64,000 nt of DNA from Pseudoalteromonas shioyasakiensis (GTDB lineage Bacteria; Pseudomonadota; Gammaproteobacteria; Enterobacterales; Alteromonadaceae). The stretch covers positions 1,260,001 to 1,324,000 of the forward strand of contig NZ_CP077770.1 of NCBI RefSeq assembly GCF_019134595.1, written 5' to 3'. Below, piece after piece: positions 1 to 64,000 of the stretch (position 1 is its first letter; every line of letters begins with the position of its first letter). Under the pieces are notes generated by a model that saw only the letters and a program-made list of their open reading frames with translations, was not told the DNA's origin and made no database searches. The position numbers and the translations under genes were made by a program.

Positions 1-1
1 A

Positions 2-1888
2 AAATTAGCCGAATCTCAGCAAGATTTGCCTTGGTGGCAGTTCATGTCAAGCGACCGTTACCAAAAGCAAACCATCGAAGGCGATTTAGAGAAAATTCGC
101 AGTTACTACCTAGACCGTGGTTATCTGCGTTTTAATATCGATTCAACACAAGTGTCAGTAAGCCCTGAGCGTGATTCTGTTTATGTAACAGCGAATATCA
201 CCGAAGGTGTTAAGTACAAAGTGAAAGGCTTTGACTTTATTGGTGACTTGTTAGGCCGTGAAGAACTCATTAAGAGTGTTATCCCGCTAAAAACTGGCGA
301 GCTTTATAACGGCTCTGTAGTGACGTCTTCTGAAGAGTTTATCAAAAGCTACTTAGCGCGTTTTGGGTATGCTAACGCTGAAGTACGTACCATCCCAGAA
401 ATTGATGACGAAAACAAAGAAGTTCAATTAACGCTTTCTGTTAATCCGGGCAAACGTGTTTATGTTCGTCGTATCATTGTGGGCGGTAACCAAAATACCT
501 CTGATGAAGTGGTTCGTCGTGAAATGACACAGCTTGAAGGTGCATGGTTATCAAACCAAAGCCTTGAGCGCTCTAAACTGCAAATCCAGCGTTTACCATA
601 CATGGAAAGCGTTGATTTTAATGTTGTGCCAGTACCAGGTGTAGATGACCAAGTTGATGTCGATTTTACCGTTAAAGAACAATCTGCAGGTAGCTTTAAC
701 GCAGGTCTTGCCTATGGTTCATACTTGGGTCTGCAATTTAACATTGGTGTGAGTGAATCAAACTTCTTAGGTACCGGTAACCAAATTGGTTTCAACATCA
801 ATACCTCACGTGGTTCTGAGCGAGTTAGTGTGTCTTATACTGACCCTTATTTTACGCCAGATGGTGTATCGCAAGGTAGTAGCATTTTCTACAGTAACTA
901 TGATGCAAGTAAATTCAGCCTAATCGACTATAAATCGAAGAGTTATGGTATTGGTACTAACATTGGTTTCCCAATCGATGCAGTAAACCGTATTAACTTT
1001 GGTGTGCGTTGGGTGCAAGAAGAACTGTCTGACATTGCAGAATACGAGCAAACACGTGTTATTCGTGAAACCTTCTTAGACCCTGAAAATCCAGACGCAG
1101 GCTTTGACTTTACTAAGTACGAGTTAAGTGCAGGTTGGTCACGTGTTACTGTTAACCGTGGTTTATTCCCAACAGCAGGTTCGCGCCAATCTCTTAACTT
1201 AACAGCGACAACGCCAAACTCTGATTTACAGTACTTTAAGCTAAATTATGACTCGCGTTTCTACTGGCCAATCAGTAATGACCACCGTTGGGTGTTCTCA
1301 ACGCGTGCGGCACTTGGTTATGGTAATGGTTACGGTACAACCAATGGTTATGACCAAACACTGCCGTTCCAAGAGTTCTTCAGAATTACTGAAATGGAAC
1401 TACGTGGCTTTGACCGTAATACGATCTTACCACGTGCAGTATCACGTGTTCCGCAAAGCATTCCTGGTACACCATTACCTGATGGTACAACAACAGGTAG
1501 CATTGGTGGTGCATCAGAGTTTGACCAGCTTTACACAGCAGGCCGAATTGGTGGTAACGCCAAAGCGGTAGCAGGGATGGAGCTTATTGTTCCAACACCT
1601 TTCTTAGATGAAGAAAACACTAGCTCTGTACGTACCAGCTTCTTCGTAGATGCAGCAAACGTATGGGATACAGAGTTTAATATTGACCGTTATCAAAACC
1701 TTTCAACAGACGAGCGTGCAAAATTGGATGACTACTCAGATCCAATGCGCTTTAGGGTTTCAACCGGTCTTTCTCTACAATGGATCTCTCCGATGGGTCC
1801 AATGCTGATCAGTTTTGCGTATCCATTGCAAAAAGAAGAAGATGACGATACGAAGACCATCAGCTTTAACATTAGTAATACATTCTAA
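2..1888 (+). CDS. bamA: Outer membrane protein assembly factor BamA, 3' part (5' end outside window)
   Basis: BamA is the essential Omp85 protein that folds and inserts beta-barrel proteins into the outer membrane. The open frame runs in from the left edge without a start; 628 residues are visible. About 190 residues (signal peptide, POTRA1 and most of POTRA2) are judged missing by comparison with the remembered E. coli protein. The visible part holds POTRA3-5 (roughly residues 1-225) and then the 16-strand barrel. The loop-6 motif reads LRGF in place of the usual VRGF, and the protein ends in an aromatic residue (SNTF), as barrel proteins do. skp follows after 12 bases. A TTG at 26 is in frame but is internal, since homology continues upstream of it. 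Confidence 0.96.
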
Positions 1889-1900
1889 AGGAGTTTTTTC

Positions 1901-2419
1901 GTGAATAAATCAATTAAATCAACAGCTTTTGCACTACTTGCTACTTTGTCTATGGGTCTATCTACTAACGCATTTGCGCACAAAGTAGGTATCGTTGATA
2001 TGCAAGAAATCTACAAGCAAATCCCACAAATGGCGAAAGTAGAGCAAACTTTAGAAGCTGAATTCTCAGAGCGTCGTCAAGAACTAGAAAAACTTCAAGG
2101 TGATATCCGTTTTGAAGCTGAAAAGTTCAAGCGTGAAGCAACAACGATGAGCGACAAGCAAAAAGAAGAATTACGTACTAAGATTCAAGGTATGCAGCAG
2201 CAACTTGCTGAAAAAGGTCGTCCTTTAGAGCAAGAAATCAAAATGCGTCAAAACCAAGAACTAGCTAAAGTTCAGAAGCTAATCTTAGATGCAATCGAAG
2301 AAGTAGCGAAAGCTGGCAAATTCGATGAAGTTAAAGTTAAAGAAACAACGATTTATGTTAACCCTAAAACTGTCGATGACTTATCAAGCAAAGTTGTTGA
2401 AAAAGTAAGTAAGCAATAG
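1901..2419 (+). CDS. skp: Periplasmic chaperone Skp (OmpH family)
   Basis: Skp holds unfolded outer-membrane proteins in the periplasm and delivers them to the Bam complex. The 172-residue product starts at GTG 1901, six bases after an AAGGAG ribosome site. It has a cleavable signal peptide ending near NAFA-HK. It then has a beta strand (KVGIVDMQEIY) and long charged helices rich in E, K, R and Q, which form the tentacles of the trimer. Its place between bamA and lpxD is the usual one and implies co-transcription with both. Confidence 0.95.
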   Translation: MNKSIKSTAFALLATLSMGLSTNAFAHKVGIVDMQEIYKQIPQMAKVEQTLEAEFSERRQELEKLQGDIRFEAEKFKREATTMSDKQKEELRTKIQGMQQQLAEKGRPLEQEIKMRQNQELAKVQKLILDAIEEVAKAGKFDEVKVKETTIYVNPKTVDDLSSKVVEKVSKQ

Positions 2420-2428
2420 AAATCATAT

Positions 2429-3469
2429 ATGCAAAACTACACGCTTTCGCAGATAGCGGATCTTCTGGGCGCTGACCTTCAAGGTGACAGCGCCACAGAG
2501 ATTAAAAAAATATCTACACTTGCAAATGCCCAACATGGGCATATTGCATTTTTAGCGAACAAGAAATATCGCTCGCAATTAGATGACACCCAAGCAAGTG
2601 CAGTGATTTTATCACCAGCAGACGCTGAGTATTTTTCGGGTAATAAACTCATTGTTGCTAATCCTTATGTTTGTTACGCAAAGCTCGCCCAATTGATGGA
2701 TACCACGCCACGCTCAGCAGTGACGGGTATTCACCCAAGTGCAGTCATTCACGATTCAGCCTCTATTGGCGATAATGTCGCGATCGCTGCCAATGTGGTA
2801 ATTGAAGCGGGTGCTGTTATTGCAAACGATGTGCAGATTGGCCCAGGTTGTTTTATTGGTGAGCACGCAAAAATTGGCCAAGGCACTAAGCTTTGGGCAA
2901 ATGTAAGCGTTTACCATGAAGTAGAGATTGGCAGCGACTGTTTATTCCAAGCGAATACGGTAGTGGGCAGTGATGGTTTTGGTTACGCTAACGAGCGTGG
3001 CGAATGGGTGAAAATACCGCAACTTGGCCGAGTAATCATCGGTGATAAGGTTGAGGTAGGTGCGTCTACTACGATTGACCGTGGTGCACTAGACGATACT
3101 ATCATCCATAGTAATGTAATAATCGATAATCAATGTCAAATAGCGCATAATGTCGAGATCGGTTCGGGTACAGCGGTTGCTGGCTGTTCTGTATTTGCAG
3201 GCAGCACAGTGATTGGTAGGAATTGTCAGATTGGCGGTATGGTTGCAATTAATGGTCACATTAGCGTATGCGATGGTGCTATAATCACCGGCATGAGTAT
3301 GGTGACTAAGGCAATCACAGAACCTGGAATTTATTCTTCAGGCTTGCCACATCTAACCAACAAAGAATGGCGACGTAGTATTGCCCATATCCGTAACCTT
3401 GGCGATATGAAAGACCGCATTAAAGCACTTGAGTCACTGACTAAGTCACTCAATATTGAAGACAAATAA
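2429..3469 (+). CDS. lpxD: UDP-3-O-(3-hydroxyacyl)glucosamine N-acyltransferase LpxD
   Basis: LpxD adds the second, N-linked 3-hydroxyacyl chain from acyl-ACP in the third step of lipid A synthesis in the cytoplasm. The 346 residues match the family length (E. coli 341). The N-terminal uridine-binding domain spans about residues 1-100. A left-handed parallel beta helix of hexapeptide repeats follows, with the catalytic histidine in the stretch QIAHNVEIG. The C-terminal helix is at about 315-346. The start at ATG 2429 is nine bases after the skp stop. The 3' end of the gene carries the ribosome site for fabZ. Confidence 0.97.
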
Positions 3470-3479
3470 GGATGCTATT

Positions 3480-3932
3480 TTGGCAAATGAATTAAATAGT
3501 CTTGATATCCAGGATATCTTGAGTTTACTTCCGCATCGTTACCCGATGCTACTTGTTGACCGTGTACTTGATTACACGCCAGGCGAGTCGTTACATGCTA
3601 TTAAAAATGTAACAGTGAACGAACCTATTTTTACGGGTCATTTTCCTAATCAACCTATCTTTCCAGGTGTGTTGATTTTAGAAGCAATGGCTCAAGCAAC
3701 TGGCTTACTTGGTTTTAAGACAGTTGAAAATCGTAGCGAGAACGAACTATATTTATTCGCAGCGATCGACAATGCGCGATTCAAACAGCCGGTATTACCT
3801 GGCGATACTATGCATTTGCATGTAGAGTTTGTAAAAGAGCGCCGCAATATATGGAAATTTGCAGCAGAAGCAAAAGTTGACGGCAAAGTAGTGTGTACTG
3901 CCGAAATCATGTGTGCGAGAAGAGAGTTTTAA
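3480..3932 (+). CDS. fabZ: 3-hydroxyacyl-ACP dehydratase FabZ
   Basis: FabZ dehydrates 3-hydroxyacyl-ACP to trans-2-enoyl-ACP in fatty acid elongation and competes with LpxA/LpxD for hydroxyacyl-ACP. The hot-dog fold and active-site motif [11 protein letters not shown] with the following LEAMAQ are present. I place the start at TTG 3480, giving 150 residues: an AAGGA lies seven bases upstream, and the family begins only about 15-20 residues before LLPHRYP. An earlier in-frame TTG at 3456 inside lpxD would add eight residues and has no ribosome site. E. coli fabZ also uses TTG (recalled). Confidence 0.96.
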
Positions 3933-3934
3933 TA

Positions 3935-4705
3935 GTGATCCATCCTACGGCGATAATCGAACCAGGTGCAAAACTTGGAAATAACGTATCAGTTGGCCCT
4001 TACAGTTATATCGGTAACGATGTAACTATTGGTGATAACTGTATCATCGAATCTCATGTGGTTGTAAAAGGCCCATCGACGATTGGTTCTGGTAACCATA
4101 TTTTCCAATTTGCTTCGGTCGGTGAAGCTTGCCAAGACAAAAAGTACGCGAATGAGCCAACGACTTTGATCATTGGTGACAACAACGTGATCCGTGAGTG
4201 TGCGACAATTCACCGTGGTACGATTCAAGACCAAGGTGTAACAAAAATTGGTAGCAACAACTTATTTATGGCTTACACACACGTTGCACATGATGCAGTT
4301 GTGGGCGATAACGTTATTTTTGCTAACAATGCCTCGGTTGCTGGCCACGTACACGTAGGTGATTGGGTAATACTTGCAGGTAATTCAGGTGTTCACCAGT
4401 TCTGTAAAATTGGTTCACATGCCTTTGTTGGTATGTACTCAGGTGTTAATAAAGATGTACCGCCATTTGTAACTACCATTGGTACACCGGCTGGCCCTGT
4501 AGCAATCAATACTGAAGGCATGAAACGCCGTGGCTTTGAAAGCGATGAAATCATGGCAACACGCCGTGCATATAAAACGCTTTACCGTAAGAGCTTAGGT
4601 GTTGAAGAAGCAATCGCTGAGCTAAGTGAAGATGCTGCGAAGTACCCAGCTGTTCAGCTGATGATAGACTTCGTGAAAAGCTCTGAGCGCGGAATTATTC
4701 GCTAA
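3935..4705 (+). CDS. lpxA: UDP-N-acetylglucosamine 3-O-acyltransferase LpxA
   Basis: LpxA catalyses the first step of lipid A synthesis, acylating the 3-OH of UDP-GlcNAc from hydroxyacyl-ACP. The protein is a left-handed beta helix with the catalytic His in YTHVAHDAVVGDN, followed by a C-terminal helical domain. The start is GTG 3935, two bases after the fabZ stop, giving 256 residues that begin MIHPTAIIEPG. A longer frame that starts inside fabZ is ruled out by homology. lpxB does not follow as in E. coli; a terminator and the cyd region come next, and lpxB lies about 7.3 kb away. Confidence 0.96.
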   Translation: MIHPTAIIEPGAKLGNNVSVGPYSYIGNDVTIGDNCIIESHVVVKGPSTIGSGNHIFQFASVGEACQDKKYANEPTTLIIGDNNVIRECATIHRGTIQDQGVTKIGSNNLFMAYTHVAHDAVVGDNVIFANNASVAGHVHVGDWVILAGNSGVHQFCKIGSHAFVGMYSGVNKDVPPFVTTIGTPAGPVAINTEGMKRRGFESDEIMATRRAYKTLYRKSLGVEEAIAELSEDAAKYPAVQLMIDFVKSSERGIIR

Positions 4706-4721
4706 TCATAAGCTAATTGCT

Positions 4722-4748
4722 AAAAGCCACCGTAAGGTGGCTTTTTTG
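4722..4748 (+). terminator. Rho-independent terminator after lpxA
   Basis: A ten-base stem (AAAAGCCACC / GGTGGCTTTT) with a GTAA loop is followed by a T run. It closes the bamA-skp-lpxD-fabZ-lpxA transcript. Confidence 0.9.
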
Positions 4749-4812
4749 TTTTACAGTTCAGGTTTTGCTAAGTAAGCGCTTGCTATCTTCATGGCAAAAA
4801 GGATCTAGTAAT

Positions 4813-5181
4813 ATGAAGAAGCTCATTGTTTTTGCATTATTAAGCTTAATTATAAGTGGTTGTAGTAGTGCGCCTTCGGTATCAAAAGAAGCGATAGAAA
4901 AAGGCAAAGCCAGTTATTACGCTGATAAATATCATGGCCGAACTACAGCAAGTGGTGAGGTGTTTAATCAACAGGCATTGAGCGCGGCTCATCAAACGCT
5001 TCGCTTTGGCAGCAGAGTAAAGATCACCAACATTAGTAACAATAAAAGTGTGATTGTTACCATTAATGACCGCGGCCCATTTATCCGCGGTCGTATTATC
5101 GATTTATCAAAAAAGGCGTTTTCACAAATTGCCTCGGTAAAGCAAGGTGTGATTGACGTTACCGTTGAGCAACTCGATTAA
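4813..5181 (+). CDS. Small RlpA-type double-psi beta-barrel lipoprotein
   Basis: This 122-residue lipoprotein has a signal peptide with the lipobox ISGC (Cys at residue 17). After a short linker it carries a double-psi beta-barrel domain with the RlpA hallmarks GKASYYADKYHGRTTASGE and NDRGPFIRGRIIDLS. RlpA proteins cleave denuded peptidoglycan or act at the septum. This one lacks a SPOR domain and is about a third of the length of E. coli RlpA, so it is a minimal paralogue and its enzymatic role is inferred. The start at ATG 4813 has AAGGA nine bases upstream. The stop overlaps the cydC stop on the other strand. Confidence 0.85.
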   Translation: MKKLIVFALLSLIISGCSSAPSVSKEAIEKGKASYYADKYHGRTTASGEVFNQQALSAAHQTLRFGSRVKITNISNNKSVIVTINDRGPFIRGRIIDLSKKAFSQIASVKQGVIDVTVEQLD

Positions 5182-6938
5182 AAACGGGTAATAAGCTCTA
5201 CGTAGTCGGTTTCATTAGCCATTAATTCAGCATGACTTGCAAGGGCTCTTACTTGTCCTTGTTCTAACCAAATAACCTTATCAACACGACTTAGCATTGC
5301 TGGGTCGTGGGTAATGGTCAGCATGGTTTTATCTGACCATATTCTCTCAAGCGTAGTCAGCAAGTTTTGCTTAGTGTGATTATCTAGGCTCTCTGTTGGC
5401 TCATCAAGAATGATCAAATTACCTTGCCTCAATATGGCTTGAGCAATCGCTATACGACGTGATTGGCCATGAGAAAGCTTTCTGCCTGCGGTTCCTAAGC
5501 GGGTATTAAGGCCGGCTTTTAAGTTCTTAAGCCAAGAGCCAAGTTCAGCTTGTTCACAGGCTTCAATTAGCATCTCATCTGTCGCATCAAAAGCTGCATA
5601 GCGTAGATTCTCACGAAGCGTACCATCAAAAATATGATGCTGCTGGGCAACTATCGTTAGCTGCTTAAAGCGTGTTGCAGTGCTCAAGCTTTCAAGTTCA
5701 AAGGTATCTTGTTTGGTGGTGAGCTTTAATGAGCCTGATTGCAGCGGCCAGAGGCCCGTGAGTAAGTTAACTAGAGTGGTTTTGCCACTGCCACTGGCAC
5801 CGACTAGGGCAACTTTACTGCCGGGCGTGATCGCAAAATTGATATTGCTAAGGGCTTTACTTTTTGCCCCCAAGTATTGGTAATTGACCTCGCTTAGCTC
5901 AAGGCCAAGCCCTGATTGATCCCCTAATTGGTTTGCTAACTGATCATCTAAGTTGTTTGGCTTTTCGGCTAAGCTGCTGTGTTTATCTTCAAGATCAAAC
6001 AGTCGCTTTGCGGCACTTAAAGTAAGCGGCAATTCAATAAATGCCGTAGGCAGGGTGAGCACGGTTTCAAAGCTTGCTAATACAAATAACGCGAGCATCG
6101 CCAGTTCAACGTTTTTCATAGTCCCCATTGCAACCAGTGGAATTATCATAAATACACTGGCCAGCATGGTGAGTTGGATCACCAAAGTGCTTAAACCACT
6201 ACTGTTTGCCACGGCTTTGTGGCGATTATAGAGCTGGTTGTTGTATTGTTTACTGAGTGAGTCACAATGCGCTAATTGCGCCGCCTGTGCTTGATAGACA
6301 GCAAGCTCTCTGGCACCTGATAGTGTATCGGCAAGTTCAGCTCTTAACTCGGCAGAAAGTTGGGTTTCGGTATCCGCTTGTTGGTGAAGCTTATGGCTTA
6401 ACAATGCGGGAAGCAACACGCCAATAATCATCAGTGAAATAAAGCAGACTAATGCAACATCTGCGTTATACATGGCCATGAAGGCCATGACAATAGGAAT
6501 GCTGAAAAGAGCGACAATAATGGGCAGCAGTACATTGAGATAGAACTTATCCAGCGCATCGACATCGTTTTGTAGGCGGTTAAATAAATCGCTACTGCGA
6601 CTCATTGCTAAGTCAACGTTGTTCAGTTGGCTTAGAGTCCTGAACATATTTACGCGAATTTCGCTCAGCAATAAAAAGGTAGCATTATGAGTTATCATTC
6701 GCTCACCGTAACGAGACGCTGTGCGCACGATAGCTAAAAAGCGGATCACCCCAGCTGGGGTAAAGTAATTCATCTGCACACCCGCAATGCCCGCCGCTGC
6801 CATGGCTGCTAAAAACCACCCCGATATAGCAAGCAAGCCAACATTAGCAAGTACCGTTAAGCTTGCTAAAAAAGCCCCTAAAAGCAGTATGCCAGTATGA
6901 GGTTTGCACAGTTTTAATAGACGTATAAAGTTATGCAT
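5178..6938 (-). CDS. cydC: Thiol reductant ABC exporter subunit CydC
   Basis: CydC pairs with CydD in an inner-membrane ABC transporter that exports glutathione/cysteine (and is linked to haem handling) and is needed to assemble cytochrome bd. The protein has six membrane helices (about 20-300), then an ATPase domain with Walker A GASGSGKTT, a signature LSHGQ (second Gly of LSGGQ replaced by His), Walker B LIILDEPTES and the H-loop TITHD. I prefer ATG 6938 (586 residues), with AAGG eight bases upstream; GTG 6947 is possible. It overlaps the end of cydD by eight bases, indicating translational coupling. It is the last gene of the cydABXDC operon. Confidence 0.93.
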   Translation of the reverse strand: MHNFIRLLKLCKPHTGILLLGAFLASLTVLANVGLLAISGWFLAAMAAAGIAGVQMNYFTPAGVIRFLAIVRTASRYGERMITHNATFLLLSEIRVNMFRTLSQLNNVDLAMSRSSDLFNRLQNDVDALDKFYLNVLLPIIVALFSIPIVMAFMAMYNADVALVCFISLMIIGVLLPALLSHKLHQQADTETQLSAELRAELADTLSGARELAVYQAQAAQLAHCDSLSKQYNNQLYNRHKAVANSSGLSTLVIQLTMLASVFMIIPLVAMGTMKNVELAMLALFVLASFETVLTLPTAFIELPLTLSAAKRLFDLEDKHSSLAEKPNNLDDQLANQLGDQSGLGLELSEVNYQYLGAKSKALSNINFAITPGSKVALVGASGSGKTTLVNLLTGLWPLQSGSLKLTTKQDTFELESLSTATRFKQLTIVAQQHHIFDGTLRENLRYAAFDATDEMLIEACEQAELGSWLKNLKAGLNTRLGTAGRKLSHGQSRRIAIAQAILRQGNLIILDEPTESLDNHTKQNLLTTLERIWSDKTMLTITHDPAMLSRVDKVIWLEQGQVRALASHAELMANETDYVELITRF

Positions 6939-8691
6939 GGGCGTCACCTTGGCTCACCAGTTTAGCAAATAGGCCAGCTTGCTCAGTGAGTTGCTGGTAC
7001 TGACCAGATTCAACAATGTGGCCTTGTTGCATAACGTAAATATTATCGGCGTGTTTTACCGTATTCAGTCGGTGAGCAATAACCAGTACTAAATGGTCTT
7101 TTGCATAATCGCGGATCGCTTGATTGATTAAATGCTCTGTTTGGCTGTCTAAGTGAGCGGTAGGCTCATCTAGCATTAGCACTGGGGCATTCTTTAAAAA
7201 TGCACGGGCAAGGGCAATACGCTGCTTTTGCCCCCCTGAGAGGCCTTCTCCTTGTTCACCGAGCATAGTATCAAAGCCATCAGGTAAGGCAGTGATAAAC
7301 TCAAGTGCTCCTGCTTTACTTGCTGCTTCATCGAGCTCTGTTTGGCTTGCATCGGGTTTAGCTAAACGCAGGTTCTCTGCAACGGTCCGATAAAATAACG
7401 TGGCTTGTTGCGGGATCCACGCCAGCTGTGCTTGCCAATCAGCTAATGCAGTATCACTCAGTGGTTGCCCGTTAATGCTAATGGCATTGTTGGCTTGATG
7501 ATGAAAGCCTAATAGGCAATCAAACAAGGTACTTTTACCCGAGCCACTTTCACCCACAAAGGCAATTAAGCCTGTGCTTGGCAGGGTTAAGTTGATATCA
7601 GTTACCCCTTCGTTTGTTTCTGGGTAGTGAAAGGTAAGTGTATTCAGCTGTATGTCTTTTAGCGGTAACTCAAGCTTAGATGACCCTACATGTTCATCAG
7701 CGTCGCTTCGATTGATTATGTCGACCATATCAGCAGCGGCGCTGATCCCTTCGAGTTTTGCGTGATAATGAGTGCCCATTTGTCGAAGTGGTAAGTAAAA
7801 CTCAGGGGCTAGTAGTAACACCACAAATCCAGTGGCAAAATCGAGCGTTCCAAAAAACAATCTAAAGCCAATGATAACGGCAACAAGTGCCACACTGATG
7901 GTAGCTAAAAACTCAAGGGCGAAAGACGATAAAAAGGCGACTTTCAACACTCCCATGGTTGCACCACGGTAATCATCAGAAATCTGACTGATGCTATTTA
8001 GCTCACGCTTAGTTGCATTAAAGAGCTTGAGTTGAGTCAGTCCTTGTAGTCGGTCAAAAAAGTAATTACCAAGTACCGCAAGTTGTTGCCAACGTTCTTG
8101 GTTTAACTGCTCCGCTTTATGGCCCACTAAAATCATAAAAAAGGGGATAAGCGGGGCTGTTAAAAGGAATATGAGGCCTGCTTTGTAATCGGTTGGAAAT
8201 ATCACGACCAATATGGCTAATGGAATAAGCGCACTGTAAGCCACACTTGGAATGTAGTTGGCGTAATATTGATGTAGAGCTTCCACCCCATTATGTAAGG
8301 TGTTAAGTGTTGCGCCGTGACCTTTTTGTTCACTGTAGGCTGGCCCAAGTTTGCTGAGCTTTTCTAGCAGTGTATTTCGCATCACGCTCTTTATTTTTAA
8401 CGCGGCGAGGTTACTTATGCGTTCACTTAGCGCAACCAACAAAGCACGAACTAAAATTAGCCCTGCCAACGGCCATAATAATGGGCTTACGGCTTGCAAG
8501 TTTGCCTGTTCAAACATGACTTGGTGAGCCGCGTTTGCAAGAAGATAACAAGAGGCAATCATTAATAGGGCGTTGAGTGTGCCCAGACTAATGCTTAATT
8601 TAAGAAGCCCTGAAGCGGACTGGCTATACTGCTTTAAAAAAGCGCGCAGCGTTTGCTGCTGCGCGCGATTTGGTCGGGGTTTAGTTGTCAT
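6931..8691 (-). CDS. cydD: Thiol reductant ABC exporter subunit CydD
   Basis: CydD is the partner half-transporter of CydC. The 586-residue protein has an N-terminal six-helix membrane domain and a C-terminal ATPase with Walker A GESGSGKST, the intact signature LSGGQKQRIALARA, Walker B VLMLDEPTAHLD and switch His in VIAHRLNTV. The consensus ATPase site here, against the altered signature of CydC, fits an asymmetric heterodimer. The start ATG 8691 lies inside the end of cydX (11-base overlap). Confidence 0.94.
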   Translation of the reverse strand: MTTKPRPNRAQQQTLRAFLKQYSQSASGLLKLSISLGTLNALLMIASCYLLANAAHQVMFEQANLQAVSPLLWPLAGLILVRALLVALSERISNLAALKIKSVMRNTLLEKLSKLGPAYSEQKGHGATLNTLHNGVEALHQYYANYIPSVAYSALIPLAILVVIFPTDYKAGLIFLLTAPLIPFFMILVGHKAEQLNQERWQQLAVLGNYFFDRLQGLTQLKLFNATKRELNSISQISDDYRGATMGVLKVAFLSSFALEFLATISVALVAVIIGFRLFFGTLDFATGFVVLLLAPEFYLPLRQMGTHYHAKLEGISAAADMVDIINRSDADEHVGSSKLELPLKDIQLNTLTFHYPETNEGVTDINLTLPSTGLIAFVGESGSGKSTLFDCLLGFHHQANNAISINGQPLSDTALADWQAQLAWIPQQATLFYRTVAENLRLAKPDASQTELDEAASKAGALEFITALPDGFDTMLGEQGEGLSGGQKQRIALARAFLKNAPVLMLDEPTAHLDSQTEHLINQAIRDYAKDHLVLVIAHRLNTVKHADNIYVMQQGHIVESGQYQQLTEQAGLFAKLVSQGDAHA

Positions 8692-8833
8692 CGGTGTTTT
8701 TGAGTCTCGCGTACAGCTCTAGCTCATCATCAGCGATTGAATCTTTATGTTGGTGAAATTCGTACCACATTACGTTGATCACCCCAAGTGTACAGGCTAA
8801 TAGAACACCTAAAATCCAGGCAAAATACCACAT
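8681..8833 (-). CDS. cydX: Cytochrome bd small subunit CydX
   Basis: I found this 50-residue gene by translating the minus strand between cydB and cydD. It begins MWYFAWILGVLLACTLGVI, the conserved CydX membrane helix with the WYFAWILG signature. CydX stabilises the haem b595/d site of the bd oxidase by packing against CydA. E. coli CydX has 37 residues; this one carries a charged C-terminal extension (DSIADDELELYARLKN) whose coding end overlaps the cydD start by 11 bases. A GGAG ribosome site is nine bases before ATG 8833, and the cydB stop is 12 bases upstream. Confidence 0.93.
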   Translation of the reverse strand: MWYFAWILGVLLACTLGVINVMWYEFHQHKDSIADDELELYARLKNTDDN

Positions 8834-8845
8834 ATTTAAATCTCC

Positions 8846-9985
8846 TTAATAGCTACCGTGAGTGTTGTTTTCAATTTCACTAATCGTTACCTTGCGCCAC
8901 ATCTTCACATAACACCATGTTGTGTAGATAAGAATAAGTGGTACAAAAATAACTGCTGCAATAAACATCACGTTAAGTGTCATATGGCTCGAAACCGCAT
9001 CCCACATAGTTAAGCTAATATTAGGGTTGTTGCTCGAAGGCATCACAAACGGGAACATTGACATACCCGCAGTTAAGATCACGCCTGCGAGCATTAAGCT
9101 TGACGCGATCAGGGCCATTGCTGGTTTTTGTAATTTAGATAACACAATCGCCAGTGTCGCCATCACGAATGCAAGGGCAGGGAACAGCATGGTTAATGGC
9201 ATTTTTGTATAGTTATCAAGCCATGCACCCGGTGCCTGCGTGACTGTTTTAGCCAGTGGATTCGCAAAGCCTTGGGTATCTCCCATGCTAACGATTTTAT
9301 ATCCGTCAATTTGCGATACCCATACACCTGCTAAAGCAAACAATACAATAAACGCCATCAGTGCATATCGGCCATATTGTGCTGAGCGTTTAGCAACCTC
9401 TGCATCAGTACGAAGTTGTAACCACATACCTGCGTGACCAACCAGCATTAGTACACTCACTAGGCCAACTACAATGGCAAATGGGTTTAATAATGCAAAG
9501 AATGAACCTTGATAACTGACGCGCAGTAGGTCGTCGATATGATAAGGCACGCCCAGTAATAAGTTACCAAATGCCACACCAAATACTAAAGCCGGAATAA
9601 AGCTGCCAGCAAAGAGGCCCCAATCCCAGTTATTACGCCAGCGCGGTGAATCTATTTTTGAGCGATAATCAAAACCAAGCGGTCTGAAAAATAACGCAAA
9701 TAACACCAGCATCATAGCAAAGTAAAAGCCGGAAAAAGCGGCCGCGTATACCATAGGCCAAGCTGCAAACAGTGCCCCCCCAGCGGTGATGAACCAAACT
9801 TGGTTACCATCCCAGTGAGCACCAATGGTGTTAATAACTGTACGGCGCTCAACATCGGTTTTACCAACTAGGCGAAGTAAAATTGCCACACCCATGTCCA
9901 TGCCATCGGTCACTGCAAAGCCAATCAGTAAGACACCAATTAACAGCCACCAGATTAGTTTTAGTGTTTCGTAATCAAAAATCAT
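8846..9985 (-). CDS. cydB: Cytochrome bd ubiquinol oxidase subunit II (CydB)
   Basis: CydB is the second large subunit of the high-affinity quinol:O2 oxidase in the inner membrane. The 379 residues match E. coli CydB in length. The N-terminal helix with [12 protein letters not shown] and the segment [23 protein letters not shown] are family hallmarks. Eight to nine hydrophobic helices are visible. The start ATG 9985 overlaps the cydA stop by four bases (ATGA), so the two are translationally coupled. Confidence 0.97.
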
Positions 9986-11568
9986 GACTGAGCTCCTTGG
10001 CTTGCAAGTGAATCCGCTTTAGCAAGTTCATGGTGATATTTACCGGTATGAAGTGAGCTTGGGCCTTGTTTGATAAAGCGCAACATCAGCCAGCCTTCTA
10101 CAGCAGCAAGACCTGTGTAGAAAACTAAGAAACCAGTAATACTAATCAATAAGTCATTGACCGTGAGTGACGAGGTTGCCAAGAAGGTCGGTAAAATTTC
10201 CGAAATAGCCCACGGTTGGCGGCCGTACTCCGCAACAATCCAACCAAATTCAATGGCAATCCAAGGCAGTGGAATACTCCATACCGCAGCCCATAATAAC
10301 CAGCGTTTTTGCTCAATAATGCGGTGTGCGTTGTAATAAAATGCAAGCACGAATACGCCTAGCATGATCACACCGCAACCGACCATAATTCTAAATGACC
10401 AGAACATAGGGCCTACTTGAGGAATTGAGTCTTTCACTGCTTTTTGAATGTGCTCTTCTGTTGCATCTACCACGTTAGGGGTATAGCGTTTTAGTAGTAA
10501 ACCATAGCCAAGATCGTCTTTTAAGGTATCGAACTTTGCAATGTTTTCTGGGGTGTCTTCACCGCCGCGAAGCTTTTCTAAGTATTCGTATGCAATCATA
10601 CCGTTACGAATACGTACTTCGTGCTGTTCTTCAAGGTCTTTAATACCCGTTACTTTCTCGTCGATAGAGCGTGTTGCAATGATACCCAGTGCATAGGGGA
10701 TTTTTACAGCGGCGTGGGTGACTTGCTCTTCAGAGTCAGGAATACCGACTAGCGTAAATGCGGCCGGGGCTTCTTCAGTGTGCCACTCAGCTTCAATGGT
10801 TGCGAGTTTGACTTTTTGCACCTCGCCAACTTCGTAGCCAGATTCATCACCAAGTAAAATAACACAAAGAATAGACGCTAAACCAAACCCTGAAGCAACC
10901 GAGAACGAGCGCTTGGCAAAAGCAAGGTCGCGACCTTTTAAGATGTACCAGCTACTAATACCAAGTACAAACATAGATGCTGCAACATAACCTGCTGAAA
11001 CGGTGTGAATAAACTTAACTTGTGCGACGGGGTTAAATACCAATTCAGCAAAGCTGGTCATTTCCATGCGCATGGTTTGGTAATTAAATTCAGCACCTAC
11101 TGGGTTTTGCATCCAACCATTTGCTACTAAAATCCATAACGCAGATAAGTTAGTACCTAGTGCCATTAAGAAGGTAGCACCTAGATGCTGACGTTTACTC
11201 AAACGCTCCCAGCCTAAAAAGAACATACCGACAAAGGTTGACTCTAAGAAGAAAGCCATTAAGCCTTCAATCGCTAGTGGTGCGCCAAATATATCGCCTA
11301 CATAGTGAGAGTAATAAGACCAGTTGGTACCAAACTCAAACTCCATGGTTAGACCTGTCGCCACACCAATCGCAAAGTTAATACCAAACAACTTACCCCA
11401 GAACTTAGTCATATCACGATAAATTTCGCGACCTGTCATCACGTAAACGGATTCCATGATCACTAAAATCCACGTCATACCTAAGGTAAGGGGAACAAAT
11501 AGGAAGTGAAATAGGGCAGTGATTGCAAATTGCAATCGCGATAGATCCACAAATGTTTCATCTATCAT
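9982..11568 (-). CDS. cydA: Cytochrome bd ubiquinol oxidase subunit I (CydA)
   Basis: CydA carries the three haems and the quinol site of cytochrome bd. The 528-residue protein has the haem ligand His near residue 21 ([15 protein letters not shown]), the second His in [14 protein letters not shown], and the conserved [12 protein letters not shown] after the Q-loop. The Q-loop here is of the long type, at about residues 250-380. It is the first gene of the minus-strand operon cydA-cydB-cydX-cydD-cydC. A strong promoter and a 30-bp dyad lie immediately upstream (see 11617-11676). The start ATG 11568 has AAGGAG seven bases upstream. Confidence 0.97.
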
Positions 11569-11616
11569 TGTTTAGCTCCTTGTTAGCGGGTGCGGTAGAC
11601 ACGACAAATATTGATT

Positions 11617-11676
11617 ATGAAGTTTCAGTAATTATTGAAACTTCATGAATATTAAACCTGTATTCATTTTAGTCAA
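11617..11676 (-). promoter_or_regulatory. cydA promoter with a perfect 11-bp inverted repeat over the predicted start site
   Basis: On the minus strand a -35 TTGACT (11676-11671) and a -10 TAATAT (11654-11649) are separated by 16 bases. Directly downstream lies a perfect dyad, ATGAAGTTTCA (11617-11627) and TGAAACTTCAT (11636-11646), with an 8-base spacer. The dyad would cover +1 and the first bases of the cydA mRNA. It could be a repressor operator or a 5' UTR hairpin. I do not recognise it as an FNR, ArcA or NsrR site. Confidence 0.6.
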
Positions 11677-11990
11677 TAGGAAAATACGAAATAAAGATGA
11701 ATTAATCCTGCTCACCTTTTCTACAGATTAGAGATAAAGCTCTAAAGTTTCAAATATTTAATCGTTATAAAAAGCCGTTTTGCTATGGCTTATTTTATTC
11801 TTTTTTAAGCTCTTTTTAGACAGTAGCTAGTAAACCTGCAGGCTACACGCGCAAATAAATGCTCAACCAATGAGCAAGTAGGCAGGCTAATTTCGATTTC
11901 TAGTATTTATTAACTCTGTGACATTTATCCGACTGCTAAAACACGGTAAACTCGTTTTTATTAGTGCCAAAAGTTGCGAATTATCAACGA
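11677..11990. other. Intergenic region between the cyd operon and lpxB, no gene seen
   Basis: No open frame with a ribosome site was found in this AT-rich stretch. A short imperfect hairpin (AAGCC ... GGCTT) lies near 11773-11793. The lpxB promoter should lie here but no convincing -35/-10 pair stands out. Confidence 0.5.
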
Positions 11991-13148
11991 ATGAAAGAAC
12001 AAACAAAGCCGTTACGTATTGCCTTGGTGGCAGGTGAGTTATCAGGTGATATTTTAGGTGAAGGGCTAGTAAAAGCACTTAAACGCCGTTTTCCGGATGC
12101 CATATTTGAGGGGATTGCAGGCCCGCGTATGCAAGCGGCTGGTTGTAAAACATTATTCGATATGGACGAATTATCTGTAATGGGCTTAGTTGAAGTACTT
12201 GGCCGATTACCGCGCCTACTAAAAATACGCAAACAATTGGTGCAGCATTTTATCGACAACCCACCAGATGTATTTATTGGTATCGATGCCCCTGACTTTA
12301 ACTTACGTGTCGAAAAGCCGCTAAAAGAGGCGGGTATTAAAACAGTACAATATGTTAGCCCATCAGTGTGGGCGTGGCGCGAAAAGCGTATTCATAAAAT
12401 CAGTGCCGCCACTAATTTAGTGCTGGCACTTTTACCGTTCGAAAAAGCCTTTTACGATAAGCACGATGTACCTTGTACGTTTGTGGGTCATACTTTGGCT
12501 GATGATATTGCCCTTGAGCACGACCAGACCGAGGCTCGTAATCAGCTTGGTTTAGCACAAACTGATAAAGTACTTGCGTTGTTACCAGGTAGCCGAGGTT
12601 CTGAAGTGGGGCTTTTAAGCGAAACCTACATTGAAACAGCGGCTAAACTACAAACGCAAAACCCTGACCTTAAAATTGTGGTACCGTTAGTCAATGAAAA
12701 ACGAAAAGCACAGTTTTGTGAAATTTTAGAAAAAACAGCCCCAGATCTAAAATTGCAATTATTGGATGGTCAGTCAAACCTTGCAATGCAAGCCGCTGAT
12801 GCCATTTTACTTGCCTCAGGAACCGCAACACTTGAAGGTATGCTGTACAAAAAGCCGATGGTTGTGGGCTACAAAATTAAGCCATTGAGTTACTGGATTT
12901 TCAAAACCTTATTCACTTTTAACATTAAGTATTTTTCGTTGCCTAATTTATTAGCCGATGAAGAACTCGTTCCAGAATACTTACAAACCGAATGTAATGT
13001 TGAAAACCTATCAGCAGCGCTAACACCTATGCTTAATACCGATAACAGCGAACTAAAAGCGCGCTTTTTAGCCATACATAAAGACATTAGATTAAATGCC
13101 AATGAACAAGCTGCAGCAGCAGTCGCGGAGTTACTAAATGCAAATTGA
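11991..13148 (+). CDS. lpxB: Lipid-A-disaccharide synthase LpxB
   Basis: LpxB (glycosyltransferase family 19) joins UDP-2,3-diacylglucosamine and lipid X to form the tetra-acyl disaccharide at the inner membrane face. The 385 residues begin [20 protein letters not shown], aligning with the E. coli start. An upstream in-frame GTG (11964) adds nine unmatched residues, and neither start has a strong ribosome site. Hallmarks are [30 protein letters not shown] and [10 protein letters not shown]. It opens the lpxB-rnhB-dnaE-accA run and overlaps rnhB by 11 bases. It is detached from lpxA by the cyd cluster. Confidence 0.95.
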
Positions 13149-13743
13149 ACGACCGAATGTTAATTATATTGCTGGTGTAGATGAAGTTGGCCGTGGTCCA
13201 TTAGTGGGTGATGTTGTTACCGCAGCGGTAATACTTGACCCAAATAAGCCTATTACAGGGTTAGCCGATTCTAAAAAGTTATCAGACAAAAAACGTCAAT
13301 TATTAGCGGCAGAAATAAAAGAAAAAGCCTTGTGCTATGCTATTGGTCGTTGTAGTCCAAGCGAGATTGATGAGTTAAATATTTTGCATGCCACCATGCT
13401 CGCGATGAGTCGCGCGGTTGAAGGCCTAAGTGTAAAGCCAGAGTTTGTTTTTATTGATGGTAACCGAGTGCCTAGCCAATTAACTGTGCCAGCACAGGCG
13501 GTAGTAAAAGGCGATAGCCTAGTCGAAGAGATTTCGGCGGCATCTATTTTAGCGAAAGTTGCTCGTGATGATGAAATGATTGAGCTTGATAAGCGTTACC
13601 CTGATTATGGTTTTGCAGGCCATAAAGGTTATCCAACTAAGGCACACTTTGCAGCACTTGAACAATACGGTGCTATTGCAGAGCATCGTAAAAGCTTTAA
13701 ACCTGTTCAGCGCATTTTGGCGTTAAAAGGAGAGCAACTGTAA
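13138..13743 (+). CDS. rnhB: Ribonuclease HII
   Basis: RNase HII removes ribonucleotides from DNA and degrades RNA in RNA:DNA hybrids. The 201-residue protein has the N-terminal acidic motif [18 protein letters not shown] (catalytic Asp-Glu). Further conserved segments are [26 protein letters not shown] and [12 protein letters not shown]. It overlaps lpxB by 11 bases and the dnaE start by one base (TAATG), so it sits in a translationally coupled run. Confidence 0.97.
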
Positions 13744-16700
13744 TGCCTGCGCCACAATTTGTTCACTTACGTGTTCACTCAGATTTCTCAATGGTGGATG
13801 GGCTAGCTAAAACTAAGCCAATTGTCGCTAAAGCAGAAGAGCTGCAAATGCCTGCGTTGGCTATCACCGATCAGATGAACTTATGTGGTTTGGTGCGTTT
13901 TTATGGCGCTGCCCATGGCGCTGGTATTAAGCCTATTGTTGGCGCAGACTTTTGGTTAAGAAGCCCTGAATTTGAAGATGAACCTAGCCGAATTACCATC
14001 TTAGCGAAAGATAACGAAGGCTATAAAAACCTTACTTTATTGATCTCTAAAGCATACCAGCGAGGACATTTATTTCACCGCCCAGTGGTTGACCGTGAAT
14101 GGCTGGTGGAGCACAAAAACGGCCTTATTTTATTATCTGGCGCTAAAGATGGCGACTTAGGTAAAGCCCTATTAAAAGGTAACCCAGGGCTTATTGAATC
14201 GGTCGTTAGCTTTTATAAGCAACATTTTAGCGATCATTATTACATTGAGCTTATTCGTACAGAACGTGCTTTAGAAGAAGACTATTTACACCTAGCTGTT
14301 GAGCTTGCTACAAAAGAGCAGTTACCTGTAGTGGCAACTAACGAAGTGGTGTTTTTAAAACCAGAAAACTTTGAAGCCCATGAAATCCGCGTGGCAATCC
14401 ATGACGGTTACACCTTAGAAGATAAACGTAGACCAAAACGTTTTTCTGAGCAGCAATATCTTAAAACAGCAGAGCAAATGGCTGAGCTATTTAGCGATAT
14501 TCCTGAAGCGTTAGAAAACACCGTTGAAATTGCTAAGCGTTGTAATGTGACCGTACAATTAGGAACTTACTTCTTACCAGATTACCCAACCGGTTCACTG
14601 AAAATTGAAGACTTCTTGGTTAAAGTCTCTGAAGATGGCCTTGAAGAGCGTTTACAGTTTTTATTCCCAGATGAGCAAGAGCGTAAAGAGAAACGTGTTG
14701 AGTATGATGAGCGTCTGAAAATAGAGCTCGACGTAATCAACCAAATGGGCTTCCCAGGTTACTTCTTGATCGTAATGGAGTTCATTCAGTGGAGTAAGGA
14801 TAACAATATTCCGGTAGGTCCAGGGCGTGGTTCTGGTGCTGGTTCATTGGTAGCTTATGCACTGAAGATCACCGACCTTGATCCGCTCGAATTTGACTTA
14901 CTATTCGAACGTTTCTTGAACCCAGAACGTATCTCAATGCCCGATTTCGACGTCGATTTCTGTATGGATAGGCGTGATGAGGTAATTGATCACGTAGCGG
15001 CGCTTTATGGTCGTGACGCGGTATCTCAGATCATTACCTTTGGTACCATGGCTGCAAAAGCGGTTATCCGTGACGTAGGCCGTGTACTTGGCCACCCTTA
15101 CGGCTTTGTTGATCGTATTTCTAAACTAGTACCGGGCGATCCGGGCATGACCTTGGCTAAAGCGTTTGATGTTGAGCCTCGTTTACAAGAAGCCTACGAC
15201 GGTGATGAAGAGGTCAAAGAGCTTATTGATATGTGTCGCATCCTTGAAGGGTGTACACGTAACGCCGGTAAACACGCCGGTGGTGTTGTAATATCACCAA
15301 CCACTATCACTGACTTTGCTGCTCTTTATTGTGATGATGAGGGTAAATTCCCGGTAACGCAATTTGATAAAAACGACGTTGAGACAGCGGGTTTAGTTAA
15401 GTTTGACTTCTTAGGTCTAAGAACACTTACCATCTTGCAGTGGGCAATTGATATGACTAACGAGCGCTTAGCCCGAGAGGGTAAAGAGCCGGTTGATATC
15501 AATGCCATCCCACTTAATGATAAGCCAAGTATTGAGCTACTGCTACGCGCCGAAACAACCGCGGTATTCCAGTTAGAATCTCGTGGTATGAAAGACCTTA
15601 TTCGTCGTCTAAAGCCAGACTGCTTCGAAGATATGATCGCACTGGTAGCACTATTTCGCCCTGGTCCATTACAATCAGGCATGGTAGATAACTTTATCGA
15701 CCGTAAGCATGGCCGCGAAGAGTTATCTTATCCAGATGTGCAATGGCAACACGATAGCTTGATACCAATTCTAGAACCGACCTACGGTATCATTCTATAT
15801 CAAGAGCAGGTAATGCAGATTGCGCAGGTACTGGCAGGCTATACGCTAGGTGGCGCTGACATGCTGCGTCGTGCGATGGGTAAGAAAAAGCCAGAGGAGA
15901 TGGCAAAGCAACGTTCAACCTTCGAAGAAGGCGCTATAAATAATGGCGTTGACGGCGAACTTGCAATGAAAATCTTCGACTTGGTAGAGAAGTTCGCAGG
16001 TTATGGTTTTAATAAATCTCACTCAGCTGCTTATGCCTTAGTATCGTACCAAACGCTGTGGATGAAAACCCACTATCCAGCAGAGTTTATGGCTGCGGTA
16101 ATGTCGGCAGATATGGATAACACCGATAAAATTGTTACCTTGGTAGATGAATGTGAAAACATGAAACTGACCTTGTTACCGCCGGATGTAAATGCCGGTG
16201 AGTACAAGTTTACGGTTAATCTACAAGGTGAAATTGTTTACGGTATCGGTGCCATTAAAGGGGTTGGTGAAGCGCCTGTTGAAGCTATTTTAGAAGCCCG
16301 TAGCGAAGGTGGCCCGTTTAAGGACTTATTTGATTTTTGTGCCCGTGTTGACTTAAAGCGTTTAAACAAGCGTGTTGTTGAAAAGCTAATTTATGCCGGA
16401 GCGCTCGACCAACTTGGCCCAGATAAAACACAGCCTGGCCGTGCAACCTTATTAGCGAGTTTAAAAGATGCCATGCGAGCGGCTGATCAGCATCATAAGG
16501 CTGAGTCACTAGGGCAGGCAGATTTATTTGGTTTACTTGCCACAGAGCCAGATGAAGTTGAGCAAGCATTTATTAAAGCCACAGATTTAACCGACAATGA
16601 ATGGCTAGATGGTGAGAAAGAAACCTTAGGTCTTTACTTAACTGGCCACCCAATTAATCAATATCGTAAAGAGTTAAAGCATTATACGTCAGGAAGACTG

Positions 16701-17234
16701 GTTGATTTACAGCCCACCAACCGCGATGTGCAGTCAACGGCTGCAGGCTTAGTGATTTCTGCCCGTACCTTGATAAACAAAAAGGGAAATCGATGGGGCC
16801 TTGTAACTTTAGATGACAAGAGTGCCCGTATTGATGTACGCTTATTCCCAGAACAGTTTGAAATGTACCAAGATTTGCTGCAAGTAAACAATATCTTGGT
16901 AATATCTGGACAGGTCAGCTTTGATAACTTCTCTGGTGGCATTACAATGACCGCTAGAGACATATGCACCATCGCTGAGGCGCGAGAAAAACGTATAAAA
17001 GCGATTAAAATGACCTTGAATATGGTGCAGATCGAGGCGAACTTCTTCGATAATTTACAAAAAGTACTTGAACCTTATAAGTTTGGTACTTGTCCTATTA
17101 AAGTATTCTATCAACGTCCGGATGCGTTGGCTGAGATTACCTTAGGAACCGAATGGTGTGTTACGCCGAGTGATGACTTGCTTCATAAGTTATCGCTGAT
17201 GGCGGCGCAAGATGTAGAACTAGAATTTAATTAA
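13743..17234 (+). CDS. dnaE: DNA polymerase III alpha subunit
   Basis: DnaE is the replicative C-family polymerase. At 1163 residues it is full length (E. coli 1160). It has an N-terminal PHP domain ([16 protein letters not shown]) and palm-domain catalytic Asp residues in [15 protein letters not shown], with the third in [10 protein letters not shown]. It also has the fingers motif [19 protein letters not shown], a helix-hairpin-helix region, an OB domain near residues 990-1060 and a C-terminal tau-binding domain. The gene is coupled to rnhB and is followed by accA after 16 bases. Confidence 0.98.
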
Positions 17235-17250
17235 TTAGGTAGTTTAGAGC

Positions 17251-18207
17251 ATGAGCCTCAATTATCTTGATTTTGAGCTTCCAATCGCAGAATTAGAAGC
17301 AAAAATTGAAGAATTACAAAATGTAAGCCGCGCTGGCGAATTAGACCTTGGATTAGAAGAGGAAGTCAGTCGATTAAAAGAGAAAAGTGCTGAAATGAAA
17401 GAGAAAATTTTCTCTGAGTTAGGTGCTTGGCAGGTTTCTCAGTTAGCCCGTCATCCGTTGCGTCCTTATACTCGTGATTACATCGAGCGCATTTTCACGG
17501 AATTTGACGAACTAGCAGGCGACCGTACTTTTGCTAACGACCCAGCTATTTTAGGTGGTGTTGCACGTTTTGAAGGTCAACCAGTGATGGTTATTGGCCA
17601 GCAAAAAGGGCGTGACACGGCTGAAAAAATTAAACGCAACTTTGGTATGCCAAAGCCAGAAGGTTACCGTAAAGCATTACGCTTAATGGAAATGGCTGAG
17701 CGTTTCAAAATGCCAATCATGACATTTATCGACACCCCAGGTGCATACCCAGGTGTTGGCGCTGAAGAGCGTGGTCAAAGTGAAGCTATTGCGCGTAACC
17801 TTAAAGTTATGGCTGCGTTAAAAGTACCAACTATCTGTACTGTTATCGGTGAAGGTGGTTCTGGTGGTGCATTAGCAATTGGTGTGGGCGACCGCGTTAA
17901 CATGTTGCAATACAGCACTTACTCTGTAATTTCGCCAGAAGGTTGTGCATCAATCTTATGGAAAAGCGCAGACAAGGCACCATTAGCTGCAGAAGCCATG
18001 GGTGTAACAGCTGCACGTGTTAAAGAGCTTGATTTAATTAACAACGTAATTGATGAGCCGCTAGGTGGCGCACATCGTAATTACGATGCGATGGCACGTA
18101 ACCTTAAAAACCAACTTAAGCGTGACCTAGCTGATTTACAAGGCCTTTCACTAGATGAAATGCTTGATCAGCGTTACAAACGTTTAATGTCCTTTGGCTA
18201 TTGCTAA
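17251..18207 (+). CDS. accA: Acetyl-CoA carboxylase carboxyltransferase subunit alpha
   Basis: AccA with AccD transfers the carboxyl group from carboxybiotin to acetyl-CoA, the first committed step of fatty acid synthesis. The 318 residues match E. coli (319). Seen are the N-terminal helices [19 protein letters not shown], the crotonase-fold segments [18 protein letters not shown] and [15 protein letters not shown], and the C-terminal helix ending MSFGYC. A strong terminator follows, closing the lpxB-to-accA transcript. Confidence 0.98.
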
Positions 18208-18223
18208 ACACAGCTTAAAATTG

Positions 18224-18252
18224 AAAAAAAGCCGCTTTTGCGGCTTTTTTTG
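18224..18252 (+). terminator. Rho-independent terminator after accA
   Basis: A 12-base stem (A-run plus GCCGC / GCGGC plus T-run) with a TTTT loop is symmetric enough to act in both directions. It lies 17 bases after the accA stop and before tilS. Confidence 0.92.
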
Positions 18253-18299
18253 TTTTATAATGCCGATAACAAAGACGCTTGTATACTCATTGGTTATTA

Positions 18300-19610
18300 A
18301 TGCAAACATCAGATTTATATCACCATTTTTTAGCACAATTACAGCCTTTGCTGAACGCTCAGCAAAGTTGCTTTAGTGTTGCCTTATCTGGCGGTGTTGA
18401 TTCGGTTGTATTGTTACATTTAATGAAATTAGCTCAACAGCAGCACTCAAAGCTTAAATTTGAAGCTGTGTATGTTAATCATGGTTTGAGCAAGTATGCC
18501 GATGAGTGGCAGGAGTTTTGTCAATCGCTATGTGAAGAGCTCGATGTTGCATTTAAAGCGGTACACGTTGAAATTCATCAGCGCTCGCGTACATCACTTG
18601 AGGCACAAGCGCGAGAGGCACGATACCAAGCACTCGACGAGAACTGTTTATCAGATAGTGTAATACTGCTTGGTCAGCACTTAAATGATCAACTTGAGAC
18701 CTTCTTGCTTCGTCTAAAGCGCGGCTCAGGCTTGCAAGGCTTAGCATCGATGCCACAAACGCGATTGTTAGCATCTGGGCGAGTATGTTTTAGACCGCTG
18801 ATTAATATCACTCGTGAGCAAATTGAACAATTTGCCGGTGAATTTGCTATTACCCATATCACCGATGATTCAAATATTGATGAGCGCTTTGACCGCAATT
18901 TTTTACGTCATCAGGTTCTGCCTATTTTAACGGAGCGTTTTCAAGGATTTGAAAAAAGCGCAGCGCGTAGTATTCGGCTGTTACAAAAGCAGCAATTGTT
19001 ACTCGATGAATATACGCAAAGTGACCTTGCACACTGCCAAAATTCGCAGGGTGGCTTAAGTTGCCAGGCAATTGCACCCTTTAGCCAGCCTAGACAAGCA
19101 AACCTTGTGCGTGCGTGGCTGAATCAGTTTACCCATCAACTACCTTCAGAAAATCAGCTACAGCAAATTATTGAGCAAGGTTTAATGGCAAAAGCCGATG
19201 CTCAGCTAAAAATTTGTTTGCAAAGCGGAGATGTTCGTCGGCATCAGCAGCATTGGTACTTTGTGAAGGAGCAGGCAATACCTGAGGCGATGGATATTGC
19301 TTTACAGAGTTTTGAACTGAAAGATGGCCGAAAACTAATCGTGAAAGCGGGCCAAGGCATTAGAAAACCACGGCCGGATGAGCGGGTAAGGGTTGAATTT
19401 AATAAGCCACAAGCGCGTATAAAGCCTTTGCATAAACCCGGCTCAAACACTTTAAAACATTGGTTTAAAGATGCCAAAGTAGCCCCTTGGTTACGTGCGC
19501 AGACACCACTAATTTTTTATAACGATCAACTTGTGCAAGTTGTTGGCTACTTTGTTAGTGAGCAGCACAGTGTTGAAGATGGAATTCTTTGGGAGACACT
19601 CTATGAGTGA
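18300..19610 (+). CDS. tilS: tRNA(Ile)-lysidine synthetase
   Basis: TilS converts the wobble cytidine of tRNA-Ile(CAU) to lysidine, changing both its charging and codon specificity. The 436-residue protein has the N-type ATP pyrophosphatase P-loop SGGVDS at about residues 32-37, then GHHxxDQxET-like LGQHLNDQLETFLLRLKRGSG. It also has TilS middle and C-terminal domains. The start at ATG 18300 is chosen by homology. An upstream TTG (18279) is possible but nothing supports it. It overlaps the next gene by eight bases. Confidence 0.95.
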   Translation: MQTSDLYHHFLAQLQPLLNAQQSCFSVALSGGVDSVVLLHLMKLAQQQHSKLKFEAVYVNHGLSKYADEWQEFCQSLCEELDVAFKAVHVEIHQRSRTSLEAQAREARYQALDENCLSDSVILLGQHLNDQLETFLLRLKRGSGLQGLASMPQTRLLASGRVCFRPLINITREQIEQFAGEFAITHITDDSNIDERFDRNFLRHQVLPILTERFQGFEKSAARSIRLLQKQQLLLDEYTQSDLAHCQNSQGGLSCQAIAPFSQPRQANLVRAWLNQFTHQLPSENQLQQIIEQGLMAKADAQLKICLQSGDVRRHQQHWYFVKEQAIPEAMDIALQSFELKDGRKLIVKAGQGIRKPRPDERVRVEFNKPQARIKPLHKPGSNTLKHWFKDAKVAPWLRAQTPLIFYNDQLVQVVGYFVSEQHSVEDGILWETLYE

Positions 19611-19947
19611 ACAACCACATGTTGGTTTATCACTAGTTAATAAGGCACCACTAGGCTTTGCGTTATCGATGCTAGTGGCTGTAGTTGCCGGTTTTGCTTA
19701 TGCAGAGCTGACAATAAATACACTTTTTTATGCGTTAGCTGGCGGCTTAATTTGCTCAATATTGCTGCTAGGTTACTGGTCAGGCAAAGGCGGTATTTTA
19801 TTTATTCTTGGCGTACTTACGCCGCTGGCTTTAGTGATGGTATCGCCCCTTACCACCATGGCTGCCTTGCTTTACTTATTAAGCGGCTTCTTCGCTGGTT
19901 TTTGGTTAGTATTACTTGGTTATAAATTTATAAACAAAAAAGCCTAG
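19603..19947 (+). CDS. Small integral membrane protein of unknown function
   Basis: I do not recognise this 114-residue protein. It has about four hydrophobic helices (roughly residues 16-35, 39-59, 66-85 and 87-107) separated by very short polar turns, with a short charged N-terminus and a KKA tail. It starts at ATG 19603, overlapping the tilS stop by eight bases, with GGGAG about eight bases upstream. It is therefore translationally coupled to tilS, although a functional link to tRNA modification is not evident. The stop codon lies inside the terminator stem. Confidence 0.75.
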   Translation: MSEQPHVGLSLVNKAPLGFALSMLVAVVAGFAYAELTINTLFYALAGGLICSILLLGYWSGKGGILFILGVLTPLALVMVSPLTTMAALLYLLSGFFAGFWLVLLGYKFINKKA

Positions 19948-19966
19948 CGGGGGATGCTAGGCTTTT
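19938..19966. terminator. Bidirectional terminator between tilS unit and the GGDEF gene
   Basis: An 11-base stem AAAGCCTAGC / GCTAGGCTTT (with flanking A/T) and a seven-base loop are seen. It serves the convergent plus-strand tilS unit and the minus-strand diguanylate cyclase gene that ends eight bases further on. Confidence 0.88.
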
Positions 19967-19973
19967 ACTCAAA

Positions 19974-20870
19974 TTAGTAAGCTCTTGCGCAGTTTCTTCC
20001 TGCTGCTTTTGCCTTATAAAGGCCTTTGTCAGCACGGGCAAACACTTCGTTTTCGCAGTCTTGGTTATTGGCGAGCGTATAACCAATGCTTGATGTTACA
20101 CCATATTGAGCCATCACCCCTGAGTTAGCAACCAAACTCATAATGCGATCAGCGATCACTTTATTGGTGGTGAATTCAGGGTCGTCAATTAATAATGCAA
20201 ACTCATCTCCACCAAAGCGGAAAATTGAGTCGGTGCCGCGCACACTAGTACGTAATACATTAGCAAATTCTTGCAGCACGTCATCGCCAATTTTATGACC
20301 AAAGTTATCGTTTACTTGTTTAAAGTTATCTAAATCAAGCAGCATTAAACTAAATGGACGATGTTGACGGCGGCAACGTTCTAGCTTTTGTGCCAAGCTG
20401 TCATTAAATTGACTACGGTTATTTAAGCCTGTTAGTGCATCTTTAGTCGCTAAACGTAATACGCGGGTATACATAAGCGCGTTACGTAATGGGTAAATTA
20501 GGGCTGTATGAAGTAGCTTTAGTTTTGCTTCAATCGCTTTACCCATAGGGAATTGACTAAAGTAAATTAGCTGCCCTAAGCGTTCACTTTCGATATCTAA
20601 ATCAAAAGAGTACGGTGTTTGACTGGTATCGCTGCCAGCACTTTGTGACACGCCGAGTGCAGATTGAAACTGCAATCCAGATAAATTGATCAGTTGTTTT
20701 GCGTGTTCCGCAAAAATTGTCAAAATTTCTTCGATTGATAACGTAGTTTGTAACCTTGCGACCAAATCGTGTGGACTATTTGTTTCATTTATTCGGTAAT
20801 GCTCTGCCGAAAACGGCAGAAACTCGCCTCGCGCAGACACCCGCTGCGTCAAAATATGGACATTTTCCAT
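19974..20870 (-). CDS. Diguanylate cyclase with N-terminal GAF-like domain
   Basis: The enzyme should make cyclic di-GMP from two GTP. The C-terminal GGDEF domain (about residues 130-298) has an intact catalytic motif FRFGGDEFALL. The inhibitory site RGTD stands five residues before GGDEF, so product inhibition is expected. The N-terminal 120 residues have no membrane helix and resemble a GAF sensor (LQTTLSIEEILTIFAEHA ... LINLSGLQFQ), so the protein is cytoplasmic; the ligand is unknown. The start ATG 20870 follows a GGGGGAG ribosome site. Confidence 0.9.
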   Translation of the reverse strand: MENVHILTQRVSARGEFLPFSAEHYRINETNSPHDLVARLQTTLSIEEILTIFAEHAKQLINLSGLQFQSALGVSQSAGSDTSQTPYSFDLDIESERLGQLIYFSQFPMGKAIEAKLKLLHTALIYPLRNALMYTRVLRLATKDALTGLNNRSQFNDSLAQKLERCRRQHRPFSLMLLDLDNFKQVNDNFGHKIGDDVLQEFANVLRTSVRGTDSIFRFGGDEFALLIDDPEFTTNKVIADRIMSLVANSGVMAQYGVTSSIGYTLANNQDCENEVFARADKGLYKAKAAGRNCARAY

Positions 20871-21009
20871 GATAATTCTCCCCCCGGAGTGTTTAGATAC
20901 TCATACTTAGCGAGATTTGTGCCACATTTTTAAACTGGCTGAAAAACAGATGGTTGCTATATTTAAGGGAGGGTACAGCTTTATCATCAAGTAGAAGGGA
21001 GTTTATTGC

Positions 21010-22983
21010 TTGCAAAATGTGCTGATTCAAGTGTTTGGCTTGCTCGTTGCTGCCGTATTATTTGTTTGGTTCTTCAAACGAATTGGTTTACCACCTATTC
21101 TGGCTTATCTTGCCACAGGCGTGTTGGCGGGGAGCCATGGTATTGGCTGGATGGCGCAAAGCCACGAAATGCACTTTGTTGCCGAACTCGGCATTGTATT
21201 TTTACTGTTTAGCTTAGGGCTTGAGTTTTCATTGCCGCGTTTAATGGCAATGCGAAATATTGTGTTTGGCCTTGGCTCCTTACAGGTTGTGGTGACCAGC
21301 ATTGTATTTATGCTGATTTTACTGCTGTTAGAGCACAGCCTTTTAAATAGCTTTACCATTGCCAGTTTAATGGCGCTGTCTTCAACGGCGGTGGTGGTTA
21401 AGTTACTTAAAGAATCTGGAGATTTAAACCAGCGTCGCGGCCAGTTGGCAATAGGGGTGTTGCTATTTCAAGATATTGCTGTTGTCCCTCTACTCATTGT
21501 TTATCCTTTACTAGCCCAAAGTGGCTCTGAAGAAATTGCCGGTGCATTGGCTTTTGCACTTACTAAAGGCGCTTTAGTATGTATTTTATTGTTCGGCATA
21601 GGTAAATGGATTTTGCCTAAAGTGTTTAGCGAAATAGCGCTGGTAAGAACCGATGAGCTATTTATGCTAACGACTTTATTGGTTGCCTTGTTTGCCGCAG
21701 GCCTGACTTACCTATTTGGTTTATCGATGGCGTTAGGCGCCTTTTTAGCCGGCATGATGTTAGGAGAAAGCCATTATCGCCACCAACTAGAAGCCGATAT
21801 TCGGCCGTTTCGCGATATATTGATGGGGCTATTCTTTGTTACCGTCGGTATGCAGTTAGATGTGCTCTATGTACTTAATAGCTGGTACTGGATCATTGCG
21901 GTATTAATTGGCTTATTGCTATTTAAAATTGCGGTGCTCGCGATTTCTGCGCAAGTGATGGGTGAGCGTAAGCAAGATGCGGTATCTGCGGGTATTATGC
22001 TTTGGCAAATGGGAGAATTTGGTTTTGTGTTAATTGCACTTGCTTCGCAGCATTTGTTAATAAGTTCAGAGCAAGCTTCATTTTTAATTGCAGTTGGCGT
22101 GCTTTCAATGGCACTAACGCCTTACCTTATTGAAAAAACACCGCTTATTCTTAAAAAACTTGGCCTTTTAAGCCATGCTGGGCAGTACTGGCAACAGCCC
22201 GCGACAAGTAGCCCCTTGTATCAAAATCATATTGTGATCTGTGGCTTTTCTCGTGTTGGGCAAACCGTAGCACGCTTTTTAAAGCCAGAAGCAATTGAAT
22301 ACGTCGCAGTTGAGAGCAACCCCATCTTATTGCAAGAAGCAAAAGCGGCTGGCGAGCCGGTTATATTTGGCCATGTGAATCAAAAAGATATTTTAAAATC
22401 AGCGGGCGTAGAGCGGGCAAGGCTAGTCATTATTACCTTTACCGATTTTGAGCAAACGCAAATTGTTGTTGATGCCATCAAGCAAATAGCCCCTGACGTG
22501 AAGATACTGGTACGGATGCGCGATGACACCGAAATGGAAACACTTAAAGAGCTAGGTGTTACTGAGGTTGTACCAGAAACCCTTGAAGCAAGTTTGATGC
22601 TGGTTTCGCATGTGCTGTATATGTCTGGCGTACCGATGACACGGATCATTCGCCGTGTTAGTAAAGAGCGGCGTAACCGTTACAAGTTCTTAAATGGCTT
22701 TTTCACTGGCGATAAACTTGATGGCGAAGAGGCAAGTTCAGATAGGCTTGAGTATTTACATGTTATAGCTCTGCCTGAGCATGCTTATGCGGTAAATCAG
22801 AAAATTAGTGAGCTTAAGCTTGAGCAGCGCCGTGTGTCGGTTAGAGCGCTGCGCCGACAAGACCGAGAAATTGACGCGCCATCATCACAAACTATTTTAT
22901 TGGCAGGTGATATTTTAGTGCTGCAAGGCAAGCCTCGCCGAGTAGAGCGGGTAGAGCGGTTTTTACTCGACGGTATGGAGTAG
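21010..22983 (+). CDS. Kef-type monovalent cation:proton antiporter (CPA2) with RCK domains
   Basis: The 657-residue protein has about 12 membrane helices of the CPA2 exchanger fold (residues 1-375, with QDIAVVPLL in the core). It then has an RCK_N/TrkA-N Rossmann domain (IVICGFSRVGQTVARFLKPE) and a C-terminal TrkA-C domain (about 570-650). This is the KefB/KefC/YbaL layout: potassium or proton-coupled efflux gated by a nucleotide or thiol adduct. The exact ion and ligand cannot be read from sequence. The start is TTG 21010 after GGGAG. It is convergent with the patatin gene. Confidence 0.88.
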   Translation: MQNVLIQVFGLLVAAVLFVWFFKRIGLPPILAYLATGVLAGSHGIGWMAQSHEMHFVAELGIVFLLFSLGLEFSLPRLMAMRNIVFGLGSLQVVVTSIVFMLILLLLEHSLLNSFTIASLMALSSTAVVVKLLKESGDLNQRRGQLAIGVLLFQDIAVVPLLIVYPLLAQSGSEEIAGALAFALTKGALVCILLFGIGKWILPKVFSEIALVRTDELFMLTTLLVALFAAGLTYLFGLSMALGAFLAGMMLGESHYRHQLEADIRPFRDILMGLFFVTVGMQLDVLYVLNSWYWIIAVLIGLLLFKIAVLAISAQVMGERKQDAVSAGIMLWQMGEFGFVLIALASQHLLISSEQASFLIAVGVLSMALTPYLIEKTPLILKKLGLLSHAGQYWQQPATSSPLYQNHIVICGFSRVGQTVARFLKPEAIEYVAVESNPILLQEAKAAGEPVIFGHVNQKDILKSAGVERARLVIITFTDFEQTQIVVDAIKQIAPDVKILVRMRDDTEMETLKELGVTEVVPETLEASLMLVSHVLYMSGVPMTRIIRRVSKERRNRYKFLNGFFTGDKLDGEEASSDRLEYLHVIALPEHAYAVNQKISELKLEQRRVSVRALRRQDREIDAPSSQTILLAGDILVLQGKPRRVERVERFLLDGME

Positions 22984-22998
22984 CTATTAACTACTCCA
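22976..22998. terminator. Hairpin spanning both stop codons of the convergent kef-type and patatin genes
   Basis: A perfect eight-base stem TGGAGTAG / CTACTCCA with a seven-base loop includes the stop codon of each gene. There is no T run, so its action as a terminator is uncertain. Confidence 0.4.
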
Positions 22999-24136
22999 GC
23001 TCTAAGAATTTACGAATTTCAGGTAGCTTTTTAAGGCCATCTTGGTAGCCAATTTCAATGAGCTTTTGGGTATAACGTTTTTCAAACAGTAAGTAGCTCG
23101 TTAAACTCGATTGCGAACGTTTTTTCACGCCTATCATGCGAAGTAACACTTTGATTGCCATAGGCATGTCATCATAAAACTGAGCTGCGATTGCATTAAA
23201 GTTTTGCGATGGGTTGATCACGCAAGTTTCGATTTGTTTAAGCTCTTGGTGTTTGTCGCGGGCAGGCAAAAGGCTCAAAGTTCGGTTAATGCGCTGTAAG
23301 CGCTCTAAATCAGACTGTAGCGTGTCGGTAAAGACGCTATCGAGCAAGTGACCTGCAATATTCGAAAGACCCGGGTAATGAGGCTGGTAACCTGGTGGAT
23401 GCAATTCTTTTGGTTCATCAACACCAATAATAAAGATTTTTTCAGCACCTAAGTGAACCGACGGACTCAGTGGCGAAAGTTGGTGAATAGAGCCGTCGCC
23501 AAAATAGTGGTTATAAACATTCACGCTCGGGAACACCATAGGAATAGCGCTCGATGCCATTAAGTGCTCAACATTAATGCGGGTTGCTTGACCTTCACGC
23601 TTTGCTCTGCGCCAGGGCTTTTGTGTAAGTGACTGAAAAAATGCCACAGAGTCACCGGTGGTATAGCTCGAAGCAGTAATCGATACTGCATCTAGGTAGT
23701 TTTTATGCAGATTTCGTTCGATACGCGATAAATCGAGTATTTCGTGCAGTAGTTTTCGCAGAGGCTTATTGTTTAGCAAACTCGCTGGTGGGTGATTTAT
23801 ATGTTCAGATTGAAAACTCGTGAGCATGTTGCGAGTAATATGTAAAAACACACTTAAAAAGTCGCTTTTATAAACCTGAGAGGTCGAAAAATTCTTCCAC
23901 ACCCATTCAAGTTTTTTGCATGCTAAATGCGCACACGATGCATAACATGCTAATGCAGCGGAATTAATTGCGCCTGCTGATGTCCCATTAATAATAGTAA
24001 AGGGCAGCGGTGCTGTACGAGGCATGCTTTGCGTTATCGCTTTAAGCACACCAACTTGATAAGCCGCTCGCGCGCCACCACCTGTTAGTAATAAAGCGAT
24101 TTTAGAGTGCTGTGTTTTTTTTAACTTACTGCTCAT
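22991..24136 (-). CDS. Patatin-like phospholipase
   Basis: The protein (381 residues from ATG 24136) is a cytoplasmic-type patatin lipid acyl hydrolase. The oxyanion motif GGGARAAYQVGVL is at about residues 20-32, the nucleophile elbow is GTSAGAI, and the second catalytic residue is in GDGSIHQLSPL. No signal peptide is present. A longer frame from TTG 24178 adds 14 residues without a ribosome site and is not favoured. The substrate is unknown. Its neighbour is an ion antiporter on the opposite strand with no evident link. Confidence 0.87.
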   Translation of the reverse strand: MSSKLKKTQHSKIALLLTGGGARAAYQVGVLKAITQSMPRTAPLPFTIINGTSAGAINSAALACYASCAHLACKKLEWVWKNFSTSQVYKSDFLSVFLHITRNMLTSFQSEHINHPPASLLNNKPLRKLLHEILDLSRIERNLHKNYLDAVSITASSYTTGDSVAFFQSLTQKPWRRAKREGQATRINVEHLMASSAIPMVFPSVNVYNHYFGDGSIHQLSPLSPSVHLGAEKIFIIGVDEPKELHPPGYQPHYPGLSNIAGHLLDSVFTDTLQSDLERLQRINRTLSLLPARDKHQELKQIETCVINPSQNFNAIAAQFYDDMPMAIKVLLRMIGVKKRSQSSLTSYLLFEKRYTQKLIEIGYQDGLKKLPEIRKFLELE

Positions 24137-24270
24137 GGTTGCATTTAAATAGTTGTGCGTCTTTACTTTATTTATCAACTGTAAGTCTTTAAGCTAGAAG
24201 AAGCAAAGATTAGCTCAAGGCTAAATGGTTTTTTCGTATTTTTATCTGTTTTATTTTTAAGGGAGTGTCT

Positions 24271-25134
24271 ATGTCAGAGCATTCGTCAGAGCCTGAAGTA
24301 CAAAAGGGTTCATCAAATAACAACCTGATTTTTGCGGTGGTTGTGCTTATCCTTGTTGCTGGTGTGGCAGCGTTTATTTTATTAAAGCCTGAAGATAAAC
24401 CCGTGCAAGTTGTTGAAGATATTGTTGCAGAAGAAGCGCCAGTTGTTGAGTATCAAGAGCCTGAACCAGAACCTGAAGTGACAGAGCCTGAGCCAGAACC
24501 CGTTGTAGTCGATACTGCTCCAGAGCGCACTCCAGAGCCAGTTCCAGAAGTTGAACCATTACCAACGTTAAATGAAAGCGATGAAGTGGTTGTTGCTCGT
24601 ATGGATGAGTTACTAAGTGACCAAGTGATGAGCTTAATGGTGACCGACGATCTTATTCGCCGTGGTGTTGTGTATGTTGATAACATCGCCAAAGGTAAAG
24701 TGGCATTAAGCCATGCACCTGTTGAGCGTCCTAAAGAGTCGTTTAAAGTTATTGAGGGCGACATTTTAACAATCGACCCAAATAGCTATGAGCGCTACAC
24801 GCCATATGTGAAACTATTTACCAGCCTAAGCGCTGCTCAAGTTATTCGTATGTACGATGAATACAAACCACTTATCAATGAAGCTTATGCAGAAATTGGC
24901 TACGAAGGTGATGCATTCACAGGCACGCTAGAAGAGGCGATTGATGTACTGCTTGATACGCCAGAGCCTAAAGGTGATATGCCACTTGTTCGTAACTCAG
25001 TTACTTATCAATATGCTTACTCTGAGTGGGAAAATCTACCTGATGCGCAAAAACAATTACTGCGTATGGGCCCAGAAAATATGGAAAAAGTGAAAGCAGC
25101 ACTGCGCAACATTAAAGCTGAACTTGAACAGTAA
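24271..25134 (+). CDS. DUF3014 family single-pass membrane protein
   Basis: The 287-residue protein has a short cytoplasmic N-terminus and one membrane helix (about residues 20-40: LIFAVVVLILVAGVAAFIL). It then has a Pro-Glu-rich linker (EPEPEPEVTEPEPEPVV) of about 60 residues, and a C-terminal periplasmic domain matching the DUF3014 family. The layout suggests a tethered periplasmic domain reaching through the cell wall; its function is unknown. The start ATG 24271 lies five bases after AAGGGAG. A GTG two codons earlier overlaps that ribosome site and is unlikely. Confidence 0.85.
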   Translation: MSEHSSEPEVQKGSSNNNLIFAVVVLILVAGVAAFILLKPEDKPVQVVEDIVAEEAPVVEYQEPEPEPEVTEPEPEPVVVDTAPERTPEPVPEVEPLPTLNESDEVVVARMDELLSDQVMSLMVTDDLIRRGVVYVDNIAKGKVALSHAPVERPKESFKVIEGDILTIDPNSYERYTPYVKLFTSLSAAQVIRMYDEYKPLINEAYAEIGYEGDAFTGTLEEAIDVLLDTPEPKGDMPLVRNSVTYQYAYSEWENLPDAQKQLLRMGPENMEKVKAALRNIKAELEQ

Positions 25135-25155
25135 GCGATAACCCCCTTAATGACA

Positions 25156-25196
25156 GTGCGATTGTATACCAAGTATGCAATCGCACTTTCTTTTTC
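25156..25196 (+). terminator. Rho-independent terminator after the DUF3014 gene
   Basis: A nine-base stem GTGCGATTG / CAATCGCAC, with further pairing inside the loop, is followed by TTTCTTTTTC. It insulates ffs from the upstream gene. Confidence 0.85.
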
Positions 25197-25205
25197 GAAT
25201 ACCCC

Positions 25206-25234
25206 TTGAATAACAGGCTAAAAGTAGAGATAAT
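25206..25234 (+). promoter_or_regulatory. ffs promoter
   Basis: A -35 TTGAAT (25206-25211) and a -10 GATAAT (25229-25234) have the optimal 17-base spacer. The region just after the -10, CCCTCCCGCGCC, is GC-rich, as in stringently controlled stable-RNA promoters. The predicted start near 25241 lies about 22 bases before the mature RNA, implying a 5' leader removed by processing. Confidence 0.75.
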
Positions 25235-25262
25235 CCCTCCCGCGCCAAACAAGGCCCTCAAT

Positions 25263-25372
25263 GGTAGTCTTATTGGTCCTCTCGCAACACTAGCAGGTGA
25301 ACCTGGTCAGGCCCGGAAGGGAGCAGCCACAGCGTGTGACGTGTGTGCCGAGATGCGGCTGGTAAGACTGCC
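25263..25372 (+). ncRNA. ffs: 4.5S RNA, signal recognition particle RNA (bacterial small type)
   Basis: The SRP RNA binds the Ffh M domain to form the particle that targets membrane proteins. The diagnostic domain IV is present: CCTGGTCAGGCCCGGAAGG, then GAGCAGCCA, followed by the conserved ATGACGNGTGTGCCG-like GTGTGACGTGTGTGCCG. The ends pair: GGTAGTCTTA at 25263 with TAAGACTGCC at 25363-25372, giving a single long hairpin of about 110 bases. The size matches the 114-base E. coli RNA. Its protein partner Ffh is encoded at 49318 in the same window. Confidence 0.96.
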
Positions 25373-25393
25373 ACCCAAAATTCTATTTGGGTG
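25372..25393 (+). terminator. Terminator-like hairpin directly after ffs
   Basis: The stem CACCCAAA / TTTGGGTG has a six-base loop that begins at the 3' end of the RNA. The T tract that follows is weak (ACTTTCATCATTT). Confidence 0.7.
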
Positions 25394-25495
25394 ACTTTCA
25401 TCATTTAAATTCCTTTTAAAAACATTCTTTAGTACTCTTCTTTTATTCCTGCATTAATTAAATTTAACTTTAAGTGTGTTTATTTTTAAGTTATC

Positions 25496-25651
25496 GAGAC
25501 ATCCACTTTAGATAGTTATCTAGACACCCACATTAAAATGTAAACTTCGTCTTTATGTATATGATTGAATTGAAGGAGACACTGCTGGTGAGGTACAGGT
25601 AATGAAAATTAAAAAGACACCCACTTTAGAATTAAAAAGACACCCACTCTA
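25496..25651. repeat. Left cluster of AGACACCC repeats beside the RAYT gene
   Basis: Four copies of AGACAcCCAC are seen: at about 25497 (variant AGACATCCAC), 25523, 25615 and 25638. Two of them share the flank AAAAAGACACCCACT, and three continue TTTA or close to it. On the minus strand they read GTGGGTGTCT, the same core as the right cluster but in opposite orientation. The stretch 25652-25833 holds no gene; a small GGGCA/TGCCC hairpin lies near 25783-25797. Confidence 0.75.
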
Positions 25652-25833
25652 GTAGATTTTTTAATAGCTAACTTTAAATGTGACTTGCCCAGTCGTTCTA
25701 AATTAATTTACCAAGTTAATTTATACATCGAATGTTCTTTTTACATGATTCTGTAGTTATTGTCTGATTAGTGCCAGATTTCGGGCAAGCTCTGCCCAAG
25801 GGTAAGACCACTTTAAACATTTTGAGTTTTGGT

Positions 25834-26808
25834 TTAGGCAAATAGTGCACGACTAGTGCTAATAGAGCTCCTTCGCTTTCGTTTCATGTGATTTGCATAC
25901 TCAGTTATAGCCTGTTCTTTACCAGCCGTATTTTTAAATGAGCGGGTAAAGGAAGTGGTGAGTGTAAGCCAGTTATCAGTACAAATGTTTAATCTTTCAA
26001 GTATTGGTAATGCCTCTTCTGGTATTTTCCCAGGCTTATCATCTCGTATTGAGCGGCCCGTCCAATCTACAAGTTGTAGATATGTTTTGAGCTCAAATGG
26101 TAGCCCTCTAGGCATATGTTTACGTGGTTTACCTGCAAAGCGCATAAGTGATTTTGGTTGCTTATTATTTTGAGCTGCATTAATTCTAGATTTAATACTG
26201 GTGTAGTCAGACTCTTCTGGTAAATCAGCCGCTTTTGCTCTTACTGGGTTTAAATCAACATAAGCAAGGCATGCAGCAAGTGCAGCTTCATCCAGCAAGG
26301 CTTGTGACTTAAAACGACCTTCCCAAAACCGACCTTTACATTCATCCTCTTGATTCGCTTTTCGTGCAATACCCTCATTAAGAACACGCATGAACCAACT
26401 GATGCTACTGAGCCGTTCTCGATATAAATTTACTCTGGTATTAACCGCAGCGAGTTCAGCTTGTGTTAGCAATTCGCCATTTAAGAACCGTTGGCAAAGG
26501 AATGTACTCTTAAATAACTTGTGCCATCTAATAAGAATCGCTTTATTATTCAGACGCTTTGCTTTTGCTATATCGATGTGCAGGACTAGATGAGTGTGGT
26601 TGCTCATAACCGCGTAGGCGCAAATATCAATACAAAATATCCTGCCAAGTTGAAGTAGTTTCTTTTCAACCCAATCCCGCCTGTATTCATATGAACGACC
26701 CGTTAGAGGGTCTTGTCCACACAAATAAGCGCGACGAACGCAACGTGAAATGCAGTGATAATAAGGCGTGTTTGAAATACTAATTAAGTTTCTACGTGGG
26801 GTTGCCAT
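25834..26808 (-). CDS. REP-associated tyrosine transposase (IS200-like Y1, HUH family)
   Basis: The 324-residue protein has the HUH metal motif at His71-Thr-His73 (SNHTHLVLHID). The conserved LAYVDLNPVRAKA holds Tyr183, which aligns with the catalytic Tyr115 of E. coli TnpA-REP in YIYINP (from memory). The segment GRFWEGRFKSQ is also typical. The N-terminus is MATPRRNLISISNTPYYHCISR. The C-terminal 130 residues are an extension beyond the minimal Y1 fold, rich in basic residues at the end. The start ATG 26808 has GGAGGAG six bases upstream; the in-frame ATG at 26823 lies just upstream of that site. The active-site residues are intact, so it may be functional. Confidence 0.88.
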   Translation of the reverse strand: MATPRRNLISISNTPYYHCISRCVRRAYLCGQDPLTGRSYEYRRDWVEKKLLQLGRIFCIDICAYAVMSNHTHLVLHIDIAKAKRLNNKAILIRWHKLFKSTFLCQRFLNGELLTQAELAAVNTRVNLYRERLSSISWFMRVLNEGIARKANQEDECKGRFWEGRFKSQALLDEAALAACLAYVDLNPVRAKAADLPEESDYTSIKSRINAAQNNKQPKSLMRFAGKPRKHMPRGLPFELKTYLQLVDWTGRSIRDDKPGKIPEEALPILERLNICTDNWLTLTTSFTRSFKNTAGKEQAITEYANHMKRKRRSSISTSRALFA

Positions 26809-26874
26809 GCTCTTCTCCTCCATGAGTTGAACAATTTAAGTTTAGTCATAATTTTGAGAAGTGAGAAATATTAA

Positions 26875-26976
26875 GCTGGGTGTCTAGTTAGTGGTTATTT
26901 TGTTTATAGGTTAACTCTGTGGAGTGATAGAAATTAATATGGGTGTCTGGTTAGTGATATGGGTGTCTTGTTAGTA
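26875..26976. repeat. Right cluster of GGGTGTCTnGTTAGT repeats beside the RAYT gene
   Basis: Three direct copies are seen: GGGTGTCTAGTTAGTG at about 26878, GGGTGTCTGGTTAGTG at about 26941 and GGGTGTCTTGTTAGTA at about 26961. The last two are tandem with a 20-base period. The core is the inverse of the left cluster. They lie upstream of the transposase gene and may also affect its expression. Confidence 0.78.
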
Positions 26977-26992
26977 AAGAAATTAACTGATT

Positions 26993-27026
26993 ATTTGATC
27001 CCATAGCTTTAGTTATGGGATCAAAT
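26993..27026. terminator. Perfect 13-bp hairpin downstream of the GH13 gene
   Basis: ATTTGATCCCATA and its exact complement TATGGGATCAAAT flank an eight-base loop. It is 35 bases beyond the end of the minus-strand glycoside hydrolase gene. No T run follows on either strand, so it may instead be an mRNA-stabilising hairpin or part of the repeat unit. Confidence 0.45.
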
Positions 27027-27061
27027 TTGGTTATTGGGGGGAGTAAGCTAAGGAGGACGAG

Positions 27062-28441
27062 TTATTCTACAAAGACTCTAAATCCCCATGCTGGAATTGT
27101 GAGTTCTGTTGTTTGAGTAAATTCCATTGCCTGTTTTGAAAAAGCATCCGTGTATTTACCTAAAAACAATGGCTCTTTAAAGCTAACTGTTTGTGGCGCT
27201 TTTGATAGGTTGAATACGGCAAATACTTTATCGTTGCCTTTTGCACGAACAAAGCTAAGCACCTGTTTTGGTGCGGTGTTTGGTACATGCACCATGCGGC
27301 CGCCAAATTGGCCATTCCACAGTGCTTCATTACTATGTTTGAGTGCAAATAGTGATTGGTATAAATCACCAATAGGGTGCTTTTGCCATTTGATAGGGTC
27401 ACGTTCAAAAAAAGCGAGGCGTTTATCGTTACCCGCTTCTTGGCCGTTGTAAATCATCGGGAAGCCTTCGCCAACGACAGATAATGCAATAACGGCTTCG
27501 AGTGCATCGCCATAGTTTTCGAACATGGTGCCTTCCCATGCGTTGCTATCATGGTTGGCAACACCCACAAGGCGATAAGCTTCTTCTGGAAATGCACTTT
27601 CGTTCCATGAATAATAAACGAAGAGGGCGCTGACATCAGCATGTCCATTTACGATTTTATGCATGTGCTCAGACCATGACCATGCGTAAGTCATATCAAA
27701 TGCTTCGGCATGTAAATCGCGAGACTCCCACTCAGCAAGCATTAAAACAGGCTTTATGTCATCAAGCTCACGGCGGACGTTATTCCAAAAATCTACGGGC
27801 ACAAAGCCTGCCACATCACAGCGATAGCCATCAATACCGACTTCTTTTACCCAGTATTTCATTGATTCTGTCATATATTCACGTAGAGCAGGCTTTGAAT
27901 AATCAAAGTCAATAATGTCAGACCAATCCCACCACGGCGTCGGCCTAAATTGGCCTTTGTAGTCTCGGTCGTACCAATCGGGGTGCTCATATCGAAGCCT
28001 GTTATCCCAAGCACTGTGGTTTGCTACCCAATCTAAAATGACATACATCCCCATATCATGGGCTTTGTTCACAAATGTTTTAAGGTCTTCTAATGTGCCA
28101 AACTCTGGGTTTACTTTACGGTAATCTTTTACAGAATAAGGGCTACCTAAACTGCCTTTGCGGTTTTCTTCACCAATCGGGTTTATTGGCATAAGCCAAA
28201 TAATATCAACGCCTAACTCTTTCAAGCGTGGCAATTGCTGTTGTGCTGCATTAAAGGTGCCTTGTGGAGTAAATTGGCGAGTGTTTAATTGATACAGTAC
28301 CGCATTTTTTGACCATTCCGGGTGAGTTAGTTTTACGTAAGGCATGGGCTCATAGGCACTGTTTGAAGTTTTAGTGTGTGTACATGCAGTAATGAGGCTT
28401 AGCAATAAAATAAGCACACTTTTGGTTAGCATTGAATTCAT
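27062..28441 (-). CDS. GH13 alpha-amylase family lipoprotein
   Basis: This 459-residue lipoprotein has a signal peptide with the lipobox ITAC (Cys20) and a GH13 (beta/alpha)8 barrel. The four conserved regions are seen: I DWVANH, II GYRCDVAGF (nucleophile Asp), III LAEWE (acid/base Glu) and IV VANHDSN (transition-state Asp). A C-terminal beta domain starts near residue 375. The predicted role is hydrolysis of alpha-glucans or maltodextrins at the envelope; the precise specificity is not readable. The start ATG 28441 has AAGG upstream. It stands alone, with no maltodextrin transport genes nearby. Confidence 0.9.
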   Translation of the reverse strand: MNSMLTKSVLILLLSLITACTHTKTSNSAYEPMPYVKLTHPEWSKNAVLYQLNTRQFTPQGTFNAAQQQLPRLKELGVDIIWLMPINPIGEENRKGSLGSPYSVKDYRKVNPEFGTLEDLKTFVNKAHDMGMYVILDWVANHSAWDNRLRYEHPDWYDRDYKGQFRPTPWWDWSDIIDFDYSKPALREYMTESMKYWVKEVGIDGYRCDVAGFVPVDFWNNVRRELDDIKPVLMLAEWESRDLHAEAFDMTYAWSWSEHMHKIVNGHADVSALFVYYSWNESAFPEEAYRLVGVANHDSNAWEGTMFENYGDALEAVIALSVVGEGFPMIYNGQEAGNDKRLAFFERDPIKWQKHPIGDLYQSLFALKHSNEALWNGQFGGRMVHVPNTAPKQVLSFVRAKGNDKVFAVFNLSKAPQTVSFKEPLFLGKYTDAFSKQAMEFTQTTELTIPAWGFRVFVE

Positions 28442-28643
28442 ATCAGGCCTTGTTGTCGAATAAACGTGTTGTATGAAAAAACAACACTTCGACTAAATAT
28501 ATACCCTGAGCTAATATTTACAATTAAATGCATACGTATTCACAGTGTGGTTACATAATCGATTAAGTAGCAATATTACGCTTAATTATATTTGGATGGG
28601 GGCTAAATACTTAAATGATTAAATAGGGTGGGGAAATATGTAA

Positions 28644-28676
28644 AAACGACAGCAAGAAAAAGCTAAGCTGTCGTTT
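28644..28676 (-). terminator. Terminator after the small winged-helix-like gene
   Basis: A ten-base stem AAACGACAGC / GCTGTCGTTT; read on the minus strand it is followed by a T run. It lies 12 bases beyond the end of the gene at 28689. Confidence 0.82.
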
Positions 28677-28688
28677 AAATATGCCGAG

Positions 28689-28889
28689 CTAGGCTGAAAT
28701 CATAAAAGCCGATTTACTGGCATCCCAGCTGATCAGTTTTTTAATTTCTAGCTCTTTTATAATGGTTAGTAATTCAGAGTCACTTAGGCAGCAGCCTTGT
28801 TTTAGTTTATCGAGTGATATCTCTTTATTACGGCTATGAAGCTTAGAGGCCAACATAATACGGTAGATTAATTTTGACTTACGGTTCAT
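28689..28889 (-). CDS. Small winged-helix-like protein, unknown function
   Basis: This 66-residue protein starts at ATG 28889, eight bases after a strong GGAGGAG ribosome site. Its pattern is a helix (KLIYRIMLASKLHS), a second helix (SLDKLKQ), a turn and recognition-like helix (SDSELLTIIKELEIKKL), then a beta hairpin (ISWDASKSAFMIS). This looks like a short winged helix-turn-helix domain with little else. It could be a small DNA-binding or adaptor protein. It is monocistronic with its own terminator, which supports it as a real gene. I do not recognise a named family. Confidence 0.7.
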   Translation of the reverse strand: MNRKSKLIYRIMLASKLHSRNKEISLDKLKQGCCLSDSELLTIIKELEIKKLISWDASKSAFMISA

Positions 28890-29114
28890 AACGCATCTCC
28901 TCCACATTTTTGTTGATAGCATTTTAGTTGCTACTTGGTTTTTATAATTTGGTGCAATGTGTACTGATGATTTTTTCGACTATGAGGGATCTTTTTAGCC
29001 AAGTCAATCAATATAGGATAAAAATTATACAGTATTGAATTAGCAGGAGAAACGTTAAAATAAAATTGCAAGCTATTGAAATAAAACGAAATTAAGATTT
29101 TCGCTTGGGCAGGC

Positions 29115-30905
29115 CTAATCTATGAGCTCGTCACGGCTAACCGCAATCACATCATGAAGTGCTTTAAATAGTAAATGCTTTTCAATCGGTTTGCCTACGT
29201 GGCCATTAAAACCACAGTTCATGTATTCGATGATATTTTCTTTCATCACGTTGGCAGTCAAGGCAATAACAGGCACCTCTTTATCAATACTACGAATATG
29301 TGAGCACGCTTCTATCCCTCCCATAACTGGCATTTGTATATCCATTAAAACTAAAATGGGGTTGAGTTGTTTAAATAGCTCGACTGCTTCAGCGCCATCT
29401 TTTGCAAAGTGAAGGTCTGCGTTGGTTTCTGCAAGCATCGATTTGATGATCATAGTATTGAGCGGGTTATCTTCAGCAATTAACAAGGTTTTAGCCGATA
29501 AGTCAGGTGCAGTCACATCAGTAAAGCTATCATGTAAGTGCTGCTTTTCAGATACTTTGAGCGGTAAATAAACGGTGAAATGGGTGCCTTTACCGAGTGC
29601 GCTGTCTACATCAATACGCCCGTTCATACGGTTAATGAGGTTAGCGGTAATCGACATGCCTAATCCTGTCCCGCCAAAACGCCGCGTTATACTGTTATCG
29701 GCTTGTTGAAAACGGTTAAACAGATGCATTAAACCTTCTTTATTCATACCAATGCCGGTATCAATCACTTCTATCTCAACACCTTGTTTTTGGCTTTGCG
29801 AAGATTTATTAATTTTTACTTGCACGCCACCTTGCTCGGTAAATTTAACGGCGTTAGAAACCAGGTTTAAAATAATTTGTCGAACCCGAACTGGGTCTCC
29901 TATCCATAAATCTTCAACGTCATCGTCTATATCTATGTTTAGTTCAATTGATTTTTCGTTACAAAGCGGCAGAAAATCAGAATTGATTGACTCAACAACC
30001 TTCGACATTGAAAAGTCCACCTGTTCAATTGAAAGCTCGTTCGCCTCCATTTTCGAAAAGTCTAAAATATCGTTGATGATAGTAAGGAGTGATCGACAAG
30101 AAAATAGCGCCTTAGAAACAACTTCTATATTTTTCGGTTTTTGAATGTTTGGCTGCAAAATTTGTAAAAGCCCCATAATGCCATTAAGTGGGGTGCGTAT
30201 TTCATGACTCATATTGGCTAAAAATTCTGATTTTATTCTCGCGCCTTCTACAGCACGCTCAGTGAGCTCAATCTGTTGTTTATATGAGTTTGAAAGCTTT
30301 CTAAAGTAAATAAGCAATATGCTGGTGAGCAATATTATTGTTAGCACATGCACGATATAAGCAATTTGAAAGTTTTCATTAATAGCGATGCCTTTATCTT
30401 TAAGGATTAAGTTTACATGTTGCTCAAAAGCGGCAAGTGCCTTCAATGCAGCTGTGTCGTCTACTTTTACAGTGGTATCTATCTGCTCGCTAGTTGCGCC
30501 ATTAGCAATCATCTTTAAAACAATATCGAGTTTATCTTCATATTCAATAACCGTTTTTTTAACGTCAGTAAGTGCAGTCTGATCGTATTCTTTTATTGCG
30601 CCAAGCTTGGCAAAGATCTCTTTTATTTCGATGAGTTCACTTTTAATGGGCGGAAGATACAGTTCTGTATTTTTTCTGAGCACTAGGTTTTTAAAATGGT
30701 GAATAAAGCCACCATACCCGAGTTTTTGAATTAGCTTGTCGTGTAGAACATAAACGTTAGCGGCGGTTTTTGAGTAGTCATGCCATTGTGAGTCGACATT
30801 TTTGTAAAAGAATAACGAGGTAACAGTGAGCGACGTTACTAATGCAATCACGATAATTGCATTTACTTTCAACTTGTTTTTAGTTTGCTGCAACGCTTTT
30901 GTCAT
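29115..30905 (-). CDS. Hybrid sensor histidine kinase with C-terminal receiver
   Basis: From ATG 30905 the protein has 596 residues. It has a membrane helix near 15-35, a helical periplasmic sensor of about 150 residues and a second membrane helix. It then has HisKA with phospho-acceptor His234 (NMSHEIRTPLNGIMG), HATPase with LNLVSNAVKFTE, DTGIGM and GGTGLGMSI, and a receiver with Asp522 (LVLMDIQMPVMGG) and Lys in GKP. Its partner (an Hpt protein or response regulator) is not adjacent. Longer starts at ATG 30938 and GTG 30962 are in frame but lack ribosome sites. The signal sensed is unknown. Confidence 0.88.
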   Translation of the reverse strand: MTKALQQTKNKLKVNAIIVIALVTSLTVTSLFFYKNVDSQWHDYSKTAANVYVLHDKLIQKLGYGGFIHHFKNLVLRKNTELYLPPIKSELIEIKEIFAKLGAIKEYDQTALTDVKKTVIEYEDKLDIVLKMIANGATSEQIDTTVKVDDTAALKALAAFEQHVNLILKDKGIAINENFQIAYIVHVLTIILLTSILLIYFRKLSNSYKQQIELTERAVEGARIKSEFLANMSHEIRTPLNGIMGLLQILQPNIQKPKNIEVVSKALFSCRSLLTIINDILDFSKMEANELSIEQVDFSMSKVVESINSDFLPLCNEKSIELNIDIDDDVEDLWIGDPVRVRQIILNLVSNAVKFTEQGGVQVKINKSSQSQKQGVEIEVIDTGIGMNKEGLMHLFNRFQQADNSITRRFGGTGLGMSITANLINRMNGRIDVDSALGKGTHFTVYLPLKVSEKQHLHDSFTDVTAPDLSAKTLLIAEDNPLNTMIIKSMLAETNADLHFAKDGAEAVELFKQLNPILVLMDIQMPVMGGIEACSHIRSIDKEVPVIALTANVMKENIIEYMNCGFNGHVGKPIEKHLLFKALHDVIAVSRDELID

Positions 30906-31183
30906 CAGTTTACGGCACCTACCTGTTGTTAATTTAAGCATAGCAGTGTTTTTTTTGTTCACATAAGAAAGGGGTCAATTCAGAATGACTTTTTGTGAGG
31001 CTAATAAAAAACCTTAACAACTAAGGTAAAAATGATCTTAAGCGAACAATTAAGTTTTTATAAACAATTTTGAAATCAATTTCACTGTACTTTTTTCGTA
31101 CGTGGTGTATCTTAAGTTGGTACGAAATTTTAAGGTTTCATTGAGTGTAAGTTAACACTAACTTGTTAAGTGGAGTAAAGGAT

Positions 31184-31483
31184 ATGCACGCACACACAGT
31201 CAAAGAATCAACAGCGACTATTCAATCGGGTGTCGCAAAAGCGGATGGTAAGCTTTTAGTTACAGAGCAAGACATTGTTTTTGAACCGTTTAATAAAGAG
31301 TTAGGCTTAGGTCCATACACACTTTCACGATCGCACATCAATAACGTTGATAAGTGTTCGGGTAAAGGCGCGGGTATTCTACCAATTACAGCAGATGGAA
31401 TTCGCATTACTCTAAATAACAACGATGTATTTGAGTTCATTTTAGCAAACCCAGATGAGTGGCTAAGCGTACTTGCTCACTAA
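31184..31483 (+). CDS. Small PH/GRAM-like domain protein
   Basis: This 99-residue soluble protein starts at ATG 31184, right behind GGAGTAAAGGAT. Alternating beta-strand segments (GVAKADGKLLVTEQDIVFEP ... YTLSRSHINNVDK ... GIRITLNNNDVFEFIL) and a final helix (NPDEWLSVLAH) give the pattern of a bacterial PH or GRAM fold. I infer the fold from pattern only; the partner and role are unknown. It lies alone between a histidine kinase gene and an HDOD gene. Confidence 0.7.
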   Translation: MHAHTVKESTATIQSGVAKADGKLLVTEQDIVFEPFNKELGLGPYTLSRSHINNVDKCSGKGAGILPITADGIRITLNNNDVFEFILANPDEWLSVLAH

Positions 31484-31499
31484 ACAAATCTTCAAAAAG

Positions 31500-31534
31500 A
31501 CGGCATATTAAAGCAAGTTGTCATAATGTGCCGT
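31500..31534 (+). terminator. Possible terminator hairpin after the PH-like gene
   Basis: ACGGCA-T-ATTA pairs with TAAT-G-TGCCGT around a 13-base loop. The following T tract is weak. Confidence 0.35.
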
Positions 31535-31670
31535 GTTAGCCTCTCATTAATTATTTTCCTTTCTTCGCAACATATTGATCTCAAACAATACTAAGGCAAA
31601 CTTCTTAGAGTATTTTACACATCTAAACCATTAAATTGCTCGTTGCTTATTAACGGAGGCTCTTGGGCAA

Positions 31671-32516
31671 ATGATCAACTTAGATGAACAACGCCTAGTT
31701 TCGCTTGAACGCGGTTTTCATATTCCACCAAAACCTGAACTATTGAGCCAAATTGCCGATGAAATGCAAAAGTCGGATGCAAGCTTAGATAAAATAGCCA
31801 ATTTGATCTCTCGAGACATTAGCCTTTCGGCCTTATTATTAAAAACAATAAATAGCCCGGTGTTCGGCTTACAACGCACCATTAGTGATATACGCCAAGC
31901 GGCGATGTTTTTAGGGTTAGATCAGCTTAATCGGCTAGTAACCTTGGCCTTGCTTAAGCAAAATTTTAAAGGCAATGCCTGTATTAGCTTAGAGCGCTTT
32001 TGGGACGAGTCGGTTGAAGTTGCGAATGCCTGTGTGCAGCTTGGTAACAGTTATAAGTCATTAATGCCAGTGGACGAGCTTTATTCATTAGGGCTTTTTC
32101 ATAATGTCGGTATTGCGGCTATGGCATTAAAATTTAAAGATTATGTTGAGGTTCTTAAGCAAGCAAATTTAGCTAAAGAGTATGCGATTACCGACCTAGA
32201 GCAGGCTCGTTATCAGTGCGACCATGCGGTGATTGGCTATTTTATCTCGGTATCTTGGCACCTTCCAAAGCCACTTTGTCATGTTATTTTAAATCATCAT
32301 AACACGCACTTTTTAGAGCAACATAATGATGAGCAGCAGCGTATGGCATACGCCATCTTAAAATGTGCAGAGAGTGCTGTGGACTATGCCCGTCACCAAC
32401 AGTATTCAAGCGAGTGGTTCAAAATTAAAGAGCTGTGCTTTGCTGAGCTAGGTATTGTTGATCAAGATTTTGCAGATATGGTCGAAGATTACGTCGACAA
32501 TGCGATGGCAAGTTAA
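31671..32516 (+). CDS. HDOD domain protein
   Basis: The 281-residue protein has the HDOD fold, a metal-free relative of HD phosphohydrolases used in signalling. Seen are the start FHIPPKPELLSQI, ISLSALLLKTINSPVFGL and IRQAAMFLGLDQLNRLV, with a later SLGLFHNVGIAAMAL where an HD enzyme would have its HD pair. These proteins act as adaptors in c-di-GMP, motility or stress signalling; no partner domain is fused here. The start ATG 31671 is 11 bases after GGAGG. A terminator follows. Confidence 0.85.
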   Translation: MINLDEQRLVSLERGFHIPPKPELLSQIADEMQKSDASLDKIANLISRDISLSALLLKTINSPVFGLQRTISDIRQAAMFLGLDQLNRLVTLALLKQNFKGNACISLERFWDESVEVANACVQLGNSYKSLMPVDELYSLGLFHNVGIAAMALKFKDYVEVLKQANLAKEYAITDLEQARYQCDHAVIGYFISVSWHLPKPLCHVILNHHNTHFLEQHNDEQQRMAYAILKCAESAVDYARHQQYSSEWFKIKELCFAELGIVDQDFADMVEDYVDNAMAS

Positions 32517-32561
32517 AGCCGATTAGTTTTTATTTCCTATCATCTTAACTTCGATGAGTTT

Positions 32562-32593
32562 GCGAGTGGTGAGTTATCATCACTCGCTTTTTT
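32562..32593 (+). terminator. Terminator after the HDOD gene
   Basis: An 11-base stem GCGAGTGGTGA / TCATCACTCGC (one G-T pair) with a GTTA loop is followed by six T. It ends three bases before the -35 of the MerR-type promoter. Confidence 0.88.
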
Positions 32594-32596
32594 ATC

Positions 32597-32627
32597 TTGA
32601 CCTTAAAGTGAGCTTTAAAGTTAGAGT
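32597..32627 (+). promoter_or_regulatory. MerR-type promoter, 19-bp spacer, upstream of the ADC-like gene
   Basis: A -35 TTGACC (32597-32602) and a -10 TAGAGT (32622-32627) are separated by exactly 19 bases, the over-long spacer that MerR-family activators untwist. The spacer holds the imperfect dyad CCTTAAAGT-GA-GCTTTAAAG. The same -35 and left half-site occur at 34056, after the merR gene. Confidence 0.75.
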
Positions 32628-32658
32628 TTTTGTATCTTAATGACTAACGAGGTGCAAA

Positions 32659-33624
32659 ATGACAACTATCAAAAACCTAATCTTATTGCTTGCATTACTA
32701 ACAACAAGTTACGTAGAAAGCGCTACTAAAACAATTGAGCTGGCAGGCGAAAAAGTGCCTGTTGTTGAAGGTGGTTTGTATGATCAATATCGCTCTAATC
32801 CACCATTATCAGTGATAGCGGAGCAGGCTCCCACTCTTGATTTGTCATGGTTTAAAACCATAAAAAAGCAAAAAGTAGACATGGGCTTTGAGTCTTACTC
32901 ACCAAATTTTTACTATAAAAACAGTAAAATTACCGCTGTATTTAGCGCTGATCTCGATGTGTTAACCTCATTGATCCCAGCCAGTGTTTTAGAGCATGTT
33001 GAGCCAATAAGTTTATGGCCAGGGCGCGGGTTAGTTGCCATAACAGCGTATGCTTACCATTACTGCGATAACGATACATACAACGAGCTAGCCATTTCAG
33101 TGATCACCACCAAGCCAGATTCGTGGAATTTAGGCGTTATTTCGTTACTTAATAACCAATGGAATGATGACTTTTGGGGGGTTGTTTTAAAGCTACCCGT
33201 TGATACGGAGCTTGCGAGAGTGCGAGGTGTAGTGGGCTATAATCTACCTAAATGGACCACTAAAATTAGCTATAAAAATACTCCTAAAACACTGACGTTT
33301 TCATTATTTGATAATGCCACAAATGAGCCTGATGTGATCATCACAGGTAAAAAGCTAAGCGATGAATCAACCGATGAGAAATTTGTTCGAAATAGTTTTA
33401 TGAATCACAATCAACAAGGGCAGTTAACAACGGGCTATGCGGATAATCGATATTTACACTATGCATCAAGCACATCTGATGAAGATGTAAGCCTTGAGCT
33501 GCTTCAGGGAGAATTATCACAGTTTATTCGCTCACTTGATTTAGGCAGTATGATCAAATATGAGTACGTACCTGATTTTCAAAGTGCGTTATATGCACCA
33601 ACATACTTTAAAGCTAAACCCTAG
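32659..33624 (+). CDS. Exported acetoacetate decarboxylase-like protein
   Basis: The 321-residue protein has a signal peptide (MTTIKNLILLLALLTTSYVESA). Its mature part resembles the acetoacetate decarboxylase beta-barrel family (LIPASVLEHVEPISLWPGRG, then TYNELAISVITT and GVVGYNLPKW). The Lys in LPKW falls where the Schiff-base lysine of the family is expected; the neighbouring second Lys of the classic KK pair is Trp here. Activity on acetoacetate is doubtful, and an exported location is unusual. It is led by the MerR-type promoter and followed by merR after 14 bases, so the two are probably one operon. Confidence 0.75.
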   Translation: MTTIKNLILLLALLTTSYVESATKTIELAGEKVPVVEGGLYDQYRSNPPLSVIAEQAPTLDLSWFKTIKKQKVDMGFESYSPNFYYKNSKITAVFSADLDVLTSLIPASVLEHVEPISLWPGRGLVAITAYAYHYCDNDTYNELAISVITTKPDSWNLGVISLLNNQWNDDFWGVVLKLPVDTELARVRGVVGYNLPKWTTKISYKNTPKTLTFSLFDNATNEPDVIITGKKLSDESTDEKFVRNSFMNHNQQGQLTTGYADNRYLHYASSTSDEDVSLELLQGELSQFIRSLDLGSMIKYEYVPDFQSALYAPTYFKAKP

Positions 33625-33638
33625 ACAGGAGTTACACA

Positions 33639-34052
33639 ATGAAAATAGGTGAGCTTGCAAAACGAACGGGTCTCAGCGCATCTAAAATTCGTTTTTATGA
33701 GGACATTGGCTTACTTAAAATGGTTGAGCGTAAAGCAAATGGCTATCGCTCGTACCCTAAGGAAGCTGAAGTCGCTTTAAACTTGATAGTTAGTGGGCAA
33801 CAAGCCGGTTTTAGCCTAGATGAATTAAAAGCGCTATTACCGGCGGATTTATCTGGTTGGCAGCATGCTCAACTTATTGATGCATTAAAACAAAAAGTGA
33901 TGGATATCGAGCAATTACAAGCCAAGTTAGCCGAAAATAAACAGCGCTTAACAGAGATCCTCACAGAAATAGATGCAAAACCAGATGATATGGATTGTGC
34001 AGATAATGCTAAGCGTGTTCTGACACAAATGGGGTTAAAAAATGACAAATAG
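33639..34052 (+). CDS. MerR family transcriptional regulator
   Basis: The 137-residue protein has the N-terminal MerR winged helix (MKIGELAKRTGLSASKIRFYEDIGLL), the RKANGYRSYP wing, and then a long dimerisation coiled coil (about 75-115). It has a short C-terminus with a single Cys (DDMDCADNAK). The Cys pattern of metal-sensing CueR/MerR or SoxR is absent, so the effector is probably not a metal or an iron-sulfur cluster. It lies between two promoters with the 19-bp MerR spacer, which it most likely activates. AGGAG lies seven bases before ATG 33639. Confidence 0.9.
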   Translation: MKIGELAKRTGLSASKIRFYEDIGLLKMVERKANGYRSYPKEAEVALNLIVSGQQAGFSLDELKALLPADLSGWQHAQLIDALKQKVMDIEQLQAKLAENKQRLTEILTEIDAKPDDMDCADNAKRVLTQMGLKNDK

Positions 34053-34055
34053 CTA

Positions 34056-34086
34056 TTGACCTTAAAGTTTACTTTAATCTTATAGT
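34056..34086 (+). promoter_or_regulatory. MerR-type promoter, 19-bp spacer, upstream of the old-yellow-enzyme gene
   Basis: A -35 TTGACC (34056-34061) and a -10 TATAGT (34081-34086) have a 19-base spacer. The dyad CCTTAAAGT-TT-ACTTTAATC is centred between them, matching the operator at 32597 in its left half. The -35 begins three bases after the merR stop. Confidence 0.8.
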
Positions 34087-34114
34087 TTTGACATTCCCAA
34101 CTATGGAGACTGTT

Positions 34115-35344
34115 ATGACCTTATTTTCTGAGCTTAAATTACCGAATGGTTCTGTTATTCCAAATCGTGTTGCAAAAGCAGCGATGGAAGAAAACCTAGC
34201 TGATGCAAACTTACTCCCGTCAACTCAGCTTTTTAACTTGTATAAAGCCTGGGCTGACGGTGGTGTAGGGCTTATTATCTCGGGCAATGTTATGGTTGAT
34301 AGTAAAGCGATGACAGGCCCTGGTGGAGTGGTATTAGAAAATGATAAACACCTAGCTGTATTTCAGCAGTGGGCAAAAATAGGGCAGGCAAATGGTGGGC
34401 AGTTCTGGCTGCAAATTAATCATCCTGGCCGACAAATGCCAGCAAGTTTGCAGCAGCAAACATGGGCGCCTTCAGCAGTGGAAATGGACATGGGTAAAAT
34501 GTCGAGTTACTTCACGGCCCCTAGAGCGATGGATGAAGCCAAAATTCAAGACATCATCACACGGTTTGTAAATACAGCGACATTAGCCGAAATGGCTGGT
34601 TTCTCTGGTGTTGAAGTGCACGCGGCACATGGTTATTTATTAAGCCAGTTTTTATCTCCTTTAACTAACAAGCGAAGTGACCAATGGGGTGGTAGCCTTG
34701 CAAATCGTGCTCGATTGTTAATTGAAATTGTTAAGCAAATTAAAGCCGCAACAAGCGAGCATTTTGCGGTTGCGGTAAAACTAAATTCAGCTGATTTTCA
34801 ACGCGGCGGCTTTAGTCTTGAGGATGCTAAGCAAGTGGTTGTTATGCTAGGTGAGTTAAATGTCGATTTAGTAGAGCTTTCTGGCGGTAGTTATGAAGCA
34901 CCAGCAATGCAAGGCAGTGCACGGGATGGCAGAACATTGGCTCGTGAAGCTTACTTTTTAGAGTTTGCTAAAGAAATTCGGCAAATCGCGAAAATGCCGA
35001 TTATGATTACGGGCGGCATTAAACGTAAATCAGTGGCAGATCAGGTAATGGCAGAAGGCGTCGACATGGTCGGTATTGCGACGGCTCTTGCAATTGAGCC
35101 AGCATTAGTTAATAAGTGGCGAAATGGCTTACATGTTACACCTGAACTTGCAGCAATTACTTGGAAAAATAAACCACTTGCCTCGGTTGCGAATATGGCA
35201 ATGGTAAAGTATCAATTAACGCGATTAAGTAAGAACAAACAGGTAAAACCTAACGTTTGGCCAATCTGGGCGTTCATAAAGCAACAAATTAACGATCTAT
35301 TTAGAGTAAAAAGATACCTGAAATACATACATAATAATAGCTGA
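34115..35344 (+). CDS. NADH:flavin oxidoreductase, old yellow enzyme family
   Basis: This 409-residue FMN TIM-barrel protein has hallmarks LQINHPGRQ, the catalytic-region HAAHGYLLSQFLSPLTNKRSD (HxxH type, substrate-binding His pair), WGGSLANRARL, and phosphate-binding ITGGI and GVDMVGIATALAIEP. Such enzymes reduce activated alkenes, enones or nitro compounds. The start ATG 34115 follows GGAGA and lies after the MerR promoter, which excludes the longer frame from 34088. Its control by the adjacent MerR regulator points to an inducible response to a reactive carbonyl or similar xenobiotic (inference). Confidence 0.9.
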   Translation: MTLFSELKLPNGSVIPNRVAKAAMEENLADANLLPSTQLFNLYKAWADGGVGLIISGNVMVDSKAMTGPGGVVLENDKHLAVFQQWAKIGQANGGQFWLQINHPGRQMPASLQQQTWAPSAVEMDMGKMSSYFTAPRAMDEAKIQDIITRFVNTATLAEMAGFSGVEVHAAHGYLLSQFLSPLTNKRSDQWGGSLANRARLLIEIVKQIKAATSEHFAVAVKLNSADFQRGGFSLEDAKQVVVMLGELNVDLVELSGGSYEAPAMQGSARDGRTLAREAYFLEFAKEIRQIAKMPIMITGGIKRKSVADQVMAEGVDMVGIATALAIEPALVNKWRNGLHVTPELAAITWKNKPLASVANMAMVKYQLTRLSKNKQVKPNVWPIWAFIKQQINDLFRVKRYLKYIHNNS

Positions 35345-35372
35345 GCTGAGTGTACATTTTAGTTTAGGCAAG

Positions 35373-35408
35373 GCATCATAACTTTTTTCTAAGGAGAGGT
35401 TATGATGC
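35373..35408 (+). promoter_or_regulatory. Hairpin with ribosome site in loop and start codon in stem
   Basis: GCATCATAAC (35373-35382) is exactly complementary to GTTATGATGC (35399-35408). The 16-base loop holds the AAGGAG ribosome site, and the right arm holds both ATG codons of the SIMPL gene. Folded, the start codon is paired. It could be a translational switch (temperature or ligand) or chance. Confidence 0.5.
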
Positions 35409-36124
35409 TTAAATCTCTGTTGCCACTGGTTTTATGTGCCAGTTCTACGATGGCTGCAACAAGTCTGCCGGATAATCGTCATATTGTTGTTAAAGGTGAG
35501 GCAGTTGTGCGTACAGCCCCCGATAGGGCTGATATCACGTTAGAGTTTGAAGCTGTAAAAGCTGAAAGCGTGCAGGCTAAGCAGCAAGTCGATGCGCAAG
35601 TCAATAGACTCCTTGCGGGCTTAAATAATTTCTCAATAGACGAAAAAAGTATCTCTGCGGGGCGAATTTTCGTAGAGCCGAACATGCGTTATGACGAAAA
35701 TGATAACCAAGTTAAAGATGGCTTTCGAGCCACGCGCAAGGTCAAAGTCAGCCTTAAAAAACTCTCCCTTCTGGACGGATTTTTAAATTTTGCGCTTAAA
35801 GTGGGCGTCAATCAAATCGAGCAAATTCAACTTTTATCAACCAAAGCCTCAGATTACGAGCAAGCCGCTCTTGATAAAGCAGTTGCGAATGCCAAACAGC
35901 AGGGAAGTAGCCTTGCAAGCGCATTCGAAGCGAAACTTGGTCGGGTGTATAGTATTCAATCACAAGAGGTCGGTAGTCACTTTGGTTATGGTAGCAATAC
36001 AAATATTGAACGAATCATGGTCACGGGCTCACGTATTAATACAGTCCCAGAAGGTAAGTATTTACAAGAATCGATTACCTTCAGAGCAAGTGTTAATGTT
36101 GTGTTTGATTTGGTGGTCGAGTAA
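35402..36124 (+). CDS. SIMPL domain (DUF541) periplasmic protein
   Basis: The 240-residue protein has a signal peptide (LKSLLPLVLCASSTMAATS) and a SIMPL/DUF541 domain beginning NRHIVVKGEAVVRTAPDRAD and ending in FRASVNVVFDLVVE. Members are periplasmic or secreted oligomers of uncertain role, linked to oxidative stress tolerance (BP26/YggE). The start is ATG 35402 or the adjacent ATG 35405, behind AAGGAGAGG. The next gene starts four bases after the stop, so the two are co-transcribed. Confidence 0.87.
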   Translation: MMLKSLLPLVLCASSTMAATSLPDNRHIVVKGEAVVRTAPDRADITLEFEAVKAESVQAKQQVDAQVNRLLAGLNNFSIDEKSISAGRIFVEPNMRYDENDNQVKDGFRATRKVKVSLKKLSLLDGFLNFALKVGVNQIEQIQLLSTKASDYEQAALDKAVANAKQQGSSLASAFEAKLGRVYSIQSQEVGSHFGYGSNTNIERIMVTGSRINTVPEGKYLQESITFRASVNVVFDLVVE

Positions 36125-36127
36125 TTA

Positions 36128-36877
36128 ATGAGATTTTTTAAGTACAGCGTTTATCTATTCCTTTTGTTGATGGCATTCAGTGGTCTTGCCGCAACAAAGC
36201 ACATAAATATTGTCAAACCTGTGGTTGCGGCATTTAAGGCAGGTGATAAAGCTGCCATTGCTAAGCGAGTGCATTATCCACTGCAGCGTAAAGAGCCGTT
36301 GCAAGCAATTGAAAATGAGCAAATGCTTATAGAAAACTTTGAGCAAGTTTTTGATAAAGAGTTTGTCGAAAAAATCGTGAACTCAAATATTCGCCATGAT
36401 TGGGAAATGATGGGGTGGCGCGGCATCATGTTTGATTCAGGCAAATTGTGGTTAGACTTTGATGGCTCTATTTGGGCTGTGCCTTATGAATCAGAGGCAG
36501 AAAAAGCACGACGTGAAGCATTGATTGATGAGCAAAAACAAGCATTACATAAAAGCCTCCGTGAATTTATAAAGCCGATATTAACGTGGCAAACAAAACA
36601 GCATTTAATTCGTATCGATGAACTGGCTGATAATCAGTACCGTTATGCAGCATGGGGGATTGATCAATCTATGCAAGATGAGCCAAGCCTTGTGATCACA
36701 GGGGGCACATTAAGCTTTGATGGCAGTGGGGGCAATCATTTTTATACCTTTACTAACAACGGTTATCGTTACGTTTGTCATGTAACAGTGCTTGGTACTG
36801 AACACTCACCGCCGGGGTTTTTAGAGGTATTCAAAAATAATGTACAAATATTGTCTGAGCCTGCTTTAAATTTTTAA
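36128..36877 (+). CDS. Exported hypothetical protein
   Basis: I do not recognise this 249-residue protein. It has a signal peptide (MRFFKYSVYLFLLLMAFSGLAA) and a mature domain. The mature domain starts with a helix-rich part containing AFKAGDKAAIAKRVHYPL, as in proteins that scale a flux of small domains (NTF2-like). A helical linker (EAEKARREALIDEQKQALHKS) and a C-terminal beta-rich half with GGTLSFDGSGGNHFYTF follow. No catalytic motif is evident. It lies directly after the SIMPL gene and is likely periplasmic. Confidence 0.75.
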   Translation: MRFFKYSVYLFLLLMAFSGLAATKHINIVKPVVAAFKAGDKAAIAKRVHYPLQRKEPLQAIENEQMLIENFEQVFDKEFVEKIVNSNIRHDWEMMGWRGIMFDSGKLWLDFDGSIWAVPYESEAEKARREALIDEQKQALHKSLREFIKPILTWQTKQHLIRIDELADNQYRYAAWGIDQSMQDEPSLVITGGTLSFDGSGGNHFYTFTNNGYRYVCHVTVLGTEHSPPGFLEVFKNNVQILSEPALNF

Positions 36878-36941
36878 GGCGTTTTTATTGTTTTGAACTA
36901 CACTTATCCTTTCTAAGGAGCCTCGTATAAAGGAGTAAGTT

Positions 36942-37175
36942 GTGGGTACAAAATTTTGGATACTAAGAACCACTAAAGTTTTTACGCTGGTGGCAATTTT
37001 GTTATTTATGGTTGAAATTCTAAAAGGTCACGAGACAATGAGCGCATTAGGCTTTGCGCTACTTTGGTCATTTATTGCAACGGCCATTTTTATCGCAACC
37101 CGTTTATATCATTCGTCAAAAGGGCGCCACTGTGCACTTTGTAATGACACACCTGATGATAAAAAAGCGAGTTAG
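36942..37175 (+). CDS. Small two-helix membrane protein with a CxxC tail
   Basis: This 77-residue protein starts at GTG 36942, six bases after AAGGAG. Two membrane helices (about residues 12-28 and 34-54) are followed by a polar tail with HCALC, a CxxC pair that could bind a metal or form a disulfide. Its function is unknown. Its stop overlaps the dgkA stop on the opposite strand by four bases. Confidence 0.7.
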   Translation: MGTKFWILRTTKVFTLVAILLFMVEILKGHETMSALGFALLWSFIATAIFIATRLYHSSKGRHCALCNDTPDDKKAS

Positions 37176-37552
37176 CTTAGGTTATTAACAAACACGCCGC
37201 CCCATACCAATGCACAAATCGTTAGAGCAATCAGTACGGCTGCGGATCCTAAGTCTTTAGCTAGGCCTGATAATGGATGAATTTCAAGGCCTATTCGGTC
37301 TATGGCGGCTTCAATTGCCGTATTGACGACTTCAGCAAACATCACAAATAGCACTGATACAAGCAGCATAATTTTCTCATACAGGCTAATCTGCCATACA
37401 AAAACCACTGCTATGGCAAGCACCAACAGAATCAGCTCTTGTTTAAAAGCAGACTCATGCTTTGCTAACCACGTGAATGCTCGTTGGGAGTTTTTGAATG
37501 CAAGGCGAATACGTTTAATGCCAATGGGCTTGTTAGTGCTATCAAATTGCAT
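37172..37552 (-). CDS. dgkA: Diacylglycerol kinase
   Basis: DgkA is a small trimeric inner-membrane enzyme that phosphorylates diacylglycerol to phosphatidic acid. The 126 residues (E. coli 122) have an amphipathic N-terminus, three membrane helices and the catalytic motif AEVVNTAIEAAIDRIG with its conserved Glu. It is the last gene of a minus-strand run after eptA (20-base gap). The link is functional: EptA releases diacylglycerol when it takes phosphoethanolamine from phosphatidylethanolamine, and DgkA recycles it. Confidence 0.95.
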   Translation of the reverse strand: MQFDSTNKPIGIKRIRLAFKNSQRAFTWLAKHESAFKQELILLVLAIAVVFVWQISLYEKIMLLVSVLFVMFAEVVNTAIEAAIDRIGLEIHPLSGLAKDLGSAAVLIALTICALVWGGVFVNNLS

Positions 37553-37572
37553 AGTATGAAATCTCTATTTCG

Positions 37573-39198
37573 TTAGCTTTGTGTTGAGCAAGCATTAAAG
37601 ATATCTTGCTCTGGGTGATATTCAGTGCTTTGTACATGGGTTAAGCCTAGTAGGGTGTCAAAAATGTTATCGTGCGAAAAAGCATGGTTACGCTGCTGTT
37701 CGATACATTGATTAAAGCGGGTATCGGCGAGTTTATTACTCCAAAACAGCATAGGTACTTGGGTTTGCTCCTTAGGCGCTAACGCATACGGGAAGCCATG
37801 TAAGTACAAACCTTTTTCACCTAGTGATTCACCGTGATCAGAAACATACAGTAGGGCTTTGTCATCCGCCTGACTGTTTTGTAGTAAATTAATAAGTTTA
37901 CTGAGCACTAGGTCGGTATAAGCAATGGTATTATCATAGGTATTGGTAAGTTGCTCACTGCTACAGTTTTGGATATCGCTACGTGGGCAATCAGGCAAAA
38001 ATTTACTGTCTTTTTCTGGATAGCGGCGATAGTAGGTTGGCCCGTGTGAACCAATCATATGTAACACCACTAGTTGGTGTTTCGCATCACTTTTGGCAAG
38101 CTTTGCTGCTAACTCTTCAACCAGTACTTCATCAAAACAATAGCGTCCGTCACAAAGTGGGTTGCTCTTTGTTGGTTCTACTGTTTGTGAGTTTACCCGC
38201 ACACAAACCCCTTTACAGCTGCTATTGTTATCAATCCACGTTACTTCTACACCACTTCGTTGAATGATATCTAGGGCATTTTCTTGGCTTTGCGCGATGC
38301 GCGAATCATAGTGGTTGCGGTCTAAGCGCGAGAACATGCAAGGTACAGAAATAGCCGTTGCGGTGCCACATGAACTAACTTCACTGAAATATTTAACGCC
38401 AAGTTTAGGGGTATATTGATTAGTCGGCTTGTCGTAACCTTGCAGTGAGAAATTTGCTGCACGGGCTGTTTCACCTACCACCATAATCGTTAGTGAACTT
38501 TGTTGCTTAGCTAATAGGTGCGGTGTTTTATCTAAGACTTTAAATGGTAAAGGTGGATAAAAATAATTATCGCGCAGGTACTTATAGCCCGCAGTATAAA
38601 ATGCAAAAGGGGTAATGTAGCTGGTTAATTGGCGATTATTACGCCCTACAGAGGCGTAATCTTTATAAAAAGGAACGGCAATAACAGCTACAGCAATAAA
38701 CGCTGTAACGTTAAGAAGCGCAAAGCTTTTAAGACGAACACGAAAATTTCCGACAATTTTAAAGCGAGAAAACAAGTAAGCAGGCAGTACGCCTAGCACA
38801 GTAATAAAAGCGATAACTTGTAAATTAAGGTATGAAAATGCCTCACCTGAATTTGTCTCTAAGATATTTTGCAGCATGCTTTTATCAAAGATAACACCGT
38901 AATTTAAGGTTGCATAAAACAACAACGATGAAACCACGACGCTTGTTAAAAGCACGGGTTTAACAAAGGTGATTAGCGATAACCAACTTAACACCATTGC
39001 CGTCAGTGCTAATAAGAAAAACGGTACGCTTGCTATAAATAACCAATTGACATGTTCAGGTTTGCTGGCTGCTTCAAGCATGTTAAATAAAAACAGGCCA
39101 TTAAATGCAATAACCAAGTACAACGACACCAGCCAGACAAATTGGCTGTAGCTAACGTGCCATTTTTTAGTAAGGAGTTGTTTAATTTGCATGCTCAT
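37573..39198 (-). CDS. eptA: Lipid A phosphoethanolamine transferase (EptA family)
   Basis: EptA moves phosphoethanolamine from phosphatidylethanolamine to lipid A, lowering surface charge and polymyxin binding. From ATG 39198 it has 541 residues: five N-terminal membrane helices and a periplasmic alkaline-phosphatase-fold domain. The nucleophile Thr is in SCGTATAISVPCMFS. Zinc ligands are in VVGETARA and YVSDHGESLGEKGLYLHG. Three cysteine pairs typical of the family are present (SCG..PCM, SCKGVC, CDGRYC, PDCPR..QNC). GAGGA lies six bases before ATG 39198; an ATG at 39204 abuts it. CTTAAG boxes lie upstream of the operon. Confidence 0.93.
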   Translation of the reverse strand: MSMQIKQLLTKKWHVSYSQFVWLVSLYLVIAFNGLFLFNMLEAASKPEHVNWLFIASVPFFLLALTAMVLSWLSLITFVKPVLLTSVVVSSLLFYATLNYGVIFDKSMLQNILETNSGEAFSYLNLQVIAFITVLGVLPAYLFSRFKIVGNFRVRLKSFALLNVTAFIAVAVIAVPFYKDYASVGRNNRQLTSYITPFAFYTAGYKYLRDNYFYPPLPFKVLDKTPHLLAKQQSSLTIMVVGETARAANFSLQGYDKPTNQYTPKLGVKYFSEVSSCGTATAISVPCMFSRLDRNHYDSRIAQSQENALDIIQRSGVEVTWIDNNSSCKGVCVRVNSQTVEPTKSNPLCDGRYCFDEVLVEELAAKLAKSDAKHQLVVLHMIGSHGPTYYRRYPEKDSKFLPDCPRSDIQNCSSEQLTNTYDNTIAYTDLVLSKLINLLQNSQADDKALLYVSDHGESLGEKGLYLHGFPYALAPKEQTQVPMLFWSNKLADTRFNQCIEQQRNHAFSHDNIFDTLLGLTHVQSTEYHPEQDIFNACSTQS

Positions 39199-39213
39199 AA
39201 TCATTCCTCATCG

Positions 39214-41157
39214 CTACGATTTATTTGGTAAGCGATACAACTGTTCGGTATAAGCTAAATTGCTAAATAAGACGTGTGCTAAGGCTTTTTTGGCAAGTTC
39301 AACGCTGCTATCTGTGTTATCGATGGCAACTTGCGTTTTACTTGTAGGGTCATAGCGCCAATAGCTCACTTTTTGGTTTGGCATCAGGATCACGGCTTCA
39401 CCATTTTCTACGTAAGCAAAGTTGTCGTAGTACTGCATCATGGCGCGTTCAACAGGGTATTGTTGGGTTAAATCATAACCAAGCATGGGGGTTGCTTGCT
39501 CAACACCTAATAACGACAACAAAGTAACAGGTAAATCAATTTGGCTGACTAAGCGTGTATCGCGCTTTGCATCCATATCACTATTTAGGATCACAGCAGG
39601 GATGTGGAAAGATTTAAGCGGCACAGGCTCAGAACCAAACACGCGCACATCATGATCTGCAACCACTAAAAAGACGGTGTCTTGCCAGTAATCTTGCGTT
39701 TTTGCCTTTGCGATGAATTTACCAAGAGCATAATCAGCATATTTGATTGCTAGATCACGTTTGTAGTTTTCTGGGTCGTGGCCTTCAGGCAGTGTTACTT
39801 TACCTTCTGGAATATCGAATGGGTCGTGGTTACTTGAGGTAAACACAAGGCTGAAAAATGGTTTGCCTGATTTATTTAGCTCACTTAGCTCTATATCAGC
39901 TTGATTGAACAAGTCTTCGTCGCTTGCTCCCCATGACGAAATAAACTCAGGGTTTTGCATGTCATTAATATCTACAATATCGCTAAAGCCATTCCCTAAG
40001 AAAAAGCTTTTCATATTATCGAAATGACTTTCACCGCCATAAATAAACTGGGTGGTATAGCCTGTGCGGGTTAATACGTCAGCAAGTGAGAAAAAGTTAC
40101 GCTGAGATTTAGAAAGTTTGACCACCGAGCGCGAAGGTGATGGGGTAAACCCAGTTGTTACCGCTTCGATACCGCGCACTGAGCGTGTGCCAGTGGCATA
40201 TAAGTTATCAAACCCCCAGCCTTGTTGATAAAGCTTATCTAGTTCAGGAGTCACACCAATGCCACCTAGTTCACCAACAAAGCGTGCGCCTAAGCTTTCT
40301 TCTAAAATGATCACTAAATTCTTTTGTTTGCCTGTGTTAAATGGTGTGTTGTTGGCAAGAGTAGGAATACTCTCAGTGATAAACTGCTGTTTATAGGCTG
40401 CTTGCTTTACAGTTTGTAAAATCTCATCACGTGGCATGGTACCGTATAAACTACTGGCATTTTTTTCATTGCTCATATTCTTAATAGCAAATGCAACACT
40501 GTAAGTTGAATTAAGGGCTAAGGAGTTAATCAGTGAGTCACTTGAAAAGTATACTAATGCAGGGTTTAACGGGCGATGGCTGACAGTGCCTCTTGCGCTA
40601 ATTAAGCAAACTAATAAAGTCGTAACGAGTATCACCACTTGGCTAACCGTTTTAGCATTTTGCTGCTTGCTAAATGCTGCACTTATAAAACGATACGCAA
40701 ACACACAACTAAGCGTTGCAATAATTAGGGTGCTTATCATGGCAAATAGGTGGCCATGTAATAGCATAGAAAAGACTTCTTGAGGGTAGTCTAGGTATTC
40801 GACAAATAAACGATTTGGTCGTACATCGTACTGGGTAATAAACGCGGGAGTCGAAGCCTCAACAACCACGATTAAAGTCACAACTATGCAGCTATAAAGA
40901 GTAAAAACATGCTGAAAAAAAGCAGTTTTTCTGCGCAAAAGCACATGAGCGAGTAACATTAAAACAGCCAAGGCTGACAAGTAGCCTAAGCTGCTTAAGT
41001 CAACTCTTAAGCCGCCCAATAAAACGGCTAGGCTATCGCCATCAGCTAACCTTTGGTGTTGCCATACTAGCAAGGCAATTCTCGACAGTATAAATACTGA
41101 CATTAAAATTAATGAAAAACGGAACAAAGGTTTTAAAACAGAAAGTTTTGTTGTCAT
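39214..41157 (-). CDS. LTA synthase-like sulfatase family membrane protein
   Basis: The 647-residue protein has five N-terminal membrane helices (to about residue 200) and a periplasmic alkaline-phosphatase/sulfatase domain. NLVIILEESLGARF is the first metal site, GTRSVRGIEA holds the likely Thr nucleophile, and FLVVADHDVRVFG and the following FHIPAVI complete the metal site. This is the LTA synthase/MdoB-type phosphoglycerol or phosphoethanolamine transferase group; the acceptor is unknown. It is the first gene of the run sulfatase-eptA-dgkA (15-base gap to eptA), divergent from the two-component genes. Confidence 0.87.
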   Translation of the reverse strand: MTTKLSVLKPLFRFSLILMSVFILSRIALLVWQHQRLADGDSLAVLLGGLRVDLSSLGYLSALAVLMLLAHVLLRRKTAFFQHVFTLYSCIVVTLIVVVEASTPAFITQYDVRPNRLFVEYLDYPQEVFSMLLHGHLFAMISTLIIATLSCVFAYRFISAAFSKQQNAKTVSQVVILVTTLLVCLISARGTVSHRPLNPALVYFSSDSLINSLALNSTYSVAFAIKNMSNEKNASSLYGTMPRDEILQTVKQAAYKQQFITESIPTLANNTPFNTGKQKNLVIILEESLGARFVGELGGIGVTPELDKLYQQGWGFDNLYATGTRSVRGIEAVTTGFTPSPSRSVVKLSKSQRNFFSLADVLTRTGYTTQFIYGGESHFDNMKSFFLGNGFSDIVDINDMQNPEFISSWGASDEDLFNQADIELSELNKSGKPFFSLVFTSSNHDPFDIPEGKVTLPEGHDPENYKRDLAIKYADYALGKFIAKAKTQDYWQDTVFLVVADHDVRVFGSEPVPLKSFHIPAVILNSDMDAKRDTRLVSQIDLPVTLLSLLGVEQATPMLGYDLTQQYPVERAMMQYYDNFAYVENGEAVILMPNQKVSYWRYDPTSKTQVAIDNTDSSVELAKKALAHVLFSNLAYTEQLYRLPNKS

Positions 41158-41203
41158 AGTCGTACTTACTTAATCGAAACTACGGCAATACTAGGAGTCG
41201 AAA

Positions 41204-41231
41204 CTTAAGAAATCCTTATGGTAATCTTAAT
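41204..41231 (-). promoter_or_regulatory. PmrA-type box cluster proximal to the sulfatase-eptA-dgkA operon
   Basis: Three hexamers CTTAAG, CTTATG and CTTAAT stand at exact 11-base steps (41204, 41215, 41226) with five-base spacers. Known PmrA/BasR boxes are YTTAAT-N5-YTTAAT direct repeats, so this fits a binding array of an OmpR-family regulator. Confidence 0.72.
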
Positions 41232-41250
41232 ATTTTCTAAACTAGAAAAA

Positions 41251-41278
41251 CTTCAGTAAATCTTAAGTGAATCTTAAG
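41251..41278 (+). promoter_or_regulatory. PmrA-type box cluster proximal to the two-component genes
   Basis: Three hexamers CTTCAG, CTTAAG and CTTAAG again stand at exact 11-base steps (41251, 41262, 41273). They lie 55-82 bases before the response regulator start, a suitable place for autoregulation. The cluster is not in phase with the first one, so each probably serves its own promoter. Confidence 0.72.
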
Positions 41279-41332
41279 ATTCAAAGCGTAAGCTGATGAC
41301 GCTAAAGCGGTTTTTATCTAAATGAGTAACAT

Positions 41333-42007
41333 ATGAAATTGTTGATTATAGAAGATTCGGTGTCATTAAGACGTAGTCTACGAATTGGTCTTGAGAACCT
41401 AGGTTTTACTATTGATGAAACCGGCGATGGCGCTGAAGGTTTGAGTATGGCAATGACAGGTGAGTACGAATTAATCATACTCGACATTATGTTGCCCAGT
41501 ATTGATGGCATTACGTTATTACAAACCATAAGAGCAAAGCAGCTCGACGTTCGTGTGCTTATTTTATCTGCCAAGCAAGAACCAGAAGACAGAGTGAAAG
41601 GGCTACTCACCGGGGCGGATGATTACCTGACCAAACCATTTTCGTTTGATGAGCTGCATGCACGGTTATTAAATTTAATGCGTCGCGGCGGCCTGAAAAC
41701 AATCAGTGATGTGATCCGCATTGATAACTTGGCTTTAAATTTACAATTAAAACTTTTGCAAGTTAACGACACCGTTATCGATTTAACCCCTAACGAATAT
41801 AAAATAGTTGAGTGCTTGTTTAGTAATCAAAACAAAGTGATCACAGCTGAAAAGTTAAGTACCTATATTGCTGGGCAATATGACTTAGTTTCGAAAAACT
41901 CCATTGAAGCACATTTATCATCGGCGCGTAAAAAGGTGAGGGCAGCAGGTGGCGAGTTACCTATTCAAACTAAGCGTGGTTTTGGTTATATCATTCAAGG
42001 AAAATAA
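41333..42007 (+). CDS. OmpR/PhoB-type response regulator, PmrA-like
   Basis: The 224-residue protein has a receiver domain with phospho-acceptor Asp51 (ELIILDIMLPS), the acidic pair ED at 7-8 and Lys in LTKPFS. A C-terminal winged helix (residues about 128-222) ends TKRGFGYIIQG. It is probably the PmrA/BasR equivalent, judged from the divergent eptA operon and the 11-bp-phased boxes between them. The gene overlaps the kinase start by one base (TAATG). Confidence 0.9.
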   Translation: MKLLIIEDSVSLRRSLRIGLENLGFTIDETGDGAEGLSMAMTGEYELIILDIMLPSIDGITLLQTIRAKQLDVRVLILSAKQEPEDRVKGLLTGADDYLTKPFSFDELHARLLNLMRRGGLKTISDVIRIDNLALNLQLKLLQVNDTVIDLTPNEYKIVECLFSNQNKVITAEKLSTYIAGQYDLVSKNSIEAHLSSARKKVRAAGGELPIQTKRGFGYIIQGK

Positions 42008-43416
42008 TGAAATCAATTCGCAGTAAGTTAGTAACCACATTATCGATTACTATAACTGGGCTAGTGCTGAGTATTTTAGTTGCTACCGATATCGCCGTTG
42101 ATAGTTGGATTGATAACGAATTTAATCGTGGTTTGAAATCAAAAGCCGGCATGCTTATGTCATTGATTGATATTGACGAAGAAGAAATTGATTTTGATTT
42201 TTCAGGGCAATTCATGCCTGAGTTTTCAGGCAGTACAGAAACTGAGTATTTTCAAATTTGGTCGCAGTCTGGGGTTTTTGCGCGTTCAGAAAGCTTGCAT
42301 CTTTTCTCACAAAAGAATCTACCTCTAGAGAAAATAAAGCTTGGCGAGACAAAAATCATCAATACTGAGTTACCTGATGGTCGCAATGGCCGGGTTATTT
42401 ATACTCGCTTTATACCGCCTTTAGACCTAGACGATGATGAAGACTTTATTGAGGGCGTTAACACCTCTTTGCAACAACCCATAACCTTAGCTTATGCGGC
42501 TTCATCAGAAGAAGTTGACTTTGTTTTATGGCTCATCGACGTTATTTTTGTTGTTTCTACTGTGTCAGTAATCGTATTTATTCGTCTATTTGTGCGTAAA
42601 TCGGTCGACAGCTCTTTAGCGCCGCTGAATAAACTAAACCGGGATATTAGCCGGCTCAGTATCGCCGATAAAAATGCCGTGATAACAATAAAAGAGCCTG
42701 TTAAAGAGCTGCAAACCATTGTTGATAGCTTAAATGCCTTTATCCAGGAAAACCGCCAGCTTTATTTTCGCGAAAAACGCTTAACCTCAGATATTGCCCA
42801 TGAATTAAAAACGCCGATTGCTGAGCTAATCAACATGGCTGAAGTGGCCATTCGGTTTCCAAATGAAAAAGAGTTTGAGGCAGACTTTAAACCCGAAGTG
42901 CTAAAAATCAGCCAGCGTTTAAAGAGCATTGTGTCGAACTTATTATTACTGCATAAGTACAGTGATGAAGCACTCCCAAAGCAAGATGCATGCGATTTAA
43001 ATCAGGTTATTTTACGTACCTTAGAAAAACATGATTTAGAGCGAATTAAGTTTGAGTTTCAAGATGATATTCCTGCCATTGTCAGTAATTTATTTGCCCT
43101 TGAATCAATCATCACCAACCTTGTAAATAACGCAAAGCAATATAGCCCCGACAAGAGTGATGTAACTATAAGCACGCTACTGACGAAAGAGGATAAGCTG
43201 CAATTCTCTGTTACAAATGAATTAAAAGTACCTTTAACAGAAGACGATTTGAGCCAGTTATTTGATCCACTCTGGCAAAAAGACAGTGCCAGAACCTCTA
43301 ATGATAACTTTGGGTTAGGCTTATCTATTGCCAAAGCGTTAAGTAAAGCAATTGATGCTGAACTTCAGGTGTCGTTAAGTGGGCAAAACATAACCTTTAG
43401 TTTGATTATTTCTTAA
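42007..43416 (+). CDS. Sensor histidine kinase, PmrB-like partner
   Basis: This 469-residue kinase has two membrane helices (about 12-32 and 175-198) and an acidic periplasmic loop (with DIDEEEIDFDF and LDLDDDEDF). A HAMP-like linker follows, then HisKA with phospho-acceptor His265 (SDIAHELKTPIAEL) and an HATPase domain with LVNNAKQYSP and GLGLSIAKALS. The acid-rich periplasmic loop would suit sensing of cations or cationic peptides, as in PmrB (inference). It is coupled to the regulator gene. Confidence 0.9.
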   Translation: MKSIRSKLVTTLSITITGLVLSILVATDIAVDSWIDNEFNRGLKSKAGMLMSLIDIDEEEIDFDFSGQFMPEFSGSTETEYFQIWSQSGVFARSESLHLFSQKNLPLEKIKLGETKIINTELPDGRNGRVIYTRFIPPLDLDDDEDFIEGVNTSLQQPITLAYAASSEEVDFVLWLIDVIFVVSTVSVIVFIRLFVRKSVDSSLAPLNKLNRDISRLSIADKNAVITIKEPVKELQTIVDSLNAFIQENRQLYFREKRLTSDIAHELKTPIAELINMAEVAIRFPNEKEFEADFKPEVLKISQRLKSIVSNLLLLHKYSDEALPKQDACDLNQVILRTLEKHDLERIKFEFQDDIPAIVSNLFALESIITNLVNNAKQYSPDKSDVTISTLLTKEDKLQFSVTNELKVPLTEDDLSQLFDPLWQKDSARTSNDNFGLGLSIAKALSKAIDAELQVSLSGQNITFSLIIS

Positions 43417-43491
43417 GGCTTTGCAGGCGTTTAATATGTGTGCAACACTGAGGTTATCAAAAAGAAATTAATAACAATAAGGAACAACACG

Positions 43492-43680
43492 ATGGGAAAA
43501 ATTATAGGTATTGCTTTAATCGTTATTGGTGTGGCGCTAGCTGTATGGGGATATAACGTTTATGACTCTGCAAGTGCGCAAATTAGCCGCACGTTTAGTG
43601 GTGACACACCAATTGAAGCTTGGCTCGGTATGGTCGGGGGCGCAATTTGCGCAATTGTGGGTATTTTAAAAGTTAAATAA
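43492..43680 (+). CDS. DUF3185-like small membrane protein
   Basis: The 62-residue protein has two hydrophobic helices (residues 3-22, KIIGIALIVIGVALAVWGY, and about 44-60) joined by a polar loop with SAQISRTFSGDTPIEAW. The layout and sequence match the small DUF3185 membrane family, which is of unknown function. The start ATG 43492 has AAGGA eight bases upstream. It stands between the kinase gene and the SOS-boxed nuclease gene. Confidence 0.8.
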   Translation: MGKIIGIALIVIGVALAVWGYNVYDSASAQISRTFSGDTPIEAWLGMVGGAICAIVGILKVK

Positions 43681-43689
43681 CCGCAAACA

Positions 43690-43734
43690 TTGAAATCAAT
43701 TAGCTAATACCTGATACTGTATTTATATACAGTG
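43690..43734 (+). promoter_or_regulatory. SOS (LexA) box over the promoter of the FAN1-like nuclease gene
   Basis: CTGTATTTATATACAG at 43717-43732 fits CTGT-N8-ACAG exactly. Over 20 bases (43715-43734) it matches the E. coli consensus at 18 positions. A -35 TTGAAA (43690-43695) and a -10 GATACT (43713-43718) with a 17-base spacer place the box over the -10 and start site, the normal position for repression. The coding start is 14 bases beyond the box. Confidence 0.88.
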
Positions 43735-43746
43735 TCGGGTTTGGCT

Positions 43747-45921
43747 ATGAAAACACAACTACCAGCAAAATATTATTTAAGTCATTTCTTTGAGCTTGCT
43801 GAATTTATTCAATCTCAGTGCAGGCATCTGCTTTTAGCAGAGCAGCAGCAATTTCTTGAAAAACTCCTTCAGCTTGATGAGCAAAGCTTATGTACTTTAC
43901 TGCGAGTTTATTCTCGTAAGCCAAAAATCGTCGCGCTGTCATCATTAAATTATGAAGAGATCCCCAATCTGCACGGTGCTATTTTTAAGCTAAAACAGCA
44001 AGGGCTGGTGGCACATCCTAGCAGCGACGAATTAGATCTATTGCTTGAGCATTTAACCAAACCAACCCTGTTAACCTTATTAGCAAATGATGAGTTAATG
44101 GCCATTCAACCTGATTACAAAAAGTCAGCCAGTAAACAGAGTTTAACCCAACTGTGTAAAGAGCATATTGATCGCAACCACAGTGAATTAGAGGCGTTGT
44201 TTAGTCAGTTCGTGGTCAATAGCCGTAGCCAGTATTATGAATACTTTGAGTTTTTACATAGCGGCCGACTAAGTGGCGGTGATATCAATCATCAAAATCG
44301 TTTTGTGATGCGTGATTTGGGAATTGCAAAAGTACGTGGTGATGTTAGTGAGAGCATATCGCGTTTTCAAACACTAGCCGAAGCACAAACGCATTATCAA
44401 TTAAATAAGCTGCGAATGCAGTTCAAAGAAAGCGAGTCAGAATCACAGTATCAGAACTTAGCCCAAGCGCTTTTAGCTATTAGCTCTGAAGATGAGTTAG
44501 CCCAGAGTATCAAAAACAAGTTACTGATCCGCTTATATAAGCAGCTTAAAGAGCATGACCTAGCATTTGCATTTGAGTTACTTGAGCACTGTGAAGGCAG
44601 CAGTGAAGCGCAAGAGCTGGCAATTCGCCAGCGTTACAAACAAGGTGATAAAAGCTGGGTTGAACAAAAGCTTGAGCAAGTTATTCAAGACCCACTTGAT
44701 GATGGCATTTTGTATTTTGCAGAGGACTTTTTACAGCGTAAATATAACAAGCAACAACGCTCACGTTTAACACAAATGCTCATTGATACAGAGCATCAAT
44801 TAGAGGTTGATGACATTTATCGTGGCGATGTCGAGCAAGGAGTGTGTGAGTACTATCAACAGCTTGGCAATACGGTATTTTTTACCGAGAATAATCTTTG
44901 GTTGAGCTTCTTTACCTTAACGTTTTGGCAAGAACTCTTTATAGAGACCCCGCACCCGCCGTGTAATGAATTTGATCTTTATCCAAAGGTATTGCTGGCT
45001 GATTGTTTTCACACAGTGCAACAAACACAAATTGAGCAAAAGCTTGCAAAATTCACTAGTAATGAAGCCTTATATAAATATGTTTGCAAAAACGTAGGGC
45101 AGTTTTATGAAGCGCCTAACGCTGTGTTTGTGTGGCACAGCGATATGTTAGAGCCGCTAGAGGTATTAATAAAATACAGCCCGCTTACAAATTTAAAAGC
45201 GCATTTATTGCAAATGACAAAAACCTTTAAGCAGCTCAAAGATGGCTACCCAGACTTGATGGTGCTAAAGGGGGATAAGCTTACCTTTGAGGAAGTGAAA
45301 GCTCCTGGCGACAAATTAAGACGCAACCAACTTGTCAGTATTGAGGTGTTAAAACAACATGGCTTTGCAGTAAATATCGTTGCGGTAAATTGGTTTAATG
45401 ATCCAAATCGAATTTACAGTGTGGTGGATATAGAAACCACCGGCGGCGTACAAGGTAATAATAAAATTACCGAAATAGCCGTTGTGCAGTTACAAGCGGG
45501 TGAAGTAATCAATCAATGGGCGAGTTTAATCAATCCTGAGCGCAGTATTCCTGCTTTTATCACCAAGTTAACGGGGATAAACGCCGCTATGGTTCGTGAT
45601 GCGCCACGCTTTGAAGAGGTTGCTGATACACTGCGCTCACTATTAAAAGGCAGCGTATTTGTTGCCCATAATGTGAATTTTGATTACGGCTTTATTCGCA
45701 AAGAATACGCTGCACTTGGGCAAGGCTTTAAAATGCCAAAGCTATGTACCGTAGTTGAATCACGTAAGGCATTTCCAAAGCTTAAGTCTTATTCGCTCGG
45801 TAACTTAGCCGCACATTTTGAATTGAATTTAACGAATCACCATAGAGCGTTAGCCGATGCAACTGCCACTGCAGAGCTGTTAAATCTGATTCAACAAACA
45901 CAATCAAAAAAGGCGAGTTAA
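43747..45921 (+). CDS. FAN1-like VRR-NUC nuclease fused to a DnaQ-type DEDDh exonuclease
   Basis: The 724-residue protein combines three parts. The N-terminal ~490 residues are helical and resemble the DNA-binding and TPR-like regions of FAN1 (HFFELAEFIQ, LLRVYSRKP, DLGIAKVRGD). A VRR-NUC domain follows (GYPDLMVL near 500, then FEEVKAPGDKLRRNQ near 513-527, the PD-ExK type with Gln). The C-terminal part is a DEDDh 3'-5' exonuclease with Asp561 and Glu563 (VVDIETTGG), Asp646 (HNVNFDYGF), His699 and Asp704 (HHRALADATA). The expected role is structure-specific incision plus trimming in crosslink repair. The start ATG 43747 is chosen after the LexA box, and its ribosome site is weak. Confidence 0.9.
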   Translation: MKTQLPAKYYLSHFFELAEFIQSQCRHLLLAEQQQFLEKLLQLDEQSLCTLLRVYSRKPKIVALSSLNYEEIPNLHGAIFKLKQQGLVAHPSSDELDLLLEHLTKPTLLTLLANDELMAIQPDYKKSASKQSLTQLCKEHIDRNHSELEALFSQFVVNSRSQYYEYFEFLHSGRLSGGDINHQNRFVMRDLGIAKVRGDVSESISRFQTLAEAQTHYQLNKLRMQFKESESESQYQNLAQALLAISSEDELAQSIKNKLLIRLYKQLKEHDLAFAFELLEHCEGSSEAQELAIRQRYKQGDKSWVEQKLEQVIQDPLDDGILYFAEDFLQRKYNKQQRSRLTQMLIDTEHQLEVDDIYRGDVEQGVCEYYQQLGNTVFFTENNLWLSFFTLTFWQELFIETPHPPCNEFDLYPKVLLADCFHTVQQTQIEQKLAKFTSNEALYKYVCKNVGQFYEAPNAVFVWHSDMLEPLEVLIKYSPLTNLKAHLLQMTKTFKQLKDGYPDLMVLKGDKLTFEEVKAPGDKLRRNQLVSIEVLKQHGFAVNIVAVNWFNDPNRIYSVVDIETTGGVQGNNKITEIAVVQLQAGEVINQWASLINPERSIPAFITKLTGINAAMVRDAPRFEEVADTLRSLLKGSVFVAHNVNFDYGFIRKEYAALGQGFKMPKLCTVVESRKAFPKLKSYSLGNLAAHFELNLTNHHRALADATATAELLNLIQQTQSKKAS

Positions 45922-45931
45922 ACTCGCCTTT
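45909..45931. terminator. Bidirectional terminator between the nuclease gene and mscS
   Basis: AAAGGCGAG / CTCGCCTTT with loop TTAAA; the loop contains part of the nuclease gene stop codon. It serves both convergent genes. Confidence 0.85.
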
Positions 45932-45936
45932 AAGTG

Positions 45937-46776
45937 TTATTTACCGGGAAACTGGTGAATATGAACATCCCTTTGCGGGAATGGAATTGTGATATCAGCA
46001 GCGTCAAAGGCAATTTTAACCTTTTCATATAATCCAAAATACACTGGCCAGTAATTATCAGAGTCAACCCATGCCCAAACAAGCATGCCAATGTGGCTGT
46101 CACCATGCTGACTAACATGCACAACTGGCTTTTTAGCTTCTTGATCTTTTAGCACTAACTCATAGTCATTAAGTACACTCAAAAGTACCTCACGGGCTTT
46201 ATGAACATCATCGCCATAACTAATACCAAATTCAATATCAACACGGCGCGTTGGCTCAGCAAACTTATTCTTAACGCAGCCATTTGAGAGCGTGCCATTT
46301 GGGATAATGATTTTTTCATTATCGTAAGTGAGTAAAACAGTGACAAAAATTTGGATCTCAACAACTTTACCCATGTAGCCTTGCGCTTCGATTACATCGC
46401 CAACTTTAAAAGGCTTAAAGAATAGAATAAGCACGCCACCTGCAAAGTTAGCAAGGCTACCTTGTAGTGCCATGCCCACCGCAAGGCCTGCAGCACCTAG
46501 CATTGCGATAAACGACGTGGTTTCTATGCCAATCATAGAAGCAACAGATATCAGCAACAGTACTTTTAAAATGACCGAGATAAAGGAAACTAAAAAGTGC
46601 GTAAGACCAACTTCGAAGTTGACTTTATTCATTGATTTTTCGGCCATATTGGCAATTCTACCAATTAACCACCAACCTATAATTAAAACCAGTATTGCTA
46701 GAATAAACTTTGGCCCGTAAAGCATCAGCAATTCGATAGCTTGGTTATAGATTTTCTCGATTGATATTTCGTCCAT
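45937..46776 (-). CDS. mscS: Small-conductance mechanosensitive channel MscS
   Basis: MscS opens under membrane tension on hypo-osmotic shock. The 279 residues match E. coli (286). There are three membrane helices, with the pore-lining Gly/Ala-rich TM3 (AAGLAVGMALQGSLANFAGG), then the beta domain (FKVGDVIEA, NEKIIIPNGTLSNG) and a C-terminal alpha/beta domain. The start ATG 46776 is preceded by AAAGGGAAAG. It is a monocistronic gene convergent with the nuclease gene. Confidence 0.94.
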   Translation of the reverse strand: MDEISIEKIYNQAIELLMLYGPKFILAILVLIIGWWLIGRIANMAEKSMNKVNFEVGLTHFLVSFISVILKVLLLISVASMIGIETTSFIAMLGAAGLAVGMALQGSLANFAGGVLILFFKPFKVGDVIEAQGYMGKVVEIQIFVTVLLTYDNEKIIIPNGTLSNGCVKNKFAEPTRRVDIEFGISYGDDVHKAREVLLSVLNDYELVLKDQEAKKPVVHVSQHGDSHIGMLVWAWVDSDNYWPVYFGLYEKVKIAFDAADITIPFPQRDVHIHQFPGK

Positions 46777-46894
46777 TACTTTCCCTTTTATATCAATATA
46801 TGCAAAAGAAAATAATAGTAGAGGAATTCGTGTTTGTTGTGTGGGATAGCTAATAAAATGTGAATATTCAGAGGTAATTCAGCTATAAGTAACA

Positions 46895-46921
46895 AAAAAG
46901 GAGTAGTAAGCTACTCCTTTT
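46895..46921 (-). terminator. Terminator after the CorB-type gene
   Basis: A stem AAAAGGAGTAG / CTACTCCTTTT with TAAG loop; on the minus strand it ends in a T run. It lies 20 bases beyond the gene end. Confidence 0.87.
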
Positions 46922-46940
46922 GTTTGGGTCAAGTCGAAAG

Positions 46941-48209
46941 TTATTCTGTACGTTTACTTGGAATAACTTTAACTAACTTAACCATATTTTCTTTTATCTC
47001 GATAACTTCAATAGGGTAGCCGGCAATACGCAAACTAAGGTTTGAGTCTGGGATATCCTCTAAGTATTCAACAATTAAACCACTTAGCGTTTTCGGTCCA
47101 TCAATCGGGAGCTCCCAACCCATTTCTTTATTTAAATCGCGGATATTGGCACCGCCATCAACAAGTACTGAGCCATCATCTTGCTCTGTTACTTCTTCAC
47201 TCGGTGTACGCGTTTGCGTTGTAGTGAAATCACCCACTACTTCTTCAAGAATATCTTCAAGCGTTACTAGACCTTGAATATCACCATACTCATCAACGAC
47301 TAAGCCAATACGCTCTTTTGATTGCTGGAACTTAAGTAGCTGTGTGTTTAGCGATGTGCCTTCAGGAATAAAGTATATTTCACGTACCGCACGCAATAGT
47401 GATGGTTTATCAAACTGCTCTTTAGTTAATAAGCGAAGTGCATCACGTGAGTGAATAAAGCCAACAGCATCATCAATTTGGTCACGATACAACAGTACGC
47501 GAGTATGCTGTGCATGGGTAAGCTGGCGGCTGATAAGCTTCCAATCGTCATTGATATCAATAGCAACAATTTCGTTACGTGGGATCATGATATCTTCAAC
47601 AGTGACTTGTTCTAAATCTAAAATTGAAGTCAGCATGCTTTGGTGGCGAGCAGGTAACAGCGCACCTGATTCGTTTACCACAGTTTTTAATTCTTCTTTA
47701 CTTAAGCTGTGCTCTTCAATTTGTGCAGTGGTAATACCAAACAAGCGCAACATGCCGTTGGTCATCCAGTTTACGACAAGTACAAACGGGAAAAGTATTT
47801 TCAAAAGGCCTTTAAGCACAATTGAGCTTGGGAAGGCGACCTTCTCAGGGTAAAGCGCAGCAAGTGTTTTTGGTGTTACTTCGGCAAAGATTAAAACAAC
47901 CAGTGTTAGCGCACCGGTTGCAATAGCGATACCGAGATCACCATACAAGCGAATACCAATGATCGTTGCAACCTGTGCTGCAGCGATATTGACAAGGTTA
48001 TTACCAATTAAGATCAGACCAATGAGTCTGTCAGGGCGACTTAATAGTTTGCTGACGCGCTTCGCTGCACGATGATCTTCTTTAGCAAGATGACGCAGGC
48101 GAATACGGTTGATTGACATAATTCCAGTTTCAGAACCAGAAAAATAAGCAGAAATAAGTATCAATAATCCCAATATAATAAACAGGGTACTAGTCGATAT
48201 GTCGTCCAA
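46941..48209 (-). CDS. CNNM/CorB-type (YfjD family) transporter with CBS domains
   Basis: The 422-residue protein has a CNNM transmembrane domain (about residues 1-190, with the re-entrant motifs YFSGSETGIMSINR and IFAEVTPKTLAALYPE). A CBS pair follows (about 200-335, EDIMIPRNEIVAIDIND and GLVVDEYGDIQGLVTLEDILEE), then a C-terminal CorC/HlyC domain. Members are linked to magnesium or cobalt efflux. The start is TTG 48209, with AAGGA seven bases upstream; no ATG serves better. In enterobacteria this gene also neighbours ypjD and ffh. Confidence 0.9.
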   Translation of the reverse strand: MDDISTSTLFIILGLLILISAYFSGSETGIMSINRIRLRHLAKEDHRAAKRVSKLLSRPDRLIGLILIGNNLVNIAAAQVATIIGIRLYGDLGIAIATGALTLVVLIFAEVTPKTLAALYPEKVAFPSSIVLKGLLKILFPFVLVVNWMTNGMLRLFGITTAQIEEHSLSKEELKTVVNESGALLPARHQSMLTSILDLEQVTVEDIMIPRNEIVAIDINDDWKLISRQLTHAQHTRVLLYRDQIDDAVGFIHSRDALRLLTKEQFDKPSLLRAVREIYFIPEGTSLNTQLLKFQQSKERIGLVVDEYGDIQGLVTLEDILEEVVGDFTTTQTRTPSEEVTEQDDGSVLVDGGANIRDLNKEMGWELPIDGPKTLSGLIVEYLEDIPDSNLSLRIAGYPIEVIEIKENMVKLVKVIPSKRTE

Positions 48210-48270
48210 GGATGGATCCTTTTTTTATAAATCAGTGCATATTAAGCTAGAGTCAGCTTGCTGAGTCAAG

Positions 48271-49074
48271 TTAAAACTTATTTAGAACCACTTCTTGGAT
48301 GAAACGGCTGCCAAAATAAGCAAGTGACAAGATAAAAGCGGCTATCATGATCGAAAACACCACAGGCTTACCACGCCAGCCTTGACGTAAATGACCTACA
48401 GTGACTACGGTGAAAATTAGCCAAGCAATTAATGATAAGACCGTTTTGTGGATAAACTCACTGGCAAACATTCCCTCTAAGAAGATGAACCCAGAAAGGA
48501 GAGCAAAAGTCAGTAAGATAGTACCCAGCGTGAGTAATTGATATAGCTGACGCTCAACCACCATTAAAGGCGGGAGGTGGCTGTGAACAATTGCCAAGTC
48601 TTTGCGTTTTAGGCGTTTATCAATAAAGTAGAACTGTACTGCATAGAGTGTTGAGATTATCAAAACACAATAGGCTAGCAGTGATAACGATATGTGAGTA
48701 ACTAAACCAAGCTCAACATCAATTGACTGTAAAATCACATGATGCGGTATAAATAAGCTGGCAAGGGTCAGTAAGGCTGCAAAACCGTAAACAACTGGTA
48801 ACAATAAAGTTGCGGGGAATTTGAGAGACACAGCTGTCACCGACACCACAATGACCCAACAGGTTAATAATGCAACGTTGACGATACTTAAATCTTGACC
48901 GTCAGCACGAAAAACTGAATTAACCAGTAACAGCATATGAGCAAGGATAGCCACAGTGCTAAGAATGACTGTGAGTTTTTGGCTTGGACCTTGTTTGTGA
49001 AAAAGGCGTGATAGCACATGTGACGTTGCTAACACATAAAACAAACTAGCAATAATAGTTAAACTAATAATCAT
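48271..49074 (-). CDS. YpjD/CcsA-like inner membrane protein
   Basis: From ATG 49074 this is a 267-residue, eight-helix membrane protein of the CcsA/HemX group (E. coli YpjD, 263 residues). The conserved His residues of the group appear in VTHISLSLLAY and in EFIHKTVLSLIAW. The role in cytochrome c assembly is inferred from the family, and YpjD itself is poorly characterised. A longer frame to 49176 adds 34 residues that do not fit the family start. It is divergent from ffh and upstream of the CorB-type gene, a conserved gammaproteobacterial order. Confidence 0.86.
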   Translation of the reverse strand: MIISLTIIASLFYVLATSHVLSRLFHKQGPSQKLTVILSTVAILAHMLLLVNSVFRADGQDLSIVNVALLTCWVIVVSVTAVSLKFPATLLLPVVYGFAALLTLASLFIPHHVILQSIDVELGLVTHISLSLLAYCVLIISTLYAVQFYFIDKRLKRKDLAIVHSHLPPLMVVERQLYQLLTLGTILLTFALLSGFIFLEGMFASEFIHKTVLSLIAWLIFTVVTVGHLRQGWRGKPVVFSIMIAAFILSLAYFGSRFIQEVVLNKF

Positions 49075-49317
49075 CGTGTTTTGGCCACTTAATTTATATC
49101 GATAAATCCTTGTCTCTTTGATGCCATTGTATTTTATAGCAAGGCAAAAGCATAGAGTTTGTAAAAAGAAACTCAAACTGCATACTTGAACACTGTATTG
49201 TCGACCACCATTTACGGTATACTACTAGGAATTAAATTTTAATATTGCCTGTATTGTCGCCAAACTTGTTTGATTTATGTACATTGCAGGTGCAACACGT
49301 TTTATCGGAACCTTTAC

Positions 49318-50694
49318 ATGTTTGAGAATCTCCAAGAACGCTTAGGTAAAACCTTAAAAAATATCAGTGGCCGCGGACGCCTAACTGAAGACAATATAAA
49401 AGATACATTACGCGAAGTCCGCATGGCATTTTTGGAAGCGGACGTTGCCTTACCTGTTGTTCGTGAATTCGTTAAGCAAGTTAAAGAACGCGCCGTAGGT
49501 GTTGAAGTAACAAAAAGCTTAAGCCCAGGCCAAGTCTTTATTAAGATTGTTCGCGAAGAACTTGAAAAAGCCATGGGTGAAGCTAACGAAGAGCTAAGCC
49601 TTAATGCACAGCCGCCAGCGGTCGTGATGATGGCGGGTTTACAAGGTGCTGGTAAAACGACCAGTGTTGGTAAACTAGCTAAATTCTTAAAAGAGCGTAA
49701 AAAGAAGTCTGTATTAGTTGTGAGTGCCGACGTTTATCGTCCGGCAGCAATCAAACAGCTTGAAACACTCGCTGATGAAGTGGATGTGGAGTTCTTCCCA
49801 AGTGACATTTCACAAAAGCCGGTTGATATTGCGAACAACGCGATTTCGCACGCGAAGAAGAAATTTATTGATGTGGTATTAGTTGATACCGCAGGTCGTT
49901 TACACGTCGATAACGACATGATGGACGAGATCAAAGCACTTCACAGTGCGATTAACCCAATCGAAACCTTATTCGTTGTTGATGCGATGACAGGTCAAGA
50001 TGCGGCAAACACTGCAAAAGCATTTGATGAAGCGCTTCCTTTAAGTGGTGTGATCTTAACTAAGACCGATGGTGATGCCCGTGGTGGTGCTGCATTATCG
50101 ATTCGTCATATTACCGGTAAGCCAATTAAGTTTATGGGTGTGGGTGAGCGCACTGATGCTCTTGAACCATTCCACCCTGACCGTATTGCTTCTCGTATCC
50201 TAGGTATGGGTGATGTACTTTCATTAATCGAAGAAGTCGAAATGAAAGTAGATAAAGAGAAAGCCGCTAAAGTTGCCGAGAAGGTATTTAAAGGCGATGG
50301 CTTCACATTAGATGACTTTGCTGAGCAACTTCGTCAGATGAAGAATATGGGCGGTATGATGTCGATGCTTGATAAGCTGCCAGGCATGCAAAACCTACCA
50401 GACGCTGTAAAAGGCCAGATGGGTGATAAAACTTTCGTACAAATGGAAGCTATCATCAACTCTATGACGCCAAAAGAGCGTGCTCGTCCTGAAATCATCA
50501 AAGGCTCGCGTAAAAAACGTATTGCTGCAGGTTCTGGCACTCAGGTGCAAGAAATCAATAAACTGCTTAAGCAATTTACGCAAATGCAGAAGATGATGAA
50601 GAAGATGAAAGGCAAAGGTGGCATGAAGAAAATGATGCGCGGCATGAAAGGCATGTTACCACCAGGTATGATGGGTGGCGGCCCTAAATTTTAA
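49318..50694 (+). CDS. ffh: Signal recognition particle protein Ffh
   Basis: Ffh binds 4.5S RNA and hydrophobic signal sequences and delivers ribosomes to FtsY. The 458 residues have an N domain, a GTPase G domain (GLQGAGKTTSVGKL, DVYRPAA, DTAGRLH, TKTDGDARGG) and a methionine-rich M domain (about 300-458, ending in Met/Lys/Gly repeats). The start ATG 49318 gives MFENLQERL, the conserved N-terminus; the longer frame from 49270 does not fit. The RNA partner is at 25263. A terminator follows. Confidence 0.97.
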   Translation: MFENLQERLGKTLKNISGRGRLTEDNIKDTLREVRMAFLEADVALPVVREFVKQVKERAVGVEVTKSLSPGQVFIKIVREELEKAMGEANEELSLNAQPPAVVMMAGLQGAGKTTSVGKLAKFLKERKKKSVLVVSADVYRPAAIKQLETLADEVDVEFFPSDISQKPVDIANNAISHAKKKFIDVVLVDTAGRLHVDNDMMDEIKALHSAINPIETLFVVDAMTGQDAANTAKAFDEALPLSGVILTKTDGDARGGAALSIRHITGKPIKFMGVGERTDALEPFHPDRIASRILGMGDVLSLIEEVEMKVDKEKAAKVAEKVFKGDGFTLDDFAEQLRQMKNMGGMMSMLDKLPGMQNLPDAVKGQMGDKTFVQMEAIINSMTPKERARPEIIKGSRKKRIAAGSGTQVQEINKLLKQFTQMQKMMKKMKGKGGMKKMMRGMKGMLPPGMMGGGPKF

Positions 50695-50716
50695 TAGTGC
50701 TGTTTATTAAGTGTAT

Positions 50717-50743
50717 AAAAAGGAGCATATAGCTCCTTTTTTT
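50717..50743 (+). terminator. Terminator after ffh
   Basis: AAAAAGGAGC / GCTCCTTTTT with a five-base loop and a T run, 22 bases after the ffh stop. Confidence 0.9.
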
Positions 50744-50838
50744 GTAGATAATTTATGCGTAGTTGTTAGCTGCATGTAAGATTTAAAGCCCAGATCAGTG
50801 TTTAATCAACTAAACTTACATTTTGCAGCAGTTCTTAC

Positions 50839-50866
50839 TTGCAATGTTGCAAAAAACTCGTACAAT
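50839..50866 (+). promoter_or_regulatory. Promoter of the rpsP-rimM-trmD-rplS operon
   Basis: TTGCAA (50839-50844) and TACAAT (50861-50866) have a 16-base spacer. Directly after comes a GC-rich TCCCCAG, typical of growth-rate-controlled promoters, which pairs with CTGGGGA at 50883-50889 as a seven-base dyad over the expected start site. Confidence 0.6.
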
Positions 50867-50934
50867 TCCCCAGCTTCCCGTACTGGGGAGTAAATCTTAT
50901 TAATGAAAACAGTCAATCTAATGTAGAGGACGGT

Positions 50935-51183
50935 ATGGTAACTATTCGTTTGCAACGTGGTGGCGCTAAAAAACGCCCTTTCTATCAAATTGTGGTTGCG
51001 GATAGCCGTTTCTCGCGTGACGGTCGCTTCATCGAGAAAGTAGGTTTCTTTAACCCAATCGCTTCTGGTCAGGAAGAAAAAGTACGTTTAGATTTATCTC
51101 GTGTTGATCACTGGGTAGGTCAAGGCGCATCTCTTTCAGATCGCGTAGCTAAGTTAGTTAAAGACGCTCGTAAAGCGGCTTAA
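50935..51183 (+). CDS. rpsP: 30S ribosomal protein S16
   Basis: S16 is an assembly protein of the small subunit. The 82 residues (E. coli 82) begin [21 protein letters not shown] and contain [19 protein letters not shown], both diagnostic. The start ATG 50935 has an AGAGGA site; the longer frame from 50839 covers the promoter and is rejected. It is the first gene of the rpsP-rimM-trmD-rplS operon. Confidence 0.98.
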
Positions 51184-51200
51184 TAGGCGTAAGAGTAACC

Positions 51201-51734
51201 ATGAGTCAAGAGAACACCTCGTATATTACAGTAGGAAAGCTCGGTGCCCCGTATGGTATAAAGGGCTGGCTTAAGGTGCATTCATTTACTGATGATCCCG
51301 AAGGGATCTTCGATTTCAGCCCATGGTTGATAGGGCAACAAGGTAAATGGCAGACCTTAGAAGTGGTCGACTGGCGTCGCCACAACAAAGGCTTTATCGC
51401 TAAAGTTGCGCAAGTAAACGACCGAGACGAAGCAATGGCTTTAACCCATGCAGAAATCTCAGTAGATGCAGCGCAGCTACCAGAATTACCGCAAGGTGAA
51501 TTCTATTGGCGAGATCTGATCGGCATGTCTGTTATAACTGATAAAGGTTATAACTTAGGCACTGTTGATGACCTAATGGAGACAGGGTCAAATGACGTTT
51601 TGGTTGTGAAAGCAAACAAAAAAGATGCATTTGGCCAAGCAGAGCGTTTAATCCCTTTCTTAACAGATTCTGTTATTAAAGAAGTTAAACATGATGCAAG
51701 AGAAATTACCGTAGACTGGGACCCAGGGTTTTAA
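51201..51734 (+). CDS. rimM: Ribosome maturation factor RimM
   Basis: RimM binds S19 and helps mature the 30S head. The 177 residues have the N-terminal barrel ([23 protein letters not shown]) and the C-terminal PRC-barrel domain ([21 protein letters not shown], then [11 protein letters not shown]). The stop overlaps the trmD start by one base (TAATG). Confidence 0.96.
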
Positions 51735-52501
51735 TGTCACAAACGAGTTCGCTATGGGTAGGGGTGATAAGCCTTTTCCCGGACATGTTTGATGCGATTA
51801 CCACCCAAGGGGTAACAGGTCGCGCAGTTAAAAATGGTCTAATCGACTTTAACTGTTGGAACCCACGTGACTATGCCACTGATAAGCATAGAACTGTGGA
51901 TGATCGTCCTTACGGGGGCGGTCCTGGCATGTTAATGATGGTTGAACCATTGCAACAAGCTATCCTTGACGCTAAAAAAGCGGCAGGTGATGGTGCAAAA
52001 GTAATTTATATGTCCCCGCAAGGGCGCAAATTAGATCAGCAAGGTGCAAGCGAGCTTGTACAATCAGAAAAGCTGATTTTAATTGCAGGTCGCTATGAAG
52101 GTATAGATGAGCGAATCATAGAATCATACGTTGACGAAGAATGGTCAATTGGTGATTTTATTTTAAGTGGTGGTGAGCTACCCGCGATGACGCTAATTGA
52201 TGCAGTAGCACGATTAGTACCAGGGGTGTTAGGTCATAATCAGTCAGCTGAGCAGGATTCATTTTCGAATGGCTTGCTTGATTGTCCTCACTATACACGG
52301 CCAGAGACATTGGATGATAAACAGGTGCCTGCTGTATTACTCAGCGGAAACCACCAAGAAATCGCTAAGTGGCGCACAAAGCAATCACTTGGTAGAACTT
52401 GGCTTCGTCGTCCTGACTTGTTGCATAACCTAGCTCTGACTGAGGAGCAAGCGGCACTCCTTGCTGAATTTCAGCAAGAGTACCAACAAGCTTGTGGCTA
52501 G
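51734..52501 (+). CDS. trmD: tRNA (guanine-37-N1)-methyltransferase
   Basis: TrmD methylates G37 of tRNAs reading CNN codons and prevents +1 frameshifts. The 255 residues (E. coli 255) carry the trefoil-knot SAM site: [23 protein letters not shown] and [16 protein letters not shown]. It is the third gene of the operon and is coupled to rimM. Confidence 0.98.
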
Positions 52502-52534
52502 AAGACAGTTACACCTAGGAAAGTGAGAAATATA

Positions 52535-52894
52535 ATGGCAAAAGTAAACCAAAATATTATTAAAGCGCTTGAAGAAGAGCAGCTTAAAACAGACGTACCA
52601 GCATTCGGCGCTGGTGATACAGTAGTTGTACAGGTACGTGTAAAAGAAGGTAACAAAGAGCGTCTACAGGCCTTTGAAGGTGTTGTAATCGCTAAGCGTA
52701 ATCGTGGTCTTCACTCAGCATTCACAGTTCGTAAAATCTCGAGCGGTGAAGGTGTTGAGCGTGTATTCCAAACGCACAGCCCTCTTATCGATAGTATCTC
52801 AGTTAAACGTCGCGGTGCAGTTCGCCGTGCGAAACTTTACTATCTACGTGAGCGTTCTGGTAAATCTGCACGTATTAGAGAAAAACTTAACTAA
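52535..52894 (+). CDS. rplS: 50S ribosomal protein L19
   Basis: L19 lies at the subunit interface. The 119 residues have the hallmarks [34 protein letters not shown] and [21 protein letters not shown]. The start ATG 52535 follows AGGAAAGTGAG; an ATG four codons earlier lies within that ribosome site region and is unlikely. A strong terminator ends the operon. Confidence 0.97.
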
Positions 52895-52919
52895 TACGCG
52901 CTGTTTTACAACGCAAAAT

Positions 52920-52954
52920 AAAACGGGTTGCAGCCTTAGGTTGCAACCCGTTTT
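52920..52954 (+). terminator. Terminator of the rpsP operon
   Basis: A perfect 13-base stem AAAACGGGTTGCA / TGCAACCCGTTTT with a nine-base loop, followed by GGTTTTT. Confidence 0.92.
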
Positions 52955-53087
52955 GGTTTTTATACCACAAAAAAATTTTCCTTCCCTGAGAAATACCGAA
53001 ATACTCCCTTCTAAATTATCTGTTATCCCTTTATAAGCTATGCTACATGCATGTTAGGGCTTTGTGCTTTGGCTGTTATCCTGTTAC

Positions 53088-53134
53088 TATAATTTGTATT
53101 AAAAGCTTTACTTTTTTGTATATAAATATTTACG
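53088..53134 (+). promoter_or_regulatory. tyrA promoter -10 and candidate TyrR box
   Basis: A consensus -10 TATAAT is at 53088-53093. At 53117-53134 the sequence TGTATATAAATATTTACG resembles the TyrR box TGTAAA-N6-TTTACA. It has one mismatch in each arm and keeps the invariant G-N14-C. It lies 26 bases before the tyrA start, where binding would repress. Confidence 0.5.
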
Positions 53135-53159
53135 TTTTTAGGGTTTGAGGTGTAGTAAC

Positions 53160-54293
53160 GTGGTAACAGTGAATGATCTAGCTGATTTAAGAGCAGGAAT
53201 AGATGAATGTGATGCGCAATTGGTAGCATTACTGGCAAAGCGTAATGGGATTACAGAAAAAATAGGCGCAATTAAGCAACAAATCGGTGCACCATTACAT
53301 GCCCCAGATCGCGAGGCTGACTTACTCGCGGCACGTCGTCAAGAAGCAATCGCACAAGGGGTTAACCCTGAATTAGTTGAGGACATCTTGCGACGTATGA
53401 TGCGTGAAGCCTATCAGAATCAGCAAGGTAGCCTTGCTTGCGTTGCGCCTCAGTTATCACCCATTGTTATTGTGGGTGGTGAAGGTGCAATGGGCCAGCT
53501 CTTTGCACAACAGTTTACTCGTTCAGGTTATGAAGTTCGTATTTTAGATAAAGCACAGCAAGCACAAAGTGAAGCGATATTAAAAGGGGCAAAATTGGTT
53601 CTGGTCAGTGTGCCAATTAATGCCCTTGAACAAGTCGTCGCAGCGCTACCGACACTTGATGATGACTGTTTGCTGGTTGATATTACCTCTGTTAAGCAAA
53701 AACCTTTAAAAGCACTTATGGCGGCTCATAGCGGCCCGGTAGTTGGCTTACACCCCATGTTTGGTCCAGATATTTCGCACTGGGTAAAACAAACGGTTGT
53801 GGTGTGTGAAGGTCGAGATCATGAAGTCGCTAAAGGGTTAATGGCACAACTACAAGTTTGGGGCTGCCAAGTAGTTGAAATGGATGCTAAAAAGCACGAT
53901 GAAGCAATGCAGATCATTCAGGTTATGCGCCACTTAACCACCTTTGTATATGGCCAGTTTCTTGCCAAGCAAAGCCATACACTCGCAGAGCTTCGCAGCT
54001 GCTCATCACCCATTTATCAATTAGAGTTAATGATGGTAGGGCGCTTATTTGCCCAATCGCCAGAGCTTTACTCTGACATCATGTTAGCGCAATTCGACGA
54101 TGTAGAAGCACTGCTTGCCAACTACCAAGATACTTTTGCAGACACGCTCGAAAAGCTAAAAGCTGGGGATAAAGCATCATTGATTGCCGCATTTGCTGAT
54201 GCGAAAGAGTACTTCTCTGATGCGACAGCGCATTTCTTAACGCAAAGTCGCAGCTTACTCAATAAAGCAAACGACGCGAAAGTACTTGATTAA
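53160..54293 (+). CDS. tyrA: Chorismate mutase / prephenate dehydrogenase (T-protein)
   Basis: TyrA converts chorismate to prephenate and then to 4-hydroxyphenylpyruvate for tyrosine synthesis. The 377 residues (E. coli 373) join an AroQ chorismate mutase domain (LADLRAGIDECDAQLVALLAKR, residues ~1-90) to a TyrA dehydrogenase with NAD site IVIVGGEGAMGQLFA and VVGLHPMFGPD with the catalytic-region His. The start GTG 53160 has GAGG nine bases upstream; TTG 53145 would overlap that site. It shares a terminator with nhaB. Confidence 0.95.
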   Translation: MVTVNDLADLRAGIDECDAQLVALLAKRNGITEKIGAIKQQIGAPLHAPDREADLLAARRQEAIAQGVNPELVEDILRRMMREAYQNQQGSLACVAPQLSPIVIVGGEGAMGQLFAQQFTRSGYEVRILDKAQQAQSEAILKGAKLVLVSVPINALEQVVAALPTLDDDCLLVDITSVKQKPLKALMAAHSGPVVGLHPMFGPDISHWVKQTVVVCEGRDHEVAKGLMAQLQVWGCQVVEMDAKKHDEAMQIIQVMRHLTTFVYGQFLAKQSHTLAELRSCSSPIYQLELMMVGRLFAQSPELYSDIMLAQFDDVEALLANYQDTFADTLEKLKAGDKASLIAAFADAKEYFSDATAHFLTQSRSLLNKANDAKVLD

Positions 54294-54324
54294 ACGGCTC
54301 TTATCTAGAAAAAAGAGCTCTATC

Positions 54325-54351
54325 AAAAAGCCCGCATCAAGCGGGCTTTTT
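54325..54351. terminator. Bidirectional terminator between tyrA and nhaB
   Basis: AAAAAGCCCGC / GCGGGCTTTTT with loop ATCAA, symmetric, between two convergent genes. Confidence 0.92.
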
Positions 54352-54382
54352 AGTTTCAAATGTATTGCTTTAAATAATCGTT

Positions 54383-55963
54383 CTAATGACCACCTAATGA
54401 GCCAGGTAACGCACCGCTGTGGTGATTGATTAAGCCCCATTGATACAGTAAGTCAGTCATATCTGAAAGGCTGAATAAGGTCATGCTCAAGCCAACAATC
54501 GTCAGCACTATGGTATAAGGTAGCGCCATGTATACCATGCGTCCATAAGATAGTCGTAACACAGGGGCTAATGTTGATGTAAGCAAGAATAAGAAGGCAG
54601 CTTGTCCATTAGGAGTCGCAACACTTGGTAAATTAGTACCTGTGTTAATTGCCACAGCTAATAAATCAAACTGGTCACGGGTAATTTGACCTGCCTGTAA
54701 TGCAGCAGCCACTTCATTGATATACACAGTACCCACGAAAACGTTATCGCTGACCATCGAAAGAATACCGTTGGCAATAAAGAACATCACCAGTTGCAGT
54801 TGACCTTCAAAGGTAAGTACCCATGCGATCACAGGTGTAAATAAATGCTGGTCGATAATAACTGCAACAATTGAGAAGAATACGCAAAGTAATGCTGTGA
54901 ATGGTAGGGCTTCTTCAAATGCTTTACCTAATTGGTGCTCTTCAATAATACCGGCACTGGCTGTGGCAAAAATAATTACAGACAAACCAATTAAACCAAC
55001 TGTGGCTAAGTGAAGGGCTAAGCCTATGATCAACCAAACAGCAATGAAAGCTTGAATAGTTAAGTTCACTTTGTCGCGTGTGGTGCGTTTTTTCTCTAGC
55101 TTTTTAGCATGATCCGATAAAATTGTGTGGATGGGGGCTGGGAGTTTTGCGCCGTAACCAAAGGCTTTGGTTTTTTCGAGTAAGAAGGTAGTGGCAATAC
55201 CTGCAATCATAACGGGTAAAGTAATAGGCAACATTCGGAAGAAAAATTCGCCAAATAACCAGCCTGCACGCTCAGCAATGATCAAGTTCTGTGGCTCGCC
55301 TACCATAGTACATACACCGCCTAAGGCAGTACCAATTGATGCATGCATTAACAAGTTACGAAGAAAAGCACGAAACTCTTCAAGCTCTTGACGGTTTACA
55401 GGGCGAACTTGGTTATCGTCATTAATATCATGCTCGCTGCTAGAGTCTTTTCCTGATGCCACCTTGTGGTAAATACTGTAAAAGCCCATCGCGACAGCAA
55501 TAACAACGGCCATCACCGTTAACGCATCTAAGAAAGCAGATAAAAAAGCCGCAGCAATCGTGAACGACAGCGACAATACGGTTTTACTTCGCACCGAAAC
55601 AACCAGCTTTGTGAAGATATACAAAAGCAAGTCTTTCATAAAATAGATGCCGGCAACCATAAAGATAAGTAACAGGATCACATCGATATTCTGAACTATT
55701 TCATGTTCAACTTGGCCGGCGGTTGTCATGCCGATAAATAAGGCCTCAATTGCTAATAAGCCTCCCGGTTGTAGCGGGTAACATTTAAGTGCCATGGCGA
55801 GTGTAAAAATAAACTCTAGCACTAATACCCATCCTGCCAGATAAGGGTTAAGTTGAAATAACACCGGGTTGATTAGTAAAAACGCAATAATGGTGTATTT
55901 ATACCACTGTGGCGAAGTCCCCAAAAAATTTTTAAATATTGCTGGTAAAACGCGCTGCTGCAT
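54383..55963 (-). CDS. nhaB: Na+/H+ antiporter NhaB
   Basis: NhaB exports sodium in exchange for protons, important in a marine organism. The 526 residues (E. coli 513) begin in the family manner ([24 protein letters not shown]). They have about 12 membrane helices, with [23 protein letters not shown] and the re-entrant [20 protein letters not shown] as hallmarks. It is divergent from fadR, the same order as in E. coli. Confidence 0.95.
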
Positions 55964-56196
55964 GGCCGTACCTTTTAATAGTGCTGGTTGTTATTGTTAA
56001 TAATTAGAAATTCAGTATATCGAAAGTATTGTTATTTGGCGTACTTTTAATCCAAAAGGTCATTTATTTAACTAGATCTTGTAGATTTTTATGCACTGCG
56101 GAGTTAGTTTACTTGTTAGTTGCTGATCATCTGGTACAATCAGTGAGTTGAACACCAAATGCGGTAAAAGTAGTTGCTAACTCAAGTGGAAATTGG

Positions 56197-56910
56197 ATGA
56201 GAATTTTTAAAGCGAAAAGCCCAGCAGGTTTTGCTGAAGAATACATTGTTGAATCTATTTGGAATGGTGACTTTCCGCCTGGCTCAATTCTTCCTGCTGA
56301 ACGTGAATTGTCAGAGCTGATTGGTGTAACACGTACAACTTTACGTGAAGTACTTCAGCGTCTAGCCCGTGATGGCTGGCTAACGATTCAACACGGTAAA
56401 CCTACCCGTGTAAATAACTTCTGGGAAACCTCGGGTCTTAACATTCTAGAGACGCTAGCACGTCTTGATGAAGACAAAATGCCAGAGCTTACAGACCAAT
56501 TACTTTCTGCTCGTACTAATATCAGCGCAATCTATACCCGTGCGGCTATTAAGCTTGCCCCAGAGCGTGTAATTGAAATTTTATCGCAAAGTGAAGAACT
56601 TGAAGACAGTGCTCAAGCATTTGCTGATTACGATTATAAAGTACACCATGAATTAGCGGTAGCGGGTAATAACCGCATTTACGTGCTTATCTTAAACGGC
56701 TTTAAAGGCTTTTACTCAAAAATTGGCTGCCACTACTTCTCTGATTCTCGTACTCGTGAATTAGCGCGTCAGTTTTATAAAGATCTAACAGTACTTGCTG
56801 AGCGTCGTGAACATGACGGTGCGATTTCTATGATGCGTAGATATGGTCATCAAACAGGTGAAATCTGGCAGCAAATCCGTGGTGACATGCCAGAAGATAT
56901 CATGGACTAA
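56197..56910 (+). CDS. fadR: Fatty acid metabolism regulator FadR
   Basis: FadR is a GntR-family regulator that represses beta-oxidation genes and activates fabA/fabB, and is released by long-chain acyl-CoA. The 237 residues (E. coli 239) have the winged helix [36 protein letters not shown] (residues 7-42) with [18 protein letters not shown] and the wing [20 protein letters not shown]. The C-terminal acyl-CoA-binding helical domain follows. It is monocistronic, with its own terminator. Confidence 0.96.
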
Positions 56911-56936
56911 GTGTCCTTATTGATATTTCATTTAAG

Positions 56937-56961
56937 AACCCAGCTAAAAGCTGGGTTTTTT
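56937..56961 (+). terminator. Terminator after fadR
   Basis: AACCCAGCT / AGCTGGGTT with an AAA loop followed by a T run. Confidence 0.92.
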
Positions 56962-57032
56962 GTGTTTAGTGGGTCAATTTGCACATTAATATAGAGTTAT
57001 CTCAATCCCCGTTTATTGCGAATCAATTTTTC

Positions 57033-57092
57033 CGATTAAGCATATCGTTTTTTTCGATTGTTCATTTGTCTGTAACCTCATTACACTATCTT
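57033..57092 (+). promoter_or_regulatory. Candidate OxyR-type operator and promoter of the peroxiredoxin gene
   Basis: Four tetranucleotides CGAT, ATCG, CGAT and TTGT (57033, 57044, 57055, 57066) stand with exactly seven bases between each, the geometry of the OxyR tetramer site. The last one overlaps a -35 TTTGTC (57065-57070), 16 bases before a -10 TATCTT (57087-57092). The tetranucleotides differ from the ATAG/CTAT consensus, so the call is tentative. Confidence 0.4.
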
Positions 57093-57195
57093 GCAAATTA
57101 TCAATACTTACTCTTGGTTTTTGATTTTTAGTAACCATATCTAAGTGAGTATTGCATAGGCAATTGGAAATAAACTCAAATATTTGGAGATAAAA

Positions 57196-57801
57196 ATGGG
57201 TGTATTAGTTGGCCGTCAGGCACCAGACTTTACTGCAGCAGCTGTTCTTGGTAACGGTGAAATCGTTGAAAACTTCAACCTAAAAGAAACTATCAAAGGT
57301 AAAAAAGCAGTTATCTTCTTTTACCCGTTAGACTTCACTTTCGTTTGTCCTTCAGAGCTAATCGCTTTCGACAAGCGTTTTGAAGAATTCCAAAAGCGTG
57401 GCGTTGAAGTAATCGGTGTATCTATCGATTCACAATTCTCACACAATGCATGGCGTAACACTGCCGTTGCTGACGGTGGTATTGGTCAAGTTAAATATGC
57501 ACTAGTTGCAGACGTTAAACACGAAATCTGTCAAGCATACGACGTTGAGCATCCAGAAGCAGGTGTTGCTTTCCGTGGTTCTTTCCTAATCGACGAAGAA
57601 GGTAACGTACGTCACCAAGTAGTTAACGACCTTCCACTAGGCCGTAACATCGACGAAATGATCCGCATGGTTGACGCGCTAGCGTTCCACAGCGAGCACG
57701 GTGAAGTATGTCCAGCTGGTTGGACTGAAGGCAAAAAAGGTATGGACGCAAGCCCTGCTGGTGTTGCTAAGTTCCTTTCTGAAAACGAAGGCGACCTATA
57801 A
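57196..57801 (+). CDS. Typical 2-Cys peroxiredoxin (AhpC/Prx1 type)
   Basis: The enzyme reduces hydrogen peroxide and organic hydroperoxides with electrons from thioredoxin or AhpF-like reductase. The 201 residues have the peroxidatic Cys51 in FTFVCPSEL and the resolving Cys172 in GEVCPAGW. The GGIG motif is present but there is no C-terminal YF motif, so it is probably the robust type. The start ATG 57196 follows TTGGAG; the TTG four codons earlier overlaps that site. Strong use of preferred codons suggests high expression. No ahpF is adjacent. Confidence 0.94.
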   Translation: MGVLVGRQAPDFTAAAVLGNGEIVENFNLKETIKGKKAVIFFYPLDFTFVCPSELIAFDKRFEEFQKRGVEVIGVSIDSQFSHNAWRNTAVADGGIGQVKYALVADVKHEICQAYDVEHPEAGVAFRGSFLIDEEGNVRHQVVNDLPLGRNIDEMIRMVDALAFHSEHGEVCPAGWTEGKKGMDASPAGVAKFLSENEGDL

Positions 57802-57825
57802 TCTAGGCCTTAGTTAAAGAATTAA

Positions 57826-57849
57826 AAAACCCGCCAATTGGCGGGTTTT
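57826..57849. terminator. Bidirectional terminator between peroxiredoxin and TonB receptor genes
   Basis: AAAACCCGCC / GGCGGGTTTT with loop AATT and T runs on both strands. Confidence 0.92.
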
Positions 57850-57869
57850 TGTTTTTAAGCTCAACGAGA

Positions 57870-60470
57870 TTAGTTAAAGCGCATTGTTAGCTTAGTATAG
57901 AAATAACGACCACGTGGGTTATGTACGCTTGATACATAGCCGTATAAGTCGCCATCACCATCACCGATTGCAAACGGAGGATCTTCATCAAACACGTTAT
58001 TCACACCTACAGAAAGTTTGATTTTATCTGAGAAGTTATACGCAGTTTGTAAATCAACCAGCGTTTGTGAATCAACCATTCGTGATGTGTTGCTATCAAA
58101 GTCTAAATTACCATCAAAGTCGATATCTGGCGTATCTTCAAACTCGCCAGTGTAACTAACATTCACATTAGTGTTGAAGTCACCCATCTCCCAGTTTGTT
58201 GAGAAAATCCAACGGTTTTCAGGGTAACGGTACTCGCCAGTGTAATCGCGGCCATCTTTCTTAAATTCGTTTTGGTAAGCCCATTCTAAATTGAACTTTA
58301 AGAAGCCGTAATCGTTCATCGCATGCGTGTAGTTAGCCGATACATCGACACCCGATACTTCTTGTGATGAGACGTTTTCAAAGGTGCTGTAAACTTTTTG
58401 GATTACACCTAAACTCTGACCATTTTGTGGTGCTAAACGCACACACACAGTGCTGTTTTGGTCATTACAGTTGTTATCATAGATAGGGCCGAACTCTTGC
58501 TCGTCAATCTTATTATCTTGTGTAATGCTCCATACATCGACTCCAAAACCAAATTCAGCGGTAGGTGCCCAGATGAAGCCGACATTCCATGACTCTGATT
58601 CTTCAGCTTCAAGGTTAGGGTTACCCGCAAATTGAATGTTGTAATCAAGAGCATTACAATCCTGTCCCGTTGCCTGACAACGATAAGTATCTACAAAGAA
58701 CTGACTTTCTTCCGACGGACCTAAACCAATTTGTGCTAGTGAAGGCGCGCGGAAACCTTGAGCCCATGAGCCACGAACAGTGATTGAATCTGTAGGTGCC
58801 CAGCGAACAGCTACTTTAGGGTTTGTTGTTGAGCCAAAATCGCTGTAGTCATCATAACGACCTGCTAATTGCAGCTCTAAGTTATCAGCGAGCGGAATTG
58901 AAAACTCAATATAAGCTGCATATTGGTCGCGTTCAGCAGCGGCTGATACAGATTCAGTACCAAAGATTAAACCACGTTGGAATTGGTCGTCTGGAATATC
59001 GCTCACATCTTCTTCACGGTATTCAATACCTGCAGCCATCATCACCACATCATCGCCAAAGCTGAATGCTTCACCACTGATATTTGCATCAAATGAAGTC
59101 ATATGAGACTCACCACGGCGCACTAAGCTTGTCGTGATACGGTCAATAACTGCTTGGTCATTATAGGTGCCACCAAATGGGTTATAGTTACCCGCGTCAA
59201 TTTCTTGTTGTAAGAAATCAGTGCGCACCCAACCTTGGCTTCTGTCACCGGTTTGCATTGATTTACTGCGACCTTTTTGAACTGCGGCTTCCCAGCTCCA
59301 GTCACTGATCTCACCTTTTAGGCCCGCAACAAAACGCAGCGTATCTGATTCAATATCCCATTGACGCGGGCCGGCATCTACGGTTCTGTAGCGACCAATC
59401 TCGATATCTTGGCCAAACGGGTTGTTAGGGTGATTTGCTGGCACTGTAAGGCCTGCATCTTCATCAAGAGGAGTAGGGGCGCCTGCAGCTTGCGACGTAT
59501 TGTGTTGTACTGCAATCTCTAAGAAGGCTGAAATACCATTGTCAAAGTTATATTCAAATTGTGAGATAGCACCGACACGCTCAGATGCAGGGGTTACGTA
59601 ACCATACGGGCCGTAGTCAAATAAGCAGCTGCCACTTGCAGTTGCATTTTCCGCCGGACAGGCCGGATCAATGGTTTTTTCGCCATCTACATAAAAGTAG
59701 CCAGGGAAACCGCGCGATGAACGGAAATCCATACCACCGTATGGTTCTTGGTTTGCTGTGCCTAAACGGCCCATTTCATCAGAAGAGAGTGCGGTGTTGT
59801 TAAAGTAATCAATAATAATTGATGCGCTGCTTTTTTCTGTACTGGTACCCCAAACTAGGCTTGCTGTTTTTTCTTCGTAGTTAGGATCGTCAGTGCCACC
59901 ATATCCAAGGTTTACTTCTAGGCCGTTAATATCTTTCTTTAAGATAATATTAACTACACCTGCAACCGCATCAGAGCCATAAATAGCTGATGCGCCATCC
60001 TTTAAAATATCGATACGCTCAATCGCAGAGACAGGAATTGAGTTGATATCAACAAACGAATTAGTAATGCTTTCAGCAAAGGCGCTAATAGATACACGAC
60101 GGCCATTAATAAGTACCAATGTTGCGTCTGAGCCTAAGCCTCGAAGGCTGACTGCTGCAGCACCATTAGCTGTAGAGTCTTGGTTATTACCGCGAGTAGA
60201 GAAAGTACCATTACCTGCAACTGGCATACGTTCTAATAGTTGTTGTAGGTTGTCGTAGCCCATGTTATCGATGTCTGCACGACTGATTGATTGAACCGGT
60301 GATGGCCCTTCAATATCTGAGCGCTTAATGCGAGAACCTGTAACTTCAATACGCTCGACCTTTTCAGCTCCGTCTGACTCTGCAGCAGCAGACATAAAAC
60401 TTGTGCCAGCTAATGCGGCAACTGTAAATGCATAGAGAGGTCGTTGTATAAAGCGGTGGGTGTTCTTCAT
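57870..60470 (-). CDS. TonB-dependent outer membrane receptor
   Basis: The 866-residue receptor has a signal peptide (ending SAAAES). Its plug domain (about residues 35-165) has the TonB-box-like VERIEVTGSRIKRSDIEG and GLGSDATLVLINGRR. A 22-strand barrel follows, ending in Phe-Asn (TKLTMRFN). It belongs to the large Alteromonadales group with VTGSRIKR starts, often used for peptide, carbohydrate or siderophore uptake; the substrate cannot be read here. The start ATG 60470 has AAGGA nine bases upstream; TTG 60479 is less likely. No transporter partner genes are adjacent. Confidence 0.93.
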   Translation of the reverse strand: MKNTHRFIQRPLYAFTVAALAGTSFMSAAAESDGAEKVERIEVTGSRIKRSDIEGPSPVQSISRADIDNMGYDNLQQLLERMPVAGNGTFSTRGNNQDSTANGAAAVSLRGLGSDATLVLINGRRVSISAFAESITNSFVDINSIPVSAIERIDILKDGASAIYGSDAVAGVVNIILKKDINGLEVNLGYGGTDDPNYEEKTASLVWGTSTEKSSASIIIDYFNNTALSSDEMGRLGTANQEPYGGMDFRSSRGFPGYFYVDGEKTIDPACPAENATASGSCLFDYGPYGYVTPASERVGAISQFEYNFDNGISAFLEIAVQHNTSQAAGAPTPLDEDAGLTVPANHPNNPFGQDIEIGRYRTVDAGPRQWDIESDTLRFVAGLKGEISDWSWEAAVQKGRSKSMQTGDRSQGWVRTDFLQQEIDAGNYNPFGGTYNDQAVIDRITTSLVRRGESHMTSFDANISGEAFSFGDDVVMMAAGIEYREEDVSDIPDDQFQRGLIFGTESVSAAAERDQYAAYIEFSIPLADNLELQLAGRYDDYSDFGSTTNPKVAVRWAPTDSITVRGSWAQGFRAPSLAQIGLGPSEESQFFVDTYRCQATGQDCNALDYNIQFAGNPNLEAEESESWNVGFIWAPTAEFGFGVDVWSITQDNKIDEQEFGPIYDNNCNDQNSTVCVRLAPQNGQSLGVIQKVYSTFENVSSQEVSGVDVSANYTHAMNDYGFLKFNLEWAYQNEFKKDGRDYTGEYRYPENRWIFSTNWEMGDFNTNVNVSYTGEFEDTPDIDFDGNLDFDSNTSRMVDSQTLVDLQTAYNFSDKIKLSVGVNNVFDEDPPFAIGDGDGDLYGYVSSVHNPRGRYFYTKLTMRFN

Positions 60471-60626
60471 ATATTTCAATCCTTGTATAATTGTGAAAGT
60501 GTTGTGAATTAATCACGACAAAGATTGATACCATGTAAATGGTTGAGAATGAAATAGCAAAAAAGTATGGGTTTATTAAGGGGTTAAAGTTCTTAAGTGG
60601 GGAAAGTTAGGGCTGGTAAGGGGTAC

Positions 60627-60650
60627 GAGCCTACCAAAAAGGTTAGGCTC
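60627..60650 (-). terminator. Possible terminator hairpin after smpB
   Basis: GAGCCTACC pairs with GGTTAGGCTC (one bulged base) around an A5 loop, 10 bases beyond the smpB end. The T tract is poor. Confidence 0.45.
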
Positions 60651-60660
60651 ATTTCATAAA

Positions 60661-61140
60661 TTAAGCTTTATGTTTCATCAGGCGTTCTTTTTCACGCGCC
60701 CAATCTTTATTTTTTCCGTCTTCACGTTTGTCGTGCATCTTTTTACCTTTAGCAAGGTGGAACTCCAACTTCACCCAGCATTTTTTCCAGTACATAGCAG
60801 TCGCGATTAATGAAAAACCATCGCGTTCTGTAGCACCGATAAGACGATCGATTTCACGCTTATTTAAAAGTAACTTACGATAACGAAGAGGATCGCAAAT
60901 TACGTGAGTAGAAGCACTATTGAGTGGCTGAATTTGACTGCCAAGTAAAAATGCTTCGCCGTTTTTAATATGAATATAAGTCTCAGAGATGTTTACTTTA
61001 CCAGCTCGGATACTTTTTACTTCCCAGCCCTGTAGTTCAACACCTGCTTCGAACTTATCGTGTAAAAAATACTCATGACGCGCTTTTTTGTTAAGCGCGA
61101 TGGTATTAGTTGTCGATTTAGATGATTTTTTCTTAGCCAT
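60661..61140 (-). CDS. smpB: tmRNA-binding protein SmpB
   Basis: SmpB binds tmRNA and delivers it to stalled ribosomes for trans-translation. The 159 residues (E. coli 160) have [31 protein letters not shown] and [14 protein letters not shown], with the basic C-terminal tail that probes the mRNA channel. It is divergent from ratA, a conserved gammaproteobacterial pairing. No ssrA gene is visible here. Confidence 0.97.
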
Positions 61141-61273
61141 AGTGGCTCATATTATACGTAAAAACAGCGTTTTTACATCGCTTTTTTAAGGCTTTGCAAA
61201 TATTTTCGTGTTACTAAAATTTGGGGAAACAGCCAAAGCTTGCTAAAATTCGCCGACAAAGTTGGGAGTGAAT

Positions 61274-61714
61274 ATGCCGCAAATAGAAAAAAGTGCGCTG
61301 GTAATGTACAGCAGCAAAGAAATGTTTGATTTAGTGAATGATGTTGATGCTTATCCAGAGTTTTTACCACATTGTTCAGATGCTAAAATCGTTACACAAC
61401 AAGCCAGTGGCATGACGGCCAGTTTAGAGATCTCAAAAGCGGGTTTAAAAAAGTGGTTCACTACCGAAAATACCTTTATTGATGAGCAAACTGTTGCGCT
61501 ACGCTTAGTCGATGGTCCATTTAAAAAGTTGCAAGGCAAATGGCACTTTTTACCGCTGGACGATAAAGCATGTAAAGTTCAGCTTCACCTTGAGTTTGAA
61601 TTTGCTAGTAAACTTATTGAGATGGCTTTCGGAAAAGTATTTAACGAAGTCGCTAAGAACATGGTTTATGCATTTACACAACGTGCTAAAACTGTATATG
61701 GAGTTCGCCCATGA
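61274..61714 (+). CDS. ratA: RatA family START-domain protein
   Basis: The 146-residue protein has the polyketide cyclase/START fold: MPQIEKSALVMYSSKEMFDLVNDVDAYPEFLPHC and later FEFASKLIEMAFGKVFNEVAKNMVYAF. RatA in E. coli was described as blocking 50S association and is also related to the mitochondrial coenzyme Q-binding Coq10; either role is possible. The start ATG 61274 follows GGGAGTGAAT. Its stop overlaps the ratB start by four bases (ATGA). Confidence 0.93.
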   Translation: MPQIEKSALVMYSSKEMFDLVNDVDAYPEFLPHCSDAKIVTQQASGMTASLEISKAGLKKWFTTENTFIDEQTVALRLVDGPFKKLQGKWHFLPLDDKACKVQLHLEFEFASKLIEMAFGKVFNEVAKNMVYAFTQRAKTVYGVRP

Positions 61715-62037
61715 TCACTGTTGAAGTGGTTTTTGCCTTACCAACAACGGCAACCAGTTTGCTGGTAGAAGTGCCAGTAGGCACTACAGCTGAGCAAGCG
61801 GTGATTAAGTCAGGTATTATTGATAAGTGCCCTGAAATAGACGCAAATAACCTAACGCTTGGGATTTGGAATCGTACTTGTAAACTGCATCAAGAAGTAA
61901 AAGATGGCGATCGCATAGAAATCTATCGACCGCTTATTGCTGATCCAAAGGATGCACGCAGACGCCGGGCTGAAAAAGCCAAAGAAGAGGGCCGTGCTAA
62001 TAAAATTACAGGTGGGCGTCCGCTTAATAAGGCATAA
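61711..62037 (+). CDS. ratB: RatB/RnfH family ubiquitin-like fold protein
   Basis: The 108-residue protein of the RnfH/UPF0125 family has a beta-grasp fold (MITVEVVFALPTTATSLLVEVPVGTTAEQA), the segment LTLGIWNRTC and the conserved EIYRPLIADPKDARRRRA at its C-terminal end. Its role is unclear. It is translationally coupled to ratA and convergent with bamE. Confidence 0.92.
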   Translation: MITVEVVFALPTTATSLLVEVPVGTTAEQAVIKSGIIDKCPEIDANNLTLGIWNRTCKLHQEVKDGDRIEIYRPLIADPKDARRRRAEKAKEEGRANKITGGRPLNKA

Positions 62038-62039
62038 AA

Positions 62040-62061
62040 AAGGGTAGCTTAGGCTACCCTT
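62040..62061. terminator. Bidirectional terminator between ratB and bamE
   Basis: AAGGGTAGC / GCTACCCTT with TTAG loop, preceded by an A run and followed by AATAATTT. Confidence 0.8.
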
Positions 62062-62078
62062 AATAATTTGCGCTGCTA

Positions 62079-62441
62079 TTACTCTTGTTCAAGCGGCGTA
62101 TTAAATTCGCTTGGTTGTTCATAGTCACCCGATAACGAAACTAGCTTATCGTTTTCAAAGTTAATAGTGAGTGACTTACGTTGCTCGTTACTGCGACCAA
62201 TATTGAATACGTACAGGTAGTGCCAGGTATTTTTATCAAATGAGTCTTCAGCTACTGGCTTGCCTAGTACATATAGTACTTGCTCGCGAGTCATATTTAC
62301 ACGAAGCTTATCTACATCTGACTGCTCTAAGAAGTTACCTTGAGGAATGTTGATTCGGTAAACCCAGCTTGAACACCCTGCTGTAGCACTTAAAGTAAGG
62401 GTAAGTACTAACCAAAAAGAAAAAGTTTTAAACGACTGCAT
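62079..62441 (-). CDS. bamE: Outer membrane assembly lipoprotein BamE
   Basis: BamE is a lipoprotein subunit of the Bam complex that supports BamD-BamA. The 120 residues have a signal peptide with lipobox TAGC (Cys23), then YRINIPQGNFLEQSDVDKLRVNMTREQV and GKPVAEDSF, the BamE fold signature. It lies next to ratAB and smpB, as in E. coli. Its partner BamA is encoded at the left edge of this window. Confidence 0.96.
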   Translation of the reverse strand: MQSFKTFSFWLVLTLTLSATAGCSSWVYRINIPQGNFLEQSDVDKLRVNMTREQVLYVLGKPVAEDSFDKNTWHYLYVFNIGRSNEQRKSLTINFENDKLVSLSGDYEQPSEFNTPLEQE

Positions 62442-62558
62442 TATTTGTTTGAATCCTTATTTTTTATACACTGCATGATACCGATTAGTCACAGAAGGTA
62501 AAACCCTTTTCAGTAATTGTTTTTACTGAAATGCGATTAACAATCACGAGGCACAGAT

Positions 62559-62876
62559 TTGACCACAGCAAACCCAGAAAGTTTACAGCAGCCTATAAAA
62601 AACAACGAAAATTCAGAGGCTCTGTGGCATTTGTATATAGTGCAAACACGTTTAGGTCACTGGTACACTGGGATCAGCACCAATGTTGAAAAGCGTTTTA
62701 TGCAGCATCAAGCGGGAAAAGGGGCTAAAAACCTTAAAGGCAAGGGGCCTTTAACACTTATCTATCAACAGCAGGTAGGTAATCGTAGTGAAGCAACTAA
62801 ACTTGAAATAAGCGTAAAAAAGCTCAGCAAAGCACAAAAAAGGCAGTTTGTTTTAACCTCTGAACTACCCAAATAG
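62559..62876 (+). CDS. GIY-YIG domain protein (YhbQ family)
   Basis: The 105-residue protein has a GIY-YIG nuclease domain: WHLYIVQTRLGHWYTGIS carries the two paired motifs as LYI and YTG, followed by RFMQHQAGKGAKNLKGKGPL and a conserved Glu in EATKLEISVKKLSKAQK. YhbQ-type proteins are reported to nick DNA or RNA, but the role is unsettled. The start is TTG 62559 behind GAGG. It abuts the M28 peptidase gene end to end (stops one base apart). Confidence 0.88.
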   Translation: MTTANPESLQQPIKNNENSEALWHLYIVQTRLGHWYTGISTNVEKRFMQHQAGKGAKNLKGKGPLTLIYQQQVGNRSEATKLEISVKKLSKAQKRQFVLTSELPK

Positions 62877-63803
62877 CTAACTTGGAAGCTTTTCAATAAA
62901 TAGGGCTATCTTCGCCATGGCATATTCGAACAATGTAAAGTCAATGTGCGCCGCTGTGTCAGTGCTTTGATGATGATGTTTATCGTGTCCGATGCCAAAA
63001 TAAATATAAGGGATCCCGGCTTTAGCGAATGAATAATGGTCACTTGCTCTGCGCCAATCAACGTTGAGATCAAATAATCGATTCAGCCTCGCTGACGAGC
63101 TAGTTGCCATAAAGGTGAGCTGCTCATCTGATAGGACTTTAATCTCAGCTTGATATTGCGCTAATGATTGCTTATCTAAAAACGCATAGATACGCGGTTT
63201 TCGTGGGTTCACAACGAGCATATCTAAATTAATATTAAGTTTGATTTCGTCTTTATTAAGTGTCGATACCAAGTACTCGCTACCATGTAGGCCATTTTCT
63301 TCTGCATCTGTTGCAACAAAAACTAATTGATAGGGCTGGGGGCTTTGTGCAAAGTGCTTAGCTAAATAAAGTAAAGCAGCAACGCCGCTGGCATTGTCAT
63401 TAGCACCAGGATAAAGCCGACTGCCTTTTTGCCCTAGGTGATCATAGTGGGCAGTAAAAATAACTTTTTTACAGTTTTCACAGCGGCTATTTTGGGACGC
63501 AATAATGTTCCGTCCAGTAGCCTTGCCAAAGAATCCTGATTGATAAGTAAAACCTTGTTCATTAACCGAATAGCCAAGTGCTACAAAGCGCCCTACTATG
63601 AAGTCGGCGGCTAATTTCGCGCCCTCGGTATTCGTTTTTCGCCCAGCAAATTGAGCCGATGTTAGCGTTATGATGTCGTGTTCTAAGTCTGTATTGGCAA
63701 ATGCTTGCCCAGTGCTTATCAGTACAGCACTAGCGGTAATCAATAAGCTTTGCAGTATGCGAGCGAAGCGCTTGTAATTTACTCTCGTAACGCTGTTTAT
63801 CAT
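62877..63803 (-). CDS. Exported M28 family metallopeptidase
   Basis: This aminopeptidase-type zinc enzyme (308 residues from ATG 63803) has a signal peptide ending GQAFA. Metal ligands are seen as His and Asp in AHYDHLG and GANDNASG, the Glu pair in DAEENGLHGSEY, Asp in INLDML, and a late His in GIGHDKHHH. A CENC pair may form a disulfide. The predicted location is the periplasm. The start lies 74 bases inside the upstream TPR gene in another frame; a TTG at 63809 is also possible. No clear ribosome site is seen. Confidence 0.85.
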   Translation of the reverse strand: MINSVTRVNYKRFARILQSLLITASAVLISTGQAFANTDLEHDIITLTSAQFAGRKTNTEGAKLAADFIVGRFVALGYSVNEQGFTYQSGFFGKATGRNIIASQNSRCENCKKVIFTAHYDHLGQKGSRLYPGANDNASGVAALLYLAKHFAQSPQPYQLVFVATDAEENGLHGSEYLVSTLNKDEIKLNINLDMLVVNPRKPRIYAFLDKQSLAQYQAEIKVLSDEQLTFMATSSSARLNRLFDLNVDWRRASDHYSFAKAGIPYIYFGIGHDKHHHQSTDTAAHIDFTLFEYAMAKIALFIEKLPS

Positions 63804-63999
63804 GATCAAAGTCTGCTTTATTGTTAGCCATAGTTAAATACTTTTTAGCCAGCTTTAAGTCACCTAATTGGTAGTAGGTTCTCGCTAAACCAAAATCAGT
63901 ATCATGCAGGGTTGGATTTAAGTCACGGGCTTTTTTGTAGTGCTTTATGGCATCTTGGTAACGGGCGGTTGTATAGGCATCATTACCTAAAGAAATATG
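63730..63999 (-). CDS. TPR-repeat protein, C-terminal part (5' end outside window)
   Basis: I translated the minus strand from the right edge: 89 residues are visible, ending LIDYR and TAG at 63732-63730. They contain tetratricopeptide-type helices (GNDAYTTARYQDAIKHYKKA, then GLARTYYQLGDLKLAKKYL). The protein probably mediates protein contacts. Its 3' end overlaps the M28 peptidase gene by 74 bases in a different frame, suggesting co-expression. Confidence 0.8.
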   Translation of the reverse strand, partial: HISLGNDAYTTARYQDAIKHYKKARDLNPTLHDTDFGLARTYYQLGDLKLAKKYLTMANNKADFDHDKQRYESKLQALRSHTAKLIDYR

Positions 64000-64000
64000 G

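Follow-up and report, generated by a model that had tools for sequence, protein, structure and literature searches.

A FAN1–DnaQ nuclease fusion of Pseudoalteromonas is a predicted member of the LexA/SOS regulon

We predict that fan1-dnaQ, a gene in the 64-kb stretch of DNA that was analysed (the window), is very likely an SOS gene that is repressed by LexA, so that LexA should bind its promoter and DNA damage should induce its expression. The gene encodes a FAN1-type nuclease that is fused to a DnaQ-type exonuclease, and a LexA-type box, CTGTATTTATATACAG, overlaps its promoter. The original prediction read this box as a sign that a FAN1-like nuclease is damage-inducible, and that interpretation is supported by our comparisons across genomes, with binding and induction as its predicted consequences. 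The features of the locus are as follows.

43690–43695, + strand: -35 element TTGAAA (promoter scan; TTGA is 94–100% conserved in clade A)
43713–43718, + strand: -10 element GATACT (promoter scan), after a 17-bp spacer; it overlaps the 5' end of the box
43717–43732, no strand: LexA box CTGTATTTATATACAG, of the form CTGT-N8-ACAG; an operator predicted from sequence and conservation
43747–45921, + strand: fan1-dnaQ gene, 724 amino acids from ATG 43747; the frame from GTG 43732 is also open
43771–44010, + strand: FAN1_HTH domain (PF21315; Pfam, E = 6.9e-14)
45121–45393, + strand: VRR_NUC nuclease domain (PF08774; Pfam); D503, E516, and K518 are invariant in 12 orthologues
45421–45882, + strand: C-terminal DnaQ-type DEDDh exonuclease domain (RNase_T, PF00929; Pfam); catalytic residues are invariant
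45909–45931, no strand: terminator-like stem 3' of the gene (3 such sites in 43400–46000 versus 2.3 expected)

A LexA-type box over the fan1 promoter

The full CTGT-N8-ACAG palindrome that had been described at 43717–43732 is found exactly there, and we reproduced its reported match to the SOS consensus: the 20-mer TACTGTATTTATATACAGTG (43715–43734) agrees with the E. coli-type LexA consensus, TACTGTATATATATACAGTA, at 18 of 20 positions. Could AT-rich intergenic DNA have produced this match by chance? The bare palindrome alone is not remarkable, because 0.80 copies are expected per 64 kb and the window contains one. The complete site, however, is the joint best LexA-type match in the genome, tied with one other site. 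Across the 4.72-Mb genome, seven sites lie within three mismatches of the 20-mer, versus none for the control. The CTGT-N8-ACAG core itself occurs 59 times in the genome (many of these copies are intragenic) versus 19 times for the reversed control.

The genome encodes one clear LexA (TIGR00498, 265.8 bits; PF01726, 103.5 bits). It contains the sequence VAAGEP, which we take to be of the autocleavage type, so this host LexA is predicted to have both a DNA-binding and an autocleavage domain. Boxes with the CTGT-N8-ACAG core are also found at these genes of the same genome:

lexA (L167): 29 bp ahead of the gene
recA (L012): 23 bp ahead of the gene
umuD (L015 and L141): two copies
recN (L150)
dinB (L164)
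uvrD (L002)
topB (L140)
SulA/ImuA-like gene (L139): a one-base variant of the core

Since the same motif stands ahead of recA, lexA, and other SOS-type genes, the fan1 box is of the kind that LexA is expected to read, and the fan1 promoter carries a predicted operator of the host's own motif, as a member of the LexA/SOS regulon should. For topB of Vibrio parahaemolyticus, LexA binding was observed in an electrophoretic mobility shift assay (EMSA; PMC3323433).

Three other sites of this genome are of separate interest. The two umuD-like genes (L015, G000:C1:872616; L141, G000:C1:3547638) are distant from each other and have an identical LexA 20-mer. The other joint-best site, TACTGTATATAAAAACAGTA (L136, G000:C1:2694967-2694986), lies 55 bp ahead of a comEA-like competence gene, hinting that DNA uptake is under SOS control. 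And a LexA-like box that matches at 16 of 20 positions (L014, G000:C1:860272-860291) lies 19 bp ahead of an ISCR/IS91-like transposase open reading frame; transposition of this element may be damage-inducible.

A promoter with a 17-bp spacer had been proposed under the fan1 box, and a promoter scan scored this -35/-10 pair at 9 of 12. Over 43400–46000, the scan found 6 promoters where 6.7 are expected by chance; because it yields no excess, the promoter call rests on conservation. In a gapless alignment, anchored on the box, of the window and 34 upstream regions from clade A, TTGA and GATACT are 94–100% conserved with identical spacing. Given the position of the -10 element, the box covers the final two bases of this element and the presumed region of the transcription start, so transcription probably begins within the box region. 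As described, 14 bases separate the end of the box from ATG 43747. The longest open reading frame starts at GTG 43732, inside the box, and ATG 43747 is the start that is common to most of the clade-A relatives.

Conservation of the box and its switch in Alphaproteobacteria

We found the gene in 86 of 99 sampled Pseudoalteromonas genomes and inspected the upstream DNA of all 86. (Among the best 80 of 562 relatives, which were kept, the nearest named one is P. arabiensis, at 85–86%.) The complete core, with all 8 of 8 bases, is present at 77 of the 86 orthologues, and 67 of those 77 boxes score at least 16/20. Conservation in close relatives, which had been proposed as a check, is borne out: the closer clade keeps the core at all 38 of its orthologues (L016, L017, and L046–L081; 55–100% identical; the count takes in the split gene of G147), and the more distant group at 39 of 48. 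By comparison, none of the 244,338 other positions across the genus loci has it. In clade A, all eight core bases are the same as the window's in every one of the 34 upstream regions, and mean identity in the flanks is 53% over the 40 bases 5' of the box and 42% over the 12 bases 3' of it. No box was found upstream of nine of the 86 orthologues (L098, L101, L106–L110, L118, and L124). Judged by their remaining upstream sequence, these nine are of at least two types.

We also considered whether the box is a property of the neighbourhood. Of the 86 loci, just 11 gave a hit to the upstream kinase and just 10 a hit to DUF3185 (with a limit of E = 1e-5, which diverged copies could escape). As these neighbours were mostly not detected while the box persists, the box tracks the gene and not its surroundings, and we ruled this candidate out.

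Fusion-type matches (E < 1e-100) are present in 34 of 118 genomes of the family. Among the best 80 of 562 relatives, the fusion is found in named records from Alteromonas, Glaciecola, Aliiglaciecola, Idiomarina, Aliidiomarina, Rheinheimera, Arsukibacterium, and Motilimonas, as well as in Alphaproteobacteria and in two Verrucomicrobia records. A search of plasmid records gave no match. Before counting boxes, we dropped L045 and L276 (N-terminus out of frame), L260 and L318 (upstream DNA too short), and loci with identical upstream DNA. For 53 other gammaproteobacterial fusion genes (with duplicates removed, and including one record that is labelled just Proteobacteria), 15 upstream regions have an 8/8 core, 23 have a 7/8 core (with at least 13/20 overall), and 15 have no box, so 38 of 53 bear a box.

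The same motif stands out if none is assumed. We ranked each of the 256 possible palindromic half-sites at a gap of 8 bp, and CTGT/ACAG was present in 89 of the 152 fusion upstreams and the runner-up in 8; with gaps of 4–7 or 9–12 bases, CTGT/ACAG was present in 0 or 1. In-gene control windows contained a box in 0 of 186 cases, and 3720 shuffles gave an 8/8 core in 3 (0.08%) and a 7/8 core in 31 (0.83%). These conservation counts refute a chance match at fan1, which we now regard as exceedingly improbable. Conservation of the predicted operator across orthologues is instead as expected for a gene of the LexA/SOS regulon.

The LexA of Alphaproteobacteria recognises a different motif, GTTC-N7-GTTC (PMC3323433). 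In a search of both strands over 250 bases, we found this motif, perfect in every case, at 14 of 15 alphaproteobacterial fusion genes (L381 is the one without it), and in no other upstream region that we tabulated; its rate in shuffles is 0.56%. The 14 genes are from four Asticcacaulis, one Caulobacterales metagenome-assembled genome (MAG), three Bradyrhizobium, one Rhodospirillales MAG, and four other genomes (five genes). Of those five, four cluster with Bradyrhizobium in the tree and the fifth is too short for placement. In eight of these alphaproteobacterial genomes we also inspected recA, where GTTC-N7-GTTC is perfect in seven and 7/8 in one. We ranked direct repeats with a 7-bp gap as well (one strand, 150 bases). 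In the full set of 152 fusion upstreams, GAAC (12) comes after TATA (16) and ATTT (13), an order to be expected from AT-rich DNA; among the 14 alphaproteobacterial upstreams, GAAC comes first with 12 and the overlapping AACA is next with 6. The Verrucomicrobia have neither box at their fusion genes (2 of 2; L210 and L213) or at recA, and these motifs may not be those of their LexA.

The fan1 motif thus switches with the type of LexA in the host, which points to selection for SOS control; two unrelated operators, each matched to the host's LexA, would be hard to explain in another way. A comparable case is splB, a photoproduct-lyase-like gene, for which the occurrence of LexA sites of two very different types was taken to suggest genuine membership in the SOS regulon (PMC3323433).

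The switch also bears on whether the box is read by LexA or by another LexA-like repressor, of the prophage or PrtR/AlpR type. Additional damage regulons with such repressors exist in P. aeruginosa (PMC12796719), and besides lexA, this genome has two further hits to the LexA DNA-binding family, both weak and under the cut-off. But the motif at fan1 is the one found on this genome's lexA and recA, and at the alphaproteobacterial fan1 genes it changes to the motif of their recA. We consider another repressor very improbable and LexA the expected reader of the box.

FAN1 without the DnaQ domain and P. aeruginosa PA1865

A tree built from the FAN1 part (89 rows, a quick method, and several long branches) has a single branch, with a support of 100, between the standalone and the fusion forms. 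In a mixed sample of 34 standalone genes, 6 have an 8/8 core, 8 have a 7/8 core, and 20 have no box. These 20 include all 6 genes of family f173, which belongs to the same order. Since recA of an f173 genome (G540) does have a full box, FAN1 there seems truly to lie outside the motif.

We next took one genus, which we infer to be Pseudomonas-type, of the family with the nearest relatives of P. aeruginosa FAN1 (PaFAN1). FAN1 is found in 144 of the 149 genomes of this genus, and we examined 70 of the 144 upstream regions (those of the 30 top-ranking matches and of 40 chosen from further down the ranking); these genes are counted as DnaQ-free from the length of the open frame alone. A LexA-like box of the kind CTGTAYGYATAAMCAG is present in 68 of the 70, at 47–81 bases 5' of the alignment anchor and mostly in the form CTGT-N8-CCAG (7/8). 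L387, whose best match lies elsewhere (8/8 but 11/20, at -200), was counted as a miss, as was L404. In-gene windows from this genus had a 7/8 core in 3 of 70 cases and never scored above 11/20. The mirrored form, CTGG-N8-ACAG, is found on recA in four gammaproteobacterial genomes that we checked. Our first small sample had suggested that the SOS link is limited to the fusion form, and the boxes at Pseudomonas-type FAN1 genes rule that out. The predicted link between FAN1 and the SOS response reaches beyond the genome studied here, to Pseudomonas-type genomes and, with another type of box, to Alphaproteobacteria.

A full match to PaFAN1 was not found among the sampled genomes; the closest locus, L423, is 93% identical over 164 residues, and its upstream region carries a full box, CTGTATGCATGAACAG. 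At this locus, an ATG that fits the 559-residue form lies inside the box, and a GTG 30 bases downstream fits the starts of its relatives and may be the true start.

The P. aeruginosa gene, PA1865, is described in PMC12796719 as induced by UV-C and by ciprofloxacin and repressed by hydrogen peroxide. It is one of 18 UV-C-induced genes without a known LexA-like repressor and does not belong to the known regulons of LexA, Prt, or Alp; for its induction, the authors invoke "additional layers of regulation ... yet to be elucidated" (PMC12796719).

This report also bears on the size of the response. LexA might bind at fan1 and yet induction might be small, or it might be overridden by read-through from DUF3185. 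A terminator scan detected no terminator-like site between DUF3185, which ends at 43680, and fan1, and the P. aeruginosa LexA genes PA1044–PA1045 were unaltered by UV-C (PMC12796719). On the other hand, PA1865 was reported as induced in the same study, fan1 is the sole open reading frame of at least 80 amino acids that starts beside the box, and DUF3185 was not detected upstream in most of the box-bearing relatives. We consider weak or masked induction unlikely and continue to favour damage-inducible expression of fan1-dnaQ from its own promoter.

The fusion protein and its predicted role in the SOS response

The protein was originally described as a FAN1-like nuclease. This holds for the FAN1 part, with its HTH (PF21315) and VRR_NUC (PF08774) domains, but the protein is not a plain FAN1, as it has a C-terminal DnaQ domain (PF00929). 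E381, which lies upstream of the VRR_NUC domain, is invariant in 12 orthologues, and E381, D503, E516, and K518 align with E, D, E, and K of PaFAN1 (PDB 4r89), which we take to be the catalytic residues. With HTH and VRR_NUC domains and the E..PD..E.K motif all present, the protein is a predicted member of the FAN1 nuclease family. In the C-terminal domain, which matches TIGR00573 (dnaq) above the cut-off, D561, E563, D646, H699, and D704 (DEDDh) are invariant in 12 orthologues, so by its catalytic residues this domain is a predicted DEDDh 3'-5' exonuclease. An AlphaFold model (12 sequences in the alignment; mean pLDDT 89.0) agrees: the top fold matches of the FAN1 part are PaFAN1–DNA complexes (5y7g, E = 3.3e-21, 22% identity), and the C-terminus matches the exonucleases of DinG, PolC, and Pol III epsilon.

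Two solved proteins resemble the fusion. PaFAN1 (PA1865; PDB 4r89 and 5y7g) shares the HTH and VRR-NUC domains and the catalytic E, D, E, and K, and the FAN1 part can be aligned to it over its length; it differs in having 559 residues without a C-terminal DnaQ domain, and it is 22% identical to the fusion in the fold comparison. Among proteins of solved structure, S. aureus DinG (PDB 8zef), a DnaQ-DinG fusion, scores best in sequence against the exonuclease domain. There too, an exonuclease is joined to a DNA-processing enzyme, but the partner is a helicase and the exonuclease is N-terminal (PMC12345164).

If LexA acts at this promoter as predicted, then in undamaged cells a LexA dimer bound at the box would cover the -10 element together with the presumed start of transcription and so keep the gene silent. 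Upon DNA damage, RecA on single-stranded DNA would trigger self-cleavage of LexA and the FAN1-DnaQ fusion would be made. Judged by its P. aeruginosa homologue, the FAN1 part would cut 5' flaps in a structure-specific manner and would be able to unhook interstrand crosslinks, and the DnaQ part, as a 3'-5' exonuclease, may trim the 3' end that remains at the same lesion. We infer the 5' flap and 3'-5' exonuclease activities from the domains and their residues, and we hold a cooperative mechanism of the two nucleases with far less confidence than LexA control. The broadest reading would be that FAN1 is a cross-class SOS member that surveys have missed and that the fusion is one damage-inducible polypeptide, with active centres of opposite polarity, that combines unhooking and trimming; we propose this tentatively and put its chances somewhat below even.

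In classic SOS genes of Gammaproteobacteria (recA, lexA, recN, dinB, and umuD), CTGT-N8-ACAG likewise lies at the promoter and near the start codon, and, as with fan1, the product acts in DNA repair. Unlike those genes, FAN1 is not identified as a target of LexA in the consulted passages of PMC3323433 and PMC12796719. Among the titles and abstract openings listed by searches of one open-access library, we found no report of LexA control of any FAN1 gene; the SOS regulon itself is well known, and judged by those titles, openings, and passages, FAN1 as a member of it appears to be new.

FAN1 has been studied chiefly as a human nuclease of crosslink repair and repeat expansion. Because the link to a LexA-type box recurs in distant bacteria, each with its own type of operator, FAN1 appears to be an SOS gene that has gone unnoticed. 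For P. aeruginosa, LexA control would offer a direct and testable explanation for the induction of PA1865 by UV-C and ciprofloxacin. For bacteria with the fusion, the DnaQ domain poses a concrete biochemical question, namely whether unhooking and trimming are coupled.
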